Assembly: GCA_016872115.1 (NCBI GenBank)
Contig: VHBC01000010.1
Coordinates: 1-64,000, forward strand
DNA length: 64,000 bases
Source: Sphingomonadales bacterium
Lineage (GTDB): Bacteria > Bacteroidota > Bacteroidia > Flavobacteriales_D > Crocinitomicaceae
Direction of reading: 5' to 3'
Part shown: positions 1 to 64,000 of the stretch, piece by piece
How the letters are laid out: each line of letters starts with the position of its first letter
Numbering within the stretch: position 1 is the stretch's first letter
Notes under the pieces: model-generated
What the model was told of the DNA's origin: nothing
The model's database searches: none
What the model saw: the letters and a program-made list of their open reading frames with translations, nothing else
Made by a program: the position numbers and the translations under genes

Positions 1-52
1 TGCGGGTGCAAATATAAAGAGAATTTTAATTTCATGTAACATGTAGACAGAA

Positions 53-1759
53 CTAATTCAATTTTTCTAATTCGTTTTCGATTAGCTCAGCCAAGGATTG
101 CAATCTATGAGCCGAAAAGTCAAAAGGAACACCGGCTGTTTGATAAATATCTTTCATGGATGCTGTATAGCCCAATGCCAAAGCCTTTTTATATTGGTCA
201 ATTGCCAGTGGGTAGTTCTCTAAACTGTTTTTCCAAACACCTAATGCGCCAAGTTGGGCAATGCCATATTCGATGTAATAAAAGGGAACTTCAAAAAGGT
301 GTAACTGCCTTTGCCAAGCGTTTTGAACTAAATCTTCGAAGCCCGTCCAGTCGGTGAGGCCCGTCCCAAAATCTATGGAGAGTTGTTGCCAATGTGCTGC
401 ACGCTCCGCAGAACTGTGCATCGGATTTTCGTAAACCCAATGCTGAAAAGCATCGATTTGGGCAATCCAAGGTAAAACTTTGAGCGTACCTTCTAGTTGT
501 TCGCGCATGGCGCGCTGGTGTGCTTCTGGTGCGTAAAACTCGAACCATTGCGGCATACTCAGTAATTCCATTGACATCGAGGCCAGCTCGGCTACCTCTG
601 ACGGAATATTTTTGAAAGCAGTAAGCGCAAGTTCTCGACTCAAGAAAGAATGAATGGCGTGCCCGCCTTCATGAACCATGGTTTCAAGGTCACGTTGCGT
701 ACCGACTGCATTCATAAAAATAAATGGCACACCTATTTCATAAAGTGGGTAGTTGTAGCCGCCTGGTGCTTTTCCTGGTTTGGAATCGAGGTCTAGGTGC
801 CCCAGATTTTCCATGACCCGCAGACAATTGCCAAAATAGGGGTCAATGGCATCAAACATTTTAATGGTGCCGGCAAGCATTTGTGCGCCGTTCTCAAATG
901 GTTTGAGGGCAGATTTTCCCTCTGGGTCAATTTCAGTATCCCAAGGTTTAAACTTTTCTTTGCCAAGTAAGGCTAGTTTTTTTGCTTGAATCGATTTGAC
1001 CAAAGGAACAATATATTTTTTAATGGCTGCATGAAAAGCAAAACAATCTTCTTTGGTATAATCAAAACGACCTAAGGCCACAAATTTGTAGTCGCGGTAG
1101 TTTTCAAAACCTGCATTGCGTGCGACTTGATGCCTTTTTTCAATAAGGGAACTGTAAAGGGCGTCGAGTTGTGCTTGGTCTTTTCTTCTAACGGCCGCCA
1201 TTTTTTCGAAAATTGACTGCCGCAACGCTTCATCTTGGTCTTTGAGTAAAGCGGCTGCTTGTTGCATGGTTAAATTTTGACCGTTGTGCTCGATCTGTTG
1301 AGCGGCACTGATGGCACCATATTGTTGGGCCTCTTCGTTCAATGCGGCCTCGATGGCGATATTCTCCTCTCGGAACAAATCGAGTGCACTGCGCACAGAT
1401 CTGAAATAAATCTGATGTGCAGCATCTTGTTTGTCCGCAAGGTAGGGCAGACCAACTAATTTTTGATTGAGTTGGTCCTCATAAGGTGCAAGTTCAGGTT
1501 GAATATGTGTCACAAAATGTGTGTAGGCCTCCCGAAGGTCCGTATTGGCGGTGTTAATACTCATCCTGATATAACGCCAAGCGAGGTCCTCCTCAAGCAC
1601 CGCATCGAGCTCGGAGCGGTCTTGGAGCCATTTATCGAATTCCAAACTGGTCTGAATACTTCTTTGGAGCAATTCTTCGAAATAAGGCCGAATTACTGCG
1701 AAATCGGTAATGGCCAGGTCTTCGGGTAGAAACTGGCGCGCTGCTTTTTGAATGGTCAT
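53..1759 (-). CDS. M3 family oligoendopeptidase
   Basis: A 568-residue cytosolic zinc metallopeptidase of the M3 (oligopeptidase F / thimet) family, expected to cleave short peptides. The zinc site HEGGH is at residues 363-367, followed about 25 residues later by a Glu-rich helix (SEVAELASMSMELL) that supplies the third ligand in this family. Length is normal for an M3B oligoendopeptidase. The start ATG lies one base after the stop of the upstream DUF5606 gene, so the two are probably co-transcribed. No signal peptide is seen. The substrate is unknown; the family call is firm. Confidence 0.93.
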   Translation of the reverse strand: MTIQKAARQFLPEDLAITDFAVIRPYFEELLQRSIQTSLEFDKWLQDRSELDAVLEEDLAWRYIRMSINTANTDLREAYTHFVTHIQPELAPYEDQLNQKLVGLPYLADKQDAAHQIYFRSVRSALDLFREENIAIEAALNEEAQQYGAISAAQQIEHNGQNLTMQQAAALLKDQDEALRQSIFEKMAAVRRKDQAQLDALYSSLIEKRHQVARNAGFENYRDYKFVALGRFDYTKEDCFAFHAAIKKYIVPLVKSIQAKKLALLGKEKFKPWDTEIDPEGKSALKPFENGAQMLAGTIKMFDAIDPYFGNCLRVMENLGHLDLDSKPGKAPGGYNYPLYEIGVPFIFMNAVGTQRDLETMVHEGGHAIHSFLSRELALTAFKNIPSEVAELASMSMELLSMPQWFEFYAPEAHQRAMREQLEGTLKVLPWIAQIDAFQHWVYENPMHSSAERAAHWQQLSIDFGTGLTDWTGFEDLVQNAWQRQLHLFEVPFYYIEYGIAQLGALGVWKNSLENYPLAIDQYKKALALGYTASMKDIYQTAGVPFDFSAHRLQSLAELIENELEKLN

Positions 1760-1760
1760 G

Positions 1761-2300
1761 TTATTTACCTCTAGATGAGCCCGTCTTGACGGTAGGTGTT
1801 TTTTTTGGTGCCGCAGGTTTAGCCGCTTTTACTGCTGGTGCAGGGGTGCTTGCTTTCTTTTTAGGGGTATCTGCCTTAGGTGCTTTCACTTCTTTTGCTG
1901 CAGGAGCTTCTTCTTTTGCTACGGCCTCAAATGCGCCAGCTTTAATCAAAAGGTTAAACCACTGAAACAATTTGCGAACATCAGATGGATACACACGGTC
2001 TGGATCCCAGTTGGGCAAGAACTGAGCTAAGGCAGCTTCGAGTTCTTTCATGTCAGCTTTGTGTGACGGCGCTTCTGAAGGATAAAGCGCTAGCATTTTT
2101 TCAAAGATGTCTGTCAGTTTGACGTCTTCGTCGTAAGTAAAAACAGTGATGTCGTCAAGGGTAGAAATGCGTTCAGTTGCGTAGGCTGGAAAGCGTTTTT
2201 TGTCGATCATGGATTCGACGATAACGCTATTTTTACTTTGAGCAATGACTTTAAAAAGGCCTGGTCTTCCGGAGATGGCAATAATACCGCTGAGTTGCAT
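1761..2300 (-). CDS. DUF5606 domain-containing protein
   Basis: A 179-residue protein. Residues 1 to about 125 match the Bacteroidota-restricted DUF5606 family, which typically opens with an LSGIIAISGRPGLFK-like segment. The last 50 residues are a low-complexity tail of Lys, Ala and Pro, probably disordered. It is the first gene of a minus-strand unit with the M3 peptidase. A -7 box (2326-2333) lies 25 bases before the start. The molecular function of the family is unknown to me; the basic tail could suggest nucleic acid contact, which is inference. Confidence 0.85.
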   Translation of the reverse strand: MQLSGIIAISGRPGLFKVIAQSKNSVIVESMIDKKRFPAYATERISTLDDITVFTYDEDVKLTDIFEKMLALYPSEAPSHKADMKELEAALAQFLPNWDPDRVYPSDVRKLFQWFNLLIKAGAFEAVAKEEAPAAKEVKAPKADTPKKKASTPAPAVKAAKPAAPKKTPTVKTGSSRGK

Positions 2301-2325
2301 AGTTTGAATTTGGTTTAACGTGTGT

Positions 2326-2333
2326 CAAAAATA
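2326..2333 (-). promoter_or_regulatory. -7 promoter box of the DUF5606 gene
   Basis: TATTTTTG on the minus strand matches the Bacteroidota -7 consensus TAnnTTTG, 25 bases before the ATG. No clear -33 element was identified. Confidence 0.45.
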
Positions 2334-2396
2334 GAAATTATTTATTTTTTTAACACTATCCCTCAACTTATTAACAAGAAATCCTTACAATATACG

Positions 2397-2404
2397 TACC
2401 TTTG
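2397..2404 (+). promoter_or_regulatory. -7 promoter box of the DEAD-box helicase gene
   Basis: TACCTTTG fits TAnnTTTG and continues into GCAC, as also seen before era and the 63.1 kb RNA candidate. It lies 22 bases before the ATG. The -33 region is weak. Confidence 0.6.
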
Positions 2405-2426
2405 CACCTCATTTTAAAAATAATAC

Positions 2427-4229
2427 ATGACATTTGAAGAGCTGGGATTAAGGCGAGAGGTGCTGAAGTCGTTGACAGAATTGGGTTTTGAAGCACCGAC
2501 CCCGATCCAGGAACAAGCAATTCCCTACCTATTAGGAGAAGATTGCGATTTTGTCGGTCTGGCGCAGACCGGAACAGGAAAAACGGCCGCATTCGGTTTG
2601 CCGTTAATTAATAACATCGATAACAAAGCACGCCTGCCACAAGGGCTTATCATTTGCCCAACACGCGAGCTTTGCCTTCAGATTACCAAAGACTTAAATG
2701 TCTTTTCCAAATACCTAGAAGGCAATATCACAGCCGTGTACGGCGGAACCGATATCCGTACACAAATCACCAGCGTTAAAAAAGGAACGTCCATTATTGT
2801 GGCAACACCAGGTCGTTTGGTCGACCTTATCAATCGCAAAGTTGTGCAGCTCGGAGAAGTGAAATACGTCATTTTAGACGAAGCCGACGAAATGCTCAAT
2901 ATGGGCTTCAAGGAGGACATCGACATGATCCTCGAGCAAACACCTATCGATAAAAATGTGTGGTTGTTTTCTGCCACTATGCCCAACGAGGTAGCGCGCA
3001 TTGCCCGCACCTACATGCACGACCCATTAGAAGTTTCGATTGGTCACAAAAACCAAAGTAACGAAAACATCGAACATATTTACTATTCAGTAAAAGAGCG
3101 CGACCGCTACGACGCCGTAAAGCGTCTGATCGATTTCAACCCGACTATTTACGGACTTATTTTTTGTCGTACCAAAAACGAAACAGCTACTGTTGCCATG
3201 AAATTGGCAAGAGACGGCTACAATGCAGAGCCACTCCACGGTGACCTCACCCAAGCCATGCGCGATCGCGTTATGGAGCGTTTTCGTTCAAAAGAACTTC
3301 AAATTTTGGTAGCTACAGACGTCGCTGCACGCGGTTTGGATATCAACAACATTACGCACGTCATCAACTACAACCTGCCTGACGACATCGAGAACTACAC
3401 CCACCGAAGTGGCCGTACCGCACGTGCCGGTAAAACTGGAGAATCATTGGTCTTGATCAATACCCGTGAAAACGTGAAGATCAAAGCCATTGAACGCCAA
3501 ATGCGCGTCACTTTTAAGCAAGGGAAAATTCCGAATCCGGCCGAAATCTGTGAAATTCAGCTTAAAAAACTCATCGATAACACTATTTCTACCGAGGTCA
3601 AAGAATCGGATATTGCCCCATTTATGGAGCAGATTTTGGCTTCTTTTGCCGACCTGAGCAAAGAAGAAGTGATCAAAAGATTTGTTTCTGCTGAGTTTAA
3701 CCGTTTTATAGAATACTACGAACGTGCTGGGGACCTCAATGCTGCAGCCAGCAAAGACGACCGCGAGCGTTCAGACCGCAAAGAGCGCCCTAAAAGAGCG
3801 CGCGAAGAAGGCAAAACCCGTTTCTTTGTTAATCTTGGGCGCCGTGATGGCCTCAATCCAGGAGCAATGGTTCGCATCATTTGCGACGCTACCGGTCTCA
3901 AATCCAAGTCGCTTGGTCGCATCGACATCATGACTTCTTTCTCTTTTGTTGAAGCTGACGACGAACACACTCAGAAAATTCTGAAGCTCGTTGATGGCTA
4001 TGAATTCGAAGGACATAAAGTTTCCATCGAGGTAACTTCACCAGGTCAAGGTGGCTCAGAGGGTGGCCGCGACCGCAAGTTTTCAAAAGGTCCTGGTTCT
4101 AAAAGAGGCCCAGGTTCTTTTGGTGGCGGTAAAAAGCCAGGCTTCGAGAAAAAAGGCGGCTTTGACAAAAAACGTTCGGGTGGTTTTGACCGCGAACGCG
4201 GTTTCGGCGCCAAACGAAAGAAATACTAA
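2427..4229 (+). CDS. DEAD/DEAH-box RNA helicase with DbpA-type RNA-binding domain
   Basis: A 600-residue ATP-dependent RNA helicase, likely acting in ribosome assembly or cold adaptation (CsdA/DeaD-like). Visible in order: Q-motif with PTPIQ (about 25-29), Walker A AQTGTGKT (46-53), PTREL (78-82), DEAD (151-154), SAT (182-184), helicase C domain with HRSGRTARAG, then a DbpA-type RNA-binding fold (roughly 465-540). The C-terminal 60 residues are rich in Gly, Lys and Arg, as is usual for RNA-chaperone tails. It is 26 bases upstream of typA on the same strand, suggesting co-expression of two translation-related stress genes. Confidence 0.95.
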   Translation: MTFEELGLRREVLKSLTELGFEAPTPIQEQAIPYLLGEDCDFVGLAQTGTGKTAAFGLPLINNIDNKARLPQGLIICPTRELCLQITKDLNVFSKYLEGNITAVYGGTDIRTQITSVKKGTSIIVATPGRLVDLINRKVVQLGEVKYVILDEADEMLNMGFKEDIDMILEQTPIDKNVWLFSATMPNEVARIARTYMHDPLEVSIGHKNQSNENIEHIYYSVKERDRYDAVKRLIDFNPTIYGLIFCRTKNETATVAMKLARDGYNAEPLHGDLTQAMRDRVMERFRSKELQILVATDVAARGLDINNITHVINYNLPDDIENYTHRSGRTARAGKTGESLVLINTRENVKIKAIERQMRVTFKQGKIPNPAEICEIQLKKLIDNTISTEVKESDIAPFMEQILASFADLSKEEVIKRFVSAEFNRFIEYYERAGDLNAAASKDDRERSDRKERPKRAREEGKTRFFVNLGRRDGLNPGAMVRIICDATGLKSKSLGRIDIMTSFSFVEADDEHTQKILKLVDGYEFEGHKVSIEVTSPGQGGSEGGRDRKFSKGPGSKRGPGSFGGGKKPGFEKKGGFDKKRSGGFDRERGFGAKRKKY

Positions 4230-4255
4230 CTCCCCTTATCTTCATTGTCCTCTCT

Positions 4256-6052
4256 ATGGAAATCAGAAACATAGCTATTATAGCGCACGTTGACCACGGT
4301 AAAACGACACTTGTCGATAAAATGATCGAAGCGGGTCAGGTTTACAATGAAAGAGACCGCATGACCGGTGAACTCATCATGGACAACAACGACCTCGAGC
4401 GCGAGCGCGGCATCACCATCGTTTCTAAAAACGTATCGGTCACCTATAAAGGCACCAAAATCAATATTATTGACACCCCAGGTCACGCCGACTTTGGTGG
4501 CGAAGTAGAGCGCGTACTCAATATGGCCGATGGCGTATGTTTGTTGGTAGACGCCTTCGAAGGCCCTATGCCACAAACGCGTTTTGTACTTGGAAAAGCG
4601 TTGTCAATGGGTATCAAACCGTTGTTGGTCATCAACAAGGTCGACAAAGAAAACTGTACCCCTGATGAAGTTCATGAAAAAGTATTCGACCTCATGTTTG
4701 AGCTCGATGCCAATGAAGAGCAACTCGATTTCCCAACTATTTACGGTTCGGCTAAAAATGGCTGGATGTCTATGGACTGGAAGCAACCTACAGATAGCAT
4801 CACCCCGTTACTCGATCAAATTTTGGCTTACTTTCCTCCGCGTGTAATCGAAGAAGGAAATACCCAAATGCTCATCACTTCCCTAGATTTTTCCTCTTAT
4901 GTTGGTCGTATTGCAATTGGCCGTTTGTCGAGAGGTGTGCTCAAAGAAAATCAGCCCATCATTCTTTCCAAATCGGACGGACCTCAAGAAAAGCACCGCA
5001 TCAAAGAAGTTTTTGTTTTTGAAGGGATAGAACGCACCAAAGTCGCAGAAGTTCAAGCCGGAGACCTCTGTGCTGTTACTGGCATCGAAGGTTTTGAAAT
5101 CGGCGACTCCATTTGCGATGCCGAAAATCCAGAACCACTTCCAACCATTAAAATGGACGAGCCGACCATGAGTATGCTCTTTTCCATCAACGATTCGCCT
5201 TTCTTCGGTAAGGAAGGTAAATTTGTAACTTCGCGCCATATTTCGGATCGACTCAACAAAGAACTCGAGAAAAACCTCGCCTTGCGTGTAGCTGACACCG
5301 ACAAAGCCGACAAATGGATGGTGTTTGGCCGTGGGGTGCTGCATTTATCTGTACTCATTGAAACCATGCGTCGCGAAGGCTATGAACTACAAGTAGGCCA
5401 GCCGCAAGTGATTATCAAAGAAATTGATAGTGTCAAATGCGAACCTATCGAAGAACTTACTATTGACCTTCCCGAAGAGTTCAGCGGAACCGCAGTAGAG
5501 GCAGTTACGCGTCGCAAAGGTGAAATGACCAACATGGTACCCAAAGGTGAGCGCATGATTGTTACATTCCAAATCCCTTCAAGAGGCATCATCGGTTTGC
5601 GCAATTATCTTTTGACCCAAACCGCTGGTGAGGCCATCATGAATCACCGGTTCATGGAATACCAACCTTATAAAGGTGAAATTCCAGGACGCCAAAACGG
5701 CTCGCTCATTTCTTTAGAGCAAGGTACCTCTATTCCTTTCTCATTGAATAACCTTCAAGAGCGCGGTAAATTCTTTATTGCACCCAATGAAGATATCTAC
5801 GAAGGCCAAGTAATTGGTGAAAACTCACGTGCTGGAGATCTTTGCGTCAATGTTACCAAAACCAAAAAACTAACTAATATGCGTGCCTCAGGTTCCGATG
5901 ACAAAGTCCGTTTGGCGCCGCCAAAAGTATTTAGTTTGGAAGAATGCCTTGAGTATATTCAATCCGATGAATATGTTGAGGTCACACCAAAAAGTTTGCG
6001 CATCCGCAAAATCTTGTTGAAAGAAACCGATCGCAAACGCTCAGGTAAGTAA
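4256..6052 (+). CDS. typA: Ribosome-associated translational GTPase TypA/BipA
   Basis: A 598-residue GTPase related to EF-G and LepA that binds ribosomes and assists 50S assembly, especially in the cold or under stress. G1 is HVDHGKTT (residues 11-18), G2 lies in the RGITI region, G3 is DTPGH and G4 is NKVD. EF-Tu domain 2, the EF-G domain III/V-like folds and the TypA-specific C-terminal region ([20 protein letters not shown]) follow. Full length for the family. It sits directly after the DEAD-box helicase. Confidence 0.97.
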
Positions 6053-6082
6053 TATTTTCGCCATTTTTACGTTGTGCAATCA

Positions 6083-6898
6083 ATGAAAAAGGTTTTTTTA
6101 TTTATGTTGCTCGTGCTTGCATTTCAAATACAAGCACAGCGGCGTACTTTTTTCTCTCGCTCAGAGTTGGGCCTCACCTTAGGTCAGACCTACTATCTCG
6201 GTGACCTCAACCCATACCAACAATTTAAGAATGCGCATCTCGCATTTGGCGCTATATACCGATACAATCTCAATAATCGCCTTACTTTTCGCTTCAACTA
6301 CCTTCATGGAAAAGTTTCTGCAGCCGATTCTTTATCGCCCTATCCATTATTGGTCAATCGAAACTTGAGTTTCCAGTCGCCCATCAACGAGGTCGCCGCA
6401 GGTCTCGAATTTCATTTTGTGCCTTTTCAGTTTGGCAGTAGCCGTTATCCTGCAACAGCCTATTTACTCGCACAAGTTGGCGCCTTTAGAATGAATCCGC
6501 AAACATTTTACAACGGTGCTTGGCAAGATTTACAAGTTCTAGCTACCGAAGGACAAGGGACAACAGCCAATTCACAAAAGCCCTACAATTTGAACCAGCT
6601 ATGCGTGCCGCTCGGTATGGGGCTCAAGGTGAGTCTTGGTAAAATGGCAACCATTAACCTAGATGTTTCTATTCGCAAAACCTTTACCGATTACCTCGAC
6701 GACGTTGGGTCTGATACCTATTTCGATCCGCAAATTTTAGAAGACGAGGTTTCGGATTTAGCTGCAGTTCTTTCCAATCAGAGCTTAGATGGTAACCGTT
6801 TTGGAAAACGTGGCACCAGCAGCACCAAAGATTGGTACGTTTATACTGGTGCAACGCTCACCGTTCGACTTGGTAAAGGAGGAGGTTGTTTTTATTGA
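6083..6898 (+). CDS. DUF6089 outer-membrane beta-barrel protein
   Basis: A 271-residue predicted outer-membrane protein. A signal peptide is visible (MKKVFLFMLLVLAFQIQAQ), followed by alternating aromatic and polar strands such as GLTLGQTYYLGDLNP and AIYRYNLNNRLTFRFNY, typical of DUF6089 porin-like barrels in Bacteroidota. I prefer the ATG at 6083 over an in-frame GTG nine bases earlier, because the signal peptide starts there. The specific role is unknown; orthologues of the family are often annotated only by domain. Confidence 0.85.
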   Translation: MKKVFLFMLLVLAFQIQAQRRTFFSRSELGLTLGQTYYLGDLNPYQQFKNAHLAFGAIYRYNLNNRLTFRFNYLHGKVSAADSLSPYPLLVNRNLSFQSPINEVAAGLEFHFVPFQFGSSRYPATAYLLAQVGAFRMNPQTFYNGAWQDLQVLATEGQGTTANSQKPYNLNQLCVPLGMGLKVSLGKMATINLDVSIRKTFTDYLDDVGSDTYFDPQILEDEVSDLAAVLSNQSLDGNRFGKRGTSSTKDWYVYTGATLTVRLGKGGGCFY

Positions 6899-6923
6899 TT
6901 TTGTTTTTAATTACTTTTGGCAC

Positions 6924-7196
6924 ATGAAAAAGATATTCCTAGCAACGCTTGTTTTGACCTTGTTTTCCTGCCAATCTGAAGTCTGCGAATGTGCTGATCA
7001 ATGGCTAGAAATGACAACTGCCCTTAAAAAAGCAGAGGCTGAAGGCAAGTCTATCGACGCTTTACTAAAGAAATACGAGGCCCCCATGAAAAAATGTGAA
7101 AATCTCGATGCCAATAAAACTGAAGCAGAAAAGGAACAAATGATCAAAGAATTACGCGCTTGCGATTCCTATAAAAAAATTGGTAAAGACCAATAA
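6924..7196 (+). CDS. Small Cys-rich lipoprotein
   Basis: A 90-residue predicted lipoprotein of unknown function. The lipobox is LTLFSC, with the lipidated Cys about residue 16, followed by a CEC motif and two more Cys in a Lys/Glu-rich helical body. An upstream extension exists in the same frame, but the ATG at 6924 begins a proper signal peptide. It follows the DUF6089 gene by 25 bases. A similar layout (lipobox, C-x-C, later Cys) recurs in the gene at 26886. Confidence 0.7.
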   Translation: MKKIFLATLVLTLFSCQSEVCECADQWLEMTTALKKAEAEGKSIDALLKKYEAPMKKCENLDANKTEAEKEQMIKELRACDSYKKIGKDQ

Positions 7197-7205
7197 TTAG
7201 AAACT

Positions 7206-8489
7206 TTATTGCCGATTGAATTCAAAGTTTGCTTTGAATACATTTTTGTAATCCCCCCAATGCTGATAACCTCCTATGGTTTCATTGTGCCATATAAAGC
7301 AAAAAGCCCCACCACATTTCTTCACTTCTCTATAAAGTTGCTCCATGCATTGTATGGCTTCTTTTGGACTTAGATTTAAGTATTCTTTGAGCGTTCCGTC
7401 CATGTAGACAAAAGGATGCACCACCAAATCAGTAACTTCATTTTTGACTAAGTTAAACCACTTGAATGGCCTGGCTGTTCCAGCACGAAAACCCGTTTGT
7501 TCGGCATAGCCCATTGTATAGTCATGCCGAATACCCACCTGTAAGAGCATTTGATAGGTATTGGGAAGGCGCATTAATAAGAAATGTTGTCTATTGCTCA
7601 AAGGATGGTAGGCAGTAATTTGACTCAGTCGTTCTATTTCAATTTGATACTGCTGCAATTGGTGAACGGTCAGCGAGCTACCGTGGATACCAATTTCTGC
7701 ATGTGCTGCAATTTGTTTGATTTTGTCTTGCTGTGCCAAATTCAGATGCGATAAATTCTTATCTCTTTTGGTGTAATTTCCTAGCAGCCAAAAGACTTTT
7801 GTTTCAGGAAAATGTGCGGCTATTTCAGAAATTTGGTCGAAGGAATCATAAGGGTCAGGTTGTTGACCACTGCGTACTTTTCTTCGATCGCGTATCCTTT
7901 CTTTGCGTTGAAATATAAAGTCTTTGAGCTCTGCTAAAAAACTTCGGATGTTATTCTTATGCGCATAGGCAAATGTATTGTCTATGTCGAAAGTTGGTTG
8001 AAAAATAAACCTAGGTTTTTTGGTTTTCAATGTGATGGCACAAACTTGTTCGACATACGCAATCCAAGCAACACTCCATTCATCGCAAATGGCTTTTTGA
8101 AGCCAACCATATTTGCTTAAAACGGATGCGCGCGCTTCGAATCTACCAAGCGCGTCGGTGTGTAGGCTGTCGTATTCTTCCATCCGGGTCAGCACATAAA
8201 ATACCGAGGCCAGTAAGTCGCTTTTTCCATCAAACGACAAACATTCCGTATGGTTGAAAGTTCCTTTTTGAATGGGGTCTATATAGATTTCATCCGAAAA
8301 AAGCAGCGTTGCAGGATGTATTTGAATACACGCGTCAAATTCACGGCTCGAATAATTGATTTTTGGTCCCGACGCTGCCATGAACGCAATGCCGTCATTA
8401 GTGAGTTCGTAGGCGATCTTTCTATCCGCTAAAACGAAGGAAAGGGTATAAAGAAGGCGTTCGGTGATATATTCGACGTAGATCAGCAC
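7206..8489 (-). CDS. Polysaccharide deacetylase family protein (DUF7033 type)
   Basis: A 427-residue protein with an N-terminal DUF7033-like region and a NodB-type deacetylase core: TFDIDNT contains the first catalytic/metal Asp residues, and HGSSLTVH resembles the metal-binding His motif. It probably removes acetyl groups from a cell-surface glycan. I chose the GTG at 8489 (VLIYVEYIT...) because family members start there and it overlaps the wecB stop by one base (TAGTG). An upstream ATG at 8516 would overlap wecB by 28 bases. Translational coupling with wecB suggests a shared polysaccharide pathway. Confidence 0.8.
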   Translation of the reverse strand: MLIYVEYITERLLYTLSFVLADRKIAYELTNDGIAFMAASGPKINYSSREFDACIQIHPATLLFSDEIYIDPIQKGTFNHTECLSFDGKSDLLASVFYVLTRMEEYDSLHTDALGRFEARASVLSKYGWLQKAICDEWSVAWIAYVEQVCAITLKTKKPRFIFQPTFDIDNTFAYAHKNNIRSFLAELKDFIFQRKERIRDRRKVRSGQQPDPYDSFDQISEIAAHFPETKVFWLLGNYTKRDKNLSHLNLAQQDKIKQIAAHAEIGIHGSSLTVHQLQQYQIEIERLSQITAYHPLSNRQHFLLMRLPNTYQMLLQVGIRHDYTMGYAEQTGFRAGTARPFKWFNLVKNEVTDLVVHPFVYMDGTLKEYLNLSPKEAIQCMEQLYREVKKCGGAFCFIWHNETIGGYQHWGDYKNVFKANFEFNRQ

Positions 8490-9640
8490 TATAAGTCGGA
8501 AATGATTTTTTGGCAAATGAACTGCGCGGCTTTGCCATCTCCGAAGATGGTTGGGTCGGTTTGAACATGTAAATCGAGCAGTTGCATGGCGCTTTTGACA
8601 ATTAAATTTTTATTGGCGCCGCACAAGACGGCAGCTCCAGTCTGCAAGACTTCTACCCATTCCGTTTGTTCGCGGAGAATGACGCATGGTTTGGCAAAGA
8701 AATACGCTTCTTTTTGAACGCCACCGCTGTCTGTGATAATCAGTTTGGCGTTTTCCTCTAGTGCTATCATATCGAGAAAACTCGCTGGTGGGCACAACTT
8801 AAGCTTTGTTTGCGCCTTGATTTTTTCTAGAAAAACGGGGTTCAAGAGCGCTTCCATTTTGTTTCGGGTGCGCGGATGTATGGGAAGTATGACTTGAAGT
8901 TGGGTTTGGGCAATGATTTCTAAAAGTGCCTCAAAAATATCTTGAAGTGCTGTAGCGTCATCGGTATTTGTATCGCGGTGGATGGTACAAAGGATAAAAG
9001 ACTGCGCTTGGAGATCAAATTGAGCCAAAATAGTCGCTTGCTTTCTACTCAATTCTGCAAAATACAGGCTGTTGTCGTACATGATATCGCCACAATGGTA
9101 AACATTAGGTGTATCAATATGAGCCTTTGCTTTGATGGTTAAATCAAATCCTTCTTTAGCTAAATTGGACATTCCCGCTTGAGTCGGCACAAAGAGTAAG
9201 GAGCTCATATGATCGGCCGCAATCCGATTGAGTTCTTCGGGCATTGCTTTATTGAAGCTGCGCAAACCAGCCTCAATATGTACGACAGGAACATGTATTT
9301 TGGCAGCGGCTAATGCCGCGGCAATTGTTGAATTGGTATCGCCGTAGATAACTACCGCTGCTGGTTGTTCTTCAAGAATCAATTTTTCAAGCCCGCTGAG
9401 CATAGCTGCGGTCATATGTCCGTGAGAACCACTACCAACCGCTAAGTTAAAATTGGGTTTTGGGATGCCAAGTTCTTCAAAAAATACTGCAGACATGTTT
9501 TCGTCATAATGCTGGCCGGTGTGCACCAAAACTTCCTCTAATTCACTTGAAAAATATTTTTCGATTGCACGGCTCAGTGCGGCGGCTTTTATAATTTGAG
9601 GTCTGGCCCCAATGACGGTTAAAATTTTCTTTTTGGACAT
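8489..9640 (-). CDS. wecB: UDP-N-acetylglucosamine 2-epimerase (non-hydrolysing)
   Basis: A 383-residue cytosolic epimerase interconverting UDP-GlcNAc and UDP-ManNAc for surface polysaccharides. Typical motifs are the N-terminal GARPQIIKAAAL, HTGQHYD, and the UDP-binding TDSGGVQKEAYFF near residue 290. The start is set at the ATG at 9640 (MSKKKILTVIGARPQ); a 13-residue in-frame extension would run into radC. The stop of radC is two bases upstream, so radC, wecB and the deacetylase appear to be one transcript. Confidence 0.93.
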   Translation of the reverse strand: MSKKKILTVIGARPQIIKAAALSRAIEKYFSSELEEVLVHTGQHYDENMSAVFFEELGIPKPNFNLAVGSGSHGHMTAAMLSGLEKLILEEQPAAVVIYGDTNSTIAAALAAAKIHVPVVHIEAGLRSFNKAMPEELNRIAADHMSSLLFVPTQAGMSNLAKEGFDLTIKAKAHIDTPNVYHCGDIMYDNSLYFAELSRKQATILAQFDLQAQSFILCTIHRDTNTDDATALQDIFEALLEIIAQTQLQVILPIHPRTRNKMEALLNPVFLEKIKAQTKLKLCPPASFLDMIALEENAKLIITDSGGVQKEAYFFAKPCVILREQTEWVEVLQTGAAVLCGANKNLIVKSAMQLLDLHVQTDPTIFGDGKAAQFICQKIISDL

Positions 9641-9641
9641 A

Positions 9642-10277
9642 TTACAAACAGCCTTCATCGGCGAAGCTAAAATAGCCATTATCTGTGAAAATCAAGTGAT
9701 CCAAAAGTTTCATGTCTATCAGACGGGCAAAATCTTTGATGTCTTTGGTTAAGGCAAGATCTTGCTCACTTGGCTTGCGTTGTCCGCTCGGGTGGTTGTG
9801 GCACAAAATGATGCCTGTGGCGGCGCAGCGCAGCCCCATTTGAAAAATGCGTTTGGCATCTGCAATAGTGCTGTGTCTGCCGCCGATGCTCAATTGTACA
9901 AGCTCTATGATTTCATTGGCGTAATTTAGGTAGAGCACAAAAAACTGTTCGTGGTCAAGGTCTGCAAGTTGAACTTGTAAAAGGTCAAATACATCTTTTG
10001 ATGTTTTGATGTGTCGTCTTTGGCGTACCTCTTCACTTTGATACCGCTTACAAATTTCGAAAATCCCCAGTATGCGCATAGCCATTTGTTGGTCAAGACC
10101 ATAAATTTCCAGTAAATCCCAGTGTGAGCTTTTGGCAAGTGTACGCCAGTTTTGTTGATGCCAACGCCAAGTGCGTTCCATTACCTGACTTTGCTGTTTA
10201 TTTTTATCTGCAAGCGCCAAAACTAAATTCAGTAGGGCGGTATCCGAGAGCTGTTGCAGCTGGTTTTGTGCATTCAT
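9642..10277 (-). CDS. radC: RadC family JAB-domain protein
   Basis: A 211-residue protein of the RadC/UPF0758 family with an MPN/JAB metal-binding core. The signature HNHPSG...PSEQD is present near residues 160-175. The N-terminal helix-hairpin-helix part (LSDTALLNLVLAL...) is less conserved than usual. The biochemical role of RadC is unsettled; the old link to DNA repair is not well supported. It is first in a tight minus-strand run with wecB. Confidence 0.88.
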   Translation of the reverse strand: MNAQNQLQQLSDTALLNLVLALADKNKQQSQVMERTWRWHQQNWRTLAKSSHWDLLEIYGLDQQMAMRILGIFEICKRYQSEEVRQRRHIKTSKDVFDLLQVQLADLDHEQFFVLYLNYANEIIELVQLSIGGRHSTIADAKRIFQMGLRCAATGIILCHNHPSGQRKPSEQDLALTKDIKDFARLIDMKLLDHLIFTDNGYFSFADEGCL

Positions 10278-10346
10278 CTATGTATAACGCAAAATAGGCA
10301 GGTCTAAATATCGACGTTGAAAACTTTTCAGTACTTCTAGTTTTCT

Positions 10347-10354
10347 TAACTTTG
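10347..10354 (+). promoter_or_regulatory. -7 box directly upstream of the SUI1 gene
   Basis: TAACTTTG matches TAnnTTTG and ends four bases before the ATG. If used, the mRNA would be leaderless or nearly so. Confidence 0.5.
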
Positions 10355-10358
10355 TGTC

Positions 10359-10703
10359 ATGTCAAAAAAGCAGCAAAAGTTTCAGAATGTGGTCTACAGC
10401 ACCAATCCAAATTTCACTTACGAATTTGAGCAAACCGATGATATTCAAACACTTCCGCCTCAGCAACAGCGCCTCTACGTTAGCATCGATCGCAAGCAGC
10501 GTGCAGGCAAAGAGGTTACTTTAGTCGAGGGGTTTGTAGGTTCAGACCATGACCTCAAAGACCTCGGTAAATTACTGAAAAGCAAGTGCGGAGTTGGCGG
10601 AAGCGTCAAAGACAACGAAATTTTGATACAAGGTAATTTCAAGCAAAAGATTTTTGAACTACTGCTCAAGGAGGGTTTTACCCAAACCAAACAAAAAGGC
10701 TAG
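10359..10703 (+). CDS. SUI1/eIF1-like translation factor (YciH family)
   Basis: A 114-residue protein with a SUI1 fold: residues about 35-110 contain RKQRAGKEVTLVEGF, LGKLLKSKCGVGGSVKD and the ending IQGNFKQKIFELLLKEGF typical of bacterial YciH. In bacteria these proteins may influence start-codon fidelity. It stands alone between the divergent radC unit and a transporter remnant, and has its own -7 box very close to the start. Confidence 0.92.
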   Translation: MSKKQQKFQNVVYSTNPNFTYEFEQTDDIQTLPPQQQRLYVSIDRKQRAGKEVTLVEGFVGSDHDLKDLGKLLKSKCGVGGSVKDNEILIQGNFKQKIFELLLKEGFTQTKQKG

Positions 10704-10858
10704 GAGGCTTTTGGTGCCCAGCATTTTTCGATATCAACCACACCAGGTACTTTTTTAGCTTCTGAGCGGATACCGTCGATTAAATCGTGGTAGTTGTGCT
10801 CATCCATTATTTCACCTAAAGCAGGTCTAAAAATTTTATAGTCATTGTAAACAATAAA
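10700..10858 (-). pseudogene. Remnant of a cation diffusion facilitator (CDF) transporter
   Basis: The minus strand encodes a 53-residue stop-free stretch (FIVYNDYKIFRPALGEIMDE ... VPGVVDIEKCW) that matches the end of the last membrane helix and the start of the cytoplasmic domain of CDF cation efflux proteins. After EKCW the family continues with a dimerisation domain, but here it ends in five unrelated residues and a stop overlapping the SUI1 stop. The first 200 or more residues (all but the last membrane helix) are absent; a terminator hairpin abuts the upstream edge. I infer a deletion relic with no function. Confidence 0.72.
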
Positions 10859-10859
10859 A

Positions 10860-10884
10860 AAAGCGGCTCCAAAAGAGCCGCTTT
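10860..10884 (-). terminator. Rho-independent terminator
   Basis: A perfect 10-bp stem (AAAGCGGCTC / GAGCCGCTTT) with loop CAAAA. Read on the minus strand it is followed by a long T run, so it terminates the large T9SS gene ending at 11000. Confidence 0.85.
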
Positions 10885-10887
10885 CTC

Positions 10888-10949
10888 GGATAGGGCAGGT
10901 GGGCCGCCGCTATCCATAACCTAACTATAAACTACTACGATTGGTTATG
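10888..10949 (-). other. Two-hairpin structured 3' region
   Basis: Between the T9SS gene stop and its terminator the minus strand can fold into two more hairpins. One pairs 10943-10949 with 10915-10921 (7 bp). The other pairs 10910-10915 and 10904-10908 with 10888-10893 and 10894-10898 (11 bp with one bulge). The second contains a G-U pair on the minus strand that would be A-C on the plus strand, favouring a minus-strand RNA. It may be a 3'-derived small RNA or an mRNA-stabilising element. Confidence 0.4.
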
Positions 10950-10999
10950 TACAAATACGATGCCAAACTCTAAAAAGGGTAGTGCGTCAATCAAAAAAA

Positions 11000-13444
11000 T
11001 TAATTTTTGATGAATTTCCCTTGTTTGTTTTCGCTCTCGATTATGTAAATACCATTCATTAAATATTCAATATCAATGGATTGCCCTGGTAATACGAGTT
11101 CATTAATTACGATTTTACCGTTTAAATCTTTAATTTGAACCATTTGAGGTTCTTGGTTATCAATTTGAATTTGATCAAGTGCTGGATTTGGATAGACACC
11201 CAACGAGCCGCTTGTTTCACTTAAACCATCGAGCCACATGTTTTGATGAAAAGTGGTATTGGTTACAATTGCGTCGTTCCAATCAAAAAAGATGTGGGCT
11301 GTATTTTCAATAATTGACATGATGGCATTGGAGGGCAATTCACTAATACGATAAGTCAAATGGCCATGGCTTTCTGCTTCATTGGTAGTCGAATCTGGTA
11401 ACCAAATCTGATTGAATTCAAAGCGCATGATGCCATTGCCATTGTTGACAACTTGCATTGGGTGCGACGCTTCTAACAAGGTCAAGCTAGACCAATCGAG
11501 CAGCGTGCTGAGCGTATCAATGATATATACATTCTGAGCTGGTGCAGTTCCGGTATTTTGAAAGCGTATAGTATACGTTAAAGCGTCGTCAACGAATGCA
11601 TCTAAATACCCTAATGGATAATTTTCGTTCATGTAATCGGTACTGGCATTCTTGTCGTTGGGATCATAGCTATTTCCAAGAATTTGTAAAAGAGAACCGT
11701 TGTTATTGTAGGTGCTACAATCCGAGATAGATCCGGTTGGTGTAATGGTGGAGGTGTAAAAATGTTGTGCACCATTAATTAAACCACCCGGTACACTAAA
11801 CAAAATAACGTCATAGTTGGTAAAGTTGGTGGAGGCACTATTTAAGTTCCATGAAATGGTATTACCTGAAATGGTATAGTTTGAATTTTGTATTGAGGAC
11901 AAAACTGGACTGACTCCTGCAGGGTAGGTAAATGAGAGCGTGTACGGGCCTACAACTCCAGGTCCATAGCTTCCCCAGTTGAGTTTGATGTAGGCGGTGC
12001 TGTTTTGATAGTAACCAATCCAAGGCGTAACTGTTGTCCAGAGGTCAGCGCAGGTTGAGGTTGTGCCGCCGCAATTCACGGGTATAGATCCATTGACGAT
12101 TTGTCCGGAGTTGCTACCTATCAATGTTACATAGGTAGTAAGTGCCGTATAACCGTTGTAAATTAACCAGGTAGGGCTTACCTGAGCTAATACGACATTT
12201 GAGGTACCAACAAAAGGACCACAATATTCAAAATAACCAGTAGAGTCGGTGTAGACTGTTACACTTGTAGTGGAATTTGGTGAAACAAAAAGCTGAACAG
12301 GTGCAAATGTAAGCGGCAGCTCTCCTGTATTGAAAACGCCATTATTGTTTGCATCGCAGAATACATAGCCACCGTAGCAATTGTTTAAACTTGGACTGCT
12401 GCAATTCAATGGAATATTCAGCTGAACCGGTGGTGTTCCGGAATTACAAGGGTTAGCAATCACCGAATCCGGCGCGTTCGCAGGGATAGTATAGCTGCTA
12501 TTGGCAATCCAATTTGGACTGACTTGAATGCCGTATGATTGATTGGTATTGCCTACATAAGAAAGGTTGTACTGACCATTCATATTGGTATATGCCGTAA
12601 AACCATTGACCTGAACTGGCGCATTTGCTATAGGGCTTTCGTTAGAATCGAGTAAACCATTGCCGTTTTGGTCACAAAAAACGGTTCCACCAACACAAAG
12701 TTGTGTTTGTCCTTGGTTACATATTAGTGTAAATGCGTAAGTCGTCACACCTGTACTAGGAATGGTTATTGTTCCACCTGGAAAACTACTTTGAACTTGA
12801 TATCCATTAGCGGCTAACCATTGTGGGTCTATTTGTAAAGTGTAGGTTCCAGGCGGGACACCAGTAAACATCAGCATTGTATTAAGGCTGTTGTTCTGAT
12901 AAAACAGGCCATTAGTTCCAACTAATTGGAAGGGAACATTTTGAAGGTTTTGTTCGGTTGTCCCGTCGTTGTTGCAGTCTAAACCAACAAAAGCATATAC
13001 TTGATAAGTGCAAGAACCCACGGTGAAAGCAATGGTATCTGTAGCCGAAGTTTGGTTGGCGGGATTGTAAACAGTAGTTATTATTTGGTAAGTTCCTAGG
13101 GCTGAATAAGTGTGCGACAGTGGCGGATTCATTACTATATTGGTAGCAGTAGTGGAGATACCACCTCCGGCATTTGAACTAGAACCGTCGCCCCAGTTAA
13201 CAACTGATTGAAACTGGAATCCTGAAAAATTATTGCCTTGGATTACATATGGAAGGTCAAAATTATAAGAAGCATTTGGAGCGGGGCTCAAAGCCGAAAA
13301 GCCAATATTGACAGTTTGATCACAACTCACCGCATTAAAACTTGGTGGTAAAATTAAACCAGTAATAGAAAAGCCAGTAACCTGGGCAAAGCTCAGTTGG
13401 ATGAAGCATAATGAGCTGACAAAGAGGAGTAAAAGATGTTTCAT
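11000..13444 (-). CDS. T9SS-exported surface protein with SdrD B-like repeats and DUF7619 domain
   Basis: An 814-residue secreted protein. A signal peptide (1-20) is followed by a PKD-like segment (about 83-143), three SdrD B-like modules each with a C-D-x-N-x-(D/N)-G calcium-binding-like start (about 150, 252 and 358), and the DPNDKN...YTIRFQNTGTAPAQNV domain (DUF7619, about 594-730). It ends with a type A sorting domain starting GVYPNPALD (749). It is probably exported by T9SS and anchored on, or released from, the surface. The composition (Asn, Thr, Ser, Gly) is typical of adhesins; the ligand is unknown. Confidence 0.88.
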   Translation of the reverse strand: MKHLLLLFVSSLCFIQLSFAQVTGFSITGLILPPSFNAVSCDQTVNIGFSALSPAPNASYNFDLPYVIQGNNFSGFQFQSVVNWGDGSSSNAGGGISTTATNIVMNPPLSHTYSALGTYQIITTVYNPANQTSATDTIAFTVGSCTYQVYAFVGLDCNNDGTTEQNLQNVPFQLVGTNGLFYQNNSLNTMLMFTGVPPGTYTLQIDPQWLAANGYQVQSSFPGGTITIPSTGVTTYAFTLICNQGQTQLCVGGTVFCDQNGNGLLDSNESPIANAPVQVNGFTAYTNMNGQYNLSYVGNTNQSYGIQVSPNWIANSSYTIPANAPDSVIANPCNSGTPPVQLNIPLNCSSPSLNNCYGGYVFCDANNNGVFNTGELPLTFAPVQLFVSPNSTTSVTVYTDSTGYFEYCGPFVGTSNVVLAQVSPTWLIYNGYTALTTYVTLIGSNSGQIVNGSIPVNCGGTTSTCADLWTTVTPWIGYYQNSTAYIKLNWGSYGPGVVGPYTLSFTYPAGVSPVLSSIQNSNYTISGNTISWNLNSASTNFTNYDVILFSVPGGLINGAQHFYTSTITPTGSISDCSTYNNNGSLLQILGNSYDPNDKNASTDYMNENYPLGYLDAFVDDALTYTIRFQNTGTAPAQNVYIIDTLSTLLDWSSLTLLEASHPMQVVNNGNGIMRFEFNQIWLPDSTTNEAESHGHLTYRISELPSNAIMSIIENTAHIFFDWNDAIVTNTTFHQNMWLDGLSETSGSLGVYPNPALDQIQIDNQEPQMVQIKDLNGKIVINELVLPGQSIDIEYLMNGIYIIESENKQGKFIKN

Positions 13445-13512
13445 AATCAGGGATTTATAAACAATAACGAGGCGAAGCTACCGAAGGTTGCTTTGATTAG
13501 GCACTTCTTAGT

Positions 13513-13520
13513 TAACTTTG
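13513..13520 (+). promoter_or_regulatory. -7 box upstream of the DUF58 gene
   Basis: TAACTTTG matches the consensus and ends seven bases before the ATG, leaving at most a very short leader. Confidence 0.5.
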
Positions 13521-13527
13521 TTTTTGA

Positions 13528-14442
13528 ATGAAGACGATAAATCGCTTGCGTTTGGCCCAATTCGGAAACCTTGAACTCTTGGCAAGGCAGGTCGTCGAGG
13601 GTTTTATCACCGGTTTACACAAAAGTCCTTTTCATGGTTTTTCGGTAGAATTTGCTGAACACCGCCTTTATAATCCCGGAGAATCTACCCGCAACATCGA
13701 CTGGCGTTTATATGGCCGTTCTGAAAAATTATTTACAAAAAAGTACGAAGAAGAGACAAATTTGCGCTGCCAAATTGTTATCGATGATTCCAGCTCAATG
13801 TACTTTCCTCAGACAGGCATCAGCAAATACGAATATGCGGTGTATGCTGCAGCAAGCCTTATTGAATTACTAAAGCGTCAACGCGATGCGGTAGGTCTTA
13901 GTATCTTTGACAGCGCCTTGCGTTTGCACACCGCCGCAAAATCTTCGATGTTGCATCATCGCTACTTGTATAGTGAACTCGAACAGCGCTTGGTAAATTA
14001 CAAAGAGGATAATAAAAGGGAAACCTCAACCATACAAGCCTTACACGATATTGCTGAACTTACCCATAAACGCAGTATGGTGATTGTTTTTTCGGATTTA
14101 CTCGATGACCCAACCCAAACACCCGCACTTTTTGATGCTTTGCAGCATCTAAAGCACAACAAACACGAAGTCCTTTTATTCCATGTATACCACAAAGGTC
14201 TAGAACAGTCTTTTGCGTTGGAAGATCGCCCGTATCAGCTCATTGACATGGAAACCGGCGAGCGCATGCATTTGCGTCCAGGCGATGTCCGAGAAAAATA
14301 CCAACAAGCCATTCAAGCACATTTCGATGAACTGCAGTTGCGTTGCCTTAACAACGGTATTGATTTCATGCCAGCACCGATAGAAGAGAGTTACGAGCAA
14401 GTACTTCTTAAGTATTTGCTAAAGCGCCAAAAACTTTATTGA
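13528..14442 (+). CDS. DUF58 domain-containing protein (VWA-like)
   Basis: A 304-residue protein of the DUF58 family. It carries the signature YNPGESTRNIDWRLYGRSEKLFTK (about 50-73) and a von Willebrand A-like core with a MIDAS-type DDSSSMY and FSDLLD. In Bacteroidota such genes usually sit beside a MoxR ATPase and BatA/B proteins; here no MoxR or Bat partner is next to it. Its last codons overlap the convergent alkane-monooxygenase gene by seven bases. Confidence 0.9.
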   Translation: MKTINRLRLAQFGNLELLARQVVEGFITGLHKSPFHGFSVEFAEHRLYNPGESTRNIDWRLYGRSEKLFTKKYEEETNLRCQIVIDDSSSMYFPQTGISKYEYAVYAAASLIELLKRQRDAVGLSIFDSALRLHTAAKSSMLHHRYLYSELEQRLVNYKEDNKRETSTIQALHDIAELTHKRSMVIVFSDLLDDPTQTPALFDALQHLKHNKHEVLLFHVYHKGLEQSFALEDRPYQLIDMETGERMHLRPGDVREKYQQAIQAHFDELQLRCLNNGIDFMPAPIEESYEQVLLKYLLKRQKLY

Positions 14443-15482
14443 GGGGAGTTGTTCAAAACAGCTACTACTCTTTTATTCATTACCCTGAAAAAGATTGGCG
14501 GTACAAAAGACAATAGCATCATGCCTGGATAACCTGTGGGCATCGTTGGGGCGCTTGCATCGGAATTCAATAACTGGTATGGCTTGTCAGGTTTGTAGTG
14601 GTGTTCGCTATGCCTGCTCAGTTCAAATAAAATAAGCCTACCTAAAATATGGTTGCTGTTCCATGAGTGCTTACGCTTCACTAACTCATAGCGTCCATTT
14701 TCATTTTTTTGCCTGAGCAATCCGTAATGTTCTATGTAATTAACGGTTTCTAGCAGTAAGATCCCGATAGCGGCTACAGTAATAAATGATAATAGGGTTT
14801 GTACTTCAAAGAAAAACAAAATGAGGGCGAATAAATTAATATGCACAAGCGTGTAAACTAACATTTTATTGCGCAACGAGAAAAAGGAAGTACCCATGAT
14901 TTCCATGCGTTTGGATTCGATCTGCCAAGCTTGGAAATAACTACCGATTTGGGAACGAAACCAAAAGATATAAACGGCTTCGTTTTTTCGGGCTGTTGCT
15001 GGGTCATTAGGCGTAGCTACGTTGTTATGATGACCTCTGTTGTGATAAGGTAAAAAATGATTTTCAAGAGAACTCAAGAGCAGAAGTTCGCCCATAAATT
15101 GCTCAAAACGCCCTAAGCGGTGTCCAAGTTCATGCCCGACATTGATACCAATTACGCCACACATGATGCCCATGGAAATGGCGCGTCCCCACCAAGTCAT
15201 TTGGTCAGGAGCGAAAGATTGATTTTGGAGGTAGAAAAACAAAAAAGCCCATTGGATAAAGACAAGCGAATACAACAGATAGTCGTAGTATTTACTGGCG
15301 CTATTGAGTTCGATTTCGGTAGCCTCATTTCTTTGCCAGTGACTCGGAAATACCAGCTCTAAAAACGGAACGACTACAAAGAAAATATAAACCGGAAGAT
15401 AACTTAGCCAACCTTCCGTTCCAAATGAAATCCCGACAGTTAACGGCAAGGTAAAGACGAGCAAATATTTGAGGCGTTTCAT
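14436..15482 (-). CDS. Alkane 1-monooxygenase-like membrane di-iron enzyme
   Basis: A 348-residue integral membrane fatty-acid-desaturase-fold protein. The three His clusters of AlkB enzymes are present: HELGH (117-121), HNRGHHNNVATPNDPATARK (147-166) and RHSEHHYKPDKPYQ near residue 288. About six hydrophobic segments span the membrane. It probably hydroxylates terminal alkyl chains with O2 and an electron donor; no rubredoxin gene is adjacent, so the natural substrate is uncertain. A -7-like box TAAATTTA ends four bases before the ATG. Confidence 0.88.
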   Translation of the reverse strand: MKRLKYLLVFTLPLTVGISFGTEGWLSYLPVYIFFVVVPFLELVFPSHWQRNEATEIELNSASKYYDYLLYSLVFIQWAFLFFYLQNQSFAPDQMTWWGRAISMGIMCGVIGINVGHELGHRLGRFEQFMGELLLLSSLENHFLPYHNRGHHNNVATPNDPATARKNEAVYIFWFRSQIGSYFQAWQIESKRMEIMGTSFFSLRNKMLVYTLVHINLFALILFFFEVQTLLSFITVAAIGILLLETVNYIEHYGLLRQKNENGRYELVKRKHSWNSNHILGRLILFELSRHSEHHYKPDKPYQLLNSDASAPTMPTGYPGMMLLSFVPPIFFRVMNKRVVAVLNNSPQ

Positions 15483-15486
15483 TTTT

Positions 15487-15494
15487 TAAATTTA
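15487..15494 (-). promoter_or_regulatory. Possible -7 box of the alkane monooxygenase gene
   Basis: TAAATTTA on the minus strand has one mismatch to TAnnTTTG and ends four bases before the ATG. The region is AT-rich, so chance is possible. Confidence 0.3.
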
Positions 15495-15495
15495 A

Positions 15496-15669
15496 TCAGC
15501 TTCCGCAATATAAACAACCGTCGTCGTTGTCTTGTTCCGGCGCGCGTTCAATTTGTGGGTTAAGCTGCTTTTTGAGTTCATAGATCTTTTGTTGGGTCTC
15601 AATATCCGAGAAAAGATCACCTGTGAGTTGCGACTTGAGTGCTGCTATTTGTTGTTCGATTGCTTCCAT
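15496..15669 (-). CDS. 57-residue protein with CxxC tail
   Basis: A short ORF below the usual length cut-off. Translation gives an amphipathic, probably coiled-coil start (MEAIEQQIAALKSQL), a second helix (IETQQKIYELKKQL) and an acidic tail ending DDGCLYCGS, with a CxxC that could bind metal. It lies between the alkane monooxygenase and era, 13 bases upstream of the former, on the same strand. Clean helical periodicity and the Cys motif support a real gene. Function unknown; an electron-transfer partner or zinc-ribbon role is speculative. Confidence 0.55.
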   Translation of the reverse strand: MEAIEQQIAALKSQLTGDLFSDIETQQKIYELKKQLNPQIERAPEQDNDDGCLYCGS

Positions 15670-15673
15670 GTTT

Positions 15674-15681
15674 CGAATATA
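15674..15681 (-). promoter_or_regulatory. Possible -7 box of the 57-residue ORF
   Basis: TATATTCG on the minus strand has one mismatch to TAnnTTTG and ends four bases before the ATG. Confidence 0.28.
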
Positions 15682-15740
15682 ATTAAAATTAGTTTTGCCC
15701 CGACCAAGTCTTGCTTGGTGGGCATCCCATCAAATAATCG

Positions 15741-15748
15741 TACCTTTG
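15741..15748 (+). promoter_or_regulatory. -7 promoter box of era
   Basis: TACCTTTG followed by CAC, 16 bases before the era ATG; same form as the helicase promoter at 2397. Confidence 0.6.
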
Positions 15749-15764
15749 CACTTTCAAAGAGGCT

Positions 15765-16640
15765 ATGGCGCACAAATCAGGTTTTGTAAATATTGTCGGA
15801 TCACCGAATGTTGGTAAATCTACCCTCATGAATCAATTGGTAGGTGAAAAACTCTCGATTGTCAGCTCTAAAGCACAAACAACCCGTCACCGCATTTTGG
15901 GTATTGTCAATGACGAAGATTATCAGATCGTGTTTTCTGATACGCCCGGGGTTATCAATGCTGCCTACAAGCTTCACGAAAACATGATGGAGTATGTCAA
16001 TTCCTCTATCCAAGATGCCGATGTACTTATTTTCATGACCGACACGCATGAAAACGACATGAACCACAAAGAAACCCTCGAGCGTATACAACGTTTGGAA
16101 GTCCCGGTTTTATGTTTAATTAATAAAATTGACAACTCTGACCAACAAAAAGTCATGGAGCGCGTCGTCTATTGGCAAGAGAAATTACCGAAAGCAAAGG
16201 TTTATGTAGTATCCGCTTTGCATAAATTCAACATTGAGGCAGTCTGGGAGGAAATCCTTTCCTTGATCCCTGAGAGTCCTCCTTACTATGATAAAGAAGA
16301 GTTATCTGATAGACCCATGCGTTTTTTCATCTCGGAAATCATCCGAGAAAAGATCTTTATTCATTGTCAGAAAGAAATTCCTTACAGCACCCAAGTCGAA
16401 ATCGAAGAATACAAAGAAGAACCTGGCCTGACCCGCATTAGAGCCAATATTATTGTGGAGCGCGATTCCCAACGTGGCATTATCATTGGGCGCGGCGGAG
16501 AAATGCTCAAGCGCATCGGAAGAGAAGCGCGTCTGGACATGGAAAAATTCCTAGAAACCAAAGTTTTTCTGGAGAATTATGTCAAAGTAGACAAAGACTG
16601 GCGCCACTCTGATGCCAAACTCAAGAAATACGGATATTAA
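15765..16640 (+). CDS. era: GTPase Era
   Basis: A 291-residue GTPase that binds the 3' end of 16S rRNA and assists 30S maturation. It has G1 GSPNVGKST (about 11-19), G3 DTPG, G4 NKID and a C-terminal KH domain with GRGGEMLKRIGREAR. Length is standard. Its -7 box is 16 bases upstream. der follows nine bases downstream, and the pair probably forms a ribosome-biogenesis operon closed by the terminator at 17986. Confidence 0.97.
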   Translation: MAHKSGFVNIVGSPNVGKSTLMNQLVGEKLSIVSSKAQTTRHRILGIVNDEDYQIVFSDTPGVINAAYKLHENMMEYVNSSIQDADVLIFMTDTHENDMNHKETLERIQRLEVPVLCLINKIDNSDQQKVMERVVYWQEKLPKAKVYVVSALHKFNIEAVWEEILSLIPESPPYYDKEELSDRPMRFFISEIIREKIFIHCQKEIPYSTQVEIEEYKEEPGLTRIRANIIVERDSQRGIIIGRGGEMLKRIGREARLDMEKFLETKVFLENYVKVDKDWRHSDAKLKKYGY

Positions 16641-16649
16641 GCACATCAC

Positions 16650-17960
16650 ATGAGTAATATAGTTGCCATTGTCGGACGTCCAAATGTTGGAAAGTCCACC
16701 TTATTTAACCGCCTCACCGAATCTCGAGACGCCATTGTCAAAGAAGTGAGTGGCGTAACCCGAGACCGTCTTTATGGCAAAGGCGAGTGGAATGGCTATC
16801 AATTTTCTGTCATCGATACAGGGGGATACGCCACTACTAAAGAAGATATTTTTGAAGCAGAAATCCGCAAGCAAGTAGAAATTGCCATCGAAGAAGCCAC
16901 CGTTATCGTCTTTATGGTCGATGTGATGACAGGTATTGTCGATATGGACGAAATCGTTGCGCAACTCTTGCGAAAAAGCAAGAAACCGGTGCTTATTGCA
17001 GCCAACAAAGTAGACAACACCGAACGTGTAGGTCTTTCGTCAGAATTTTACACTTTTGGACTTGGTGAAGTTTTTGACTTGAGCGCAACCAACGGTAGTG
17101 GTACTGGTGAAATCCTAGATGAACTCGTGAATTACTTCAATAAGGAAGATGAATCGGTTCGTGAAGAAGACAGCCTGCCACGCATTGCAATTGTAGGGCG
17201 CCCCAACGTAGGAAAGTCCTCGATGGTCAATGCCCTAACGGGCCAGGAGCGCAATATTGTGACCGATATTTCTGGCACCACCCGAGATGCTATACACACG
17301 CGGTACAAATCCTTTGGCTTTGACTTCTTACTCATCGACACTGCCGGTATCCGCAAAAAAGCGAAAGTAACTGAAGACATTGAATACTACTCTGTATTAC
17401 GCTCTGTACGCACCATTGAAAATGCCGATGTGTGCTTGTTTATGATTGACGCTTCTGAAGGCATTCAAAAACAAGACCTCAGTATTTATTACATGATCGA
17501 GAAAAACGCGAAAGGAGTGGTCGTTTTGGTCAATAAGTGGGATTTGGTAGAAAAAGACCAAAACACGATGGTTCAGTTCGAGGCCAACCTACGCGAACAA
17601 CTCGCTCCTTTCAACGACGTTCCAATTATTTTTACCTCGGCAATTGAAAAACAGCGCATTCACCGCGCCCTCGAGACCGCTATGCGTGTGTATGAAAACC
17701 GTACCCGCAAAATCCCTACCCATGAACTCAATGAAGTCATGTTAGAGGTGATTGCGCACACACCACCACCGGCTATGAAAGGTAAATACATCCGCATCAA
17801 GTTTGTGACACAACTACCTACGCACGCACCAGCTTTTGCTTTCTTTTGTAATTTACCGCAATACCTCACCGATGCTTACAAGCGCTTTTTAGAAAACCGC
17901 TTGAGAGAGCGTTTTGACTTTGAAGGGGTGCCAGTTAAGATTTTCTTTAGAAAGAAATAA
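16650..17960 (+). CDS. der: Ribosome biogenesis GTPase Der (EngA)
   Basis: A 436-residue protein with two GTPase domains in tandem: GRPNVGKST with DTGGY (first) and GRPNVGKSS with DTAGIRKK (second), plus a C-terminal KH-like domain ending [13 protein letters not shown]. It is required for 50S assembly. It follows era by nine bases on the same strand. Complete and typical. Confidence 0.97.
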
Positions 17961-17985
17961 ATTTATATTGAGCAGATGAGCATAA

Positions 17986-18014
17986 AAAAAGGCGAACCAA
18001 CGGTTCGCCTTTTT
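17986..18014. terminator. Bidirectional Rho-independent terminator
   Basis: A 13-bp stem (AAAAAGGCGAACC / GGTTCGCCTTTTT) with a 3-base loop. A-runs on one side and T-runs on the other let it serve both der and the convergent T9SS gene. Confidence 0.9.
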
Positions 18015-18034
18015 GCTTGATAAGAGACAGAGCA

Positions 18035-20764
18035 CTATCTAATCAGATTGAGGTGCCCGGTGACTATTTTGCGATAGTCGTTTTCTTTGGTTTCGAATTG
18101 GAGTTTCCAAGTGTACATTCCTGCAGGTACCTTCAGTGCATCCGGACCGTAGGTGCCGTCCCAGGATTGGGTTGCATCTTGGGTCTCCCAAATGATTTCA
18201 CCCCAACGGTTGTAAACAGCCAAATGGAAGGCATGTGGGTCAAAACCAGTGGTGAAGATCGCTTGCCAAGTTTGGTTGTGTTCGTCCTCGTCAGGTGTGA
18301 ACGTATTGGGTACATAATAAATTGGTTCGGCAATGACCGGAAGATTCAGTTGGTACACATCTGAACAACCCAATGAGGTATAGGCAGTAAGCGTGATGAG
18401 TAGGTTTTCAGATACACCTACATACATGTGATTTGGATTTTCTTCTGTACTAGTGGTGTTGTCATCGAAATCCCATAAATAGGTTATTGCCCCCACAGAG
18501 TTGTTTACAAACTGAATTGGCATAGTGCTTTCAGTAAGTGCACCTGGTAAAGCTGCAAAAGAAGCATCTGGGTAGCTCTCCATATAGATGTAATCGTTGT
18601 AAGTGGTCGTTTCGATACAACCCAATAAGTTATACTCTAGGGTGATGTCGTGGTAACCGCTCGCGTCGAAAGTGTATGATAGGTTATTGCCTTGGCCGAT
18701 TTGTGTGCCTCCCCAATACCAGGTATATACGGCTCCTTGTACAGCACCAATAGTGCTCAAATTAACTAGAAGTGGATTACAGCCTGAGAGCGTGTCAGCA
18801 ATAAAAGTTGGCGGAACAGCCGGTACAATTGTGATGGTCATATCGACGGTGTCACCGCATTGTCCTGGATCTGGGAAGAAAGTGTGCGTCAAGATGCCAG
18901 GAACTGAGGTATCTATTGTTGGAGGAGTCCAGGATCCGGTGATTCCAGGAACGTTGTTCGATGTAGTAGGGAATATTGGGTTGGCGTCGTCCTGACACAA
19001 TTGTGGAATTTGCGTGAATTGCGGAACAGTAAGCGGATCAACGGTTATTGGGAAGGTTAAAGTTGACGCACATTGATTGGGTGCAGGTGTGAATGTATAA
19101 TTGACGGTTCCGGGCGCATTTGTAATAACGGTTGGGCTATTCCAAGTTCCAGTAATAAGCGGACCACCTAAATAGGAGCTGGTATTTATGGCCGTAGTAG
19201 GAATGACGACATTGGTCATATACTGGCAAATTTGTCCCATAGGGTTAAATTGAGGTGTAGTGAGCGCATGCACAACGATATCCATGGTTGCAGGAAAAGC
19301 ACACTGACCTGCGGTAGGGGTAAAGGTGTAAGTGAAGGTGCCTGCGGTATTGGTAGAAATAGTAGCAGGGCTCCAAGTACCTGTGTAAGGGATATTGTTG
19401 GTAGACGTTGCTGGAAGTGCTGGTGCAGCAGCATTGATACACAAGTCTGGTATTTGATTGAAAGTGGATTGTTCGTTTGGAAGAATCTGGATGTTCATGG
19501 TGGCTTGTGTCGCGCAAATACCCGCATTTGGTGTAAAGGTGTAAGTCGTGGTCCCTGAATTAGCCGTATTTATGAAATTTGGATTCCAAGTGCCTTGAAT
19601 GGCCGGAACATTCGTTGACATTGTTGTTAACGTGGCTGTGACAATGGCATCTTCACAAATGGGTGAAATTTGGTTAAAAGTAGGCACAACAGGTATATTT
19701 ACAACTACAGTTGTTGTAGCTGTTGAGATACAACCACCGGCATCGTAAGTAACAATATATGCACCTGCAGCAGCTGCAGTGGCATTTGGTATCGTTGGGT
19801 TTTGGAGGTTGGAAGTGAAGCCGTTAGGGCCAGTCCAAGCATATGTTGGAGAGCCATTGGTTGCGGTAAGGGTGATTTGGTCACCAACGCAATATGGACC
19901 GTTGTTCGAAACTGTAATGGATGTAGAACCTGCGGTGTAGGTGATTACAACTTGGCCGTGGCCAGTCTGAAAACCTTGTGTACAAGTACCACCAGCAGGG
20001 TAAAAGCTTGAGCCGCCGCCGCCACCGCCGCCGCCATTGGCCCCAGCGCAACAGTTGTCGCCGCCGCCGCCGCCGCCGCCGTAATAGCCGCCACCGCCGC
20101 CACCACCTGCCGCGGTTGCATAAAAGCCACCATTTCCGCCGGTTCCGAGGGTGCCTGCAAATCCTGGTTGGCCGCCACCCCAAGGTGGGCCGCCGTTGCC
20201 GCCAGCAGTTTGCGTACCGCCGCCGCCGCCGGTGCCTGTGAATGGAGAGCCAGTTCCGATTTGGCCTGTGGCACAACCACCTTGGCCACCAGTTGCCTGG
20301 TAGTTGGTTTGGCCTGAGCCACCAGCGCGGCCGCCGCCGCCACCAGCAACTACAATGCGGTTGGTCATGGCGTAAGGTGGTATGCGAATATCTGAGGCAC
20401 CGCCGCCGCCTTTAGATTCATTTTGTGGGTTAGATGGAGCTGCATGGCCATTGCCGCCGCCGTTCCAACCGCCCGCAGGGCCAGTTGGATTGCCACCTAC
20501 GCGAATTTCCAGTACTTGACCGGGTGTTACGGCAATGCTCGGGTGCTGAACGCGCGCTCCGTTCCCGCCTTGGCCAGATCCAATGAAAGGATTGGCTAGA
20601 ATTCCGCCTCCTTTGGCGCCGCGAATGTCGACCTGAATGGTAAATACACATGGCGGAACCGTCCAGGTTTGAACAGCACCTGTGTAGTTAAAGGTAACTG
20701 ATTGTTGGGCCTGTGTAAAAAGAGTAGAGAGCGAAAAGAGAGAGAAGATTATCTTCTTGATCAT
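18035..20764 (-). CDS. Glycine-rich, repeat-containing T9SS type B surface protein
   Basis: A 909-residue secreted protein. A signal peptide (1-20) precedes a Gly-rich domain (about 25-275) that resembles the Gly_rich_2 / ALK-type family, with runs of up to nine Gly. Four tandem repeats of 70-76 residues follow (358-429, 430-501, 502-577, 578-648), each with a Cys-containing start and a GTW...YTFTP core, then two PKD-like modules (about 650-815). It ends with a gliding-motility-associated type B sorting domain starting YYVPNTFTPDEDEHN (816). It is likely displayed via T9SS and involved in adhesion or matrix. A -7 box lies 23 bases upstream. Confidence 0.88.
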   Translation of the reverse strand: MIKKIIFSLFSLSTLFTQAQQSVTFNYTGAVQTWTVPPCVFTIQVDIRGAKGGGILANPFIGSGQGGNGARVQHPSIAVTPGQVLEIRVGGNPTGPAGGWNGGGNGHAAPSNPQNESKGGGGASDIRIPPYAMTNRIVVAGGGGGRAGGSGQTNYQATGGQGGCATGQIGTGSPFTGTGGGGGTQTAGGNGGPPWGGGQPGFAGTLGTGGNGGFYATAAGGGGGGGYYGGGGGGGDNCCAGANGGGGGGGGSSFYPAGGTCTQGFQTGHGQVVITYTAGSTSITVSNNGPYCVGDQITLTATNGSPTYAWTGPNGFTSNLQNPTIPNATAAAAGAYIVTYDAGGCISTATTTVVVNIPVVPTFNQISPICEDAIVTATLTTMSTNVPAIQGTWNPNFINTANSGTTTYTFTPNAGICATQATMNIQILPNEQSTFNQIPDLCINAAAPALPATSTNNIPYTGTWSPATISTNTAGTFTYTFTPTAGQCAFPATMDIVVHALTTPQFNPMGQICQYMTNVVIPTTAINTSSYLGGPLITGTWNSPTVITNAPGTVNYTFTPAPNQCASTLTFPITVDPLTVPQFTQIPQLCQDDANPIFPTTSNNVPGITGSWTPPTIDTSVPGILTHTFFPDPGQCGDTVDMTITIVPAVPPTFIADTLSGCNPLLVNLSTIGAVQGAVYTWYWGGTQIGQGNNLSYTFDASGYHDITLEYNLLGCIETTTYNDYIYMESYPDASFAALPGALTESTMPIQFVNNSVGAITYLWDFDDNTTSTEENPNHMYVGVSENLLITLTAYTSLGCSDVYQLNLPVIAEPIYYVPNTFTPDEDEHNQTWQAIFTTGFDPHAFHLAVYNRWGEIIWETQDATQSWDGTYGPDALKVPAGMYTWKLQFETKENDYRKIVTGHLNLIR
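18821..19693 (-). repeat. Four tandem repeats of about 72 codons
   Basis: Codons 358-648 of the surface protein encode four consecutive related modules. The shared frame is P-x-F-x-x-(I/M) ... C ... TGTW-x-P-x-I ... GT-x-(T/N)-YTFTP-x-x-x-QCA. The copies are well diverged, so this is an old duplication rather than an active repeat tract. Confidence 0.8.
19985..20611 (-). repeat. Low-complexity GGN tract encoding poly-glycine
   Basis: Within the T9SS type B gene the plus strand shows long runs of CCG/CCA triplets, giving local GC far above the surroundings. On the coding strand they are Gly codons, mostly GGC and GGT. Long spurious ORFs on the other frames here are by-products of the triplet bias. 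Confidence 0.85.
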
Positions 20765-20787
20765 GTGTTGTAGGTTATGTAGGTAGA

Positions 20788-20795
20788 CAAATTTA
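20788..20795 (-). promoter_or_regulatory. -7 promoter box of the T9SS type B gene
   Basis: TAAATTTG on the minus strand matches TAnnTTTG, 23 bases before the ATG. Confidence 0.5.
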
Positions 20796-20886
20796 AATTA
20801 AATAATCATGAATTTAGAACGAATATTCTGTTGTTAGGTTGCTTTTCATTTGAAAAAGAAGTACTTTGTTGAAAAATTTTGTGATC

Positions 20887-22461
20887 ATGACTCCTTACAC
20901 AGGTTCTTGGACCGCCTCCGAAGCAGCACATTTATTAAGGCGCTGTACTTTCGGCGCAACCTATACTGATATTCAAAATGCAGTTAATTTGGGCCTGAGT
21001 CAAACACTCAACCAACTTTTTATCGCTGCACCAATTGATGAGCCACTCGCTTATGACCCAGCCGAACAGATTGTGAATTTAGGTGAAACTTGGGTTAATG
21101 CAGTTTACCCTCAAGATCAAACGGCCAATATTCAGACAGAAGGTGCTCGTATGAAATCTCTTGCTGCATGGCTCGCCAAAAACCTCAATCAAGAGAGCTT
21201 AAGTTTAACCGAGAAAATGCAATTTTTTTGGCAAAACCATTTTGGCGTTACCACTTCAGGTGATGCACGGGCTATGTATTATTTTTTGCAATTGTTAAGA
21301 CAACATGCGCTTGGCAACATCAAGCAACTTGTCAAGGATGTCACTATTGATCCATGTATGCTCTTGTTTTTGAATGGCTCCACCAACACTGTGTTTTCTC
21401 CAAATGAAAATTACGGTCGGGAACTGTTGGAATTATTTACCGTTGGTAAAGGCGCTCAACTTGCCGCTGGTGATTACGGTACTTTTACAGAGCAAGATGT
21501 AGCAGCAGCAGCAAAAATTTTTACTGGCTATATCGTGCAAGGCGTACGCAGCGCAACACTTCCGCAGGTGACTAGTCAGTTCATGGCACCACTCCACGAC
21601 AACACGAGTAAAACGCTCTCTTATCATTTTGCTAATCAAACAATAATGGCAGCGGGCGCCTTAGAATATGCGAATTATATTGATGTTGTTTTCAATCAGC
21701 CTGATACCGCAAAGTACATTTGCAGAAAATTGTACAGGTATTTTGTCAACCATGACATCACCGCATGGGTTGAGCAGAACATAATAACGGATATGGCGCT
21801 AACTTTTACAGCCAATAATTTTGAGGTAGCACCCGTGCTACAAGAATTGCTTTCAAGCGCACATTTCTATGATATTTCGGTACGTGGCGCCATTATTAGA
21901 TCTCCTTTAGAGACGCTTTGTGCGATGCTCAATACATCCAATACTGTCGCTAATTTTGATTTGCAAACAACTTATCAAATTTACTTATCGATGTATGGCT
22001 TGGCTGACCAAATGGGTCAGGGTTATGCCACGCCACCAAGTGTTGCAGGTTGGACCCCTTATTACCAAGCACCTGCATTCTATAGACTTTGGATCAATTC
22101 CACATACATCAAAAAGCGCTTTGACGTGGCTAGTTTATTGACATCCAATTTTTACAATGTCAATGGAAATGTCTTCAAAATCAAAGTAGTTGATTTACTC
22201 AATGGCCTTTCTGCGCCAGCATCTGCACCACAAGTCATAGACGACCTTTGCTTGTTGCTTTTTCCGAAAGATGTACCCGCTACCGATAAGCTTCTTTTAA
22301 AAAATATTCTGACCAATGGTTTACCTGATTTTGAATGGACGCTGCAATACAATGAATATCTTGCAGATCCTACTAATCCAGTATTTTTCAATCCGGTTGA
22401 ATTGCGCATGCAAGCGGTGTTGAATGTCATGTTTAAAATGCCGCAATTTCACGTTTGCTAA
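20887..22461 (+). CDS. DUF1800 domain-containing protein
   Basis: A 524-residue protein of the DUF1800 family, with the diagnostic AAHLLRRCTFGAT near the N-terminus and HFGVTTSGDARAMYYFLQLLRQHALGN and NYGRELLELFTVG in the middle. I place the start at the ATG at 20887; an in-frame TTG at 20866 is possible but adds an unsupported leader. It overlaps the DUF1501 gene by one base (TAATG). DUF1800 and DUF1501 genes are a conserved pair in many phyla; the pair's biochemical role is unknown. Confidence 0.88.
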   Translation: MTPYTGSWTASEAAHLLRRCTFGATYTDIQNAVNLGLSQTLNQLFIAAPIDEPLAYDPAEQIVNLGETWVNAVYPQDQTANIQTEGARMKSLAAWLAKNLNQESLSLTEKMQFFWQNHFGVTTSGDARAMYYFLQLLRQHALGNIKQLVKDVTIDPCMLLFLNGSTNTVFSPNENYGRELLELFTVGKGAQLAAGDYGTFTEQDVAAAAKIFTGYIVQGVRSATLPQVTSQFMAPLHDNTSKTLSYHFANQTIMAAGALEYANYIDVVFNQPDTAKYICRKLYRYFVNHDITAWVEQNIITDMALTFTANNFEVAPVLQELLSSAHFYDISVRGAIIRSPLETLCAMLNTSNTVANFDLQTTYQIYLSMYGLADQMGQGYATPPSVAGWTPYYQAPAFYRLWINSTYIKKRFDVASLLTSNFYNVNGNVFKIKVVDLLNGLSAPASAPQVIDDLCLLLFPKDVPATDKLLLKNILTNGLPDFEWTLQYNEYLADPTNPVFFNPVELRMQAVLNVMFKMPQFHVC

Positions 22462-24008
22462 TGAAAAGAAGATCCTTCCTCCGCAATGGTGCTCTAGCCA
22501 GTTTGTCCTTGCCATTTGTTCAGAATGGTTTTTCGATGCAAGCTATTGCCAAAAAATTATTTGATGTACCCAAAAGTGCTGAAGATAAAGTATTGATTTT
22601 AATCCGCATGAATGGCGGAAACGACGGTCTCAACATGATATTTCCCAGGGATCAATACGCTGAATTGTTGGTCCAACGCGCGAATATTTTAGTACCCGAA
22701 AGCCAAATTTTGCCCCTTACAGCAGAAGTGGGTTTACATCCCAAAATGACGGGTATGCAAACCATGTTCAACGAAGGAAAACTCAGTGTAATACAAAATG
22801 TGGGTTACCCTGAACCCAACCGTTCGCATTTTCGTTCGATGGATATTTGGACAACAGGCGCATTGGATATCAATCAAACCAGTGGTTGGCTTGGCCGCTA
22901 TTTTGACAGCGCTTATCCAAACTTTCCAGATGCTTATCCAAATTTAGATTTTCCGGATCCTTTTGCCATTTCAATGGGTTCAGAAGTATCGAGTACTTGT
23001 CAAGGGCTAATGGGTAATTTTAGCCATGCGGTTTCTGATCCGTTCAATTCCTCAAATTTACTCCTAACTTCAGTTACCAATGACGGCACATACTACGGTG
23101 GGCAAATTGAATACATTTCAACCCTGATCAATCAGACCAACGAGTACGGTCAGCAAATCAGCAGCGCCGCTAGTGCGGGTAATTCGCTTTCCAATTTATA
23201 CGACCCTCAGAATTCACTTGCAGTTCAACTCAAGTACATTGCACAAATGATATCGGGAGGGCTGCAAACTAAAGTATACATTCTCAACGTGAACGGTTTT
23301 GATACGCACGATTCACAAGTTGATCAGAATAATTTGCAAGAAGGAGTGCATGCCGATTTACTCAAGCGCATTTCCGATGCCGTACGCGCTTTTCAACATG
23401 ATTTACAGCTTCTAGGTCTGGAGCAACGCGTTGCGGGCTTAACCTTTTCAGAATTTGGTCGTCAGATTGCCAGCAACGGAAGTATGGGAACCGACCACGG
23501 CGATGCAGCACCAATTATTTTGTTCGGTTCTTGTATCAGCAATGGCATAATCGGCCCCAACCCACAAATTCCTAATCAAGTCAATAACCAAGCAGGTTTG
23601 CCTATGCAAATCGATTTCAGAGATGTTTATGCGAGTTTACTTAAAGATTGGTTTGAGGTAGACCCAAACACAATTCAGAGCTTATTTGAACAAAATATCA
23701 ATTATTATGACTTGTTACAAGGTTGCACCAATGCCATAGACGAAGCAGCTCCTGACACATTGGCGGCATTGGTTTATCCGAATCCAAGTTTGGGGCAGCA
23801 TCAGCTCAAGTTTTATGCCCAAAGCGAATACTACCAGGTCTACTTGGTGGATCAAAGTGGAAAAATACTTAGAAAAGTGTTGGATCAACACCTCAAACAA
23901 GGGCAGCAAATTTTAGCTTTTGAAATTCAACATTTAGCGCCAGGGATGTATCACTATTTGATCAGGTCCAACGAAATTCAGAAGTTAGTCAGCTTCCAAA
24001 AATTATAA
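22461..24008 (+). CDS. DUF1501 domain-containing protein with Tat-type leader and T9SS tail
   Basis: A 515-residue exported protein. The N-terminus MKRRSFLRNGALASLSLP is a twin-arginine (Tat) type leader. The DUF1501 core, a sulfatase/alkaline-phosphatase-fold relative, has NGGNDGLNM, LNVNGFDTHDSQVDQ and EFGRQIASNGSMGTDHGDA. The end (YPNPSLGQHQL...) is a type A T9SS sorting domain. Start and frame are fixed by the one-base overlap with DUF1800. It probably reaches the periplasm folded and then leaves through T9SS. Confidence 0.88.
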   Translation: MKRRSFLRNGALASLSLPFVQNGFSMQAIAKKLFDVPKSAEDKVLILIRMNGGNDGLNMIFPRDQYAELLVQRANILVPESQILPLTAEVGLHPKMTGMQTMFNEGKLSVIQNVGYPEPNRSHFRSMDIWTTGALDINQTSGWLGRYFDSAYPNFPDAYPNLDFPDPFAISMGSEVSSTCQGLMGNFSHAVSDPFNSSNLLLTSVTNDGTYYGGQIEYISTLINQTNEYGQQISSAASAGNSLSNLYDPQNSLAVQLKYIAQMISGGLQTKVYILNVNGFDTHDSQVDQNNLQEGVHADLLKRISDAVRAFQHDLQLLGLEQRVAGLTFSEFGRQIASNGSMGTDHGDAAPIILFGSCISNGIIGPNPQIPNQVNNQAGLPMQIDFRDVYASLLKDWFEVDPNTIQSLFEQNINYYDLLQGCTNAIDEAAPDTLAALVYPNPSLGQHQLKFYAQSEYYQVYLVDQSGKILRKVLDQHLKQGQQILAFEIQHLAPGMYHYLIRSNEIQKLVSFQKL

Positions 24009-24009
24009 G

Positions 24010-26307
24010 CTAGTTACCGCGTTGCAGTTGTTCCAATCGTTGTTGGCGCTGCATCGGATTTTCGCGCATTTGCTCTTGTTTGTAGAGTTGGTAACGTGTG
24101 GGTTGCATTGTTCGTGGCCAAGAATTGTTGTCGAGGTCAGTATCGGCGGTTTCTAGAAATGGATCGAGTCTAAAAGACACCACCGGTTGATCGTAAACAA
24201 AGACTTTACTCACTTTTAGTTCTTCTATGCGCCAAATTTCAGCAGGAATGCGTTCTACTTTCTTTGAGCCGTCGGCAAAAGTCGCCTCAATAATGAGCGG
24301 CATTACCAAACCGCCTAAGTTTTCGAAGGTAAGTTCGTAAAGCTGTTTTCCTGCATTCAAGTAAGCGAGGTCCTCAGCACTGGTTTTGCTTACAAAACTT
24401 TGATACGCTTTCTCGTCTAAGGCATCCACAGCATAGATATTGCGCTTGGCGTAGAAGTCGTCAATTTGAGGATCTTTTTCATTGATGGTTTGTCCAATAC
24501 TGGTCGTATTGCGCGTTGCGCCGATAAACTGGTCTTTTTGCGCATCTTTTTGTTGTAAAAATGCTTTTTCAATCGTCGGGTTTTGGGTATTTAGTTGGAA
24601 CCATTTAACATCGGTGAGGGCAATATCGACGTGGTCTGTAGAGTAGAACCAACCGCGCCAAAACCAGTCGAGGTCTACTGCAGAAGCGTCTTCCATGGTG
24701 CGGAAGAAATCTGCTGGGGTGGGGTGTTTGAACGCCCAGCGCTCACAGTAGGTTTTAAATGCGTAGTCAAAAAGCTCGCGTCCCATGACAGTCTCGCGTA
24801 ATATATTGAGCGCGGTGGCTGGTTTGCCGTAGGCATTGTTGCCAAATTGTTTAATCGATTCAGAATTGGTCATGATGGGTGAAATCCCGCTGACATCGCC
24901 ACGCATGTAGTCGGCAATCAGGTAAGCAGGTCCTCTGCGGCTAGGGTAGTCTCGTTCCCATTCTTGTTCGGTGAGGTATTGCACAAATGTATTGAGTCCT
25001 TCGTCCATCCAGGTCCATTGACGCTCATCTGAATTGATGATCATGGGGAAGAAATTATGGCCTACTTCGTGGATGATGACGCCCCACATGCCGTACTTTT
25101 CACCCTCTGAATAAGTGCCGTCTGGTTCTGGTCGGCCACCGTTAAAACAAATCATGGGGTATTCCATGCCAATCCATTTGGAATGCACTGAAATAGCTAC
25201 AGGGTATGTGTAATTGGTGGTGTATTTCGAGTAGGTTTTGATGGTGTGCGCAACAAGTTTGGTTGAATAGCGCTCCCAGAGTGGGTTGCCTTCTTTAGGG
25301 TAATAACTCATGCATAAAATATCCTTGCCGCCAACGGTTTGCTTTTGGGCATCCCAAATGAATTTGCGCGACGTCGCAAACGCGAAGTCGCGGACATTCG
25401 TCGCTTTGTAGACCCAAGTTTTGGTTTTTTGCGCTTTGTTTTTCTCAGCGGCTTCTGCTTCAGCTTGCGTTACGATAAGTACAGGAGCGTCTGATTTTTT
25501 GGCCAGATCATAGCGCTTGCGCTGCTCTGCGGTGAGCACGCTTGCATAGTTTTGGCACTCGCCAGTGGCTGCAACGATATGGTCTGCTGGTACGGTAATA
25601 CTCACTTCGTAGTCGCCAAAAGGCAAGGTGAATTCTCCACGGCCCAAGAACTGCTTGTTTTGCCAGCCTGTGACATCGTTGTAGACACACATGCGCGGGA
25701 AAAATTGCGCAATTGTGTAAAGGTAATTTTCATCCGTTTCAAAGTATTCATAGCCCGAGCGCCCGCCAACTTGCATGCGGTCGTTGATGTTGTACCACCA
25801 TTTGATTTGAAATGAGATATTTTGACCCGGCAAGAGGGGCTTCGCTAAATCGATGCGCATCATTGTCTTGTTGATGAAATAGCTCATAGGTTGGCCGCTC
25901 ATGTTGGTGATTTTCTCAATTTTGAAGCCACCATCATAGTAGAAATCCCGTTTGCGCAAATCGGAAACATTTTTAAAGTTTTCCATTTTTTCGACCTCTA
26001 TGATTTTGCTATCGGAATTTAAGTTGTAAATGTTTTGATCGAGTTGCAACCACAAATAGGCCAGCGGATCAGGAGAGTTATTGGTATATGTAATGGTTTC
26101 GACGCCATCTAAACGCTGCTTGTTGTCATCGAGTACCAAAGTCATTTTGTAGTCTGCCTTTTGCTGATAGTAGGCGTGGCCAGGCGCGCCAGAGGCTGCA
26201 CGGTAACTGTTTGCTGTTGGTAGCAGCTGATCTAACTGCGCAAATTTAGTTTGGGCAACTAGTGCGCCACTCGCAAGGGTTAAAAAAGCAATAGCTAATT
26301 TTTTCAT
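24010..26307 (-). CDS. M1 family zinc metallopeptidase
   Basis: A 765-residue exported aminopeptidase-like protein with signal peptide MKKLAIAFLTLASGALVAQ. The zinc site is HEVGH (413-417) and the third ligand is Glu436 in MDEG, 18 residues after the last His, exactly as in gluzincins. The usual GAMEN substrate motif reads GMEYP (about 380-384). It overlaps the upstream DUF6702 gene by four bases (ATGA), so the two are translationally coupled. Substrate unknown. Confidence 0.93.
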   Translation of the reverse strand: MKKLAIAFLTLASGALVAQTKFAQLDQLLPTANSYRAASGAPGHAYYQQKADYKMTLVLDDNKQRLDGVETITYTNNSPDPLAYLWLQLDQNIYNLNSDSKIIEVEKMENFKNVSDLRKRDFYYDGGFKIEKITNMSGQPMSYFINKTMMRIDLAKPLLPGQNISFQIKWWYNINDRMQVGGRSGYEYFETDENYLYTIAQFFPRMCVYNDVTGWQNKQFLGRGEFTLPFGDYEVSITVPADHIVAATGECQNYASVLTAEQRKRYDLAKKSDAPVLIVTQAEAEAAEKNKAQKTKTWVYKATNVRDFAFATSRKFIWDAQKQTVGGKDILCMSYYPKEGNPLWERYSTKLVAHTIKTYSKYTTNYTYPVAISVHSKWIGMEYPMICFNGGRPEPDGTYSEGEKYGMWGVIIHEVGHNFFPMIINSDERQWTWMDEGLNTFVQYLTEQEWERDYPSRRGPAYLIADYMRGDVSGISPIMTNSESIKQFGNNAYGKPATALNILRETVMGRELFDYAFKTYCERWAFKHPTPADFFRTMEDASAVDLDWFWRGWFYSTDHVDIALTDVKWFQLNTQNPTIEKAFLQQKDAQKDQFIGATRNTTSIGQTINEKDPQIDDFYAKRNIYAVDALDEKAYQSFVSKTSAEDLAYLNAGKQLYELTFENLGGLVMPLIIEATFADGSKKVERIPAEIWRIEELKVSKVFVYDQPVVSFRLDPFLETADTDLDNNSWPRTMQPTRYQLYKQEQMRENPMQRQQRLEQLQRGN

Positions 26308-26840
26308 GGTTTGAGGGTAAAATATTTTGGTTGATCGTAAAGTAAAAAGGAAAAGGTCTCTGTTTGATTTCTATAGGTAAAGGTGAGCTTGTTCTGTTGG
26401 TTCGGAAAACGCTCCATGAGTGCATCAAATTTAAAATGCAACGGATTGTAAATTGCACTCACTGGCGCAGAGATATAACACGCTATGGTGCCATTGAGTT
26501 GGGTTACAATTCCCTCCAAGGTAAACGATGATTGGCAATGTACATCGACAGCATTTGAATCGAGCGCACAACCATAGGTAATTTGAAAATGTTGATTGAT
26601 ATATTGTTCAATTCGCTTTAGTTCAGCGGAGGTTTCATCTAACTTTTCGAATTTACCAATCAGTGTACCCTTTGGTTCAATGGCGCGTTCGAGGTCGTGG
26701 GTGGTAAAAATGAGGGTGCCTTCAAACCGCCTATTGATTTCGTTGTAATTGATTTCTGCATATGCAAAATAAAATTCGTGCGCATGAAGCTTTGGTAGCA
26801 ATGCGAAGCCAATCAGAAGAGAAAACAAAACCCTAAGCAT
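26304..26840 (-). CDS. DUF6702 family exported protein
   Basis: A 178-residue protein with signal peptide MLRVLFSLLIGFALLPKLHA and a mature start HEFYFAYAEINYNE, typical of DUF6702 (compare the HPFYVS..EI.YNE starts of the family). I prefer the ATG at 26840 to the GTG two codons earlier because of the signal peptide. In Bacteroidota this family often precedes an M1 peptidase, as here with a 4-base overlap; a functional partnership is likely but not demonstrated. Confidence 0.8.
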   Translation of the reverse strand: MLRVLFSLLIGFALLPKLHAHEFYFAYAEINYNEINRRFEGTLIFTTHDLERAIEPKGTLIGKFEKLDETSAELKRIEQYINQHFQITYGCALDSNAVDVHCQSSFTLEGIVTQLNGTIACYISAPVSAIYNPLHFKFDALMERFPNQQNKLTFTYRNQTETFSFLLYDQPKYFTLKP

Positions 26841-26873
26841 GACCACGAAAATACAAAAAGCAAATGAATTACT

Positions 26874-26881
26874 TATCTTTA
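26874..26881 (+). promoter_or_regulatory. Possible -7 box of the small lipoprotein gene
   Basis: TATCTTTA has one mismatch to TAnnTTTG and ends four bases before the ATG at 26886. Confidence 0.3.
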
Positions 26882-26885
26882 ACCA

Positions 26886-27098
26886 ATGAAACCAAGCAGC
26901 GCCTTTTTTGTAAGTCTCGTTATCTTAACGAGCTGTTCTTCGCCTAACCCAGATGCTTGTACTTGTGGCCAAGAACTTTCTAAATCACAAGCAGAACAAG
27001 ATACCGAGCTCATGAATGCCTGTGCTCAAAAAGGCGATGCCCTACCCGATAAGCAAAAGCCCAAATGGTTCGAAGACGTGATGAATTGCGTCGAATAG
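26886..27098 (+). CDS. Small Cys-rich lipoprotein
   Basis: A 70-residue predicted lipoprotein, MKPSSAFFVSLVILTSC, with the lipobox Cys at residue 17 followed by a C-T-C pair and two further Cys, the last near the C-terminus (NCVE). It is divergent from the DUF6702-M1 unit. Its Cys layout resembles the lipoprotein at 6924, although overall similarity is low. Function unknown. Confidence 0.65.
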   Translation: MKPSSAFFVSLVILTSCSSPNPDACTCGQELSKSQAEQDTELMNACAQKGDALPDKQKPKWFEDVMNCVE

Positions 27099-27131
27099 CT
27101 TTTTTTAAACAAAAGAAACAGCTTTAAAAAA

Positions 27132-27157
27132 GAAAGTCCTGCCGGAGCAGGACTTTC
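27132..27157 (-). terminator. Rho-independent terminator, minus strand
   Basis: An 11-bp perfect stem (GAAAGTCCTGC / GCAGGACTTTC) with a 4-base loop. The T run lies on the minus-strand 3' side only; on the plus strand it is followed by AAACAAAC. It therefore points to a minus-strand transcript from the clpB upstream region, where I find no gene. Confidence 0.65.
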
Positions 27158-27415
27158 AAACAAACAACAAACAATTCTTGCGGCCCCATGTGGCTTCGTG
27201 CAAGAATATCTTTAGTCCGTTGTCCGGATCAATCATGAGTTGAGCATCTTAACGCAGCCGATCCACAAATGGTTACATTGACATCCGTATTTTTCTTAAA
27301 ATCGATTAAAAAGGACTTTTTGACAGAAAAAGAACTGTTAAATCGGAAAAAATGACCGGTTTTCTGAGCTGGTGTGGGGTTTGTGCAAAGCATATCAAAT
27401 TCAAAATGATAAAAA
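27158..27415. other. Structured gap upstream of clpB
   Basis: No convincing ORF. It contains a perfect inverted repeat ATTCTTGC-N18-GCAAGAAT (27174-27181 / 27200-27207) directly next to a -7-like TATCTTTA (27207-27214) on the plus strand, and a looser GGATC...GATCC pairing (27226-27264). It is either clpB regulatory DNA or, on the minus strand, a structured RNA ending at the terminator at 27132. I see no CIRCE element. Confidence 0.4.
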
Positions 27416-30043
27416 ATGGACTTCGATAAATTCACACACCGCGCCAAAGAGGCTTTGCAAAAAAGTCAAGAAATCGCATTGAGCTATCAACACCAAGCCA
27501 TCGAACCGAGTCACCTATTAATGGCTTTGCTGGAGAACAATGCTGATGTTCTTGGATTTTTATTGAAAAAAAATGGGCTACAGTTGCAAGAAGTCAAACG
27601 CAGTGTCATCGCCATAGTCGCTTCTTTTCCGAAGGTGAGCGGTTCAGCAGAACCATATGCAAGTGCTGATTTTCAAGCACTATTGCAACGGGCAGTCCAA
27701 ATACAAGTTGAGCTAAAGGACCGCTTTGTTGCCATTGAAGTGCTGTTTTTGGCACTACTCGAAGGCAAGGACGCGGCAGCTCGTTTTTTAAAAGACCTAC
27801 AATTAAAAAGTTCAACACTCAAAACACAAATTATGGAACTCAGAAACGGCGCCAATGTCAATAACTCTAATCAGGACGCCACTTATCAATCTTTAGAAAA
27901 ATACGCCAAAAACCTTAATAAACTAGCCGAAGAAGGCAAGCTAGATCCTGTCATAGGCCGCGACGACGAAATCAGACGCGTTTTGCAAATTCTGACGCGC
28001 CGGACCAAAAACAACCCGATTTTAATCGGTGAACCCGGAGTAGGTAAGACCGCTATCGCCGAAGGCCTCGCGCACCGAATCATTGAGGGTGACGTACCTG
28101 AAAATCTAAAATCAAAAACCGTTTATTCATTGGATATGGGTTCTTTGGTTGCTGGAGCGAAATACAAAGGTGAATTTGAAGAGCGACTCAAAGCCGTGGT
28201 TCAAGAAGTAGTGGCCGCAGCTGGTGAAATCATTTTATTCATCGACGAGATTCACACGCTTGTTGGCGCAGGTGGCGGCGAAGGCGCTATGGACGCAGCC
28301 AATATTTTGAAGCCCGCATTGGCACGAGGTGAACTCAGGGCGGTTGGTGCCACTACCCTTAATGAATATCAAAAATACTTTGAAAAAGACAAAGCGCTGG
28401 TGCGCCGTTTCCAAACAGTACTCATCGACGAACCAAGTACCGAAGACGCTGTATCGATTTTGCGCGGTATCAAAGACAAATACGAAAACCACCACAAAGT
28501 GCTGATTAAAGATGCGGCTATTATAGCAGCGGTGGAGCTTTCTCAACGTTATATTACCGAACGCCACTTGCCCGATAAAGCCATCGACCTCATCGACGAA
28601 GCAGCTGCTAAACTCCGAATGGAAATCAATTCCAAGCCAGAAGAGTTAGACGAAGTAGAGCGTAAAATCATGCAGCTCGAAATCGAAAAGGCAGCCATCC
28701 TTAGAGAAAATGACCAAAAGCGTTTGGCCCAGGTTGAACAAGAGCTAGCTGGATTGCAAGAACAGCGCTTGCGCTTACAAAGTCGTTGGCAAGCCGAAAA
28801 AGACCTCATTGAAGGCATTCAACATGCCAAAGAAGAAATAGAGCTGCTCAAGTTTGAGTCAGACGCTGCGGAGCGCATTGGCGATTATGGGAAAGTAGCC
28901 GAATTGCGCTACGGTAAAATAAAAGAAGCCGAATTGGCGCTCAATGAATTGAAAGAAAAACAACAAGCGTTAGAGGCCCAAGTAAAGATGATTAAAGAAG
29001 AGGTCGATGTTTCGGAAATTGCCGAAGTAGTTTCCAAATGGACAGGTATTCCTGTGGGCAAAATGCTTGAGAGTGAACTCGGAAAGCTGCTGCGTTTAGA
29101 AGAAGAACTACACAAACGCGTTATCGGTCAAGAAGAGGCTACAACGGCGTTGTCTGACGCAATTCGACGCAGTCGTGCGGGCTTACAAGACCCCAAAAGG
29201 CCAATCGGTTCCTTTATTTTTATGGGAACCACAGGCGTTGGCAAAACAGAGCTGGCCAAGGCCTTGGCGGCTTATTTATTCAATGACGAACAGGCCATGA
29301 CGCGCATTGACATGAGTGAGTACCAGGAAAAACATACGGTAAGTAGGCTTGTGGGTGCACCTCCGGGATACGTTGGCTATGAAGAAGGCGGGCAGCTTAC
29401 CGAAGCCGTTCGAAGAAAACCGTACTCTATTGTTTTGCTTGACGAGATAGAAAAAGCCCATCCTGATGTTTTCAATATTTTATTGCAAGTACTCGATGAT
29501 GGCCGTCTTACCGATAACAAAGGTCGCTTGGTGAATTTCAAAAACACCTTGATCATCATGACTTCTAATTTAGGTTCTCAGCTCATTTTTGAGCGTTTTG
29601 AAAATGCCAAAGAAGAGAACTACTTACAAATTGCCGAACATACGCGCACAGAAGTTCTTGAGTTACTCAAGCAAACCATTAGGCCAGAATTTTTGAATAG
29701 AATTGACGAAAGCATACTTTTTTTACCGCTGACCAAAAAAGAAGTCGCTGAAATCTTGTCTTTACAATTAAAACAACTTCAAACCAAATTGCTTGAATCG
29801 GATATCCATTTAGTGGTTACGCCAGACGCTTTTGATTACATTCTCGAGCTGGGTTTTGATCCGTTCTTTGGAGCTCGTCCTGTCAAACGCGTTATTCAAA
29901 AGCAAGTTCTAAATGAATTGTCCAAAGCCATTTTAGCACAAAAAGTGGATAAAAGCCAAAATGTTGTGATGGATATGTTTGATGGAAAAATTGTCTTCAG
30001 AAAGCCAATACATGCTCAGGAAGAGCTAGAGGTGAGCGTTTAG
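27416..30043 (+). CDS. clpB: ATP-dependent disaggregase ClpB
   Basis: An 875-residue Hsp100 chaperone that works with DnaK to dissolve aggregates. It has a Clp N-terminal domain (1-145), first AAA module with Walker A GEPGVGKT and FIDEIHT, a long coiled-coil middle domain (about 405-525), second AAA module with GTTGVGKT and [14 protein letters not shown], and the C-terminal domain. Length matches ClpB rather than ClpC because of the M domain. The 317-base upstream gap holds candidate regulatory structure. Confidence 0.97.
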
Positions 30044-30045
30044 GA

Positions 30046-30582
30046 TTAGATTTTAAACTTCTTGAAAAAGGCATCCCAGTTCCAAACAAAGTTAGTCATG
30101 ACTTCGTCCATACGCTTTAAAAACAACGGATTGGGTGCTTGCATACGCTTAAAGTAGTCATCTTGGAATTCGTAAAGACCATATTTATGAAACACCGCTT
30201 TAGACATGCCATAGATCCAGTTTTTAGATGGATGGTTGACCTTCATGATAAAGCTTTGGTATTCGCGGATCATATTTTGGAAATCGCCAATGCTCATTTC
30301 GTAGATGCGCGCTAACTTTTCAAAAATGAGTTGCTCTACTCTTGCGGCTTGTTCAGCTTCAAAAGTACTTTCCAAAAAGGATAAATTGCCGACAATAACA
30401 ATGAGTCCGAATTGACCAGAGTCTGAGGAAGAAATATTTGGGTTGCTCACAAAAGCGCTGTCTTCGTTGATCATCGCGGCAACTTCGGCAAAGCCGTTGT
30501 CTACACTATCAAAAATGCCATTGATAAAAACGTTGGCAACTTGATTGTCGGATAATTTTTTCTTAGTGAACGAGCTGAACAT
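30046..30582 (-). CDS. Conserved hypothetical protein
   Basis: A 178-residue soluble protein I do not recognise by domain. It starts MFSSFTKKKLSDNQVANVFINGIFDSVDNGFAEV and has mixed helix and strand content with no signal or membrane segment. A proper -7 box (30607-30614) 24 bases upstream and normal codon use support a real gene. It converges on clpB with two bases between the stops. Confidence 0.7.
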   Translation of the reverse strand: MFSSFTKKKLSDNQVANVFINGIFDSVDNGFAEVAAMINEDSAFVSNPNISSSDSGQFGLIVIVGNLSFLESTFEAEQAARVEQLIFEKLARIYEMSIGDFQNMIREYQSFIMKVNHPSKNWIYGMSKAVFHKYGLYEFQDDYFKRMQAPNPLFLKRMDEVMTNFVWNWDAFFKKFKI

Positions 30583-30606
30583 TGCGAATTACTTATTGCT
30601 TCTTTA

Positions 30607-30614
30607 CAAATTTA
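30607..30614 (-). promoter_or_regulatory. -7 promoter box of the hypothetical gene
   Basis: TAAATTTG on the minus strand, 24 bases before the ATG. Confidence 0.45.
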
Positions 30615-30695
30615 ACATTCGCTTTATCCGCTTTAACTTCAAATAAAAGTGCTTTATCAACGGAGTTTTCAACAAAATAAACTTTTAATTAACCT

Positions 30696-30703
30696 TAAAT
30701 TTG
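30696..30703 (+). promoter_or_regulatory. -7 promoter box of the broken cyclophilin gene
   Basis: TAAATTTG, 13 bases before the ATG; the promoter still looks intact although the gene is not. Confidence 0.45.
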
Positions 30704-30716
30704 CAGCAAAAAAACA

Positions 30717-31066
30717 ATGAAAGCAGTTATATCAACAAACAAAGGAGACATGCACGTCGAATTTTTCGAAAAAGATGCGCCCAACACGGTAGCTAATTTT
30801 GTCAAATTGGCAAAGGAAGGCTACTACAACGGATTGAAGTGGCACCGCGTCATTCCAAATTTCGTGATTCAAGGTGGTTGTCCATGGCACATGCCGGCCG
30901 AAACACAGGTGGTTCACAATTTTTTGTTTGTCATTCAAGAACGCAAACTTCACACCTAGACTGAAATCATACCGTTTTTGGTAAAGTATACGAAGGTTTA
31001 GATGTGCTCGATGCTATTGGTCAGGGCGATAGCATTGAATGTATTGAAATGAGCGAAGGGGCTTAA
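30717..31066 (+). pseudogene. Peptidyl-prolyl cis-trans isomerase (cyclophilin), disrupted
   Basis: The first 55 residues ([17 protein letters not shown] ... [14 protein letters not shown]) match small cyclophilins. At 30884 the reading frame jumps by two: [21 protein letters not shown] continues the protein, but about 29 residues that normally lie between GGCP and SMAHAGR are missing. In that second frame a TGA (30962-30964) replaces the Arg normally found in HLDRNHTVFG, after which the sequence runs well to SEGA and a TAA at 31064-31066. Two independent lesions argue for a true pseudogene; a sequencing or assembly deletion remains possible. The 3' end overlaps convergent serA. Confidence 0.85.
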
Positions 31067-32016
31067 GCCTCTTTTGCAAATGCAATAATGAGTTCGGCGA
31101 GTTCTTCGCCTATACGGTCTTGTGCTTCTATTGTAGCGGCGCCAATATGCGGCGTACAAGCTATTTTTGGGTGTGCTATTAACGCTTGCATCGGGTTGGG
31201 TTCATTTTCGTAAACATCTAATGCAGCAGCTGCAACTGTACCATCTTCGAGGGCTGCAAGCAAGGCACTCTCTTCAATGACACCACCTCTTGCCGTATTG
31301 ACCAAACGCACACCTTTTTTCATGAGTGCAAATTCTTTGGGTCCAATTACAGCTGCTCCGTCTGGTTGTTTAGGTACATGAATGGAGATGTAGTCCAGTT
31401 GCCCAATTACTTCGGCTAAGTTAGCCACAACCTTCACCGGAATTTCAAGGGTTTGGCCAGCAATTTTCAGGTGAATGGGTTGAATACGCGCTCTGCGCTC
31501 AATGGCAATGACTTTCATGCCAACTCCTAAGGCATAGGCTGCCAAACTTTGTCCGATTCTACCAAAACCAATTATACCGAGTGTTTTGCCGCGCAACTCA
31601 ACCCCTTTTGCGTAATTTTTCTTAAGTGTGGAAAAGTCGCCAGTTTCTATATTTTTGAAAGAGTCGTTTAGGAATCGCGAAATAGAAAAAAGCTGGCCCA
31701 TGACGAGCTCTGCTACTGATTGTGAAGAAGATGCTGGTGTATTTATGACCGTTAAACCTTTTTCTCGGGCATACGCAACATCGATATTGTCCATGCCAAC
31801 GCCTCCTCGGCCAATGAGTTTAAGACCTGGGCAAGCATCAATCACAACTTGACGAACGGTGGTGGCACTGCGCACCAAAACGGCATCAAATCCTTGTTGA
31901 TTAATTGTATTGGCGAGTTCTTCTTGCGCCACTTTCGATGTGCTGACGTGGTGGCCTGCGGCCTCTAAGAGCATTTTTCCTAATTCAGAAATGCCGTCGT
32001 TTGCTAAAATTTTCAT
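31063..32016 (-). CDS. serA: D-3-phosphoglycerate dehydrogenase
   Basis: A 317-residue NAD-dependent dehydrogenase for the first step of serine synthesis. NAD binding is at GFGRIG (about 150-155); catalytic region NTARGGVIEE, the Glu in the YENEP region and the His in CTPHIGA are present. It is the short form without a C-terminal ACT domain, so no direct serine feedback is expected. The start is one base after the serC stop; the pair forms one operon. Confidence 0.93.
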   Translation of the reverse strand: MKILANDGISELGKMLLEAAGHHVSTSKVAQEELANTINQQGFDAVLVRSATTVRQVVIDACPGLKLIGRGGVGMDNIDVAYAREKGLTVINTPASSSQSVAELVMGQLFSISRFLNDSFKNIETGDFSTLKKNYAKGVELRGKTLGIIGFGRIGQSLAAYALGVGMKVIAIERRARIQPIHLKIAGQTLEIPVKVVANLAEVIGQLDYISIHVPKQPDGAAVIGPKEFALMKKGVRLVNTARGGVIEESALLAALEDGTVAAAALDVYENEPNPMQALIAHPKIACTPHIGAATIEAQDRIGEELAELIIAFAKEA

Positions 32017-32017
32017 G

Positions 32018-33082
32018 TTATCCTTTTCTATTGAATTCTTTCATGACATCGACCAAAACCTGGACGCTTTCAATTGGGAGCGCATTGTAAATAGAAGCGC
32101 GGTAGCCGCCGACGGAACGGTGGCCGGGCAGGCCAACAATACCGGCATCTTTCCACATTGCATCGAACGCAGCGCCTCTGCTTTCGTCGGTTAAGAGAAA
32201 AGTGATATTCATTAGTGAACGGTCCTCGGTGGCTACTGCACCTTTGAATGACGGATTACTATCAATTTCTTGATAAAGTAAAGCAGCTTTGGCTTCGTTT
32301 TTAATTTGCTGGGCTGCTACTCCTCCCTGTGCAAGTAAATGACGCAAATTGAGCATGGACACATATACGCTAAACACCGGTGGTGTATTGAGCATTGATT
32401 CTTTTTCTATTTGCTGTTTGAGGTCAAGGTAAGTAGGCATGAATTGCGCGCTGCTTTTACCTAATGCAGCGTCTTTTACGATATAAAGTGTGGCACCTGC
32501 GGGACCCAAGTTTTTTTGTGCGCCAGCGTAGATTAAATCAAAATCGGCAACGTTGATTGTCTTTGAGAAAATATCCGAAGACATATCGCATACTAACGGA
32601 TGGCTTGTTTTAGGAAAGTCTTTGAATTGAGTACCGTAAATGGTGTTGTTGCTTGTGAAATGTACGTAGTCGAGATCCGAGGGTATGCTGTAATCTTTTG
32701 GGATGTAGCTGAAATTTTTATCCTCAGAGGAGGCAAAAACCTCAACAGTGAGCCCGACTTTTTTGGCTTCTTTAATGGCGCCACTTGCCCAGGTTCCTGT
32801 ATTTATATAGCCTGCTTTTTTAAGCTCGCGCTGCATGTTGAGTGCTGCTATGGTAAAGCCAAGTGTAGCGCCACCTTGCATGAATGTCACAGAATAACCG
32901 TCCGGAACATTCAATGCTTTCTTTACCAAATCGAGCGCTTCGTCCATGACAGCTACAAAGTCTTTGTGACGATGAGAAACCTCGAGGATAGATAAACCAT
33001 TGAAGTCCAAAACTGCAGCAGCAGCTTCTTTAAATACATCTTGCGGTAAAATACAAGGGCCCGCGCCAAAGTTGTGTTTCAT
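32018..33082 (-). CDS. serC: Phosphoserine aminotransferase
   Basis: A 354-residue class V PLP aminotransferase that makes phosphoserine from 3-phosphohydroxypyruvate. It starts MKHNFGAGPCILP, contains the PLP-lysine motif GAQKNLGPAG, and ends with the family HRSVGGYRASIYNALP segment. First gene of serC-serA. A near-consensus box CAACTTTG lies 30 bases upstream. Confidence 0.96.
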   Translation of the reverse strand: MKHNFGAGPCILPQDVFKEAAAAVLDFNGLSILEVSHRHKDFVAVMDEALDLVKKALNVPDGYSVTFMQGGATLGFTIAALNMQRELKKAGYINTGTWASGAIKEAKKVGLTVEVFASSEDKNFSYIPKDYSIPSDLDYVHFTSNNTIYGTQFKDFPKTSHPLVCDMSSDIFSKTINVADFDLIYAGAQKNLGPAGATLYIVKDAALGKSSAQFMPTYLDLKQQIEKESMLNTPPVFSVYVSMLNLRHLLAQGGVAAQQIKNEAKAALLYQEIDSNPSFKGAVATEDRSLMNITFLLTDESRGAAFDAMWKDAGIVGLPGHRSVGGYRASIYNALPIESVQVLVDVMKEFNRKG

Positions 33083-33127
33083 ATGAGTTGATTAATATTT
33101 GCTTAAGCGTTACAAAGTTGCAAAAAA

Positions 33128-33151
33128 AAAGAGCTGCGAAGGCAGCTCTTT
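33128..33151 (-). terminator. Terminator after the bTHX gene
   Basis: A 10-bp stem (AAAGAGCTGC / GCAGCTCTTT) with loop GAAG. On the minus strand it is followed by a T run, directly after the bTHX gene and just before the serC promoter. Confidence 0.85.
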
Positions 33152-33154
33152 GTA

Positions 33155-33361
33155 TCATTCCGCTTTTTTTGCGGCGGTTTTTTTGGCAGCGGGCTTTTTT
33201 GCTGTAGTCGCCGCTTTGGCCTTTGGTTCAGCCTTTGCAGGCTTTTCTTTTTTCTGCTTTTTGATCACGATGATAGGGCCATCTTCTTTGCGCTTTCTCG
33301 TCTTGCCATATGAGCCCATGGCGCGTTTGCCTTTTGCTGTTTTTTTGTCTCCTTTTCCCAT
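33155..33361 (-). CDS. 30S ribosomal protein bTHX with Ala/Lys-rich tail
   Basis: A 68-residue basic protein. The N-terminal 26 residues (MGKGDKKTAKGKRAMGSYGK, then TRKRKE) match the tiny ribosomal protein THX, which sits in the head of the small subunit. The rest is a Lys/Ala/Pro extension far longer than in Thermus. The ATG at 33361 is preferred to an upstream start because the family begins MGKGDKK. It has its own -7 box at 33390. Confidence 0.82.
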   Translation of the reverse strand: MGKGDKKTAKGKRAMGSYGKTRKRKEDGPIIVIKKQKKEKPAKAEPKAKAATTAKKPAAKKTAAKKAE

Positions 33362-33389
33362 AAGTGTTTGTTTGTGATACGTGTACACT

Positions 33390-33397
33390 CAAAGTTA
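33390..33397 (-). promoter_or_regulatory. -7 promoter box of the bTHX gene
   Basis: TAACTTTG on the minus strand, 28 bases before the ATG and immediately beyond the trmH-family stop codon, indicating separate transcription. Confidence 0.5.
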
Positions 33398-34078
33398 TCA
33401 AACTTTTTTAAATTCCTCTCGAAATTTTTTGGCAAGTTGAGGCCCTCCATTAAGAATGCGTTCACACCATTCAATTTTGAGTGCCGTTTGTTCTGTTTGT
33501 GGTAATTGCCATTGAATGTTACTCGATGCCAAGCGCGTTCTTATGGTATTGAGTAAAATAGCAACCGAAACCGATAAATTTAAGCTTTCCGTAAAGCCAT
33601 GCATGGGGATGTGTAAAAACACATCTGCATTTTCCTTTAGTTCCTCAGATATGCCATGTTTTTCAGCTCCAAAAAATAAGGCCATTGGTTGTACTAAATC
33701 GATACTTTGGGATGTTGTAGCTTTGTGATGGGGCGAAGTTGCCACGATTTGATAGCCTTTTTTTCTTAATGAATCGATCGCATCTAAACCGGGCTCGGGT
33801 GGTGTTTGGTGTTGCACAACATCTAGCCATCTGGCTGCTCCAAGAGCAATGTCTCTTTGGAATTGGTAGTTGTTGTTTTTTTCAATAAGATGCAATTCTT
33901 GAAAGCCCAAACAATCCATACTGCGCATGACAGCAGAAGCGTTGTGGTCTTGTTGGATATTTTCTAAGCAAACTACGATATGTCGACTGCGCTGTGGTGC
34001 AATTCGTTCAAATAAATCGACCTTATTCGGCGTGATGATTTTATAAAATTCCTGCAATACAAAGTCGTCTTCGGACAT
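33398..34078 (-). CDS. TrmH/SpoU family RNA 2'-O-methyltransferase
   Basis: A 226-residue SPOUT methyltransferase. The three SpoU motifs are visible: NASAVMRSMDCLGFQELHLI, FGAEKHGISEEL and SLNLSVSVAILLNTI, the last two forming the knotted SAM site. It resembles tRNA Gm18 methyltransferase (TrmH), but the exact RNA target cannot be fixed by eye. It is the last gene of the rlpA-CoA transferase-GNAT run, three bases after the GNAT stop. Confidence 0.88.
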   Translation of the reverse strand: MSEDDFVLQEFYKIITPNKVDLFERIAPQRSRHIVVCLENIQQDHNASAVMRSMDCLGFQELHLIEKNNNYQFQRDIALGAARWLDVVQHQTPPEPGLDAIDSLRKKGYQIVATSPHHKATTSQSIDLVQPMALFFGAEKHGISEELKENADVFLHIPMHGFTESLNLSVSVAILLNTIRTRLASSNIQWQLPQTEQTALKIEWCERILNGGPQLAKKFREEFKKV

Positions 34079-34081
34079 GAT

Positions 34082-34510
34082 TTAAAGGTGCTTTTGCATT
34101 AAAAAGTGTTGGATTTCTCCGAACAGTAAGTGGGATTTTTCTACCAAATGATAACCGCGTTTTTGGTAAAAAGGCAGCGCAATTTCTCTTGCGTGTAAAA
34201 TGATTTTTTGAATCCCTTTTTCTTTAGAAATGCCTTCTATTTCTTCCATAATGGCTTTTCCAATGCCTTTACCTTGTTGATTTTCAGCGACCGCCATAAA
34301 GCGAATCTGAGCAGTTTGTGCGTCAACTTGATCTAAACGACCGACGCCAAGAAGCTCATCGGCATCGTCAAAATAAGCAAAGTGTTGCTGCTGGGCTTCA
34401 TCGGAAGTTTGTTCGCTACCTTTAGCTTGGCCCCAGGGCGCACGGAGAACGTTGTAACGCAAATCGTAATAAGCGTCCCATTCAGTGGCGTTTTGTGGAC
34501 TTCTGATCAT
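34082..34510 (-). CDS. GNAT family N-acetyltransferase
   Basis: A 142-residue acetyltransferase with the acetyl-CoA binding loop QQGKGIG followed by KAIMEEIE, and a typical ending FYQKRGYHLVEKSHLLFGEIQHFLM. Substrate unknown. It overlaps the upstream CoA-transferase gene by four bases. Confidence 0.88.
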   Translation of the reverse strand: MIRSPQNATEWDAYYDLRYNVLRAPWGQAKGSEQTSDEAQQQHFAYFDDADELLGVGRLDQVDAQTAQIRFMAVAENQQGKGIGKAIMEEIEGISKEKGIQKIILHAREIALPFYQKRGYHLVEKSHLLFGEIQHFLMQKHL

Positions 34511-35577
34511 GCTTCAAAATTAAATGCTATTTGTGAAACACGTCGGGTATTTTGTCCATTGCTTTGTTCTTCTTTGACCAATGCTAAGGCATTAGGATCT
34601 GTAAAAACTTCGTCTAAAGATTTAATTTTAGCCACAGGCACATTTAAGTCCATGAGTTCAGTTATCATTTTTGCGCAAGCCAACTCTAAAATCTTTTCGG
34701 ACAATAATTCAAAAAGCACACCCCGGTTTTTCACTCTTTCCATATTGTTGCAGAAACGGGTGTCGGTCGCAAGTTCATCTAGGCCAAGGAATGAAACCAG
34801 CTTCTTAAAGTGTTGGTCTGATCCAATTGCAAAAGTGATTAAATGTTGGTCTTTAGTCTGAAAAATTTCTCCGTATGGCGCAATGTTGGGGTGCAAACTT
34901 CCTATTCTTTGTGGAATATGGCCCTCCATTAGGTAGTTGGAGGCCTGATTGGCTAAACTACAAATGGCTGCATCGTACAATGAAACACTTACAACTTGGC
35001 CTTTTTGTTCTTTTTTTTGCAACAAAGCCAAAAGCAATCCTTCTTTGAGCTGATGTGCTGACAAGACATCTATGAGTGCCACTGGCATTTTTACTGGACC
35101 GCTTTGAGGAGTACCATTCATCGACATAAAACCTGTTTCGGCTTGCAAGATGAGGTCGTAAGCAATACGGTCAGCGTATGAACCAAACCCGGTAATTTTT
35201 CCGATAATCAAACCAGGATTGATTTTCCATAGGTCCTCTGGCGTTACCTTCAGTTTTTGATCGTCACCTTTCTTGAAATTCATCAGTAAGATATCGGAAT
35301 CTAATAGTTCGTTTAAGAAAATTTGGTAATCGGAATCGAGAAGCAAGTCTAATTTAAGGCGCTCTTTTTTGTAATTGACACTCGAATAATAAGCACTTTG
35401 TAACGCTTCATCTGTTTCGCTATTCAAGCGCCAAGTGTTCGTGACATCGCCATTTTTAGGGTGCTCAATTTTGATGACCCGCGCACCGAGCTCGGCAAAA
35501 AAAGTACCGACAGATGGGCCCGCTAAGACACTTGATAAATCCAGCACTTTCAGATTTTGAAAAAGCAAATAACTCAT
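34507..35577 (-). CDS. CaiB/BaiF family CoA-transferase
   Basis: A 356-residue class III CoA-transferase, which moves CoA between carboxylic acids through an Asp intermediate. The N-terminal DLSSVLAGPSVGTFFAELGA and VIKIEHPKNGD motifs are diagnostic. The acyl substrate is not evident from the neighbours. It overlaps the rlpA-like gene by four bases and the GNAT gene by four bases, so it is embedded in a coupled operon. Confidence 0.9.
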   Translation of the reverse strand: MSYLLFQNLKVLDLSSVLAGPSVGTFFAELGARVIKIEHPKNGDVTNTWRLNSETDEALQSAYYSSVNYKKERLKLDLLLDSDYQIFLNELLDSDILLMNFKKGDDQKLKVTPEDLWKINPGLIIGKITGFGSYADRIAYDLILQAETGFMSMNGTPQSGPVKMPVALIDVLSAHQLKEGLLLALLQKKEQKGQVVSVSLYDAAICSLANQASNYLMEGHIPQRIGSLHPNIAPYGEIFQTKDQHLITFAIGSDQHFKKLVSFLGLDELATDTRFCNNMERVKNRGVLFELLSEKILELACAKMITELMDLNVPVAKIKSLDEVFTDPNALALVKEEQSNGQNTRRVSQIAFNFEA

Positions 35578-35933
35578 TTTTGAGGAATAGAATCTATTAG
35601 TCGGAGCTCCACTTGAGCGAGACCATCGCGCACAAAATTAAGTTTTTTTGCTGCAGCCCAACTCAGGTCGATAATTCTCGTTGTTGATGCGGCCATGCGG
35701 TCTGTAATGCGCACCACTACAAGCGAATCATTTTTGATATTGCGGACCTGAACTCTGGTTCCGAATGGCAAGCGCACATGTGCCGCAGTGAGGCTGTCGG
35801 AGCAATACCGTTCACCAGAGGCCGTGCGTCTGCCATTCATCGACTGCGCATAATAGGACGCTTTGCCGCGCTGGAAGATGACATCACTCGTGTTAAAAAG
35901 CGTAACAAAAAGTAATAGGTAAATCCAATTCAT
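35574..35933 (-). CDS. RlpA-like septal ring lytic transglycosylase family protein
   Basis: A 119-residue exported protein consisting of a signal peptide (MNWIYLLLFVTLFNTSDVIF) and a double-psi beta-barrel RlpA domain: GKASYYAQSMNGRRTASGERY, LPFGTRVQVRN and VVRITDRMA. Probably a peptidoglycan-acting or cell-envelope protein; it lacks a SPOR domain. First gene of a four-gene operon. Confidence 0.88.
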   Translation of the reverse strand: MNWIYLLLFVTLFNTSDVIFQRGKASYYAQSMNGRRTASGERYCSDSLTAAHVRLPFGTRVQVRNIKNDSLVVVRITDRMAASTTRIIDLSWAAAKKLNFVRDGLAQVELRLIDSIPQK

Positions 35934-35937
35934 TTAG

Positions 35938-35945
35938 TAAATGTA
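35938..35945 (-). promoter_or_regulatory. Possible -7 box of the rlpA-like gene
   Basis: TACATTTA on the minus strand, one mismatch to TAnnTTTG, ends four bases before the ATG. Confidence 0.3.
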
Positions 35946-36020
35946 GATTTTTCTAAAATGAAAGCCAATTTGGTGTATATATTTTACCAATGTCAAGAAG
36001 CTTAAATAGTTTTAATTCCG

Positions 36021-36028
36021 TAAATTTG
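36021..36028 (+). promoter_or_regulatory. -7 promoter box of the aconitase gene
   Basis: TAAATTTG, 29 bases before the ATG. Confidence 0.5.
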
Positions 36029-36057
36029 ATGCGCAATAAATAACACACATCAGCACT

Positions 36058-38325
36058 ATGACAGTTTTTGACCTCGACATGATCCAACGCGTTTATGAGC
36101 GCTACCCTGCTCGCATTGCCGCTGCACGCAAGGTGGTGGGCCGTCCACTCACTTTATCAGAAAAAATCCTTTACGCCCATCTTTGGGAAGGTGATGCAAG
36201 TTCGGCCTTTGAACGCGGAAAGTCTTATGTCGATTTTGCTCCAGATCGTGTTGCTATGCAAGATGCAACTGCCCAAATGGCGTTATTGCAGTTTATGCAA
36301 GCCGGTAAAAAGCGTGTGGCTGTGCCATCAACGGTTCATGCTGACCACCTCATTCAAGCCAAAGTTGGTGCCAGCAAAGATCTTCAAGAATCTTTGAATC
36401 AGAACAACGAAGTCTTCAACTTCTTGTCTTCGATTTCCAATAAATACGGTATTGGCTTCTGGAAACCAGGAGCAGGTATTATTCACCAAGTCGTCCTGGA
36501 AAACTATGCTTTTCCTGGCGGGATGATGATCGGTACAGACTCACACACCGTGAATGCAGGTGGTTTGGGAATGGTTGCCATCGGTGTTGGCGGTGCTGAT
36601 GCCGTTGACGTCATGGCCGGAATGGCTTGGGAACTTAAGTTTCCAAAACTAATAGGTGTTAAATTAACCGGCAAACTCAACGGCTGGACCTCCGCCAAAG
36701 ACGTTATTCTTAAAGTTGCCGATATCCTAACTGTAAAAGGTGGAACCGGAGCAATTGTCGAGTACTTCGGCGAGGGTGCGCTTTCATTATCATGTACAGG
36801 CAAAGGAACCATTTGTAACATGGGTGCTGAAATTGGTGCCACAACTTCAACCTTCGGATACGACGATTCTATGCGTCGTTATTTAAATGCAACAGGTCGC
36901 GAAGAAGTAGTTAGGGCTGCTGACGCCATTGCTGAGCACCTCACTGGCGATGCCGAAGTATACGCTGAGCCAGAAAAGTATTTTGATCAACTCATTGAAA
37001 TCAACTTAAGTGAGCTTGAACCACACGTAAACGGACCGTTTACACCAGACCGCGGAACGCCAGTATCCAAAATGCGAGCAGAGGCAAGCGCTAACGGTTG
37101 GCCCATGCAGGTAGAGTGGGGCTTGATCGGTTCCTGTACCAACTCTTCCTATGAAGACCTCGCACGTGCGGCTTCTATTGTGAAGCAAGCCGTCGCTCAA
37201 GGAATCGCGCCAAAAGCCGAGTTCGGAATCAATCCAGGATCAGAACAAGTGCGCTATACTGCGGATCGCGACGGCATTCTTGCCGATTTCGAAAAAATGG
37301 GCACTAAGGTGTTTACAAACGCTTGCGGACCTTGCATAGGTCAGTGGGCACGCGAAGGTGCTGACAAACAAGAGAAAAACACCATCGTACACTCTTTCAA
37401 CCGCAACTTCTCGAAGCGTGCTGACGGCAATCCAAACACACATGCATTTGTAACAAGTCCAGAAATGGTGGCTGCATTGGCTATTGCCGGAGATCTCGGT
37501 TTCAATCCGCTAACCGATACCCTCACCAACGATAAAGGCGAGCAAGTTAAATTGGTTCCACCAGTAGGCGATGAATTGCCAACGCGTGGCTTCGCTGTCG
37601 AAGACAACGGCTATCAAGCTCCTGCTGAAGACGGCAGCCATGTAGAGGTAGCGGTTGCGCCAGACTCACAGCGTCTTCAGTTACTAGAAAACTTTCCTGC
37701 TTGGGATGGCCAAAACATCACCGGTGCACGTTTGTTGATCAAAGCCAAAGGTAAATGTACCACCGATCACATCTCTATGGCGGGCCCGTGGTTGCGCTAC
37801 CGCGGTCACCTCGACAACATTTCCAACAACATGCTCATTGGTGCAGAAAACGCTTTCAACGGTGAGGCCAACAAAGTCAAAAATCAACTCACCGGTGAAT
37901 ATGGCGAAGTTCCTGCGGTGCAACGCGCTTACAAAGCGGCAGGCATCCCTTCGATAGTGGTCGGTGACCACAACTACGGCGAAGGTTCTTCTCGTGAACA
38001 CGCAGCAATGGAGCCACGTCACCTTGGTGTGCGTGCAGTGCTCGTCAAATCTTTTGCGCGTATCCACGAAACCAACCTCAAAAAACAAGGTATGTTGGGT
38101 CTTACGTTTGCAAATGAGACTGACTACGACAAAATCCACGAAGACGACACCTTTGATTTCATGGACCTCCAAGATTTTGCTCCAGAAAAACCATTGACCC
38201 TTCGCATCAACCACAGCAATGGTCAATCTGAGCAAATAACGGTAAACCATACTTACAACGCTTCTCAAATCGAGTGGTTTAAAGCGGGTTCTGCCTTAAA
38301 CCTCATCAAAATGATGGAAGCTTAA
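36058..38325 (+). CDS. Aconitate hydratase
   Basis: A 755-residue TCA-cycle aconitase that isomerises citrate to isocitrate with a 4Fe-4S cluster. Cluster and active-site motifs are [22 protein letters not shown] and ACGPCIGQW; the swivel domain has [22 protein letters not shown]. It resembles the mitochondrial-type enzyme common in Bacteroidota. It stands alone, closed by the terminator at 38374. Confidence 0.96.
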
Positions 38326-38373
38326 ATTCTCGATGACCTATCGAATTTAGACCAACCACAAATGAGACCATAA

Positions 38374-38401
38374 AAAAGGCGAGCCATTTGGCTCGCCTTT
38401 T
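38374..38401. terminator. Bidirectional Rho-independent terminator
   Basis: A 12-bp stem (AAAAGGCGAGCC / GGCTCGCCTTTT) with loop ATTT between convergent aconitase and ahcY genes. Confidence 0.9.
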
Positions 38402-38420
38402 GTCGTTTCTACAACCGTTA

Positions 38421-39713
38421 TTAGTAACGGTAATGTTCTGGTTTGAACGGACCTTCTACTTGCACACCGATGTAGTCGGCTTGTTCAGTTGAAAGCGTTT
38501 CGAGCTCTACACCAATTTTAGCTAAGTGTAAACGCGCTACTTTTTCGTCGAGGTGTTTAGGAAGTGTATACACATCGTTTTGGTAGTTGGCGCTGTTGTT
38601 CCAAAGCTCTAGTTGTGCGAGTGTTTGGTTGGTGAAAGAGTTGGACATCACAAAAGAGGGGTGACCCGTAGCGCAACCTAAGTTGACCAAGCGGCCTTCT
38701 GCCAATACGATGATGTCGTTTCCTTTAACGTTATAGAGATCAACCTGTGGTTTAATTTCCATTTTGCTTGAACCATAGTTGGTATTCAACCATGCCATAT
38801 CGATTTCGTTGTCGAAGTGACCAATGTTACAAACAATTGATTTGTCTTTCATGGCTTCAAAATGACGACCAACAACAATACTTTTGTTGCCGGTGGCAGT
38901 GACAATTATATCGGCTAGGTGAATGACTTTGTCGAGTGGTTTCACTTCAAAACCGTCCATAGCGGCTTGCAAAGCGCAAATTGGATCGATTTCAGTGACA
39001 ATGACGCGTGCCCCTGCTCCTTTTAATGAAGCAGCAGAACCTTTACCAACGTCTCCATAGCCACAAACTACTGCAACTTTTCCTGCCATCATGACGTCGG
39101 TTGCGCGGCGTATGGCATCTACTAGCGATTCCTTACAGCCGTATTTATTGTCGAATTTAGACTTGGTTACAGAGTCGTTTACGTTAATTGCCGGCATAAC
39201 TAGCGTGCCGTTTTTCTTACGCTCATATAAACGGTGAACACCGGTGGTGGTTTCTTCAGAAAGGCCTTTGATGTCTTTGGAGAGTTCAGGGAAACGGTCA
39301 AATACCATGTTGGTGAGGTCGCCACCGTCGTCGAGGATCATGTTGAGGGCTTTTCCACCTTCAAAAGCAAAAAGTGTTTGCTCGATGCACCAATCGAATT
39401 CTTCTTCGTTCATGCCTTTCCATGCAAAAACAGGAATGCCAGCTGCTGCAATCGCAGCTGCTGCGTGGTCTTGGGTAGAGAAGATGTTGCAAGAAGACCA
39501 AGTCACTTCTGCGCCAAGATCGACGAGTGTTTCAATGAGTACTGCTGTTTGAATAGTCATGTGTAAGCAGCCAGCAATGCGCGCACCCGCAAGTGGTTTG
39601 GTGTTTCCGTATTCTTCGCGCAGTGCCATTAGACCTGGCATTTCTGCTTCAGCCAATTTGATTTCTTTACGACCCCAGTCAGCGAGGCTAATGTCTTTTA
39701 CTTTATAATTCAT
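38421..39713 (-). CDS. ahcY: Adenosylhomocysteinase
   Basis: A 430-residue NAD-dependent enzyme that splits S-adenosylhomocysteine into adenosine and homocysteine, clearing the product of methyltransferases. It has the NAD loop [10 protein letters not shown], the active-site region [13 protein letters not shown], and the C-terminal LDEKVAR...[12 protein letters not shown]. Slightly shorter than the eukaryotic-length forms. A clean -7 box lies 35 bases upstream. Confidence 0.97.
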
Positions 39714-39748
39714 GTGTATAATTTGCTTGTTTCGTTTTTTTTGCGTTG

Positions 39749-39756
39749 CAAATGTA
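39749..39756 (-). promoter_or_regulatory. -7 promoter box of ahcY
   Basis: TACATTTG on the minus strand, 35 bases before the ATG. Confidence 0.5.
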
Positions 39757-39777
39757 CGTCCTTTTTTCTTTAATGCA

Positions 39778-40800
39778 CTAGAGTTGAGCGCGAATAAGTT
39801 CGGCCATTCCTGCTACAAAAGCAGGGTGCGTATTGGAACTTGGTACGAGTTGCACTTTTTCTCCGCCGTGTTCTTCAAATATTTCTTGGTATTCGTCGCC
39901 AATTTCAATGAGTGTTTCGAGGCAATCAGCCACAAACGCCGGGCTAAAGACCAATAATTTTTTGGCGCCTTTTTTGCCCCATTCCTCCACAACTTTATCT
40001 GAGAAAGGCGTGAGCCATTTTTTGTCGAGTCTAGACTGAAAACAGACGGTGTATTGGTTTTCTGTTATACCCATTTTCTGGGCAATGAGTCGGGTGGTGG
40101 CGTAGCAAGTAGCTTTGTAGCAAAATTTGTTTTCGTCATTGATTTGGGTCTCGCAGGGTTGATCTTGGCAGAGGTCAGAGCCGTCGTAAACTTTATCTAC
40201 CTGGCGCTCGGGAAGGCCGTGATATGAAAAAAGAATGTGGTCATATTCGGCTAAATTGAACTTTTGGGCGTTGTCAACGATGGAATCAATATAGCCGCTA
40301 TTCTCGTAAAATTGGCTAATGATTTTTATTTCAGGAATGACCCACCATTTGCGAATGATATCCATGGCTTTTTCAATGGCTGAGCCCGAAGAAGCTGACG
40401 CATATTGCGGAAAAAGCGGCAAAATTACAATGCGGTCATAGTTGGCTTTGCGCATGCGTTCCAAAACGACGTCTAAAGACGGATTTTTATAACGCATGGC
40501 GAGTTCTAGCGTAATTTGTTCATCTTGTAATTCAGTTTGCAGCAATTCTTTAAGTTGTCTGCTGTGCGTTAGTAGCGGTGATTCGCCGTTGCTTAAGGTC
40601 CATAGTTCTTTGTAGACTTTTGCGGATTTAGGTGCACGGAATGGAACAATAATGCCATTTACTAAAATTTTGCGAATGAGGTAGGGAATGTCTATAACGC
40701 GCGGATCGTTGAGAAATTCAGATAAGTAACTGCGTACATCGGCAACGCTTGGAGAATCAGGGGTGCCGAGTTGAATGAGGAGGATACCGGTTTTTTTCAT
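39778..40800 (-). CDS. hemH: Ferrochelatase
   Basis: A 340-residue enzyme inserting iron into protoporphyrin IX in the last step of heme b synthesis. It starts [33 protein letters not shown]; the catalytic His lies in [11 protein letters not shown], and the C-terminal [20 protein letters not shown] carries the conserved Glu. Its -7 box is 34 bases upstream. Confidence 0.96.
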
Positions 40801-40834
40801 GATGTTAGTCCAACAACTTGGAAATTTCTTTGTT

Positions 40835-40842
40835 CAAAATTA
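40835..40842 (-). promoter_or_regulatory. -7 promoter box of hemH
   Basis: TAATTTTG on the minus strand, 34 bases before the ATG. Confidence 0.45.
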
Positions 40843-40875
40843 CCTATTTATTCGCTATTGCTTGGGTTGTTGCCG

Positions 40876-40883
40876 TAACTTTG
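40876..40883 (+). promoter_or_regulatory. -7 box upstream of the LuxE-like gene
   Basis: TAACTTTG matches TAnnTTTG and ends four bases before the GTG start at 40888; implies a leaderless mRNA. Confidence 0.45.
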
Positions 40884-40887
40884 TAAG

Positions 40888-41853
40888 GTGAACCCTACGG
40901 AATTCTTAAACAGTATAAATGCTGAAAATTTTGAGCAAGCCGCATTAGCGACCTTTGTGCGTCAGTACGCTACATTGCCAATTTACAAGCAGTATGTCGA
41001 TATTTTAGGCCGGCAAAATCCGAAGCGCCTTGCTGAAATTCCATGTGTCCCTATCGAATTTTTCAAGCTGCATCAGGTAGTTTGTCAAGATTTACCAATT
41101 GTAAAAACATTTCAATCAAGTGGGACAACCCAACAAATACGAAGTAAGCATTACATTACCGATTTGAGTTGGTACGACGCTTCCCTATTACTTGGATTTG
41201 AGCGCGTTTTTGGGAGTCCAAAGGAATACGTTTTTATTGCGCTTTTACCGTCGTATCTTGAAAATGGCGATTCGAGTCTGATTTATATGGTAGATAAACT
41301 CATTCAAAAAAGCAATAACTCGCTTTCTGGCTATTATTTGAGTCAAATGGACGAAGTTTTGTCGGTATATAACCAGGCCCTGGCGCAAGGGAGAAAACCT
41401 TTTGTTTTTGGCGTTTCTCATGCTTTGCTAGATTTAGCACAAAGCGCTGTGCAATTACCAGAAGCACTTGTTTTGGAAACAGGAGGCATGAAAGGTAAGC
41501 GCCCCGAGCTCACCAAAAAAGAATTGCACAATCAACTTTGTGGCGCTTTTGGCCTTCAACATATTTTATCTGAATACGGTATGACCGAACTTTTGTCCCA
41601 AGCCTACAGTAGTTCCGAACAGACATTTGCTTGTCCTCCCTGGATGCAAATTCGCATTCGCGACGCCTATGATCCGTTTACAGAGGTACCGTTTGGTCAA
41701 AAAGGGGGCATTAATGTGCTTGACTTGGCCAATCAAAATAGCTGTGCATTTATCCAGACCGATGATCTCGGTAGACTTTGCCTAGATGGTTTCTCTCTTG
41801 AAGGACGTTTAATGGCTTCGGATGTCAGGGGTTGCAACCAACTCGTCGATTGA
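40888..41853 (+). CDS. LuxE-like acyl-protein synthetase
   Basis: A 321-residue protein of the LuxE / phenylacetate-CoA-ligase-related family, which adenylates an acyl group. Family signs include IPCVPIEFFK, FQSSGTTQQIRSKH and LSEYGMTELLSQAY. The start is GTG at 40888; the next Met is far inside the domain. No LuxC reductase, luciferase or acyl carrier protein is adjacent, so it does not point to bioluminescence; a role in lipid or polysaccharide acylation is inference. TauE-like and M20 genes follow on the same strand. Confidence 0.85.
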   Translation: MNPTEFLNSINAENFEQAALATFVRQYATLPIYKQYVDILGRQNPKRLAEIPCVPIEFFKLHQVVCQDLPIVKTFQSSGTTQQIRSKHYITDLSWYDASLLLGFERVFGSPKEYVFIALLPSYLENGDSSLIYMVDKLIQKSNNSLSGYYLSQMDEVLSVYNQALAQGRKPFVFGVSHALLDLAQSAVQLPEALVLETGGMKGKRPELTKKELHNQLCGAFGLQHILSEYGMTELLSQAYSSSEQTFACPPWMQIRIRDAYDPFTEVPFGQKGGINVLDLANQNSCAFIQTDDLGRLCLDGFSLEGRLMASDVRGCNQLVD

Positions 41854-41879
41854 TTCGAAAACTTGTTACATTTGTTATA

Positions 41880-42272
41880 ATGTCTCTACAAACTATTTTT
41901 TTACTCACGCTCATCGGCTTGGCCGCAGGTGTGCTCAGTGGTCTGGTCGGCGTCGGAGGCGGTGTAGTCATTGTTCCTGCACTCGTCTTTTTACTTGGCC
42001 TGAGCCAACACCAAGCACAAGGCACTTCTTTGTTTATTCTTTCTTTACCAGTGCTGCTATTGGCTGTATTGAATTATTGGAAAACAGGGAATGTCAATTG
42101 GCGCTTTGGTTTAGTCATTGCAAGTACTTTTGTGCTCGGTGCATTTATAGGATCAAAACTCACCTTACGTATGCCCGAAGCATGGGTCAAATTACTATTT
42201 GGTGTTTTTTTAGCGTATGTTTCCATTGAACTAATGCTAGCTGGTTTTAAAGGAATGCAACAACATGACTGA
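41880..42272 (+). CDS. TauE/SafE family membrane protein, half size
   Basis: A 130-residue integral membrane protein with four hydrophobic segments and the family start GLAAGVLSGLVGVGGGVVIVPAL. Full TauE/SafE proteins have two such halves; this one has a single half and may dimerise. The ATG at 41880 is 26 bases after the LuxE-like stop. The family is linked to sulfonate, sulfite or organic anion export, but the substrate here is unknown. It overlaps the next gene by eight bases. Confidence 0.85.
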   Translation: MSLQTIFLLTLIGLAAGVLSGLVGVGGGVVIVPALVFLLGLSQHQAQGTSLFILSLPVLLLAVLNYWKTGNVNWRFGLVIASTFVLGAFIGSKLTLRMPEAWVKLLFGVFLAYVSIELMLAGFKGMQQHD

Positions 42273-43446
42273 TGCTACCAATAATATTGAATTGGCCGAA
42301 CTTTTTTTGAAAGTCAAAACCTGGCGCAGGCATTTGCACATGCATCCCGAACCATCTTTTAAGGAATTTGAGTCCATGGAATTCGTGTGTGAAGTACTAA
42401 CTGAATTTGGTATTTCTTTTCAAAAGGGAGTGGCCAACACCGGTGTAGTTGCGCTCATTCGGGCTGACCATCATGCACCAGACACACCTTGTTTGGCCCT
42501 GCGCGCCGACCTCGACGCTTTGCCCATTACTGAGCAAAACGATGTGCCCTACAAGAGCCAAAATCCGGGCTGGATGCACGCTTGCGGCCACGACGTTCAT
42601 ACCAGTATTTTACTCGGCGCGGCAGTACTACTACAACAAAGGCGTGCCGAACTTAAAAGACCAATTAAACTCATATTTCAGCCCGGAGAAGAACAGAACC
42701 CGGGTGGAGCCAGTTTGCTCATCAAAGCAGGTGTGCTCGAGAATCCTGCTGTGGAAGCGCTCGTTGCCTTACACGTGTATCCAGAACTTCCAGTTGGGCA
42801 AATCGGCATTAAAGAAGGGTTGTATATGGCTTCCAGCGATGAAATCCATGTTGAAATCACCGGGGTTGGTGGCCACGGTGCGCTTCCCGAACGTTTTGTG
42901 AATCCGATAGACGTAGGCGTGGCTTGGATGCAGGCTTGTAAGGAGCAAGTGGCTGAACTTTGCCCAAAAGACGTACCGCAGGTGCTCACTTTTGGTCGTT
43001 TTGAGGCGCTTGGCAGCACAAACGTTGTGAGTAGTACAGCTGCCATAAAAGGTACTTTTCGCACCATGAACGAGACTTGGCGAGCCCAAGTCAAAACAAT
43101 CCTACAAGCCCAAGCGCTCAAAATCGGTGAACAATTTGCCGCCCAAATTCAGCTTCAAATAGGAGAGGGTTATCCTTTTCTCCACAACGATCCGAATCTA
43201 ACGGCTCGAGTTCGGAACATTCTTTCAAAAGCGCTTGGAGAAGACAACATCATTGAACTCGGTTTGCGCATGACGGCAGAAGATTTTGCCTTCTACAGCC
43301 AACATAAACCCGTTTGTTTTTTTCGCTTAGGAACGGGTAATTTGGAGGCGGGTATCACACACGCGGTGCATCATCCTCAATTTGACATCGATGAAGCGGC
43401 CCTAGAAATAGGTGTAAAAAGTATGGTTGCAATTGCTATGTCATGA
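42265..43446 (+). CDS. M20 family amidohydrolase
   Basis: A 393-residue metallohydrolase of the IAA-amino-acid/hippurate hydrolase type. The metal site is visible at MHACGHDVHTSILLGAA, the catalytic Glu pair in FQPGEEQNPGGASLL, and late His in THAVHHPQFDID. It probably cleaves N-acyl amino acids. Overlaps the TauE-like gene by eight bases and the following lipoprotein gene by four, giving a coupled run. Confidence 0.92.
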   Translation: MTDATNNIELAELFLKVKTWRRHLHMHPEPSFKEFESMEFVCEVLTEFGISFQKGVANTGVVALIRADHHAPDTPCLALRADLDALPITEQNDVPYKSQNPGWMHACGHDVHTSILLGAAVLLQQRRAELKRPIKLIFQPGEEQNPGGASLLIKAGVLENPAVEALVALHVYPELPVGQIGIKEGLYMASSDEIHVEITGVGGHGALPERFVNPIDVGVAWMQACKEQVAELCPKDVPQVLTFGRFEALGSTNVVSSTAAIKGTFRTMNETWRAQVKTILQAQALKIGEQFAAQIQLQIGEGYPFLHNDPNLTARVRNILSKALGEDNIIELGLRMTAEDFAFYSQHKPVCFFRLGTGNLEAGITHAVHHPQFDIDEAALEIGVKSMVAIAMS

Positions 43447-43859
43447 ATAAACTATTGCTATTTTCTTTGATTCTGTTACTTTTTTCTTGTGGCAAATACA
43501 AGCAAAACAGCAAAAATCTCAATGGCACATGGCAGGTAGATGTCGTGCGGATAGAAGATGGTGAAGGCTTTTTGTTCTACGATAGTTTGCCCAATGGTAG
43601 TTTTTCATTCGATGGTTCAACAATTGACGGAAAATCAAACTACAGCTATTCCTATTTTGGCCAGTACGACGTTTTGGATTCGGTACTATTTACACAGAAT
43701 TCATGTGAGTTGGATCCAAATGGCGAAGTTTTGAAGATCGCCAGGACAACAGATACCTTGGAGGCGAAAATTATAATGTTGACCAAAAAAGAGCTGACCT
43801 TCGAGTATTACGATTACTTGCAATTTCGCCTGAAGCGTTTTAGCTGCACCCGAAATTAG
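43443..43859 (+). CDS. Lipocalin-like lipoprotein, hypothetical
   Basis: A 138-residue predicted lipoprotein: MNKLLLFSLILLLFSC has a lipobox Cys at residue 16. The mature part begins with NLNGTWQVDVVRIEDGEG, the pattern seen in lipocalin-like domains of Bacteroidota, and is mostly beta. It overlaps the M20 gene by four bases. Function unknown. Confidence 0.72.
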   Translation: MNKLLLFSLILLLFSCGKYKQNSKNLNGTWQVDVVRIEDGEGFLFYDSLPNGSFSFDGSTIDGKSNYSYSYFGQYDVLDSVLFTQNSCELDPNGEVLKIARTTDTLEAKIIMLTKKELTFEYYDYLQFRLKRFSCTRN

Positions 43860-43877
43860 GCATGTGTGCCACGGGTA

Positions 43878-44183
43878 TTACAAAAAACCAAGTTCAAGTT
43901 TGGCTTCTTCACTCATCATGTCTTTATCCCAAGGGGGGTCAAAAACAATATTGACTTTTGCGCTTTGGACGCCTTCTACGCTAGCCACTTTGTCTTCTAC
44001 TTCCTTTGGTAAAGATTCGGCAACCGGGCAATTTGGAGAGGTGAGGGTCATGTCGATAAAGACATGATTGTCCGTTTCAATTTTAACTTCATAAATAAGC
44101 CCAAGTTCAAAAATATCGACAGGAATTTCCGGGTCGTAAATGGTTTTGAGCATCTCGACGATGCGGTCTTCTAGTTCGTTCAT
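43878..44183 (-). CDS. DUF59 / MIP18 family iron-sulfur assembly protein (SufT-like)
   Basis: A 101-residue protein of the DUF59 family with IYDPEIPVDIFELGLIY, TLTSPNCPVAESLP (conserved Cys) and VFDPPWDKDMMSEEAKLELGFL. Such proteins help mature or deliver iron-sulfur clusters. It is the last gene of sufS-sufE-DUF59, overlapping sufE by four bases. Confidence 0.93.
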   Translation of the reverse strand: MNELEDRIVEMLKTIYDPEIPVDIFELGLIYEVKIETDNHVFIDMTLTSPNCPVAESLPKEVEDKVASVEGVQSAKVNIVFDPPWDKDMMSEEAKLELGFL

Positions 44184-44596
44184 TTGGTAAAACTTTGAAG
44201 GGCTTCGTTTTTCATGCGTTTGACCATGCTGAGCAAACCGTTGGCGCGCGTCGGGGAGAGGTGCTCGGCAAGGCCAATTTCTTTGATGAAAAAAAGTTCA
44301 GATTGTAGGATGTCAGCAGGACTTTCATTGTTATAGACTTGAATGAGCAGACCGATAATGCCTTTGGTAATGATGGCGTCGGAGTCGGCACTAAATTGCA
44401 TTTTGCCGTCTTTGACTTCAGTCGCCAACCAGACATTAGACTGACAGCCTTCAATGATGCGTTCTGTGGTTTTAAGTTCAGGCGCAAGCGAAGGGACGCT
44501 TTTCCCTAGTTCAATAATGTATTCGTATTTGTCCATCCAGTCGTCGTAGATAGAAAATTCATCGATGATTTCTTGTTGTTTTTCTTGGATGCTCAT
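44180..44596 (-). CDS. sufE: Cysteine desulfuration protein SufE
   Basis: A 138-residue sulfur acceptor that takes persulfide from SufS. The active Cys is in the loop ERIIEGCQSNVWL (about residue 53). The C-terminal GLLSMVKRMKNEAL is typical. Overlaps both neighbours by four bases (ATGA type), so the operon is tightly coupled. No sufBCD in the window. Confidence 0.94.
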   Translation of the reverse strand: MSIQEKQQEIIDEFSIYDDWMDKYEYIIELGKSVPSLAPELKTTERIIEGCQSNVWLATEVKDGKMQFSADSDAIITKGIIGLLIQVYNNESPADILQSELFFIKEIGLAEHLSPTRANGLLSMVKRMKNEALQSFTK

Positions 44597-45822
44597 GCGC
44601 CTAGAATTTGCATGCTGCGCTCAAGAGCCGCAACAAAAGTGTCGATTTCTTCTTTGGTGTTGTAAAAGGCAAAAGATGCTCTGACGGTACCTGGGATTTG
44701 AAAGAAATCCATGAGTGGCTGTGTGCAATGATGACCGGTGCGCACGGCAATTCCTTGTTTATCGAGAAGTGTGCCAATATCGAACGGATGCATATGATCT
44801 ATGGTAAACGAAACCACACTGGTTTTGTTCTTGGCTTCGCCAATGATGTGCAAACCTTCGAAGGTATCCAAAATACCTTGCGCGTACTGTGTGAGCTCGA
44901 GCTCATGGGCTGCAGCAGCTTTCATGTCGAGGCTTTGCAAAAATGAGATGGCACTTCCAAGGCCAATAGCGCCAGCAATGTGGGGTGTGCCGGCCTCAAA
45001 TTTGAGCGGTAGTGCGTTGTATGTACTGCGTTCAAATGTTACTTTTGAGATCATGTCGCCACCGCCTTGATACGGTGGCATGGTCTCTAAAAGCGCTTCT
45101 TTTCCATATAATATACCGATTCCGGTTGGCCCGAAAACTTTGTGGCCAGAAAAAGTGTAGAAGTCACAATTTAGGTCTTGGACATCTATAGAAAGGTGCT
45201 GGATACTTTGGGCGCCATCTAAGAGTACTTTAGCTCCAGCAGCGTGTGCTTTAGCGATGAGTTCTTTGACCGGATTGATGGTGCCGAGCGTATTAGAAAT
45301 GTGCGTGATGGCTAAAAGCTTTGTGCGTTCATTGAGCATTTGCTCAAAAGCCGCTATGTCGATTTCCCCTTTTTTGGAAATCGGAATGACACGAAGCACA
45401 CAACCTTTGCGCTCACACAACAATTGCCATGGGACGATATTGGAGTGGTGTTCCATGGCGGAAATCAGGATTTCATCGCCTGGCTTAAGGCGCTCTCCGA
45501 ATGAATAAGCAACTAGATTGATGCTATCAGTAGTGCCTTTGGTGAAGATGACTTCTTCGGGCGCTTTGGCCTTGATGTATTGTTGAATCGTGCGCCTAGC
45601 TGCTTCATAAGCAGACGTAGCCTGTTGGCTAAGGTAATGAACGCCGCGATGGATATTGGCATTTTCTAAGGCATAGTATTGAGCCAAAGTATCCAATACA
45701 ATTTGAGGTTTTTGGGAAGTGGCGCCGTTGTCAAAATAGATGAGTGATTTCCCGTAAACTTTTTGACCCAAGGCCGGGAAGAGCTCGCGAATGGCATGTA
45801 CGGAAAAAGGCGTGGAATCCAT
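44593..45822 (-). CDS. sufS: Cysteine desulfurase SufS
   Basis: A 409-residue PLP enzyme that releases sulfur from cysteine for iron-sulfur assembly. The PLP-Lys lies in FSGHKVFGPTGIGILYG and the catalytic Cys in RTGHHCTQPLM. The short Cys loop marks it as group II (SufS/CsdA) rather than IscS. First gene of the operon; -7 box 16 bases upstream. Confidence 0.96.
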   Translation of the reverse strand: MDSTPFSVHAIRELFPALGQKVYGKSLIYFDNGATSQKPQIVLDTLAQYYALENANIHRGVHYLSQQATSAYEAARRTIQQYIKAKAPEEVIFTKGTTDSINLVAYSFGERLKPGDEILISAMEHHSNIVPWQLLCERKGCVLRVIPISKKGEIDIAAFEQMLNERTKLLAITHISNTLGTINPVKELIAKAHAAGAKVLLDGAQSIQHLSIDVQDLNCDFYTFSGHKVFGPTGIGILYGKEALLETMPPYQGGGDMISKVTFERSTYNALPLKFEAGTPHIAGAIGLGSAISFLQSLDMKAAAAHELELTQYAQGILDTFEGLHIIGEAKNKTSVVSFTIDHMHPFDIGTLLDKQGIAVRTGHHCTQPLMDFFQIPGTVRASFAFYNTKEEIDTFVAALERSMQILGA

Positions 45823-45838
45823 CTTTTGTTATTTTCGA

Positions 45839-45846
45839 CAAAATTA
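45839..45846 (-). promoter_or_regulatory. -7 promoter box of the suf operon
   Basis: TAATTTTG on the minus strand, 16 bases before the sufS ATG. Confidence 0.5.
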
Positions 45847-45908
45847 CGGATTTTCCTTATTTTGAATGGTTCTAAAGAAGCAAAAAAATGCCTTTTTTTG
45901 AACTTTCT

Positions 45909-47453
45909 TTATTTGGCCTTCAGCACAACGTAGGGAATGAGAATTTCCTCTAATGAAATACCACCGTGTTGGAAGGTTTGCCCATAATAATTGACAAAAT
46001 GATTGTAATTATTTGGGTATACAAAAAAGTCTTGTTCGCGCGCAAAAACGAATTCAGCTGAAAGCTTCAGTTTGGGGAGTTGCGCTTCTTGCGGATTCTT
46101 CACCACAAATACTTCTTTGGCATCGTAACTAAGCCCACGACCTGCTTTGTAGCGCAAGTTGGTATTGGTATTACGCTCGCCGACAATGCGCACTGGTTTG
46201 GTGACTTTTATGGTGCCGTGGTCGGTGGTAATAATCAGTCTGTGTCCTGCCTCTGCTATTTTTTTGAGAATATCGAGTAGCGGTGAATGCTCGAGCCAGC
46301 TGGTGGTAATGGAGCGGTAGGCAGCTTCGTTGTCGGCAAGTTCTCTGATGACTTCCATTTCCGTACGTGCATGGGAGAGCATGTCCACAAAGTTGTATAC
46401 GATGAAATTGACATCGTTTTCTTTCCATTGGTGGAATTGATCGGCAAGTTTTTTACCTGCCTCTACATTGGTGATCTTATTGTAAGACCATTTTACGTTT
46501 TTACCTAGGCGTCTGAGTTGCGCTTCTAAAAATTCTTTTTCGTGCATGTTTTTGCCACCTTCGTCGTCTTCGTTTTTCCATAAGGTAGGGAAGCGTCGTT
46601 CAATTTCGGCAGGTAAGAGACCTGCAAAAAATGCGTTTCTTGCATAGTGCGTCGCAGTGGGGAGTATCGAGAATACGATATCTTCTTCTTCCTTTTGAAA
46701 GTAACGGCCAAGGATACCTTCAATGGTTTTCCATTGGTCAAAACGCAGGTTGTCGATAACTAGGACAGCTAATTTTTCTTTGCCGATGAACGGAGCAATG
46801 CGGTCTTTGATGACCGTGTGGATCATACTTGGGGCCTCTGGGTCGCCGCTGGTCCAATCGAGGTAGTTGTCTTCGATGAAATCACAGAAAAGCTTGTTGG
46901 CTTCTTTTTTCTGCATTTCAAAGATTTCGCGCATGCCGCTGTCTTCGATGTTATCGAGCTGGAGTTCCCAAAAAACCAGTTTGGTATAGAGCTCTTTCCA
47001 TTGCTCGGCATCTAAGCGACCCATTAATTGCATACCGAGTTGGCGAAACTCTTGCTGGTAACTGGCGTTTGTTTTTTGACTGATGAGTTTGCTATGGTCG
47101 AGGTTTTTTTTGATGCTCAGCAAAATTTGGTTCGGATTCACTGGCTTGATGAGGTAATCGGCAATTTTGGAGCCAATGGCTTCTTCCATGATGTGTTCTT
47201 CTTCGCTTTTAGTGATCATAACTACGGGAACCAACGCTTTTTGCTCTTTGATTTGTGCAAGGGTTTCAAGGCCACTAAGACCGGGCATATTTTCGTCCAA
47301 GAAGATGATGTCGAAGTGCTGAGAGAGCGCTTTTTCAATAGCATCTTGGCCATTGGTTGCGGTTTCAACATCATAACCTTTGGATTCTAAAAACAATACG
47401 TGCGGCTTAAGAAGTTCGATTTCGTCGTCGGCCCAAAGAATTTTACCTAGCAT
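45909..47453 (-). CDS. porX: PorX-type response regulator with PglZ/alkaline-phosphatase-like domain
   Basis: A 514-residue two-domain protein. Residues 1-120 form a CheY-like receiver with phospho-acceptor Asp53 (FLDENMPG) and Lys in YLIKPVNP. The remainder is a PglZ phosphatase-superfamily domain with LVIDNLRFDQW and ITTDHGTIKV. This architecture is PorX, which with PorY and SigP controls T9SS in Porphyromonas. PorY is not in the window. It fits with the T9SS cargo genes here. The domain order and length are typical. Confidence 0.94.
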   Translation of the reverse strand: MLGKILWADDEIELLKPHVLFLESKGYDVETATNGQDAIEKALSQHFDIIFLDENMPGLSGLETLAQIKEQKALVPVVMITKSEEEHIMEEAIGSKIADYLIKPVNPNQILLSIKKNLDHSKLISQKTNASYQQEFRQLGMQLMGRLDAEQWKELYTKLVFWELQLDNIEDSGMREIFEMQKKEANKLFCDFIEDNYLDWTSGDPEAPSMIHTVIKDRIAPFIGKEKLAVLVIDNLRFDQWKTIEGILGRYFQKEEEDIVFSILPTATHYARNAFFAGLLPAEIERRFPTLWKNEDDEGGKNMHEKEFLEAQLRRLGKNVKWSYNKITNVEAGKKLADQFHQWKENDVNFIVYNFVDMLSHARTEMEVIRELADNEAAYRSITTSWLEHSPLLDILKKIAEAGHRLIITTDHGTIKVTKPVRIVGERNTNTNLRYKAGRGLSYDAKEVFVVKNPQEAQLPKLKLSAEFVFAREQDFFVYPNNYNHFVNYYGQTFQHGGISLEEILIPYVVLKAK

Positions 47454-47467
47454 ATGTCTTATTTTTA

Positions 47468-47475
47468 TAGCTTTG
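47468..47475 (+). promoter_or_regulatory. -7 promoter box of the HD-domain gene
   Basis: TAGCTTTG matches the consensus, 23 bases before the proposed TTG start at 47499. Confidence 0.45.
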
Positions 47476-47498
47476 ATTGAATTTTTAAAGTTAGCAAC

Positions 47499-48737
47499 TT
47501 GCCAGCGAATACAAGCCCCAACAACAAGAAGAAAATCATTAACGACCCAGTCTATGGTTTTATTTCTTTACCCCACGAAATTATTTTCGATATTTTCGAG
47601 CATCCCTACTTTCAACGCCTGCGGCGAATCCAACAACTAGGGTTGAGTCATTTGGTGTATCCGGGTGCTAACCATACGCGGTTTCACCATGTATTGGGCG
47701 CCATGCACCTCATGACCCAGGCCGTAACAAGTATTCGTCGCAAAGGTCACGATATTACGCCTGACGAAGAACGTGCCGTTTGCCTGGCTATTTTGCTTCA
47801 CGATATTGGTCACGGCCCTTTCAGCCATGCGCTGGAATACGATATCGTTTGTGGTGTGAGCCACGAACAAATATCCGGATTTTTTATCGCAGAGCTTTCG
47901 GTTGAATACGGCCATGATCTTGAAATTGCCTTACAGATTTTCAATAATTTCTACCATAAACCTTTTTTACATCAGCTTGTGAGTTCCCAGCTCGATATGG
48001 ATCGCCTAGATTATTTGAACCGGGATAGTTTTTACTCTGGCGTTTCTGAGGGTGTTATTGGCAGTGAACGCTTGATCGAAATGCTCAATGTCCACAACGG
48101 TCATTTGGTGCTCGAAGAAAAAGGAATTTATTCCGTAGAAAAATTTATTGTGGCACGCCGCCTCATGTATTGGCAAGTGTATTTGCACAAAACTGTCGTG
48201 GCTGCTGAATTCATGCTTATCCACGCCCTGCGCCGTGCCAAAGAACTTACCAAAAATGGCATGGACTTATTTGCGAGCCCGGCACTCAAATTCTTCTTGA
48301 CCCAAGATATCCGCACCGAACACTTTGAACAAGATCCGATGGTCTTAAGTTATTTTGCGCGCCTAGACGACTACGATATCTGGGGTGCCATCAAAGTATG
48401 GCAATTTGCGCCAGATTATGTTTTGGCAACAATTTGTTCGGGATTGGTCAACAGACAACTTTTTAAAATAGAAATTTCAAAGACGCCTTTTACGGCCGAA
48501 CGCATTGCAAAAGAAAAAGTGCGGGTGCAATTTGAACATAACATTTCGGACCATGAACTGAGTTATTTCATCTATTCTGACGTACTGACAAATAAAGCTT
48601 ACAACGAACACAAGCACAACATTAATTTGTTGCGCAAAAATGGCGAGGTCGTAGAATTGTCAAAGGCTTCAGATAATCTCAATATTTCTGCACTTTCTAC
48701 GCCAGTAGAAAAGTACTTTTTATGCTTTCCGCGTTAA
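47499..48737 (+). CDS. HD-domain phosphohydrolase
   Basis: A 412-residue metal-dependent phosphohydrolase related to the dNTPase/SAMHD1-like family. Its HD motif set is HTRFHHVLGAMHL, ILLHDIGHGPFSHALE and SSQLDMDRLDYLNRDS. No ATG or GTG precedes the conserved IINDPVYGFI, so TTG at 47499 is taken as the start; a -7 box fits this. The substrate may be dNTPs or another phosphoester. Converges with the MscS gene with a four-base overlap. Confidence 0.88.
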   Translation: MPANTSPNNKKKIINDPVYGFISLPHEIIFDIFEHPYFQRLRRIQQLGLSHLVYPGANHTRFHHVLGAMHLMTQAVTSIRRKGHDITPDEERAVCLAILLHDIGHGPFSHALEYDIVCGVSHEQISGFFIAELSVEYGHDLEIALQIFNNFYHKPFLHQLVSSQLDMDRLDYLNRDSFYSGVSEGVIGSERLIEMLNVHNGHLVLEEKGIYSVEKFIVARRLMYWQVYLHKTVVAAEFMLIHALRRAKELTKNGMDLFASPALKFFLTQDIRTEHFEQDPMVLSYFARLDDYDIWGAIKVWQFAPDYVLATICSGLVNRQLFKIEISKTPFTAERIAKEKVRVQFEHNISDHELSYFIYSDVLTNKAYNEHKHNINLLRKNGEVVELSKASDNLNISALSTPVEKYFLCFPR

Positions 48738-49234
48738 AGTTTTGGCGCTTTGATAATCACGGTTTTGTTCAGAACGGCCGAGGTAGGTATGGTAACGAGA
48801 TTTCCTTCGTGTGACCTAATATACATAAAGAAAAAACTCAGGTCAATGAGCTCACCTTCAATATCGAACTCTTTGTCGTAGATCCGCACTATTTCACCAA
48901 TATTGAGCGGATGATTGAAATATAAAATCAAGCTCGCGGTGATGTTCGATAAAATAGACCAATTGGCAAAAAAGGCGATGCCGATAACGGTAATGGTGGA
49001 GGTGAAGAAAACGATGAGGTCTTTGGTTTGGATATTCCAAATGGCCGCAAAAACCAGGATAAAGAAAATAGACAAGAACAGATTAATGATGCGTATCGAC
49101 ACGCGCTTTCTTTTGATATCACCCTCAAATTTTGCCAAAAAGCGCGTCACGGCTTTGCCTGCAAAAATCCGGATGATTAAAGTGACCAGTAGTAAGATGA
49201 GTGTCTTGATGCTGTAATGATATAAGGTGTCCAT
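48734..49234 (-). CDS. Small MscS-family mechanosensitive channel
   Basis: A 166-residue membrane protein with three hydrophobic segments followed by the MscS beta domain (FNHPLNIGEIVRIYD, IPTSAVLNKTVI). It lacks the large C-terminal cytoplasmic cage domain of full-length MscS (about 286 residues in E. coli). Possibly a minimal channel. It is seven bases downstream of mazG and probably co-transcribed with it. Confidence 0.85.
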   Translation of the reverse strand: MDTLYHYSIKTLILLLVTLIIRIFAGKAVTRFLAKFEGDIKRKRVSIRIINLFLSIFFILVFAAIWNIQTKDLIVFFTSTITVIGIAFFANWSILSNITASLILYFNHPLNIGEIVRIYDKEFDIEGELIDLSFFFMYIRSHEGNLVTIPTSAVLNKTVIIKAPKL

Positions 49235-49240
49235 AGGTCT

Positions 49241-50017
49241 TTAATTTGTTTTTGAACTGTTTTTTTTGGCGCGTTCCCAATAGGTATCTAATTGCGCTAA
49301 AGTTTGATTTTGGATCAACAAACCATCGTTTTCAAGCAAATGTTCCATGTTTTGGAAACGCTTGATGAATTTCTGATTGGTAAGGGCTAAGGCGTTTTCA
49401 GGCGAAATATTTAAAAAACGTGCGTAGTTCACCAATGAGAAAAGTACATCGCCAAATTCCGCTTCAATTTGATTTGAATTGGCGTCTACCTCTGTTTTCA
49501 GTTCTGCAATTTCTTCTTGAACTTTTAGCCAGACGTCGTCGGCTTTTTCAAATTCAAAACCTACGCCTTTGACCTTTTCTTGGATGCGGGTGGCTTTGAC
49601 AAGTGCAGGAAGTGAGTTGGGCACGCCTTCAAGGACCGATTTCTTGCCTTCTTTGAGTTTGAGTTTTTCCCAGTTGGCCTTCACCGTTTCTTCGTCGTTG
49701 GCTTCTACATTACTGTAAATGTGCGGATGCCTATAAATGAGTTTGTCGCAAATTTTATTCAAGACACTACTTACATCAAAAAGCCCTTGTTCGGACCCGA
49801 TTTTACTGTAAAAAACCAAATGTAGAAAGAGGTCACCAAGTTCACCTTCCAGGCTTGAATAGTCTTTGTCCGTGATGGCATCGGCCATTTCGTAAGTTTC
49901 CTCGATGGTCAGGTTGCGCAGGGTTTCAAAGGTTTGTTTTTGGTCCCAGGGACAACGTTCACGGAGTTCATCCATGATGTTGAGCAAGCGAGAAAAGGCA
50001 ATTAAACGTGAATCCAT
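49241..50017 (-). CDS. mazG: Nucleoside triphosphate pyrophosphohydrolase MazG
   Basis: A 258-residue all-alpha NTP pyrophosphatase that removes non-canonical or excess nucleoside triphosphates. It has two MazG repeats, the first with CPWDQKQTFETLRNLTIEE and LEGELGDLFLHLVFY, the second with EEIAELK and EFGDVLFSLVNYARF. Length is standard. A -7 box ends four bases before the ATG. Confidence 0.95.
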   Translation of the reverse strand: MDSRLIAFSRLLNIMDELRERCPWDQKQTFETLRNLTIEETYEMADAITDKDYSSLEGELGDLFLHLVFYSKIGSEQGLFDVSSVLNKICDKLIYRHPHIYSNVEANDEETVKANWEKLKLKEGKKSVLEGVPNSLPALVKATRIQEKVKGVGFEFEKADDVWLKVQEEIAELKTEVDANSNQIEAEFGDVLFSLVNYARFLNISPENALALTNQKFIKRFQNMEHLLENDGLLIQNQTLAQLDTYWERAKKNSSKTN

Positions 50018-50021
50018 AATA

Positions 50022-50029
50022 CAAAGGTA
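50022..50029 (-). promoter_or_regulatory. -7 box directly upstream of mazG
   Basis: TACCTTTG on the minus strand ends four bases before the ATG; suggests a leaderless mRNA. Confidence 0.5.
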
Positions 50030-50051
50030 GCAGTTGCATCGAGCTTTTCGT

Positions 50052-50059
50052 TAAATTTG
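50052..50059 (+). promoter_or_regulatory. -7 box directly upstream of the PagL-like gene
   Basis: TAAATTTG ends three bases before the ATG at 50063. It is divergent from the mazG box at 50022-50029, so two leaderless-type promoters would lie back to back. Confidence 0.45.
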
Positions 50060-50062
50060 AGC

Positions 50063-51118
50063 ATGCGTTTACCCATCTTATTTTTTGTCTCTTTTATCGT
50101 TGGTGCAAAAGCCTTTACACAACCAGGGTTTGAATACCGTCAAAAATTGGGTTTTTTATTGGCACACCGTGGTCTAATGGCTCACTTGCCCCAGGCACCG
50201 GCTGTGGCATCTGAACTTTCCTATATCTACCAAACCAAAAATACCAAACCTTGGCACGAAGCTTACAGAAATCCGATGGTGGGCGGCACCCTTTTTTTTG
50301 GTTCGGTTGGCAACAACGACATTTTAGGAAGATTTACCGGCCTTTATGGATTTGTGGAATTACCCATTATCAAATACAAAGCGTATCGCCTCGATTTTCG
50401 ATTTTCTACCGGTTTGGGTTATACCAACCGGCCTTTTGATCCAGTGCTCAATCCAGAAAATGTAGCAATCGGTTCAAAGGTCAACGCCTTAATGTGTTAT
50501 GCTTTAAAGCAAAGCTTGCGTTTCAAACAAACAGGAATTACGCTTGGCATTGACATGACCCATTTCTCGAATGCCAGTTATCAAATGCCCAATCTCGGCA
50601 TCAATGTGCCCTATTTATCTTTAGGTGTACAACGTTTTTTTGCTCAGGATACACCCAAACAGCAAACTACACTTGAAAAACCCAAATTCACCTACGGCCT
50701 CACTGCAATTTTAAGTGCCAAAGAAATGCGTCCTGTCGGCGTAGGTCGTTATCCGGTTTATGCCATGAGTCTATTTGGTCGTAAATATTTTGGGCCAAAA
50801 GCGGGGCTCGAGGCTTCTGTTGATATCATTTACAAAACGGGTTTGCTTTCCCACCCGAGCTATCCAAATGCTGCATCACTAGATCCGCTGCAAATCGGCT
50901 TATTTTTGGGGTATGTGCAGCCGTTTGATCGCGTGCATTTTATTTACGGCGTGGGTGTTTATGTCCGTGACGTATTAAGGCCTGACGTCCCTGTATACAT
51001 TCGTTTAGGTAGCCGTTATGCGCTCTCCAAAGAACTTGAAGCACTGGTAACGCTAAAAACACATTTTGCCAAAGCCGATTACATGGAACTTGGCATTATT
51101 TACCATTTGAATCGATGA
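50063..51118 (+). CDS. Acyloxyacyl hydrolase / PagL-like outer-membrane protein
   Basis: A 351-residue outer-membrane beta-barrel with a signal peptide (MRLPILFFVSFIVGAKAF). The segment THFSNASYQMPNLGIN carries the His-Ser pair of lipid A 3-O-deacylase PagL, suggesting it trims acyl chains from lipid A. It is longer than PagL of Pseudomonas. The ATG at 50063 is preferred to a TTG two codons earlier. Overlaps the next gene by four bases. Confidence 0.82.
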   Translation: MRLPILFFVSFIVGAKAFTQPGFEYRQKLGFLLAHRGLMAHLPQAPAVASELSYIYQTKNTKPWHEAYRNPMVGGTLFFGSVGNNDILGRFTGLYGFVELPIIKYKAYRLDFRFSTGLGYTNRPFDPVLNPENVAIGSKVNALMCYALKQSLRFKQTGITLGIDMTHFSNASYQMPNLGINVPYLSLGVQRFFAQDTPKQQTTLEKPKFTYGLTAILSAKEMRPVGVGRYPVYAMSLFGRKYFGPKAGLEASVDIIYKTGLLSHPSYPNAASLDPLQIGLFLGYVQPFDRVHFIYGVGVYVRDVLRPDVPVYIRLGSRYALSKELEALVTLKTHFAKADYMELGIIYHLNR

Positions 51119-51849
51119 AAGTCGTTTTAACCATTCTACTTGCATGCGCTTTGTTGGCTTGTCAGAAGCCTTCCGAAAGAACTTGTTGGAAGGGAACGGG
51201 CGCGCAAGAAAAACGCATTTTGCCGCTTTCCAAATTTAATTTTTTAGATCTGCAAGCACATATTGAATTGGTTTTAGTGCAAGATTCGCTCGATTTTTTA
51301 GAGTGGGAGGCAGGGGCAAATTTACAAGGGTTTCTAGAAGCTGAATTGGAAGCGGATACGCTACACTTAAGAAATAAAAATCGCTGTAAATTTTTACGCT
51401 ATCGAAACGGAAGTGTAAAAGCCACCCTTCATTTTACTGAATTTGCTGAACTGCATTTGGCTAATAGTGAACAGGTTTCCAACCAAGGAAATTGGGTAGC
51501 CAATGAACTTTTGCTCTTCCTCAAGGAAGGTGTGGGAATGGTTAAGCTTCAAGTGGCACTAGAAAAATTAACCATACGCAATAATTACGGTTGGCAAAAT
51601 GCGCAGTTAAGCGGTACTTGCAAAGCGCTGTTTGTCGATCTAGATGGCTCAGTTTCTATTCAAGCAACCCAATTACAGGTAGCCGATTCGCTCTCTTTTA
51701 GAAGCGCATCACCGCTTTCAAGCCATATTTGGGCCGATGACATTCTACTCAAAGCGCAATTGTATGGACCCGGCAATCTCTATTATTCGGGTACACCAAG
51801 CACGGTGTTGAAGTCCGAGTACAATTCGGGAAAGGTTTTACCTCATTAA
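51115..51849 (+). CDS. DUF2807-like lipoprotein
   Basis: A 244-residue predicted lipoprotein (MKVVLTILLACALLAC, lipobox Cys at 16). The mature part is a beta-helix-like fold with LHFTEFAELHLANSEQVSN, typical of putative auto-transporter adhesin head-GIN (DUF2807) domains. It starts within the stop of the PagL-like gene. Function unknown; surface or periplasmic location is expected. Confidence 0.75.
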   Translation: MKVVLTILLACALLACQKPSERTCWKGTGAQEKRILPLSKFNFLDLQAHIELVLVQDSLDFLEWEAGANLQGFLEAELEADTLHLRNKNRCKFLRYRNGSVKATLHFTEFAELHLANSEQVSNQGNWVANELLLFLKEGVGMVKLQVALEKLTIRNNYGWQNAQLSGTCKALFVDLDGSVSIQATQLQVADSLSFRSASPLSSHIWADDILLKAQLYGPGNLYYSGTPSTVLKSEYNSGKVLPH

Positions 51850-51876
51850 TACAGCTTTCTGCGCCTTAAATTTTAG

Positions 51877-51884
51877 TATTTTTG
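51877..51884 (+). promoter_or_regulatory. -7 promoter box of the xth gene
   Basis: TATTTTTG, 16 bases before the ATG. Confidence 0.4.
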
Positions 51885-51900
51885 AGGCTAAACTCAATGC

Positions 51901-52662
51901 ATGAAAATCCTTTCTTTTAACGTCAATGGCATTCGTGCTGTAGTAGGCAAGACCTTTATCGCTGACATGCAAGCGCAAAATGCCGATGTCATCTGTTTAC
52001 AAGAAACCAAAGCAACACCAGTACAAGTCAAAGAAGCGGTTTCCTCATTATCAGCTTATCACGTTTATGCTCATTCGGCAGAAAGAAAAGGATATTCAGG
52101 CACGGCTATTCTGAGTAAAACGGAACCAATTAGCGTTAGCTACGGCATAGGTGTTCTTGAACACGACACCGAAGGACGCGTCATTTGCGCCGAATTTCAG
52201 CACTTCTTTTTAGTAACCGTTTATGTGCCCAACTCAGGCAGTGAGTTACTGCGTTTGGCTTATCGTCAAACCTGGGATGCTGCTTTCTTAGCCTATCTCA
52301 AGGCGCTCGAAACCAAGAAACCTGTCTTGGTTTGCGGTGATTTCAATGTGGCGCATCAAGCCATCGATTTGGCGCGGCCCAAAGAAAACTACAACAAAGC
52401 AGCGGGGTATATGCAAGAAGAAATCGACGGTATGAACGCTTATGTTGGCGCCAATTTACTCGATACGTTCAGAATCATGCATCCGACAGAAGTAAAATAC
52501 TCTTGGTGGAGTTACCGCGCTGGCGCACGTCAGAAAAACGTTGGTTGGCGCATCGATTACTTTTTAATGAGCGCACACATGCGTCCTCAGCTCAAAGAAG
52601 CTTTTATCCTCAACGACGTGTTGGGTTCTGATCATTGTCCTGTTGGCGTAGCGCTGTTATAA
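51901..52662 (+). CDS. xth: Exodeoxyribonuclease III
   Basis: A 253-residue AP endonuclease/3'-5' exonuclease of base-excision repair. Visible: SFNVNGIRA, LQETKA (metal Glu), catalytic GDFNVAHQAIDLARP, and the C-terminal GSDHCPVG with the catalytic Asp-His. Complete. pcm follows seven bases downstream, and a sigma-54 regulator after that, on the same strand. Confidence 0.96.
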   Translation: MKILSFNVNGIRAVVGKTFIADMQAQNADVICLQETKATPVQVKEAVSSLSAYHVYAHSAERKGYSGTAILSKTEPISVSYGIGVLEHDTEGRVICAEFQHFFLVTVYVPNSGSELLRLAYRQTWDAAFLAYLKALETKKPVLVCGDFNVAHQAIDLARPKENYNKAAGYMQEEIDGMNAYVGANLLDTFRIMHPTEVKYSWWSYRAGARQKNVGWRIDYFLMSAHMRPQLKEAFILNDVLGSDHCPVGVALL

Positions 52663-52669
52663 ACCCTTT

Positions 52670-53332
52670 ATGCAACCGTTCAGAGATACTTTTAAGCACA
52701 AAGGTCGTCGCAAGCAACTCATCGGTGAGCTTACTGAAATGGGCATCCAAGATCAGCGTATTTTAAAGGCCTTCGATGCTATTCCGCGCCATTACTTTTT
52801 GGACCTTGCCTTCGACGAACAAGCCTATACCAATATGGCTTTTCAAATTGGTTCGGGTCAGACCATTTCACACCCCTACACAGTTGCGTTTCAAACCGAA
52901 TTACTCGAACTAGAAAAAGGCATGAAAGTGCTGGAAATCGGAACAGGTTCTGGCTTCCAAACTGCCATTTTATGCCAACTTGGCGCCAAAGTTTATTCCA
53001 TCGAACGCCACCAACCTTTGCATCTCAAAGCCAAGCAAATGCTTGATTTTTTTAAATTCAACCCTAGTTTGTTTTTTGGTGATGGTTACAAGGGTAACCG
53101 GGTCTACGCACCCTACGACCGCATATTAGTCACTTGCGGCGCGCCAGACCTCCCACAAACTTTACTCGATCAACTTAAAATAGGCGGCATCATGATTATT
53201 CCGGTAGGAGAAGGTGCTGAGCAAAAAATGTTGCGCATCCAAAAAACAGATGCAAGTAATTATAGCACACAAGAATTTGGTACTTTTAAATTTGTACCCA
53301 TGTTGGAACGCACCGTAAAAAACACAAAATAA
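52670..53332 (+). CDS. pcm: Protein-L-isoaspartate O-methyltransferase
   Basis: A 220-residue SAM methyltransferase that starts repair of isoaspartyl damage in proteins. It has IPRHYFL, GSGQTISHPYTVAFQTELL and the SAM loop VLEIGTGSGFQTAIL. Complete and typical. Seven bases after xth and seven bases before the response regulator. Confidence 0.95.
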   Translation: MQPFRDTFKHKGRRKQLIGELTEMGIQDQRILKAFDAIPRHYFLDLAFDEQAYTNMAFQIGSGQTISHPYTVAFQTELLELEKGMKVLEIGTGSGFQTAILCQLGAKVYSIERHQPLHLKAKQMLDFFKFNPSLFFGDGYKGNRVYAPYDRILVTCGAPDLPQTLLDQLKIGGIMIIPVGEGAEQKMLRIQKTDASNYSTQEFGTFKFVPMLERTVKNTK

Positions 53333-53339
53333 CAAAATC

Positions 53340-54506
53340 ATGCACGTACTACTCATCGATGACGAACGCGCAATTCGCCGGGCACTCCGAGAAATATTGG
53401 AGTTTGAAGACTGTCAGGTGACCGAAGCCGAAAATGGCACACAGGCGCTGCAGTATCTTAAAGACCAGACTTTTGACTTGATTTTTTCAGATGTCAAAAT
53501 GCCGCAAATGGATGGTCTCGAACTGCTAGACGCCATTCAAAGCCAAGGAATCGAAGCACCTATCATCATGATTTCTGGCCATGGTACCGTTGAAACAGCA
53601 GTAGCCTGTATCAAAAAAGGCGCCTTTGATTTCATAGAAAAACCCCTTGACCTGAATCGCATTTTGGTGTTGTTAAGACAAGTCAAAGACCGCAATATTT
53701 TGGTTCAAGAAACCAAGCAACTCAAGCAAGTTGTCAAGAAAATTAAAGGATCTTCCATCATAGGCGAAAGCCCGGCAATTATGGAGATCAAAGCCATGAT
53801 AGAAAAAGTGGCTCCTTCAGACGCCCGCGTATTGGTTACGGGCTCAAACGGCACAGGTAAAGAATTAGTGGCTCGTTCGTTGCACCAACTTTCTGAACGC
53901 ACAAAAATGCCTTTCATAGAGGTCAATTGTGCGGCAATTCCAGCTGAACTCATTGAAAGCGAATTATTTGGACATGAAAAAGGCGCTTTTACTTCAGCTG
54001 TCAAAGACCGAAAAGGTAAATTTGAATTGGCTTCAGGTGGCACTTTGTTCTTAGATGAAATTGGCGATATGTCTCTATCTGCCCAAGCCAAAGTGCTGCG
54101 TGCGCTTCAAGAGAACGTGATTCAACGCGTAGGTGGAGAAAAAGACATTAAAGTAGATTGTAGGGTAGTGGCTGCTACGAACAAGGATCTCCGCGAAGAA
54201 ATCACTGCGGGGCGCTTCAGAGAAGACCTCTTTCATCGCTTGGCTGTCATTCTCATTCACGTTCCGTCGCTCAATGAACGCCGTGAAGACATCCCACTGC
54301 TGATAGAACATTTTTTAAATTTAGTTTGTCAGGACCACGGTATCGTCACCAAAGCCATCGAAGGCCCAGCTGTTGCTGCACTTCAACAACTCAATTGGAC
54401 AGGTAATATCCGGGAATTGCGCAACATCATCGAACGCTTGGTCATTTTATCAGACCAGTGTATCACCCAAGCCGATGTCCTGCGCTATGCCAACCCAAGC
54501 CATTAA
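53340..54506 (+). CDS. Sigma-54-dependent response regulator lacking a DNA-binding domain
   Basis: A 388-residue NtrC-family activator. The receiver has phospho-Asp51 (FSDVKMPQMDG) and Lys101; the AAA+ domain has Walker A GSNGTGKE (168-175), the sigma-54 contact loop GAFTSA (215-220), FLDEIGDM and the C-terminal NWTGNIRELRNIIERLV. The protein ends about 20 residues later with no Fis-type helix-turn-helix. It may act from solution or through a partner. No sensor kinase is adjacent. Confidence 0.92.
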   Translation: MHVLLIDDERAIRRALREILEFEDCQVTEAENGTQALQYLKDQTFDLIFSDVKMPQMDGLELLDAIQSQGIEAPIIMISGHGTVETAVACIKKGAFDFIEKPLDLNRILVLLRQVKDRNILVQETKQLKQVVKKIKGSSIIGESPAIMEIKAMIEKVAPSDARVLVTGSNGTGKELVARSLHQLSERTKMPFIEVNCAAIPAELIESELFGHEKGAFTSAVKDRKGKFELASGGTLFLDEIGDMSLSAQAKVLRALQENVIQRVGGEKDIKVDCRVVAATNKDLREEITAGRFREDLFHRLAVILIHVPSLNERREDIPLLIEHFLNLVCQDHGIVTKAIEGPAVAALQQLNWTGNIRELRNIIERLVILSDQCITQADVLRYANPSH

Positions 54507-54532
54507 TTTGTAAATTCAACCAAATTTAGCAT

Positions 54533-57274
54533 ATGAAATTTTCGCTTAAATCCATTCTTCCTCATCTTATTGCTGTTGTTCTGTTTGTGGTATTGCCTTC
54601 TGTCTATTTTGCGCCACTTTACGACGGTTATGCACTCAAACAAAGTGATATCAGACAGTTCCAAGGCATGTCGAAAGAAATTTTTGACTACAAGCTGGCC
54701 AACGACAACAAACAACCTTACTGGACCAACGCCATGTTTTCCGGCATGCCGGCTTACCAAATTTCGGTGGAGCACAACGCCAATTGGCTTACCAAAGTAG
54801 ACCAATTCATCAAATTAGGCTTGCCGCGTCCGGTCGGAATTCTTTTTATTTCCATGCTCGGCTTCTATATTTTAGGTCTGTGCTTGCGCATCAATCCTTG
54901 GCTTTCAATGATTGGTGCTTTATGCTACGGTTTCTCCACAATTAATATTCTTTATTTGGGAGCAGGACATATGTCAAAAGTCAATTCAATTGCGTATATG
55001 GCCCCGGCGCTTGGTGGGCTCATTTTGGCTTTTAGGGGTCGTTGGTTATTGGGTTCGGCCGTTTTTGCTTTGTTCTTAGGTCTGAATATTACAGCCAATC
55101 ACTTACAGATGACCTACTACTTGGCTTTTATTCTGGGTGCGGTAGCCATTGCCGAAACGTTGCGTTTGGGCTTGGCCAAAGAAATCAAAACGCTACTTTT
55201 CTCCATCGCTGGCTTGGCAGTTGCAAGCGCATTGGCGTTGCTTTCCAATGCCAGCCTTCTCAGCACTACCTTAGAATACAGTAAAGCCACTACGCGTGGT
55301 AGTTCAGAACTCACTATCAAGCCAAAAATGGGCAGCACACAAGCCAAAGAAGGCCTCAATGAAGACTACATTCTCGAATATAATTACGGCAAGCGCGAAT
55401 TACTCTCTATTTATGCGCCAAATGCCAAAGGCGGTAAAGGCGATCTCATTGGCAACGACCCCGATGCACTAGCCAATACAGATCCTACTTATGCCGAGCA
55501 AGTAGGGCAAATGAACCATTATTGGGGAGGTCAGCGCATGAGCGGTGGTGCTTTTTATTTTGGTGTAGTGATGCTTGTATTTTTTATTTTGGGGCTGATT
55601 TTTGTTAAAGATGTATTGCGTTGGCCATTTATAGTGCTCAGCATCTTGGTGCTCTATTTGGCATCCAATCAAATGAATGCGTTCAATGATTTCTTCATTC
55701 ATCAGTTCCCGATGTACAATAAATTTAGGGATTCCAAAATGCTGCTCGTTTTGTTCCAAATCATGATTCCAGCCATGGGTTTATTGTTTGTCGACAAATT
55801 ACTTAAAAACGAAGGTCTTTGGGGTCAAAAGAAATACTGGTACGGTGCCATGGGTGCTATAGCCTTAACAGGGGTTGTACTTCTAATGACGCCAAGTATT
55901 TCAGGTACATTTTTGAGTCCAGACGAAATCAAACAATTCAACGAAGCTTCTAACCAGGCCAAAGATGCCAGCCAAACTGCCTACTACCAAGGCTTGCGTC
56001 AGGCGTTGGTCGATACCCGAATTGACATCTACAAAGCAGATATGCAACGTTCGTTGTTTTTGGTTTTATTGGGCCTTGGCATCGTCGTATTGTTTATCCG
56101 CACACAGATCAACCGCATCATATTGTTGGCTATTACCGGTGTTTTGGTGCTCGGCGATCAGATGAGTGTTGCCAAGCGCTACCTTAACAACGACGACAGC
56201 ACCGGCAGCTATGCTTCTTACCAAACATTGGATGAAGCAAGCGTGCCTTATGCTGTTTCACCTGCCGATATGAGTATCCTGAACCGTGAAAACCCAAATG
56301 CTACTCTTGCTCAAAAATTACGTACCGCATACGCAGATTTCGACTATTACAAGAACCTCACCGACGAAAACACCTTAAGCGCTTATGCTGCATTCGGCGC
56401 GCTTAATCTTTCAAGTAACTATCGCGTGCTCAACACCAATGGCACTATGGCCGAGACCAACACCAGCTTTTTTCACAAAAGTTTAGGTGGTTACCATGGC
56501 GCCAAACTAAAGCGCTATCAAGAATTTGTCGATTTCCATTTCCCAGCTGCTGCCCAAGCCTTGAGTGCTGCCGTGAATCAGGCAAAAAATGAGAAGTTCC
56601 GAACACTAGCGCTTCCTGCCGATATTAGCCAAGAGCAAGCGCAGCAAATTTTTGATACACTAAGTGTGTCTGAAATCGCACTCAGTGGCGAGGCAGAATA
56701 CCTCAATATGCTCAATACAAAATACATCATTACCAAACCAGACCAACCTGCTTTGCGCAATACCAATGCAAATGGTCCTGCTTGGTTTGTTTCCGACGTC
56801 AAATTGGTTAAGAATGCCAATGAAGAAATTCTAGCTTCGGGTTCTAAAGCATTTCAAAATAGTAAAACACGAGCAATTGTTTCTAGCGAATATGCAAACA
56901 TGGTAGTTGGTTTAAAAGCGGACTCAACTTCAAGTATTGAACTTACCAAATACGATCCTTCAGAACTGGCTTATCGTTCAAATTCGAAAACCAAACAACT
57001 AGCTGTCTTCAGTGAAATCTATTACCCTGCGGGCTGGAATTGTTATATTGATGGTAAAAAGCCTGTAGAAACACTACGTGCAAATTACTTATTGCGTGCG
57101 GTGGTTGTGCCGGCTGGCACTCATCAAGTCACATGGAAATTTGAGCCGGTTAGTGTGCAAGTAGGAACTACGCTTTCGATGCTCGGTTCTGGGTTGCTTT
57201 TACTCGGTTTTGCTTTGGCGCTCTGGCTTACTTATAAGCGCGCAAATAATCAAGCGCCCGAACTCCAAAAGTAG
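54533..57274 (+). CDS. YfhO family multi-spanning membrane protein
   Basis: A 913-residue integral membrane protein resembling YfhO and GT-C glycosyltransferases. It has a first helix at about 8-28, a large loop with WTNAMFSGMPAYQIS, many helices between about 95 and 550, a periplasmic part, and a last helix near 885. Members of the family are linked to lipoteichoic acid or other envelope glycan decoration; the substrate here is unknown. Its last 47 bases overlap the convergent thioredoxin-like gene. Confidence 0.88.
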   Translation: MKFSLKSILPHLIAVVLFVVLPSVYFAPLYDGYALKQSDIRQFQGMSKEIFDYKLANDNKQPYWTNAMFSGMPAYQISVEHNANWLTKVDQFIKLGLPRPVGILFISMLGFYILGLCLRINPWLSMIGALCYGFSTINILYLGAGHMSKVNSIAYMAPALGGLILAFRGRWLLGSAVFALFLGLNITANHLQMTYYLAFILGAVAIAETLRLGLAKEIKTLLFSIAGLAVASALALLSNASLLSTTLEYSKATTRGSSELTIKPKMGSTQAKEGLNEDYILEYNYGKRELLSIYAPNAKGGKGDLIGNDPDALANTDPTYAEQVGQMNHYWGGQRMSGGAFYFGVVMLVFFILGLIFVKDVLRWPFIVLSILVLYLASNQMNAFNDFFIHQFPMYNKFRDSKMLLVLFQIMIPAMGLLFVDKLLKNEGLWGQKKYWYGAMGAIALTGVVLLMTPSISGTFLSPDEIKQFNEASNQAKDASQTAYYQGLRQALVDTRIDIYKADMQRSLFLVLLGLGIVVLFIRTQINRIILLAITGVLVLGDQMSVAKRYLNNDDSTGSYASYQTLDEASVPYAVSPADMSILNRENPNATLAQKLRTAYADFDYYKNLTDENTLSAYAAFGALNLSSNYRVLNTNGTMAETNTSFFHKSLGGYHGAKLKRYQEFVDFHFPAAAQALSAAVNQAKNEKFRTLALPADISQEQAQQIFDTLSVSEIALSGEAEYLNMLNTKYIITKPDQPALRNTNANGPAWFVSDVKLVKNANEEILASGSKAFQNSKTRAIVSSEYANMVVGLKADSTSSIELTKYDPSELAYRSNSKTKQLAVFSEIYYPAGWNCYIDGKKPVETLRANYLLRAVVVPAGTHQVTWKFEPVSVQVGTTLSMLGSGLLLLGFALALWLTYKRANNQAPELQK

Positions 57275-57824
57275 TGTTGTGCCAAGCCGCCTTTAGCTGC
57301 TTGTGATCATAGAGCAAATAACTCGGAAAAACACCTTCTGCGGCTAACATCCAGCGCATGGCATTTTTTTCATAGACAACGCCAATGCGTTTGTCGAGTT
57401 GTTTTTCATAGGAAGCCTTGGCCGTGCTGTCATCGGATACCAAATAATACACGATTTTTAGCTTTGGGTTTTGCGCTTGAAGTTGGTTCATTGTTTTGAT
57501 AGATCCTTCGCAATAGGGGCAGCCAGGTAAAACAACCACGGCAAGCATTGCTTTGGCAGTCTGAACTTTCACGAAGGCGCCAGGTTTGTAGGTTTGGTCA
57601 AAAAGATCAGGTTGGTAAATCGGATAGAAGAAAAAATAGGTTGCGAAAGGTAAAGCAGCGACCAATAGCATGAAGCTAAGTTTTATCCATAACCTGCTGC
57701 GCATTTTTTTTAAGTACCATGCCGCAAGACCGCCTAAAAGCAAAAGAACCGCATAAGGTAAAAACTTGGCGAAGGTCCAAGAACCAAAGAGGTCAAGCAG
57801 GAAAAATTCGACGGCGTTCATCAT
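57228..57824 (-). CDS. Membrane-anchored thioredoxin-fold protein
   Basis: A 198-residue protein with two hydrophobic segments near the N-terminus (about 16-33 and 45-65) and a thioredoxin-like domain with the redox motif CPYC in VVLPGCPYCEGSIKTM. It probably faces the periplasm. The start ATG at 57824 overlaps the upstream glycosyltransferase stop (ATGA). The 3' end overlaps YfhO on the other strand by 47 bases. The substrate is unknown. Confidence 0.75.
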   Translation of the reverse strand: MMNAVEFFLLDLFGSWTFAKFLPYAVLLLLGGLAAWYLKKMRSRLWIKLSFMLLVAALPFATYFFFYPIYQPDLFDQTYKPGAFVKVQTAKAMLAVVVLPGCPYCEGSIKTMNQLQAQNPKLKIVYYLVSDDSTAKASYEKQLDKRIGVVYEKNAMRWMLAAEGVFPSYLLYDHKQLKAAWHNTTFGVRALDYLRAYK

Positions 57825-59098
57825 TGGATTAAAGCGGCAAATTGGTTGGCGAGTTCTTTTCTGGAATACGGCAGTAAGCTGGCAGTTCTTTGGGGTTTGT
57901 CTTTGCAGGAAGCGATGATTTGCGCCCAAGGAACCGGAGTGTCAAAATCGATGATTTGCGTTCCTGCTTGTGTTGCTAAAATAGCTGCGGCATCGCCATC
58001 GGCAGGGCCAATTGCCAAAATGGGTTGTTGGCTAGCAAGGTATTCAAATAATTTTCCGGTCACAATTCCTTTCTGACTCTTGACATTATTGAGCGGAAGC
58101 AGCAGCAGACTGCAACATGAAAGTGCCTCGATAACGTGTTCGTGTGGTATGAAATCCTGGAAATCCGTGTAAGGAAGTAAACCCTCGGCCTGAAGGTCTT
58201 GTTTGACACTTGCATCTAGTGCACCGATGAGGCGTATGCGCAGTTTGGCTGCAAAATCAGGATGGGCTTTGGTATACGCACCCAAACTTTGCCAAACAGC
58301 GCTAGGGTTGCGGTCTTTGTTGATTGAGCCCGTATGCAAAATGGTAAAATTCGGGTCCGGCTTGTGTTCGAAACAACTGAAATCTTCAGGTGCAAAGCCA
58401 TTGGAAATCAGTTTGGGAAGACGCCCCGCTAATTTGTGCATTTGGGTTTGCATATCACGACTCACTACAATGAGTTCGTCAGCTTCTTTAAAAATACTGG
58501 CTTCCAATTTTTGATGTTGGCGCAAGCCAAGACGACTTAAAGGAAGTTGCTCAAACCAATCTATTTGCGTCCAGGGGTCTCTGAAATCGGCCAACCATTT
58601 TGTACCCGTGCGTCGTTTTAGTTGGCGGGCAATCAAGTGCAAAGAGTGGGGCGGACCTGTAGAAATGATGGCAGCTACCGGCTGTTTTTGTAATTCTTTG
58701 GTAAGAAAACGTACAGACGGACGTATCCAGGCCATTTTGGCATCGGGAATAAAGATATTGGCACGCAACCACATCGCTAAACGCTGCAGCCATGAACTCG
58801 TTTTTTGGCCTTCTTGCGTCAAGAAGCCAGTATGCAGTTGCTTTCCTTTTTGGCCGCTTAGGTTTTTATATAGTTGGGTGGGCTCCCAGATGGGTTGTTT
58901 GCGTATTTTGGTTTTGGGACCAATCAGCTTCAGTAAGGCTTCGTCTTGGACTGGCGCTTCGGGATTAGCTGGAGTGTAAATGATGGGTTCCCAACCCAAC
59001 TCTTCTAAATAACGGCTAAAATGCAACCAGCGCTGCACGCCTGTGCCTCCGCTCGGAGGCCAGTAATAAGTGATGATCAGGATTTTTTTATTGGCCAC
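57821..59098 (-). CDS. Glycosyltransferase (GT4-like)
   Basis: A 425-residue GT-B fold transferase. The start region VANKKILIITYYWPPSGGTGVQRW is the classic opening of Bacteroidota family 4 enzymes, followed by a donor-site region with FTILHTGSINKDRNP and GKLFEYLASQQPILAIGP. I place the start at GTG 59098, which overlaps the alaS 3' end by 11 bases; an upstream ATG at 59191 would overlap alaS by over 100 bases. Sugar and acceptor are unknown. Confidence 0.88.
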   Translation of the reverse strand: MANKKILIITYYWPPSGGTGVQRWLHFSRYLEELGWEPIIYTPANPEAPVQDEALLKLIGPKTKIRKQPIWEPTQLYKNLSGQKGKQLHTGFLTQEGQKTSSWLQRLAMWLRANIFIPDAKMAWIRPSVRFLTKELQKQPVAAIISTGPPHSLHLIARQLKRRTGTKWLADFRDPWTQIDWFEQLPLSRLGLRQHQKLEASIFKEADELIVVSRDMQTQMHKLAGRLPKLISNGFAPEDFSCFEHKPDPNFTILHTGSINKDRNPSAVWQSLGAYTKAHPDFAAKLRIRLIGALDASVKQDLQAEGLLPYTDFQDFIPHEHVIEALSCCSLLLLPLNNVKSQKGIVTGKLFEYLASQQPILAIGPADGDAAAILATQAGTQIIDFDTPVPWAQIIASCKDKPQRTASLLPYSRKELANQFAALIQ

Positions 59099-61709
59099 TG
59101 AGTTTGTTTTGAAGAGCGGCAAGTGCAGCGCCCAATCCGGCAGCGTTTTTACCACCGGCACTCGCAAAAGAAGCTTGGCCACCACCTCCACCTTGAATCA
59201 GGCTAGCTGTTTCACGAATCCATTGGGCTGCGTTCCAATTGTTTTGAGCAGCTAGTGTTTCATCTAGCAAGAGCGTGAGTCCGCATTTATCGTTTTCTTT
59301 ATTGGCTAAAATGCCGACAAAAGGCTGAAATTCTTGACGCAATTGAAAGAGGATGTCTTTGGCGCTAGCGGCGTCTGTATTGATTTCTTTTATCAATAAA
59401 TGATAGCCGTTGACTGCTTTGACTTCCTTTTTCAATTCATTTTTGAGTTGCTGCGCTTGTAATTTAGCAAAGCGCTCGAGTTCTTTTTGTAGGGCGTTGT
59501 TGTTTTGCTGCAAAGCTTCAATGGCCTTGACAATTTCTTTAGGTTTCTTAAGTAATTCTTCGATTTGTTCGAGTTGAGCGGCCTTTTGCTTGTAGTAGTC
59601 CATGGCTGCCATACCTGTAATGGCCTCAATACGGCGAATTCCGGCTGCTACTGCACTTTCTGAAACTAGTTTGAAAACACCAATTTGATTGGTATTTGGA
59701 ACGTGGATACCACCACACAATTCAATTGATGGTCCAAATTCAATAACCCGAACGGTATCGCCATATTTTTCGCCGAAGAGTGCCATGGCTCCTTTTTGCT
59801 TTGCGCTTTCGATATCGAGGGCGCGGTTTTCAATGAGCGGCTGAGCTGCGGCAATTACGGAATTTACTTGTGCTTCAATCGCAGCAAGTTGTTCATGGGT
59901 CACTTTCGAAAAATGCGAGAAATCAAAACGCAACGCATTGTCGGAAACCAAAGATCCTTTTTGTTCGACGTGCGTGCCCAAGACACTGCGCAGGGCGTGG
60001 TGGAGTAGGTGTGTAGCACTGTGATTTTTGGCGGTATGTTGTTGCTTGGCCAAGTCGATTTGTGCCTCAAAAGTCCCGGTTAAATCTGTGGGTAAGGTGG
60101 TGGCGAGATGCACAATGAGGTTATTTTCTTTTTTGGTGTCGAAAATAACAATGCGATCGGTGTTATTGAAAAGCACACCGCTATCGCCAATTTGACCGCC
60201 ACCTTCGGGATAAAAAGGCGTTTGATCCAATACGAGTTGGAAAAAAACTTTGCCTTTTTGACTAACGCGTCGGTATTTGATGATTTGGACAGCGGCCGCT
60301 TTTTGGTCATAGCCAATAAACGTTGTGTTGACATCCGGATGCACTTGCATCCAGTCGTCGGTTTCTATGCTGGTGGCGGCTCTGGAACGCTCTTTTTGAA
60401 TCTGAAGCTCTTGCTCAAAGCCTTTTTCATCTATGCTGAGTCCGTTTTCTCTGGCAATCAGGGAGGTGAGGTCTAGTGGAAAACCGTAGGTGTCATAAAG
60501 TTCAAAGGCAGCAGCGCCTGTAATTTGATTTCTACCGGAAGATTTAACTTGTCCGATGAGATCCTCGATGCGTTTGATTCCGAGTTCAAGTGTTCTGAAG
60601 AAACTGAGTTCTTCTTCTTTGATGACTTTATAAATAAGTTCTTTTTGTGCAATGAGTTCGGTGTAAGGGTTGCCCATGAGTTCGGTGAGCACTTGTGCTA
60701 GCTCGCACAAGAAAGGCTCTTTAAGCCCAAGGGTTTGGTAACCGTAGCGAACGGCTCTGCGCAAAATACGGCGAATGACATAGCCTGCGCCGTTGTTGGC
60801 CGGCAGCTGGCCATCGGCAATAGAGAATGCAATTGCGCGGATGTGATCGGCAATGACGCGCAACGCAATATCGGTCTCTTCTTTTTGACCGTACGGAACA
60901 CCGGCTTCGCTGGCAATAAACTGAATTAGGGTCTGAAAGAGATCGGTGTCGTAATTTGATTGCTTGCCTTGCAGCGCCATGGCCAAGCGCTCAAGGCCCA
61001 TACCGGTGTCGACGTGTTTGGATGGAAGCGCTTCCAGGCTACCATCGGCTTTGCGGTTGAACTCCATAAAAACGTTGTTCCAGATTTCAATGACTTGCGG
61101 GTGGTCTGCATTTACCAACGCTTTACCATCGCCTGTGGCGCGTTCTTCTGGACTGCGCAAATCAACGTGTATTTCGGTACAAGGGCCACAAGGGCCGGTG
61201 TCGCCCATTTCCCAGAAGTTGTCTTTTTTGGAGGCGAGAATGATGCGGTCTTCGGCGATGTATTTTTTCCAGATGTCGCGGCTTTCTTGGTCTTGTGGTA
61301 CGCCATCTTTTGTGTCGCCTTCAAAAACAGTTACGTATAATTGCTCTTTTGGGATCCGATAAACTTCCGTGAGGAGTTCCCAAGCCCAACCAATAGTCTC
61401 TTCTTTGAAGTAATCGCCAAAAGACCAGTTGCCCAACATTTCAAACATGGTGTGGTGATAGGTATCCACACCGACTTCTTCGAGATCGTTGTGTTTTCCG
61501 GAAACGCGCAAGCATTTTTGAGAATTGGCCACCCTGCGCTCATTAGGCGTCTGGTAACCCAAGAAAAAGTCCTTGAATTGGTTCATACCAGCATTGGTGA
61601 ACATCAAGGTAGGGTCGTTTTTGACGACCATTGGCGCCGAAGAGACGATTTGATGTCCTTTGCTTTGAAAAAAGTCGAAAAATTGTTGTCGAATTGCGGA
61701 TACAGTCAT
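59088..61709 (-). CDS. alaS: Alanyl-tRNA synthetase
   Basis: An 873-residue class II synthetase. It contains the aminoacylation domain (motif 1 NAGMNQFKDFFLG, motif 3 GMGLERL), the editing domain with zinc-binding HSATHLLHHAL and CGGIHVPNT, and a C-Ala domain ending with the Gly-rich GGGGGQASFASAGG. Full length. The glycosyltransferase gene overlaps its end, so they may share a transcript. Confidence 0.97.
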   Translation of the reverse strand: MTVSAIRQQFFDFFQSKGHQIVSSAPMVVKNDPTLMFTNAGMNQFKDFFLGYQTPNERRVANSQKCLRVSGKHNDLEEVGVDTYHHTMFEMLGNWSFGDYFKEETIGWAWELLTEVYRIPKEQLYVTVFEGDTKDGVPQDQESRDIWKKYIAEDRIILASKKDNFWEMGDTGPCGPCTEIHVDLRSPEERATGDGKALVNADHPQVIEIWNNVFMEFNRKADGSLEALPSKHVDTGMGLERLAMALQGKQSNYDTDLFQTLIQFIASEAGVPYGQKEETDIALRVIADHIRAIAFSIADGQLPANNGAGYVIRRILRRAVRYGYQTLGLKEPFLCELAQVLTELMGNPYTELIAQKELIYKVIKEEELSFFRTLELGIKRIEDLIGQVKSSGRNQITGAAAFELYDTYGFPLDLTSLIARENGLSIDEKGFEQELQIQKERSRAATSIETDDWMQVHPDVNTTFIGYDQKAAAVQIIKYRRVSQKGKVFFQLVLDQTPFYPEGGGQIGDSGVLFNNTDRIVIFDTKKENNLIVHLATTLPTDLTGTFEAQIDLAKQQHTAKNHSATHLLHHALRSVLGTHVEQKGSLVSDNALRFDFSHFSKVTHEQLAAIEAQVNSVIAAAQPLIENRALDIESAKQKGAMALFGEKYGDTVRVIEFGPSIELCGGIHVPNTNQIGVFKLVSESAVAAGIRRIEAITGMAAMDYYKQKAAQLEQIEELLKKPKEIVKAIEALQQNNNALQKELERFAKLQAQQLKNELKKEVKAVNGYHLLIKEINTDAASAKDILFQLRQEFQPFVGILANKENDKCGLTLLLDETLAAQNNWNAAQWIRETASLIQGGGGGQASFASAGGKNAAGLGAALAALQNKLSGQ

Positions 61710-61757
61710 TTGAATTATCTGAAGTTACAAATTTAGAAAAATGCGCCGAGCTTCACC

Positions 61758-61765
61758 TATCTTTG
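61758..61765 (+). promoter_or_regulatory. -7 promoter box of the O-methyltransferase gene
   Basis: TATCTTTG matches TAnnTTTG, 18 bases before the ATG. Confidence 0.5.
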
Positions 61766-61783
61766 TGCAAATAGAAACTATCC

Positions 61784-62422
61784 ATGGAATTCATTTCTGC
61801 ACAATTACAAGCTTATGTGACGCAACATAGCTCAGAAGAATCGGCACTATTGGCCAAAATTAACCGCGAAACGCATCTAGAAGTTTTGCAGCCACGGATG
61901 CTTAGTGGCCATTTTCAGGGGCGCGTGCTCAGTATGCTCTCGCAGTTGTTGCAGCCCACAAACATTCTTGAAATCGGTACTTACACGGGCTATTCGGCAC
62001 TGTGCTTGGCAGAAGGCCTGAGGCCAGACGGGAAGCTCCTTACCATTGACGTCAATGAAGAATTAGAAATGCGCGTGCGTGGCTATTTTGCTGCTTCCGC
62101 GTTTGCTGCTCAAATTGATTATCAAATTGGCGATGCCGCTCAATTGATTCCTTCACTAGCTATCTCTTTTGATTTGATTTTCATCGATGCCGATAAACAA
62201 CAGTATCCGTTGTATTATGAGCAGGCGTTAGAAAAACTGCGTCCGGGTGGTTTTATATTGATCGACAACGTTTTGTGGTCGGGAAAGGTACTCGACGACA
62301 AACACCAAGACAAAGACAGTGTTTTGCTGCGCGAACTCAACCTTAAAATCAGTCAGGACCCAAGAGTTGAGAGGGTCTTGTTGCCCATTCGCGACGGCTT
62401 GTACTTGATCAGAAAAAAATAA
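61784..62422 (+). CDS. Class I SAM O-methyltransferase (caffeoyl-CoA type)
   Basis: A 212-residue methyltransferase of the COMT/TylF-like group. Visible: the SAM loop ILEIGTYTGYSALCLAEGL, acidic LLTIDVN, IFIDADKQQYPLYY and DNVLWSGKVLD, which holds metal-binding residues in this family. The natural acceptor in bacteria is unknown. Followed with no gap by mnmD, so they are co-transcribed. Confidence 0.9.
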   Translation: MEFISAQLQAYVTQHSSEESALLAKINRETHLEVLQPRMLSGHFQGRVLSMLSQLLQPTNILEIGTYTGYSALCLAEGLRPDGKLLTIDVNEELEMRVRGYFAASAFAAQIDYQIGDAAQLIPSLAISFDLIFIDADKQQYPLYYEQALEKLRPGGFILIDNVLWSGKVLDDKHQDKDSVLLRELNLKISQDPRVERVLLPIRDGLYLIRKK

Positions 62423-63082
62423 ATGAAAAGAGAAATTCGCCTCACGGCAGATGGTTCGCCAACTTTGTATGTCCCTGAGCTAGATGAAACCTATCACTCC
62501 AGGCATGGCAGTGTCCAAGAAGCGCTTCATGTGTTTATTGCCAATGGATTAAAGCCTTTGGCTTCAAAAAACAAATCCATCCAAATATTAGAAGTTGGTT
62601 TCGGAACGGGATTAAATGCTTTTTTAAGTGCGCAGTTTGCTCATGAACATCAGTCCAGTGTCCAATATACCGGAATCGAAGCTTTCCCGGTTGAAGAAGC
62701 CATTTGGCGCCAACTATCTTATTTTCAAAAGCCCGAAGAAAAAGCAATTTACTATGAATTGATGGCGGCTTCTTGGGAAGAACCGCTTGCACTCAACTCC
62801 AATTTTACGCTTACCAAAGTGAAGAACAGCATTCAAGACTGGCAGCCTAAAGCGCTTTTTGATTTGATTTATTTTGATGCTTTTGGGCCAAGAGCACAAG
62901 CCGAGATGTGGAACAAAGCCATTTTTGAAAAATTATTTACAGCGCTCAATAAAGGTGGCGTGCTCGTAACCTACTGCGCCCAAGGGCAGTTCAGACGAGA
63001 TTTAAAAGCAATTGGTTTTGAGGTGCTTTCCTTACCTGGCCCTCCCGGAAAAAGAGAAATGACCCGCGCTTATAAAATTTAA
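62423..63082 (+). CDS. mnmD: tRNA (5-methylaminomethyl-2-thiouridine) methyltransferase MnmD
   Basis: A 219-residue enzyme, the stand-alone MnmC2-like domain that completes the wobble uridine modification mnm5s2U34. It has YHSRHGSVQEALHVFI, the SAM loop ILEVGFGTGLNAFL, and YFDAFGPRAQAEMWN. It lacks the MnmC1 oxidase half, as is usual for MnmD. It starts immediately after the stop of the O-methyltransferase gene. Confidence 0.9.
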   Translation: MKREIRLTADGSPTLYVPELDETYHSRHGSVQEALHVFIANGLKPLASKNKSIQILEVGFGTGLNAFLSAQFAHEHQSSVQYTGIEAFPVEEAIWRQLSYFQKPEEKAIYYELMAASWEEPLALNSNFTLTKVKNSIQDWQPKALFDLIYFDAFGPRAQAEMWNKAIFEKLFTALNKGGVLVTYCAQGQFRRDLKAIGFEVLSLPGPPGKREMTRAYKI

Positions 63083-63104
63083 CAAAAAATTCACACATTG
63101 ATTC

Positions 63105-63134
63105 TTGCACAGACCAAAACTCGCCGTATCTTTG
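63105..63134 (+). promoter_or_regulatory. Consensus promoter of a short non-coding unit
   Basis: TTG (63105-63107), exactly 19 bases, then TATCTTTG (63127-63134). This is the best full match to the Bacteroidota -33/-7 consensus in the window. No coding gene lies downstream on this strand before the terminator at 63193. Confidence 0.75.
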
Positions 63135-63138
63135 CACC

Positions 63139-63234
63139 AAGATTACAGTTCATAGTTGTAGTTTTAGTTTTATAGTTTTAGCATGGTTTAGTAGAAAGAG
63201 GAACAAATAGCGTTTGTTCCTCTTTCTGTTTTTT
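63139..63234 (+). ncRNA. Candidate small RNA
   Basis: About 96 bases between a consensus promoter and a strong terminator, with no ORF beyond a few codons. The 5' half is U-rich with repeated UUUUAG units (63158-63190) and likely single-stranded, and the 3' half is the terminator hairpin, a layout common in small regulatory RNAs. The exact 5' end is inferred from the -7 box. It lies in the gap between convergent mnmD and the Nudix gene. It does not resemble tmRNA, SRP RNA or RNase P by eye. Confidence 0.55.
63193..63234 (+). terminator. Strong Rho-independent terminator
   Basis: A 15-bp perfect stem (63193-63207 with 63213-63227), loop TAGCG, then GTTTTTT. The T run is only on the plus strand. 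It ends the candidate small RNA and any read-through from mnmD. Confidence 0.92.
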
Positions 63235-63244
63235 GGGCCTTGTC

Positions 63245-63853
63245 TTACCCCAATATCATCCGCAACTCATTCAACATCAGAGCCGTAGCGCCCCAAATAA
63301 TCTTTTCATTTAAAATAAAGCAAGGATGTCCCTCGAGCCGTTGGTTGTTGGGGAGTAGGATATCTCTGTTTTGGATATTTTTTTCATCTAGTAAATCAAG
63401 CACCTTGATTGTTTCTACATGGGCCACCTCTCTTGTATTTATTTGTAATATGGGCTCTTGCTCGTGAACAAATACGAAAGGCGTAACGATGAAACCTGAA
63501 ACAGGTATCCAAACTGCGGTGAGTTGTTTGGCCGTAGTGCCAAGTTGTTGCTTGATTCCTAATTCTTCTTCGCTTTCTCTTCTTGCCGTTAGTTCGAGGT
63601 GTTGGTCTGCTGGATCTTTCTTTCCTCCTGGAAAAGCCATTTGCCCGCTGTGTTGTCCTTCGTAGGTGCTGCGCTCAATCAAATAAAAATAACATTGCTC
63701 ATTTTTCTCGAAAAGATGAATGCCCACAGCGGCTTCTTGGGCACTCGCTTTATCGGCTGCTTCAAAAAAACGCCTGTATTTAAGATAGGGTGCGTGGGCC
63801 TGCTCGCCGGGCAGTTCTTTTTGAAGTTGTGTTTGTAGCCAATTCAAGTGCAT
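63245..63853 (-). CDS. Nudix hydrolase, CoA pyrophosphatase type
   Basis: A 202-residue Nudix protein with the box FPGGKKDPADQHLELTARRESEEELG, in which the long GGK...D spacing matches the CoA-specific NudL group, so it probably cleaves CoA or acyl-CoA to phosphopantetheine and 3',5'-ADP. The ATG at 63853 is preferred to the TTG two codons upstream. A near-consensus box GAAATTTG ends three bases before the ATG. Confidence 0.88.
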   Translation of the reverse strand: MHLNWLQTQLQKELPGEQAHAPYLKYRRFFEAADKASAQEAAVGIHLFEKNEQCYFYLIERSTYEGQHSGQMAFPGGKKDPADQHLELTARRESEEELGIKQQLGTTAKQLTAVWIPVSGFIVTPFVFVHEQEPILQINTREVAHVETIKVLDLLDEKNIQNRDILLPNNQRLEGHPCFILNEKIIWGATALMLNELRMILG

Positions 63854-63916
63854 ATGCAAATTTCAAAATTCCATTTTATAAAATTGATTTTTCAATATTT
63901 TTTAATTCATTTATAA

Positions 63917-63973
63917 TTTTTAGGGGGTATTGTTGAAAAAAAGAGTAAAAAAAAGAGAAACACCCCCTAAAAA
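63917..63973. other. 12-bp perfect inverted repeat near the window end
   Basis: TTTTTAGGGGGT (63917-63928) and ACCCCCTAAAAA (63962-63973) are exact reverse complements separated by 33 bases of purine-rich sequence. A plus-strand -7 box TACATTTG follows at 63979. It could be a binding site for a regulator of a gene beyond the window. The T run expected after a terminator stem is absent. Confidence 0.5.
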
Positions 63974-63978
63974 ATGAA

Positions 63979-63986
63979 TACATTTG
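63979..63986 (+). promoter_or_regulatory. -7 box at window edge
   Basis: TACATTTG matches the consensus; its gene would lie beyond position 64000. Confidence 0.35.
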
Positions 63987-64000
63987 TAAAAAATTTATAA

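Follow-up and report, generated by a model that had tools for sequence, protein, structure and literature searches.

Of the RNAs described so far, FopS/GibS of Bacteroides thetaiotaomicron are the nearest in kind to the RNA reported here (PMC11697453). The 5' end of FopS is single-stranded and precedes a lone terminator hairpin; the promoter is of the sigma-ABfr type, and according to the authors FopS was deposited in Rfam (PMC11697453). Rfp18 of Flavobacterium psychrophilum is likewise a small RNA of flavobacteria that is independent, conserved and strongly structured; its predicted pairing lies in the third stem-loop, with protease targets (PMC9723704). 6S RNA and the Flavo-1 and Bacteroidales-1 motifs of Rfam are also free-standing RNA genes of Bacteroidetes, and each form a single long, closed hairpin that contains a bubble.

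The locus examined here lies near the end of a 64-kb stretch of DNA (the window) from a member of the Crocinitomicaceae, where an earlier note had proposed an orphan promoter-terminator unit as a candidate small RNA. The best explanation of the whole, to which we assign a probability of roughly 0.6, is a free-standing non-coding RNA gene of about 96 nt whose product acts in trans through a conserved core. That the small RNA family itself is real appears almost certain from its conservation.

Several properties are common to this RNA and FopS/GibS. Both are short intergenic RNAs with an intrinsic terminator and a conserved single-stranded region in a phylum that lacks Hfq, RRM proteins occur in most of the hosts, and some genomes carry several copies. 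The promoter is of the same type as that of FopS, and UUCAUAG and UUAG elements are shared with the R1' consensus (PMC11697453). Unlike FopS/GibS, the Crocinitomicaceae RNA has an extra, covarying 5' hairpin before the linker, in place of the single-stranded 5' end of FopS; its core is different and longer, and there is usually one copy per genome. In contrast to 6S RNA, Flavo-1 and Bacteroidales-1, none of which was matched in the Rfam scans, it consists of two short hairpins joined by a single-stranded linker. Rfp18 was set apart by its description. No Rfam 15 family reached its gathering score for the small RNA, and permissive scans also yielded no plausible family; in the window, the permissive match that ranks highest, to Plastid-psbA-2 (32 of 55.8 bits), is limited to the terminator hairpin. 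No description of this RNA was found in the open-access literature, subscription papers being mostly outside the search. It is a new RNA family of a kind that is already known.

Promoter, fold and terminator in the window

The earlier note had claimed a promoter consisting of TTG, 19 bases and TATCTTTG, and exactly this is present at 63105-63134. The arrangement TTG-N19-TAnnTTTG occurs once in the 64 kb, both strands counted. Since TTG at other spacings ahead of TAnnTTTG occurs 0-5 times each in the window, the promoter of this one locus is not beyond chance. The consensus of the promoter scanner is of the E. coli type and inapplicable to this host. The transcript is predicted from the promoter to start near 63139.

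A 15-bp terminator within 100 bases, without an ORF, had also been claimed and was located at 63193-63227. The stem is perfect over all 15 bp; next come one G and a run of six T (63229-63234). No ORF of substance was found between the mnmD stop codon and the Nudix stop codon. The fold of 63139-63234 has a free energy of -27.5 kcal/mol (z = -5.7), and 0/200 shuffles were equally low. The earlier note further placed repeated UUUUAG units in the 5' half, as a possible single-stranded seed. The region with these units is indeed highly conserved, but a single-stranded 5' half was partly wrong because the 5' hairpin at 63139-63165 had been overlooked; the units belong to the linker, which has a hairpin on either side.

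Features of the small RNA locus and its neighbours in the window
Feature	Position	Strand	Remarks
Small RNA gene (candidate)	63139-63234	+	~96 nt, non-coding, absent from Rfam
-33 element TTG	63105-63107	+	19 nt ahead of -7 box
-7 element TATCTTTG	63127-63134	+	TAnnTTTG, Bacteroidetes housekeeping type
5' hairpin AAGAUUACAG-UUCAUAG-UUGUAGUUUU	63139-63165	+	fold and family covariation
Single-stranded core AGUUUUAUAGUUUUAGCAUGGUUUAG	63166-63191	+	putative contact region; near-identity between genera
Intrinsic terminator	63193-63234	+	stem 63193-63207/63213-63227, loop UAGCG, U-tract 63229-63234
mnmD-like methyltransferase (Methyltransf_30), upstream	62423-63082	+	neighbour only in this genus
Nudix hydrolase (NUDIX), downstream, convergent	63245-63859	-	near the RNA in several, not all, genera

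One sequence proves little, and therefore the promoter, the fold, the conservation and the independence from neighbouring genes were decided by comparison between genomes.

Distribution and conservation in the Crocinitomicaceae

Using 63083-63245 as the BLAST query, the unit was found in about 36 of 60 genomes of the same genus, with matches that typically span the -7 box to the terminator. The Nudix gene could be located in 13 genomes of the genus without a BLAST match. Two of these (L184, at a contig end, and L189, behind mnmD) carry diverged versions of the RNA with a different terminator. Two others (L178 and L179) are clean losses in which mnmD adjoins Nudix, and the small RNA is thus dispensable. 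A covariance model built from the genus matched 90/299 genomes of the order, all of them Crocinitomicaceae except for two weak matches without the core (L174 and L175). Strong matches occur in most sampled genera of the family, and a second, family-wide model extends this to further genera, whose members score weakly but are clear. In all, the small RNA recurs in about 20 genera. Usually there is one copy per genome, sometimes two to three or more. Genus g39 has several copies per genome, and tandem copies were observed there at L157 2433-2725 (genome G220, two copies) and at G341:C3:169390-169779; those of L157 have diverged cores and may be paralogous small RNAs.

A pattern scan of named genomes returned mainly Crocinitomicaceae and Flavobacteriales titles, Fluviicola among them, plus a few metagenome-assembled genome titles (e.g. 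Polynucleobacter) that are evidently mislabelled. In a class-wide search with model R2, strong matches were confined to the Crocinitomicaceae. The same search gave 17 weak matches of 37-45 bits in other families, such as G634:C4:245530-245627, which are known by score alone and outnumber the nominal E-value expectation.

The fold was examined in 49 sequences from many genera. Paired cells made up 95.5% compared with 55.6-61.0% in slid versions, and the covariation score was 0.506 versus 0.200 +/- 0.010 after shuffling (0/500 shuffles as high), in an alignment that had been fitted to the structure and is thereby biased in its favour. Both hairpins covary, with changes on both sides in 20 of 24 pairs. 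For the 5' hairpin these are 8/8 model pairs, with 93% of cells paired, and for the terminator 12/16, with 97% paired. Entire hairpins have been swapped for others of equal form between genera, which is visible in the raw sequences.

Promoter and hairpins are retained throughout the family. An exact TAnnTTTG stands just upstream of the 5' hairpin in 65/65 loci with a placeable box, a count that leaves out one locus without a matching box and one truncated at a contig end. TTG occurs 18-22 nt ahead of this box in 48/65 homologues, most commonly at 19 nt, compared with 3.5% at control offsets. These counts strongly support a housekeeping-type promoter belonging to the small RNA itself.

The linker, GGUUUUAUAGUUUUAGCAUGGUUUAGC, behaves differently from the hairpins. 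It is nearly invariant between genera while both hairpins turn over; in most family members it is identical or nearly so, and the terminator stem and 5' hairpin change by compensation. Among 30 homologues of the genus the linker is again almost invariant, the terminator loop is variable and the 5' hairpin has paired changes. The earlier note had allowed for conservation confined to the terminator, which would have spoken against a small RNA. The opposite was found: no part is more conserved than the linker with its UUUUAG units, and within the genus conservation extends from the -7 box through the terminator, which supports the unit as a small RNA. To judge from these alignments, the RNA is under selection and has a single exposed region in which the sequence itself matters. 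A middle part kept nearly unchanged amid changing surroundings points to a regulatory RNA that would work at a distance. Of the features generally looked for in a trans-acting sRNA, the following are present: a promoter of its own, an intrinsic terminator, no coding potential, conserved structure and independence from neighbours.

Neighbouring genes

The unit lies 57 nt past the stop codon of mnmD, and its terminator would also serve mnmD read-through. It could on this account be a mere terminator region or 3' UTR of mnmD with a coincidental promoter match. The gene order OMT-mnmD-RNA-Nudix is, however, peculiar to the genus of the window. In L013, of the same genus, the unit directly follows the O-methyltransferase gene without mnmD, and in all other genera the RNA is present without mnmD, in many unrelated contexts. 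With neighbours that change from genus to genus, the RNA cannot be counted as part of mnmD, and derivation from its 3' UTR was rejected. The promoter is retained in all scored loci, and the constraint on linker and 5' hairpin exceeds what a terminator needs, so that we regard this reading as very improbable. Metal-uptake genes are the commonest upstream neighbours in other genera (L137-L176): about 20 of 37 loci outside the genus have a ZIP or ABC-3 permease gene directly ahead of the RNA in the same orientation, and in L146 a DtxR/MntR-type repressor gene and a ZIP gene precede the RNA. The RNA might accordingly fine-tune Mn/Zn/Fe uptake or metal-using proteins, a role compatible with the other readings. 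It is favoured by the two transporter types being unrelated to each other and by the differing downstream genes. The pattern was, however, noticed after the fact, the genus of the window has no metal-uptake neighbour, and by eye no recurring operator is seen in the listed promoters. We consider this role improbable and take the metal-gene neighbourhood as a lead to the physiological role, not as evidence for one.

Two further observations concern the neighbourhood. The upstream neighbours outside the genus include a permease whose C-terminal part resembles DtxR, as judged by eye. Close to the end of the window, an inverted repeat (TTTTTAGGGGGT ... ACCCCCTAAAAA, 63917-63973) stands on the upstream side of the Nudix gene and could be a structured leader or the terminator of another transcript.

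Putative targets and protein partners of the core

Target searches in the genome of the window were made on stretches covering about 39% of it. In 51 genomes, near-perfect antisense to the core was no more frequent than for the reversed control, and a single near-perfect conserved target of the core was not found. Signal-peptide genes were in apparent excess among the best start-region duplexes of the window's own genome and of G017. The excess fell mostly in codons, was missing from G158, and was seen in part in G062, a genome without the RNA. The preference for signal-peptide genes, significant at first sight in the window's own genome, thus failed in control regions and control genomes.

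The searches also came upon two to three tandem intergenic RNA-like units of about 150 nt at L280 720-1600 (minus strand), also seen in L256, L264, L270 and L277. In these five related genomes the similar units are closed by a stem (AGGTACAGGAACTTCTTATGCA / TGCATAAGAAGTTGCCTGTG) and contain, further inside, the conserved stretches CTAAAACTATTAAACTCTTATC and CTTCTCCAAGCAG. No Rfam family was found for them at gathering score, and they may be 6S-like or some other structured RNA. One inner loop can pair with the core over 14/15 nt, the only complementary site to recur. It was rejected as the core's partner, the match being most likely due to chance.

Hfq was above the cut-off in 0/120 Crocinitomicaceae genomes, so the RNA was not classed as an Hfq-dependent small RNA. 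With Hfq absent, an RRM protein is a possible partner. RRM_1 proteins were found in 101/120 genomes of the family, including one in the genome of the window. Genera without RRM form one clade plus g67 in the AlaRS tree, where g33 was scored as lacking RRM though some of its genomes show weak, divergent matches. The linker UUAG is absent in 7/7 RNAs from four RRM-minus genera, and nearly all RNAs from the other genera carry one or two. The correlation, which the tree reduces to about two independent events, suggests that an RRM protein may read the UUAG units of the linker. Strict dependence on RRM_1 was rejected, as the RRM-minus genera have homologues with a shortened or altered core. The RNA survives in genera without RRM_1, and the protein therefore cannot be essential.

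These results bear on two further readings. The RNA might titrate or scaffold a protein, its UUUAG-type repeats binding an RRM protein or another RNA binder with no pairing to mRNA. Near-invariance over the whole 26-nt single-stranded stretch, the UUAG repeats and their loss, in two phylogenetic contrasts, from the four genera that lack RRM favour this, as does the lack of signal in the target searches. The RNA is, however, retained in genera without RRM_1, the independent contrasts are two only, and the shortening of the core could reflect drift within a single clade; we find protein titration rather unlikely. Alternatively, the RNA could be a true member of FopS/GibS, whose UUCAUAG loop pairs with CUAUGAA start contexts of outer-membrane receptor mRNAs, with an RbpB-like modulator. 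Promoter type, terminator, UUCAUAG and UUAG agree with this and with the R1' consensus (PMC11697453). Likeness to the R1/R1' seed is partial; from member to member, between 7 and 149 of 1000 shuffles do equally well. The best local alignment to R1' is that of the diverged variant L189 (7/1000 shuffles as good), but for the window RNA the similarity does not reach significance (101/1000). UUCAUAG, moreover, lies in a hairpin loop here and is missing in several genera, whereas the 5' end of FopS is single-stranded, and the Rfam scans yielded no FopS match. Membership, which we hold to be quite improbable, is not claimed because the sequence similarity is weak and a 5' hairpin has been added. By analogy it is plausible that the Crocinitomicaceae RNA works similarly to FopS/GibS.

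On balance we lean towards a trans-acting regulatory RNA whose core contacts mRNA or protein. We infer its transcription, its action in trans, its targets and its partner protein as follows. The RNA would be made from its own housekeeping-type promoter, ended by the intrinsic terminator, and would present the core between the 5' hairpin and the terminator hairpin. The core would then pair with the start regions of several mRNAs, bind an RNA-binding protein, or do both; the protein may be the RRM protein. The outcome of these contacts would be an adjustment of translation. A more specific proposal, which we consider unlikely, is that of a family-wide RNA in the Hfq-less Crocinitomicaceae whose core brings mRNA start regions and the RRM protein together on one platform. 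The core would have co-evolved with RRM, UUAG being lost where RRM was lost, and may be tied to Mn/Zn/Fe uptake.

Regulation by small RNAs without Hfq is poorly understood in Bacteroidota and rests on a few cases from Bacteroides and Flavobacterium. In the Crocinitomicaceae, an aquatic family of the Flavobacteriales, the present RNA offers a sharply defined core together with natural variants that miss parts of it. This small-RNA family lends itself readily to the questions of which protein takes the place of Hfq and how such RNAs pick their targets.
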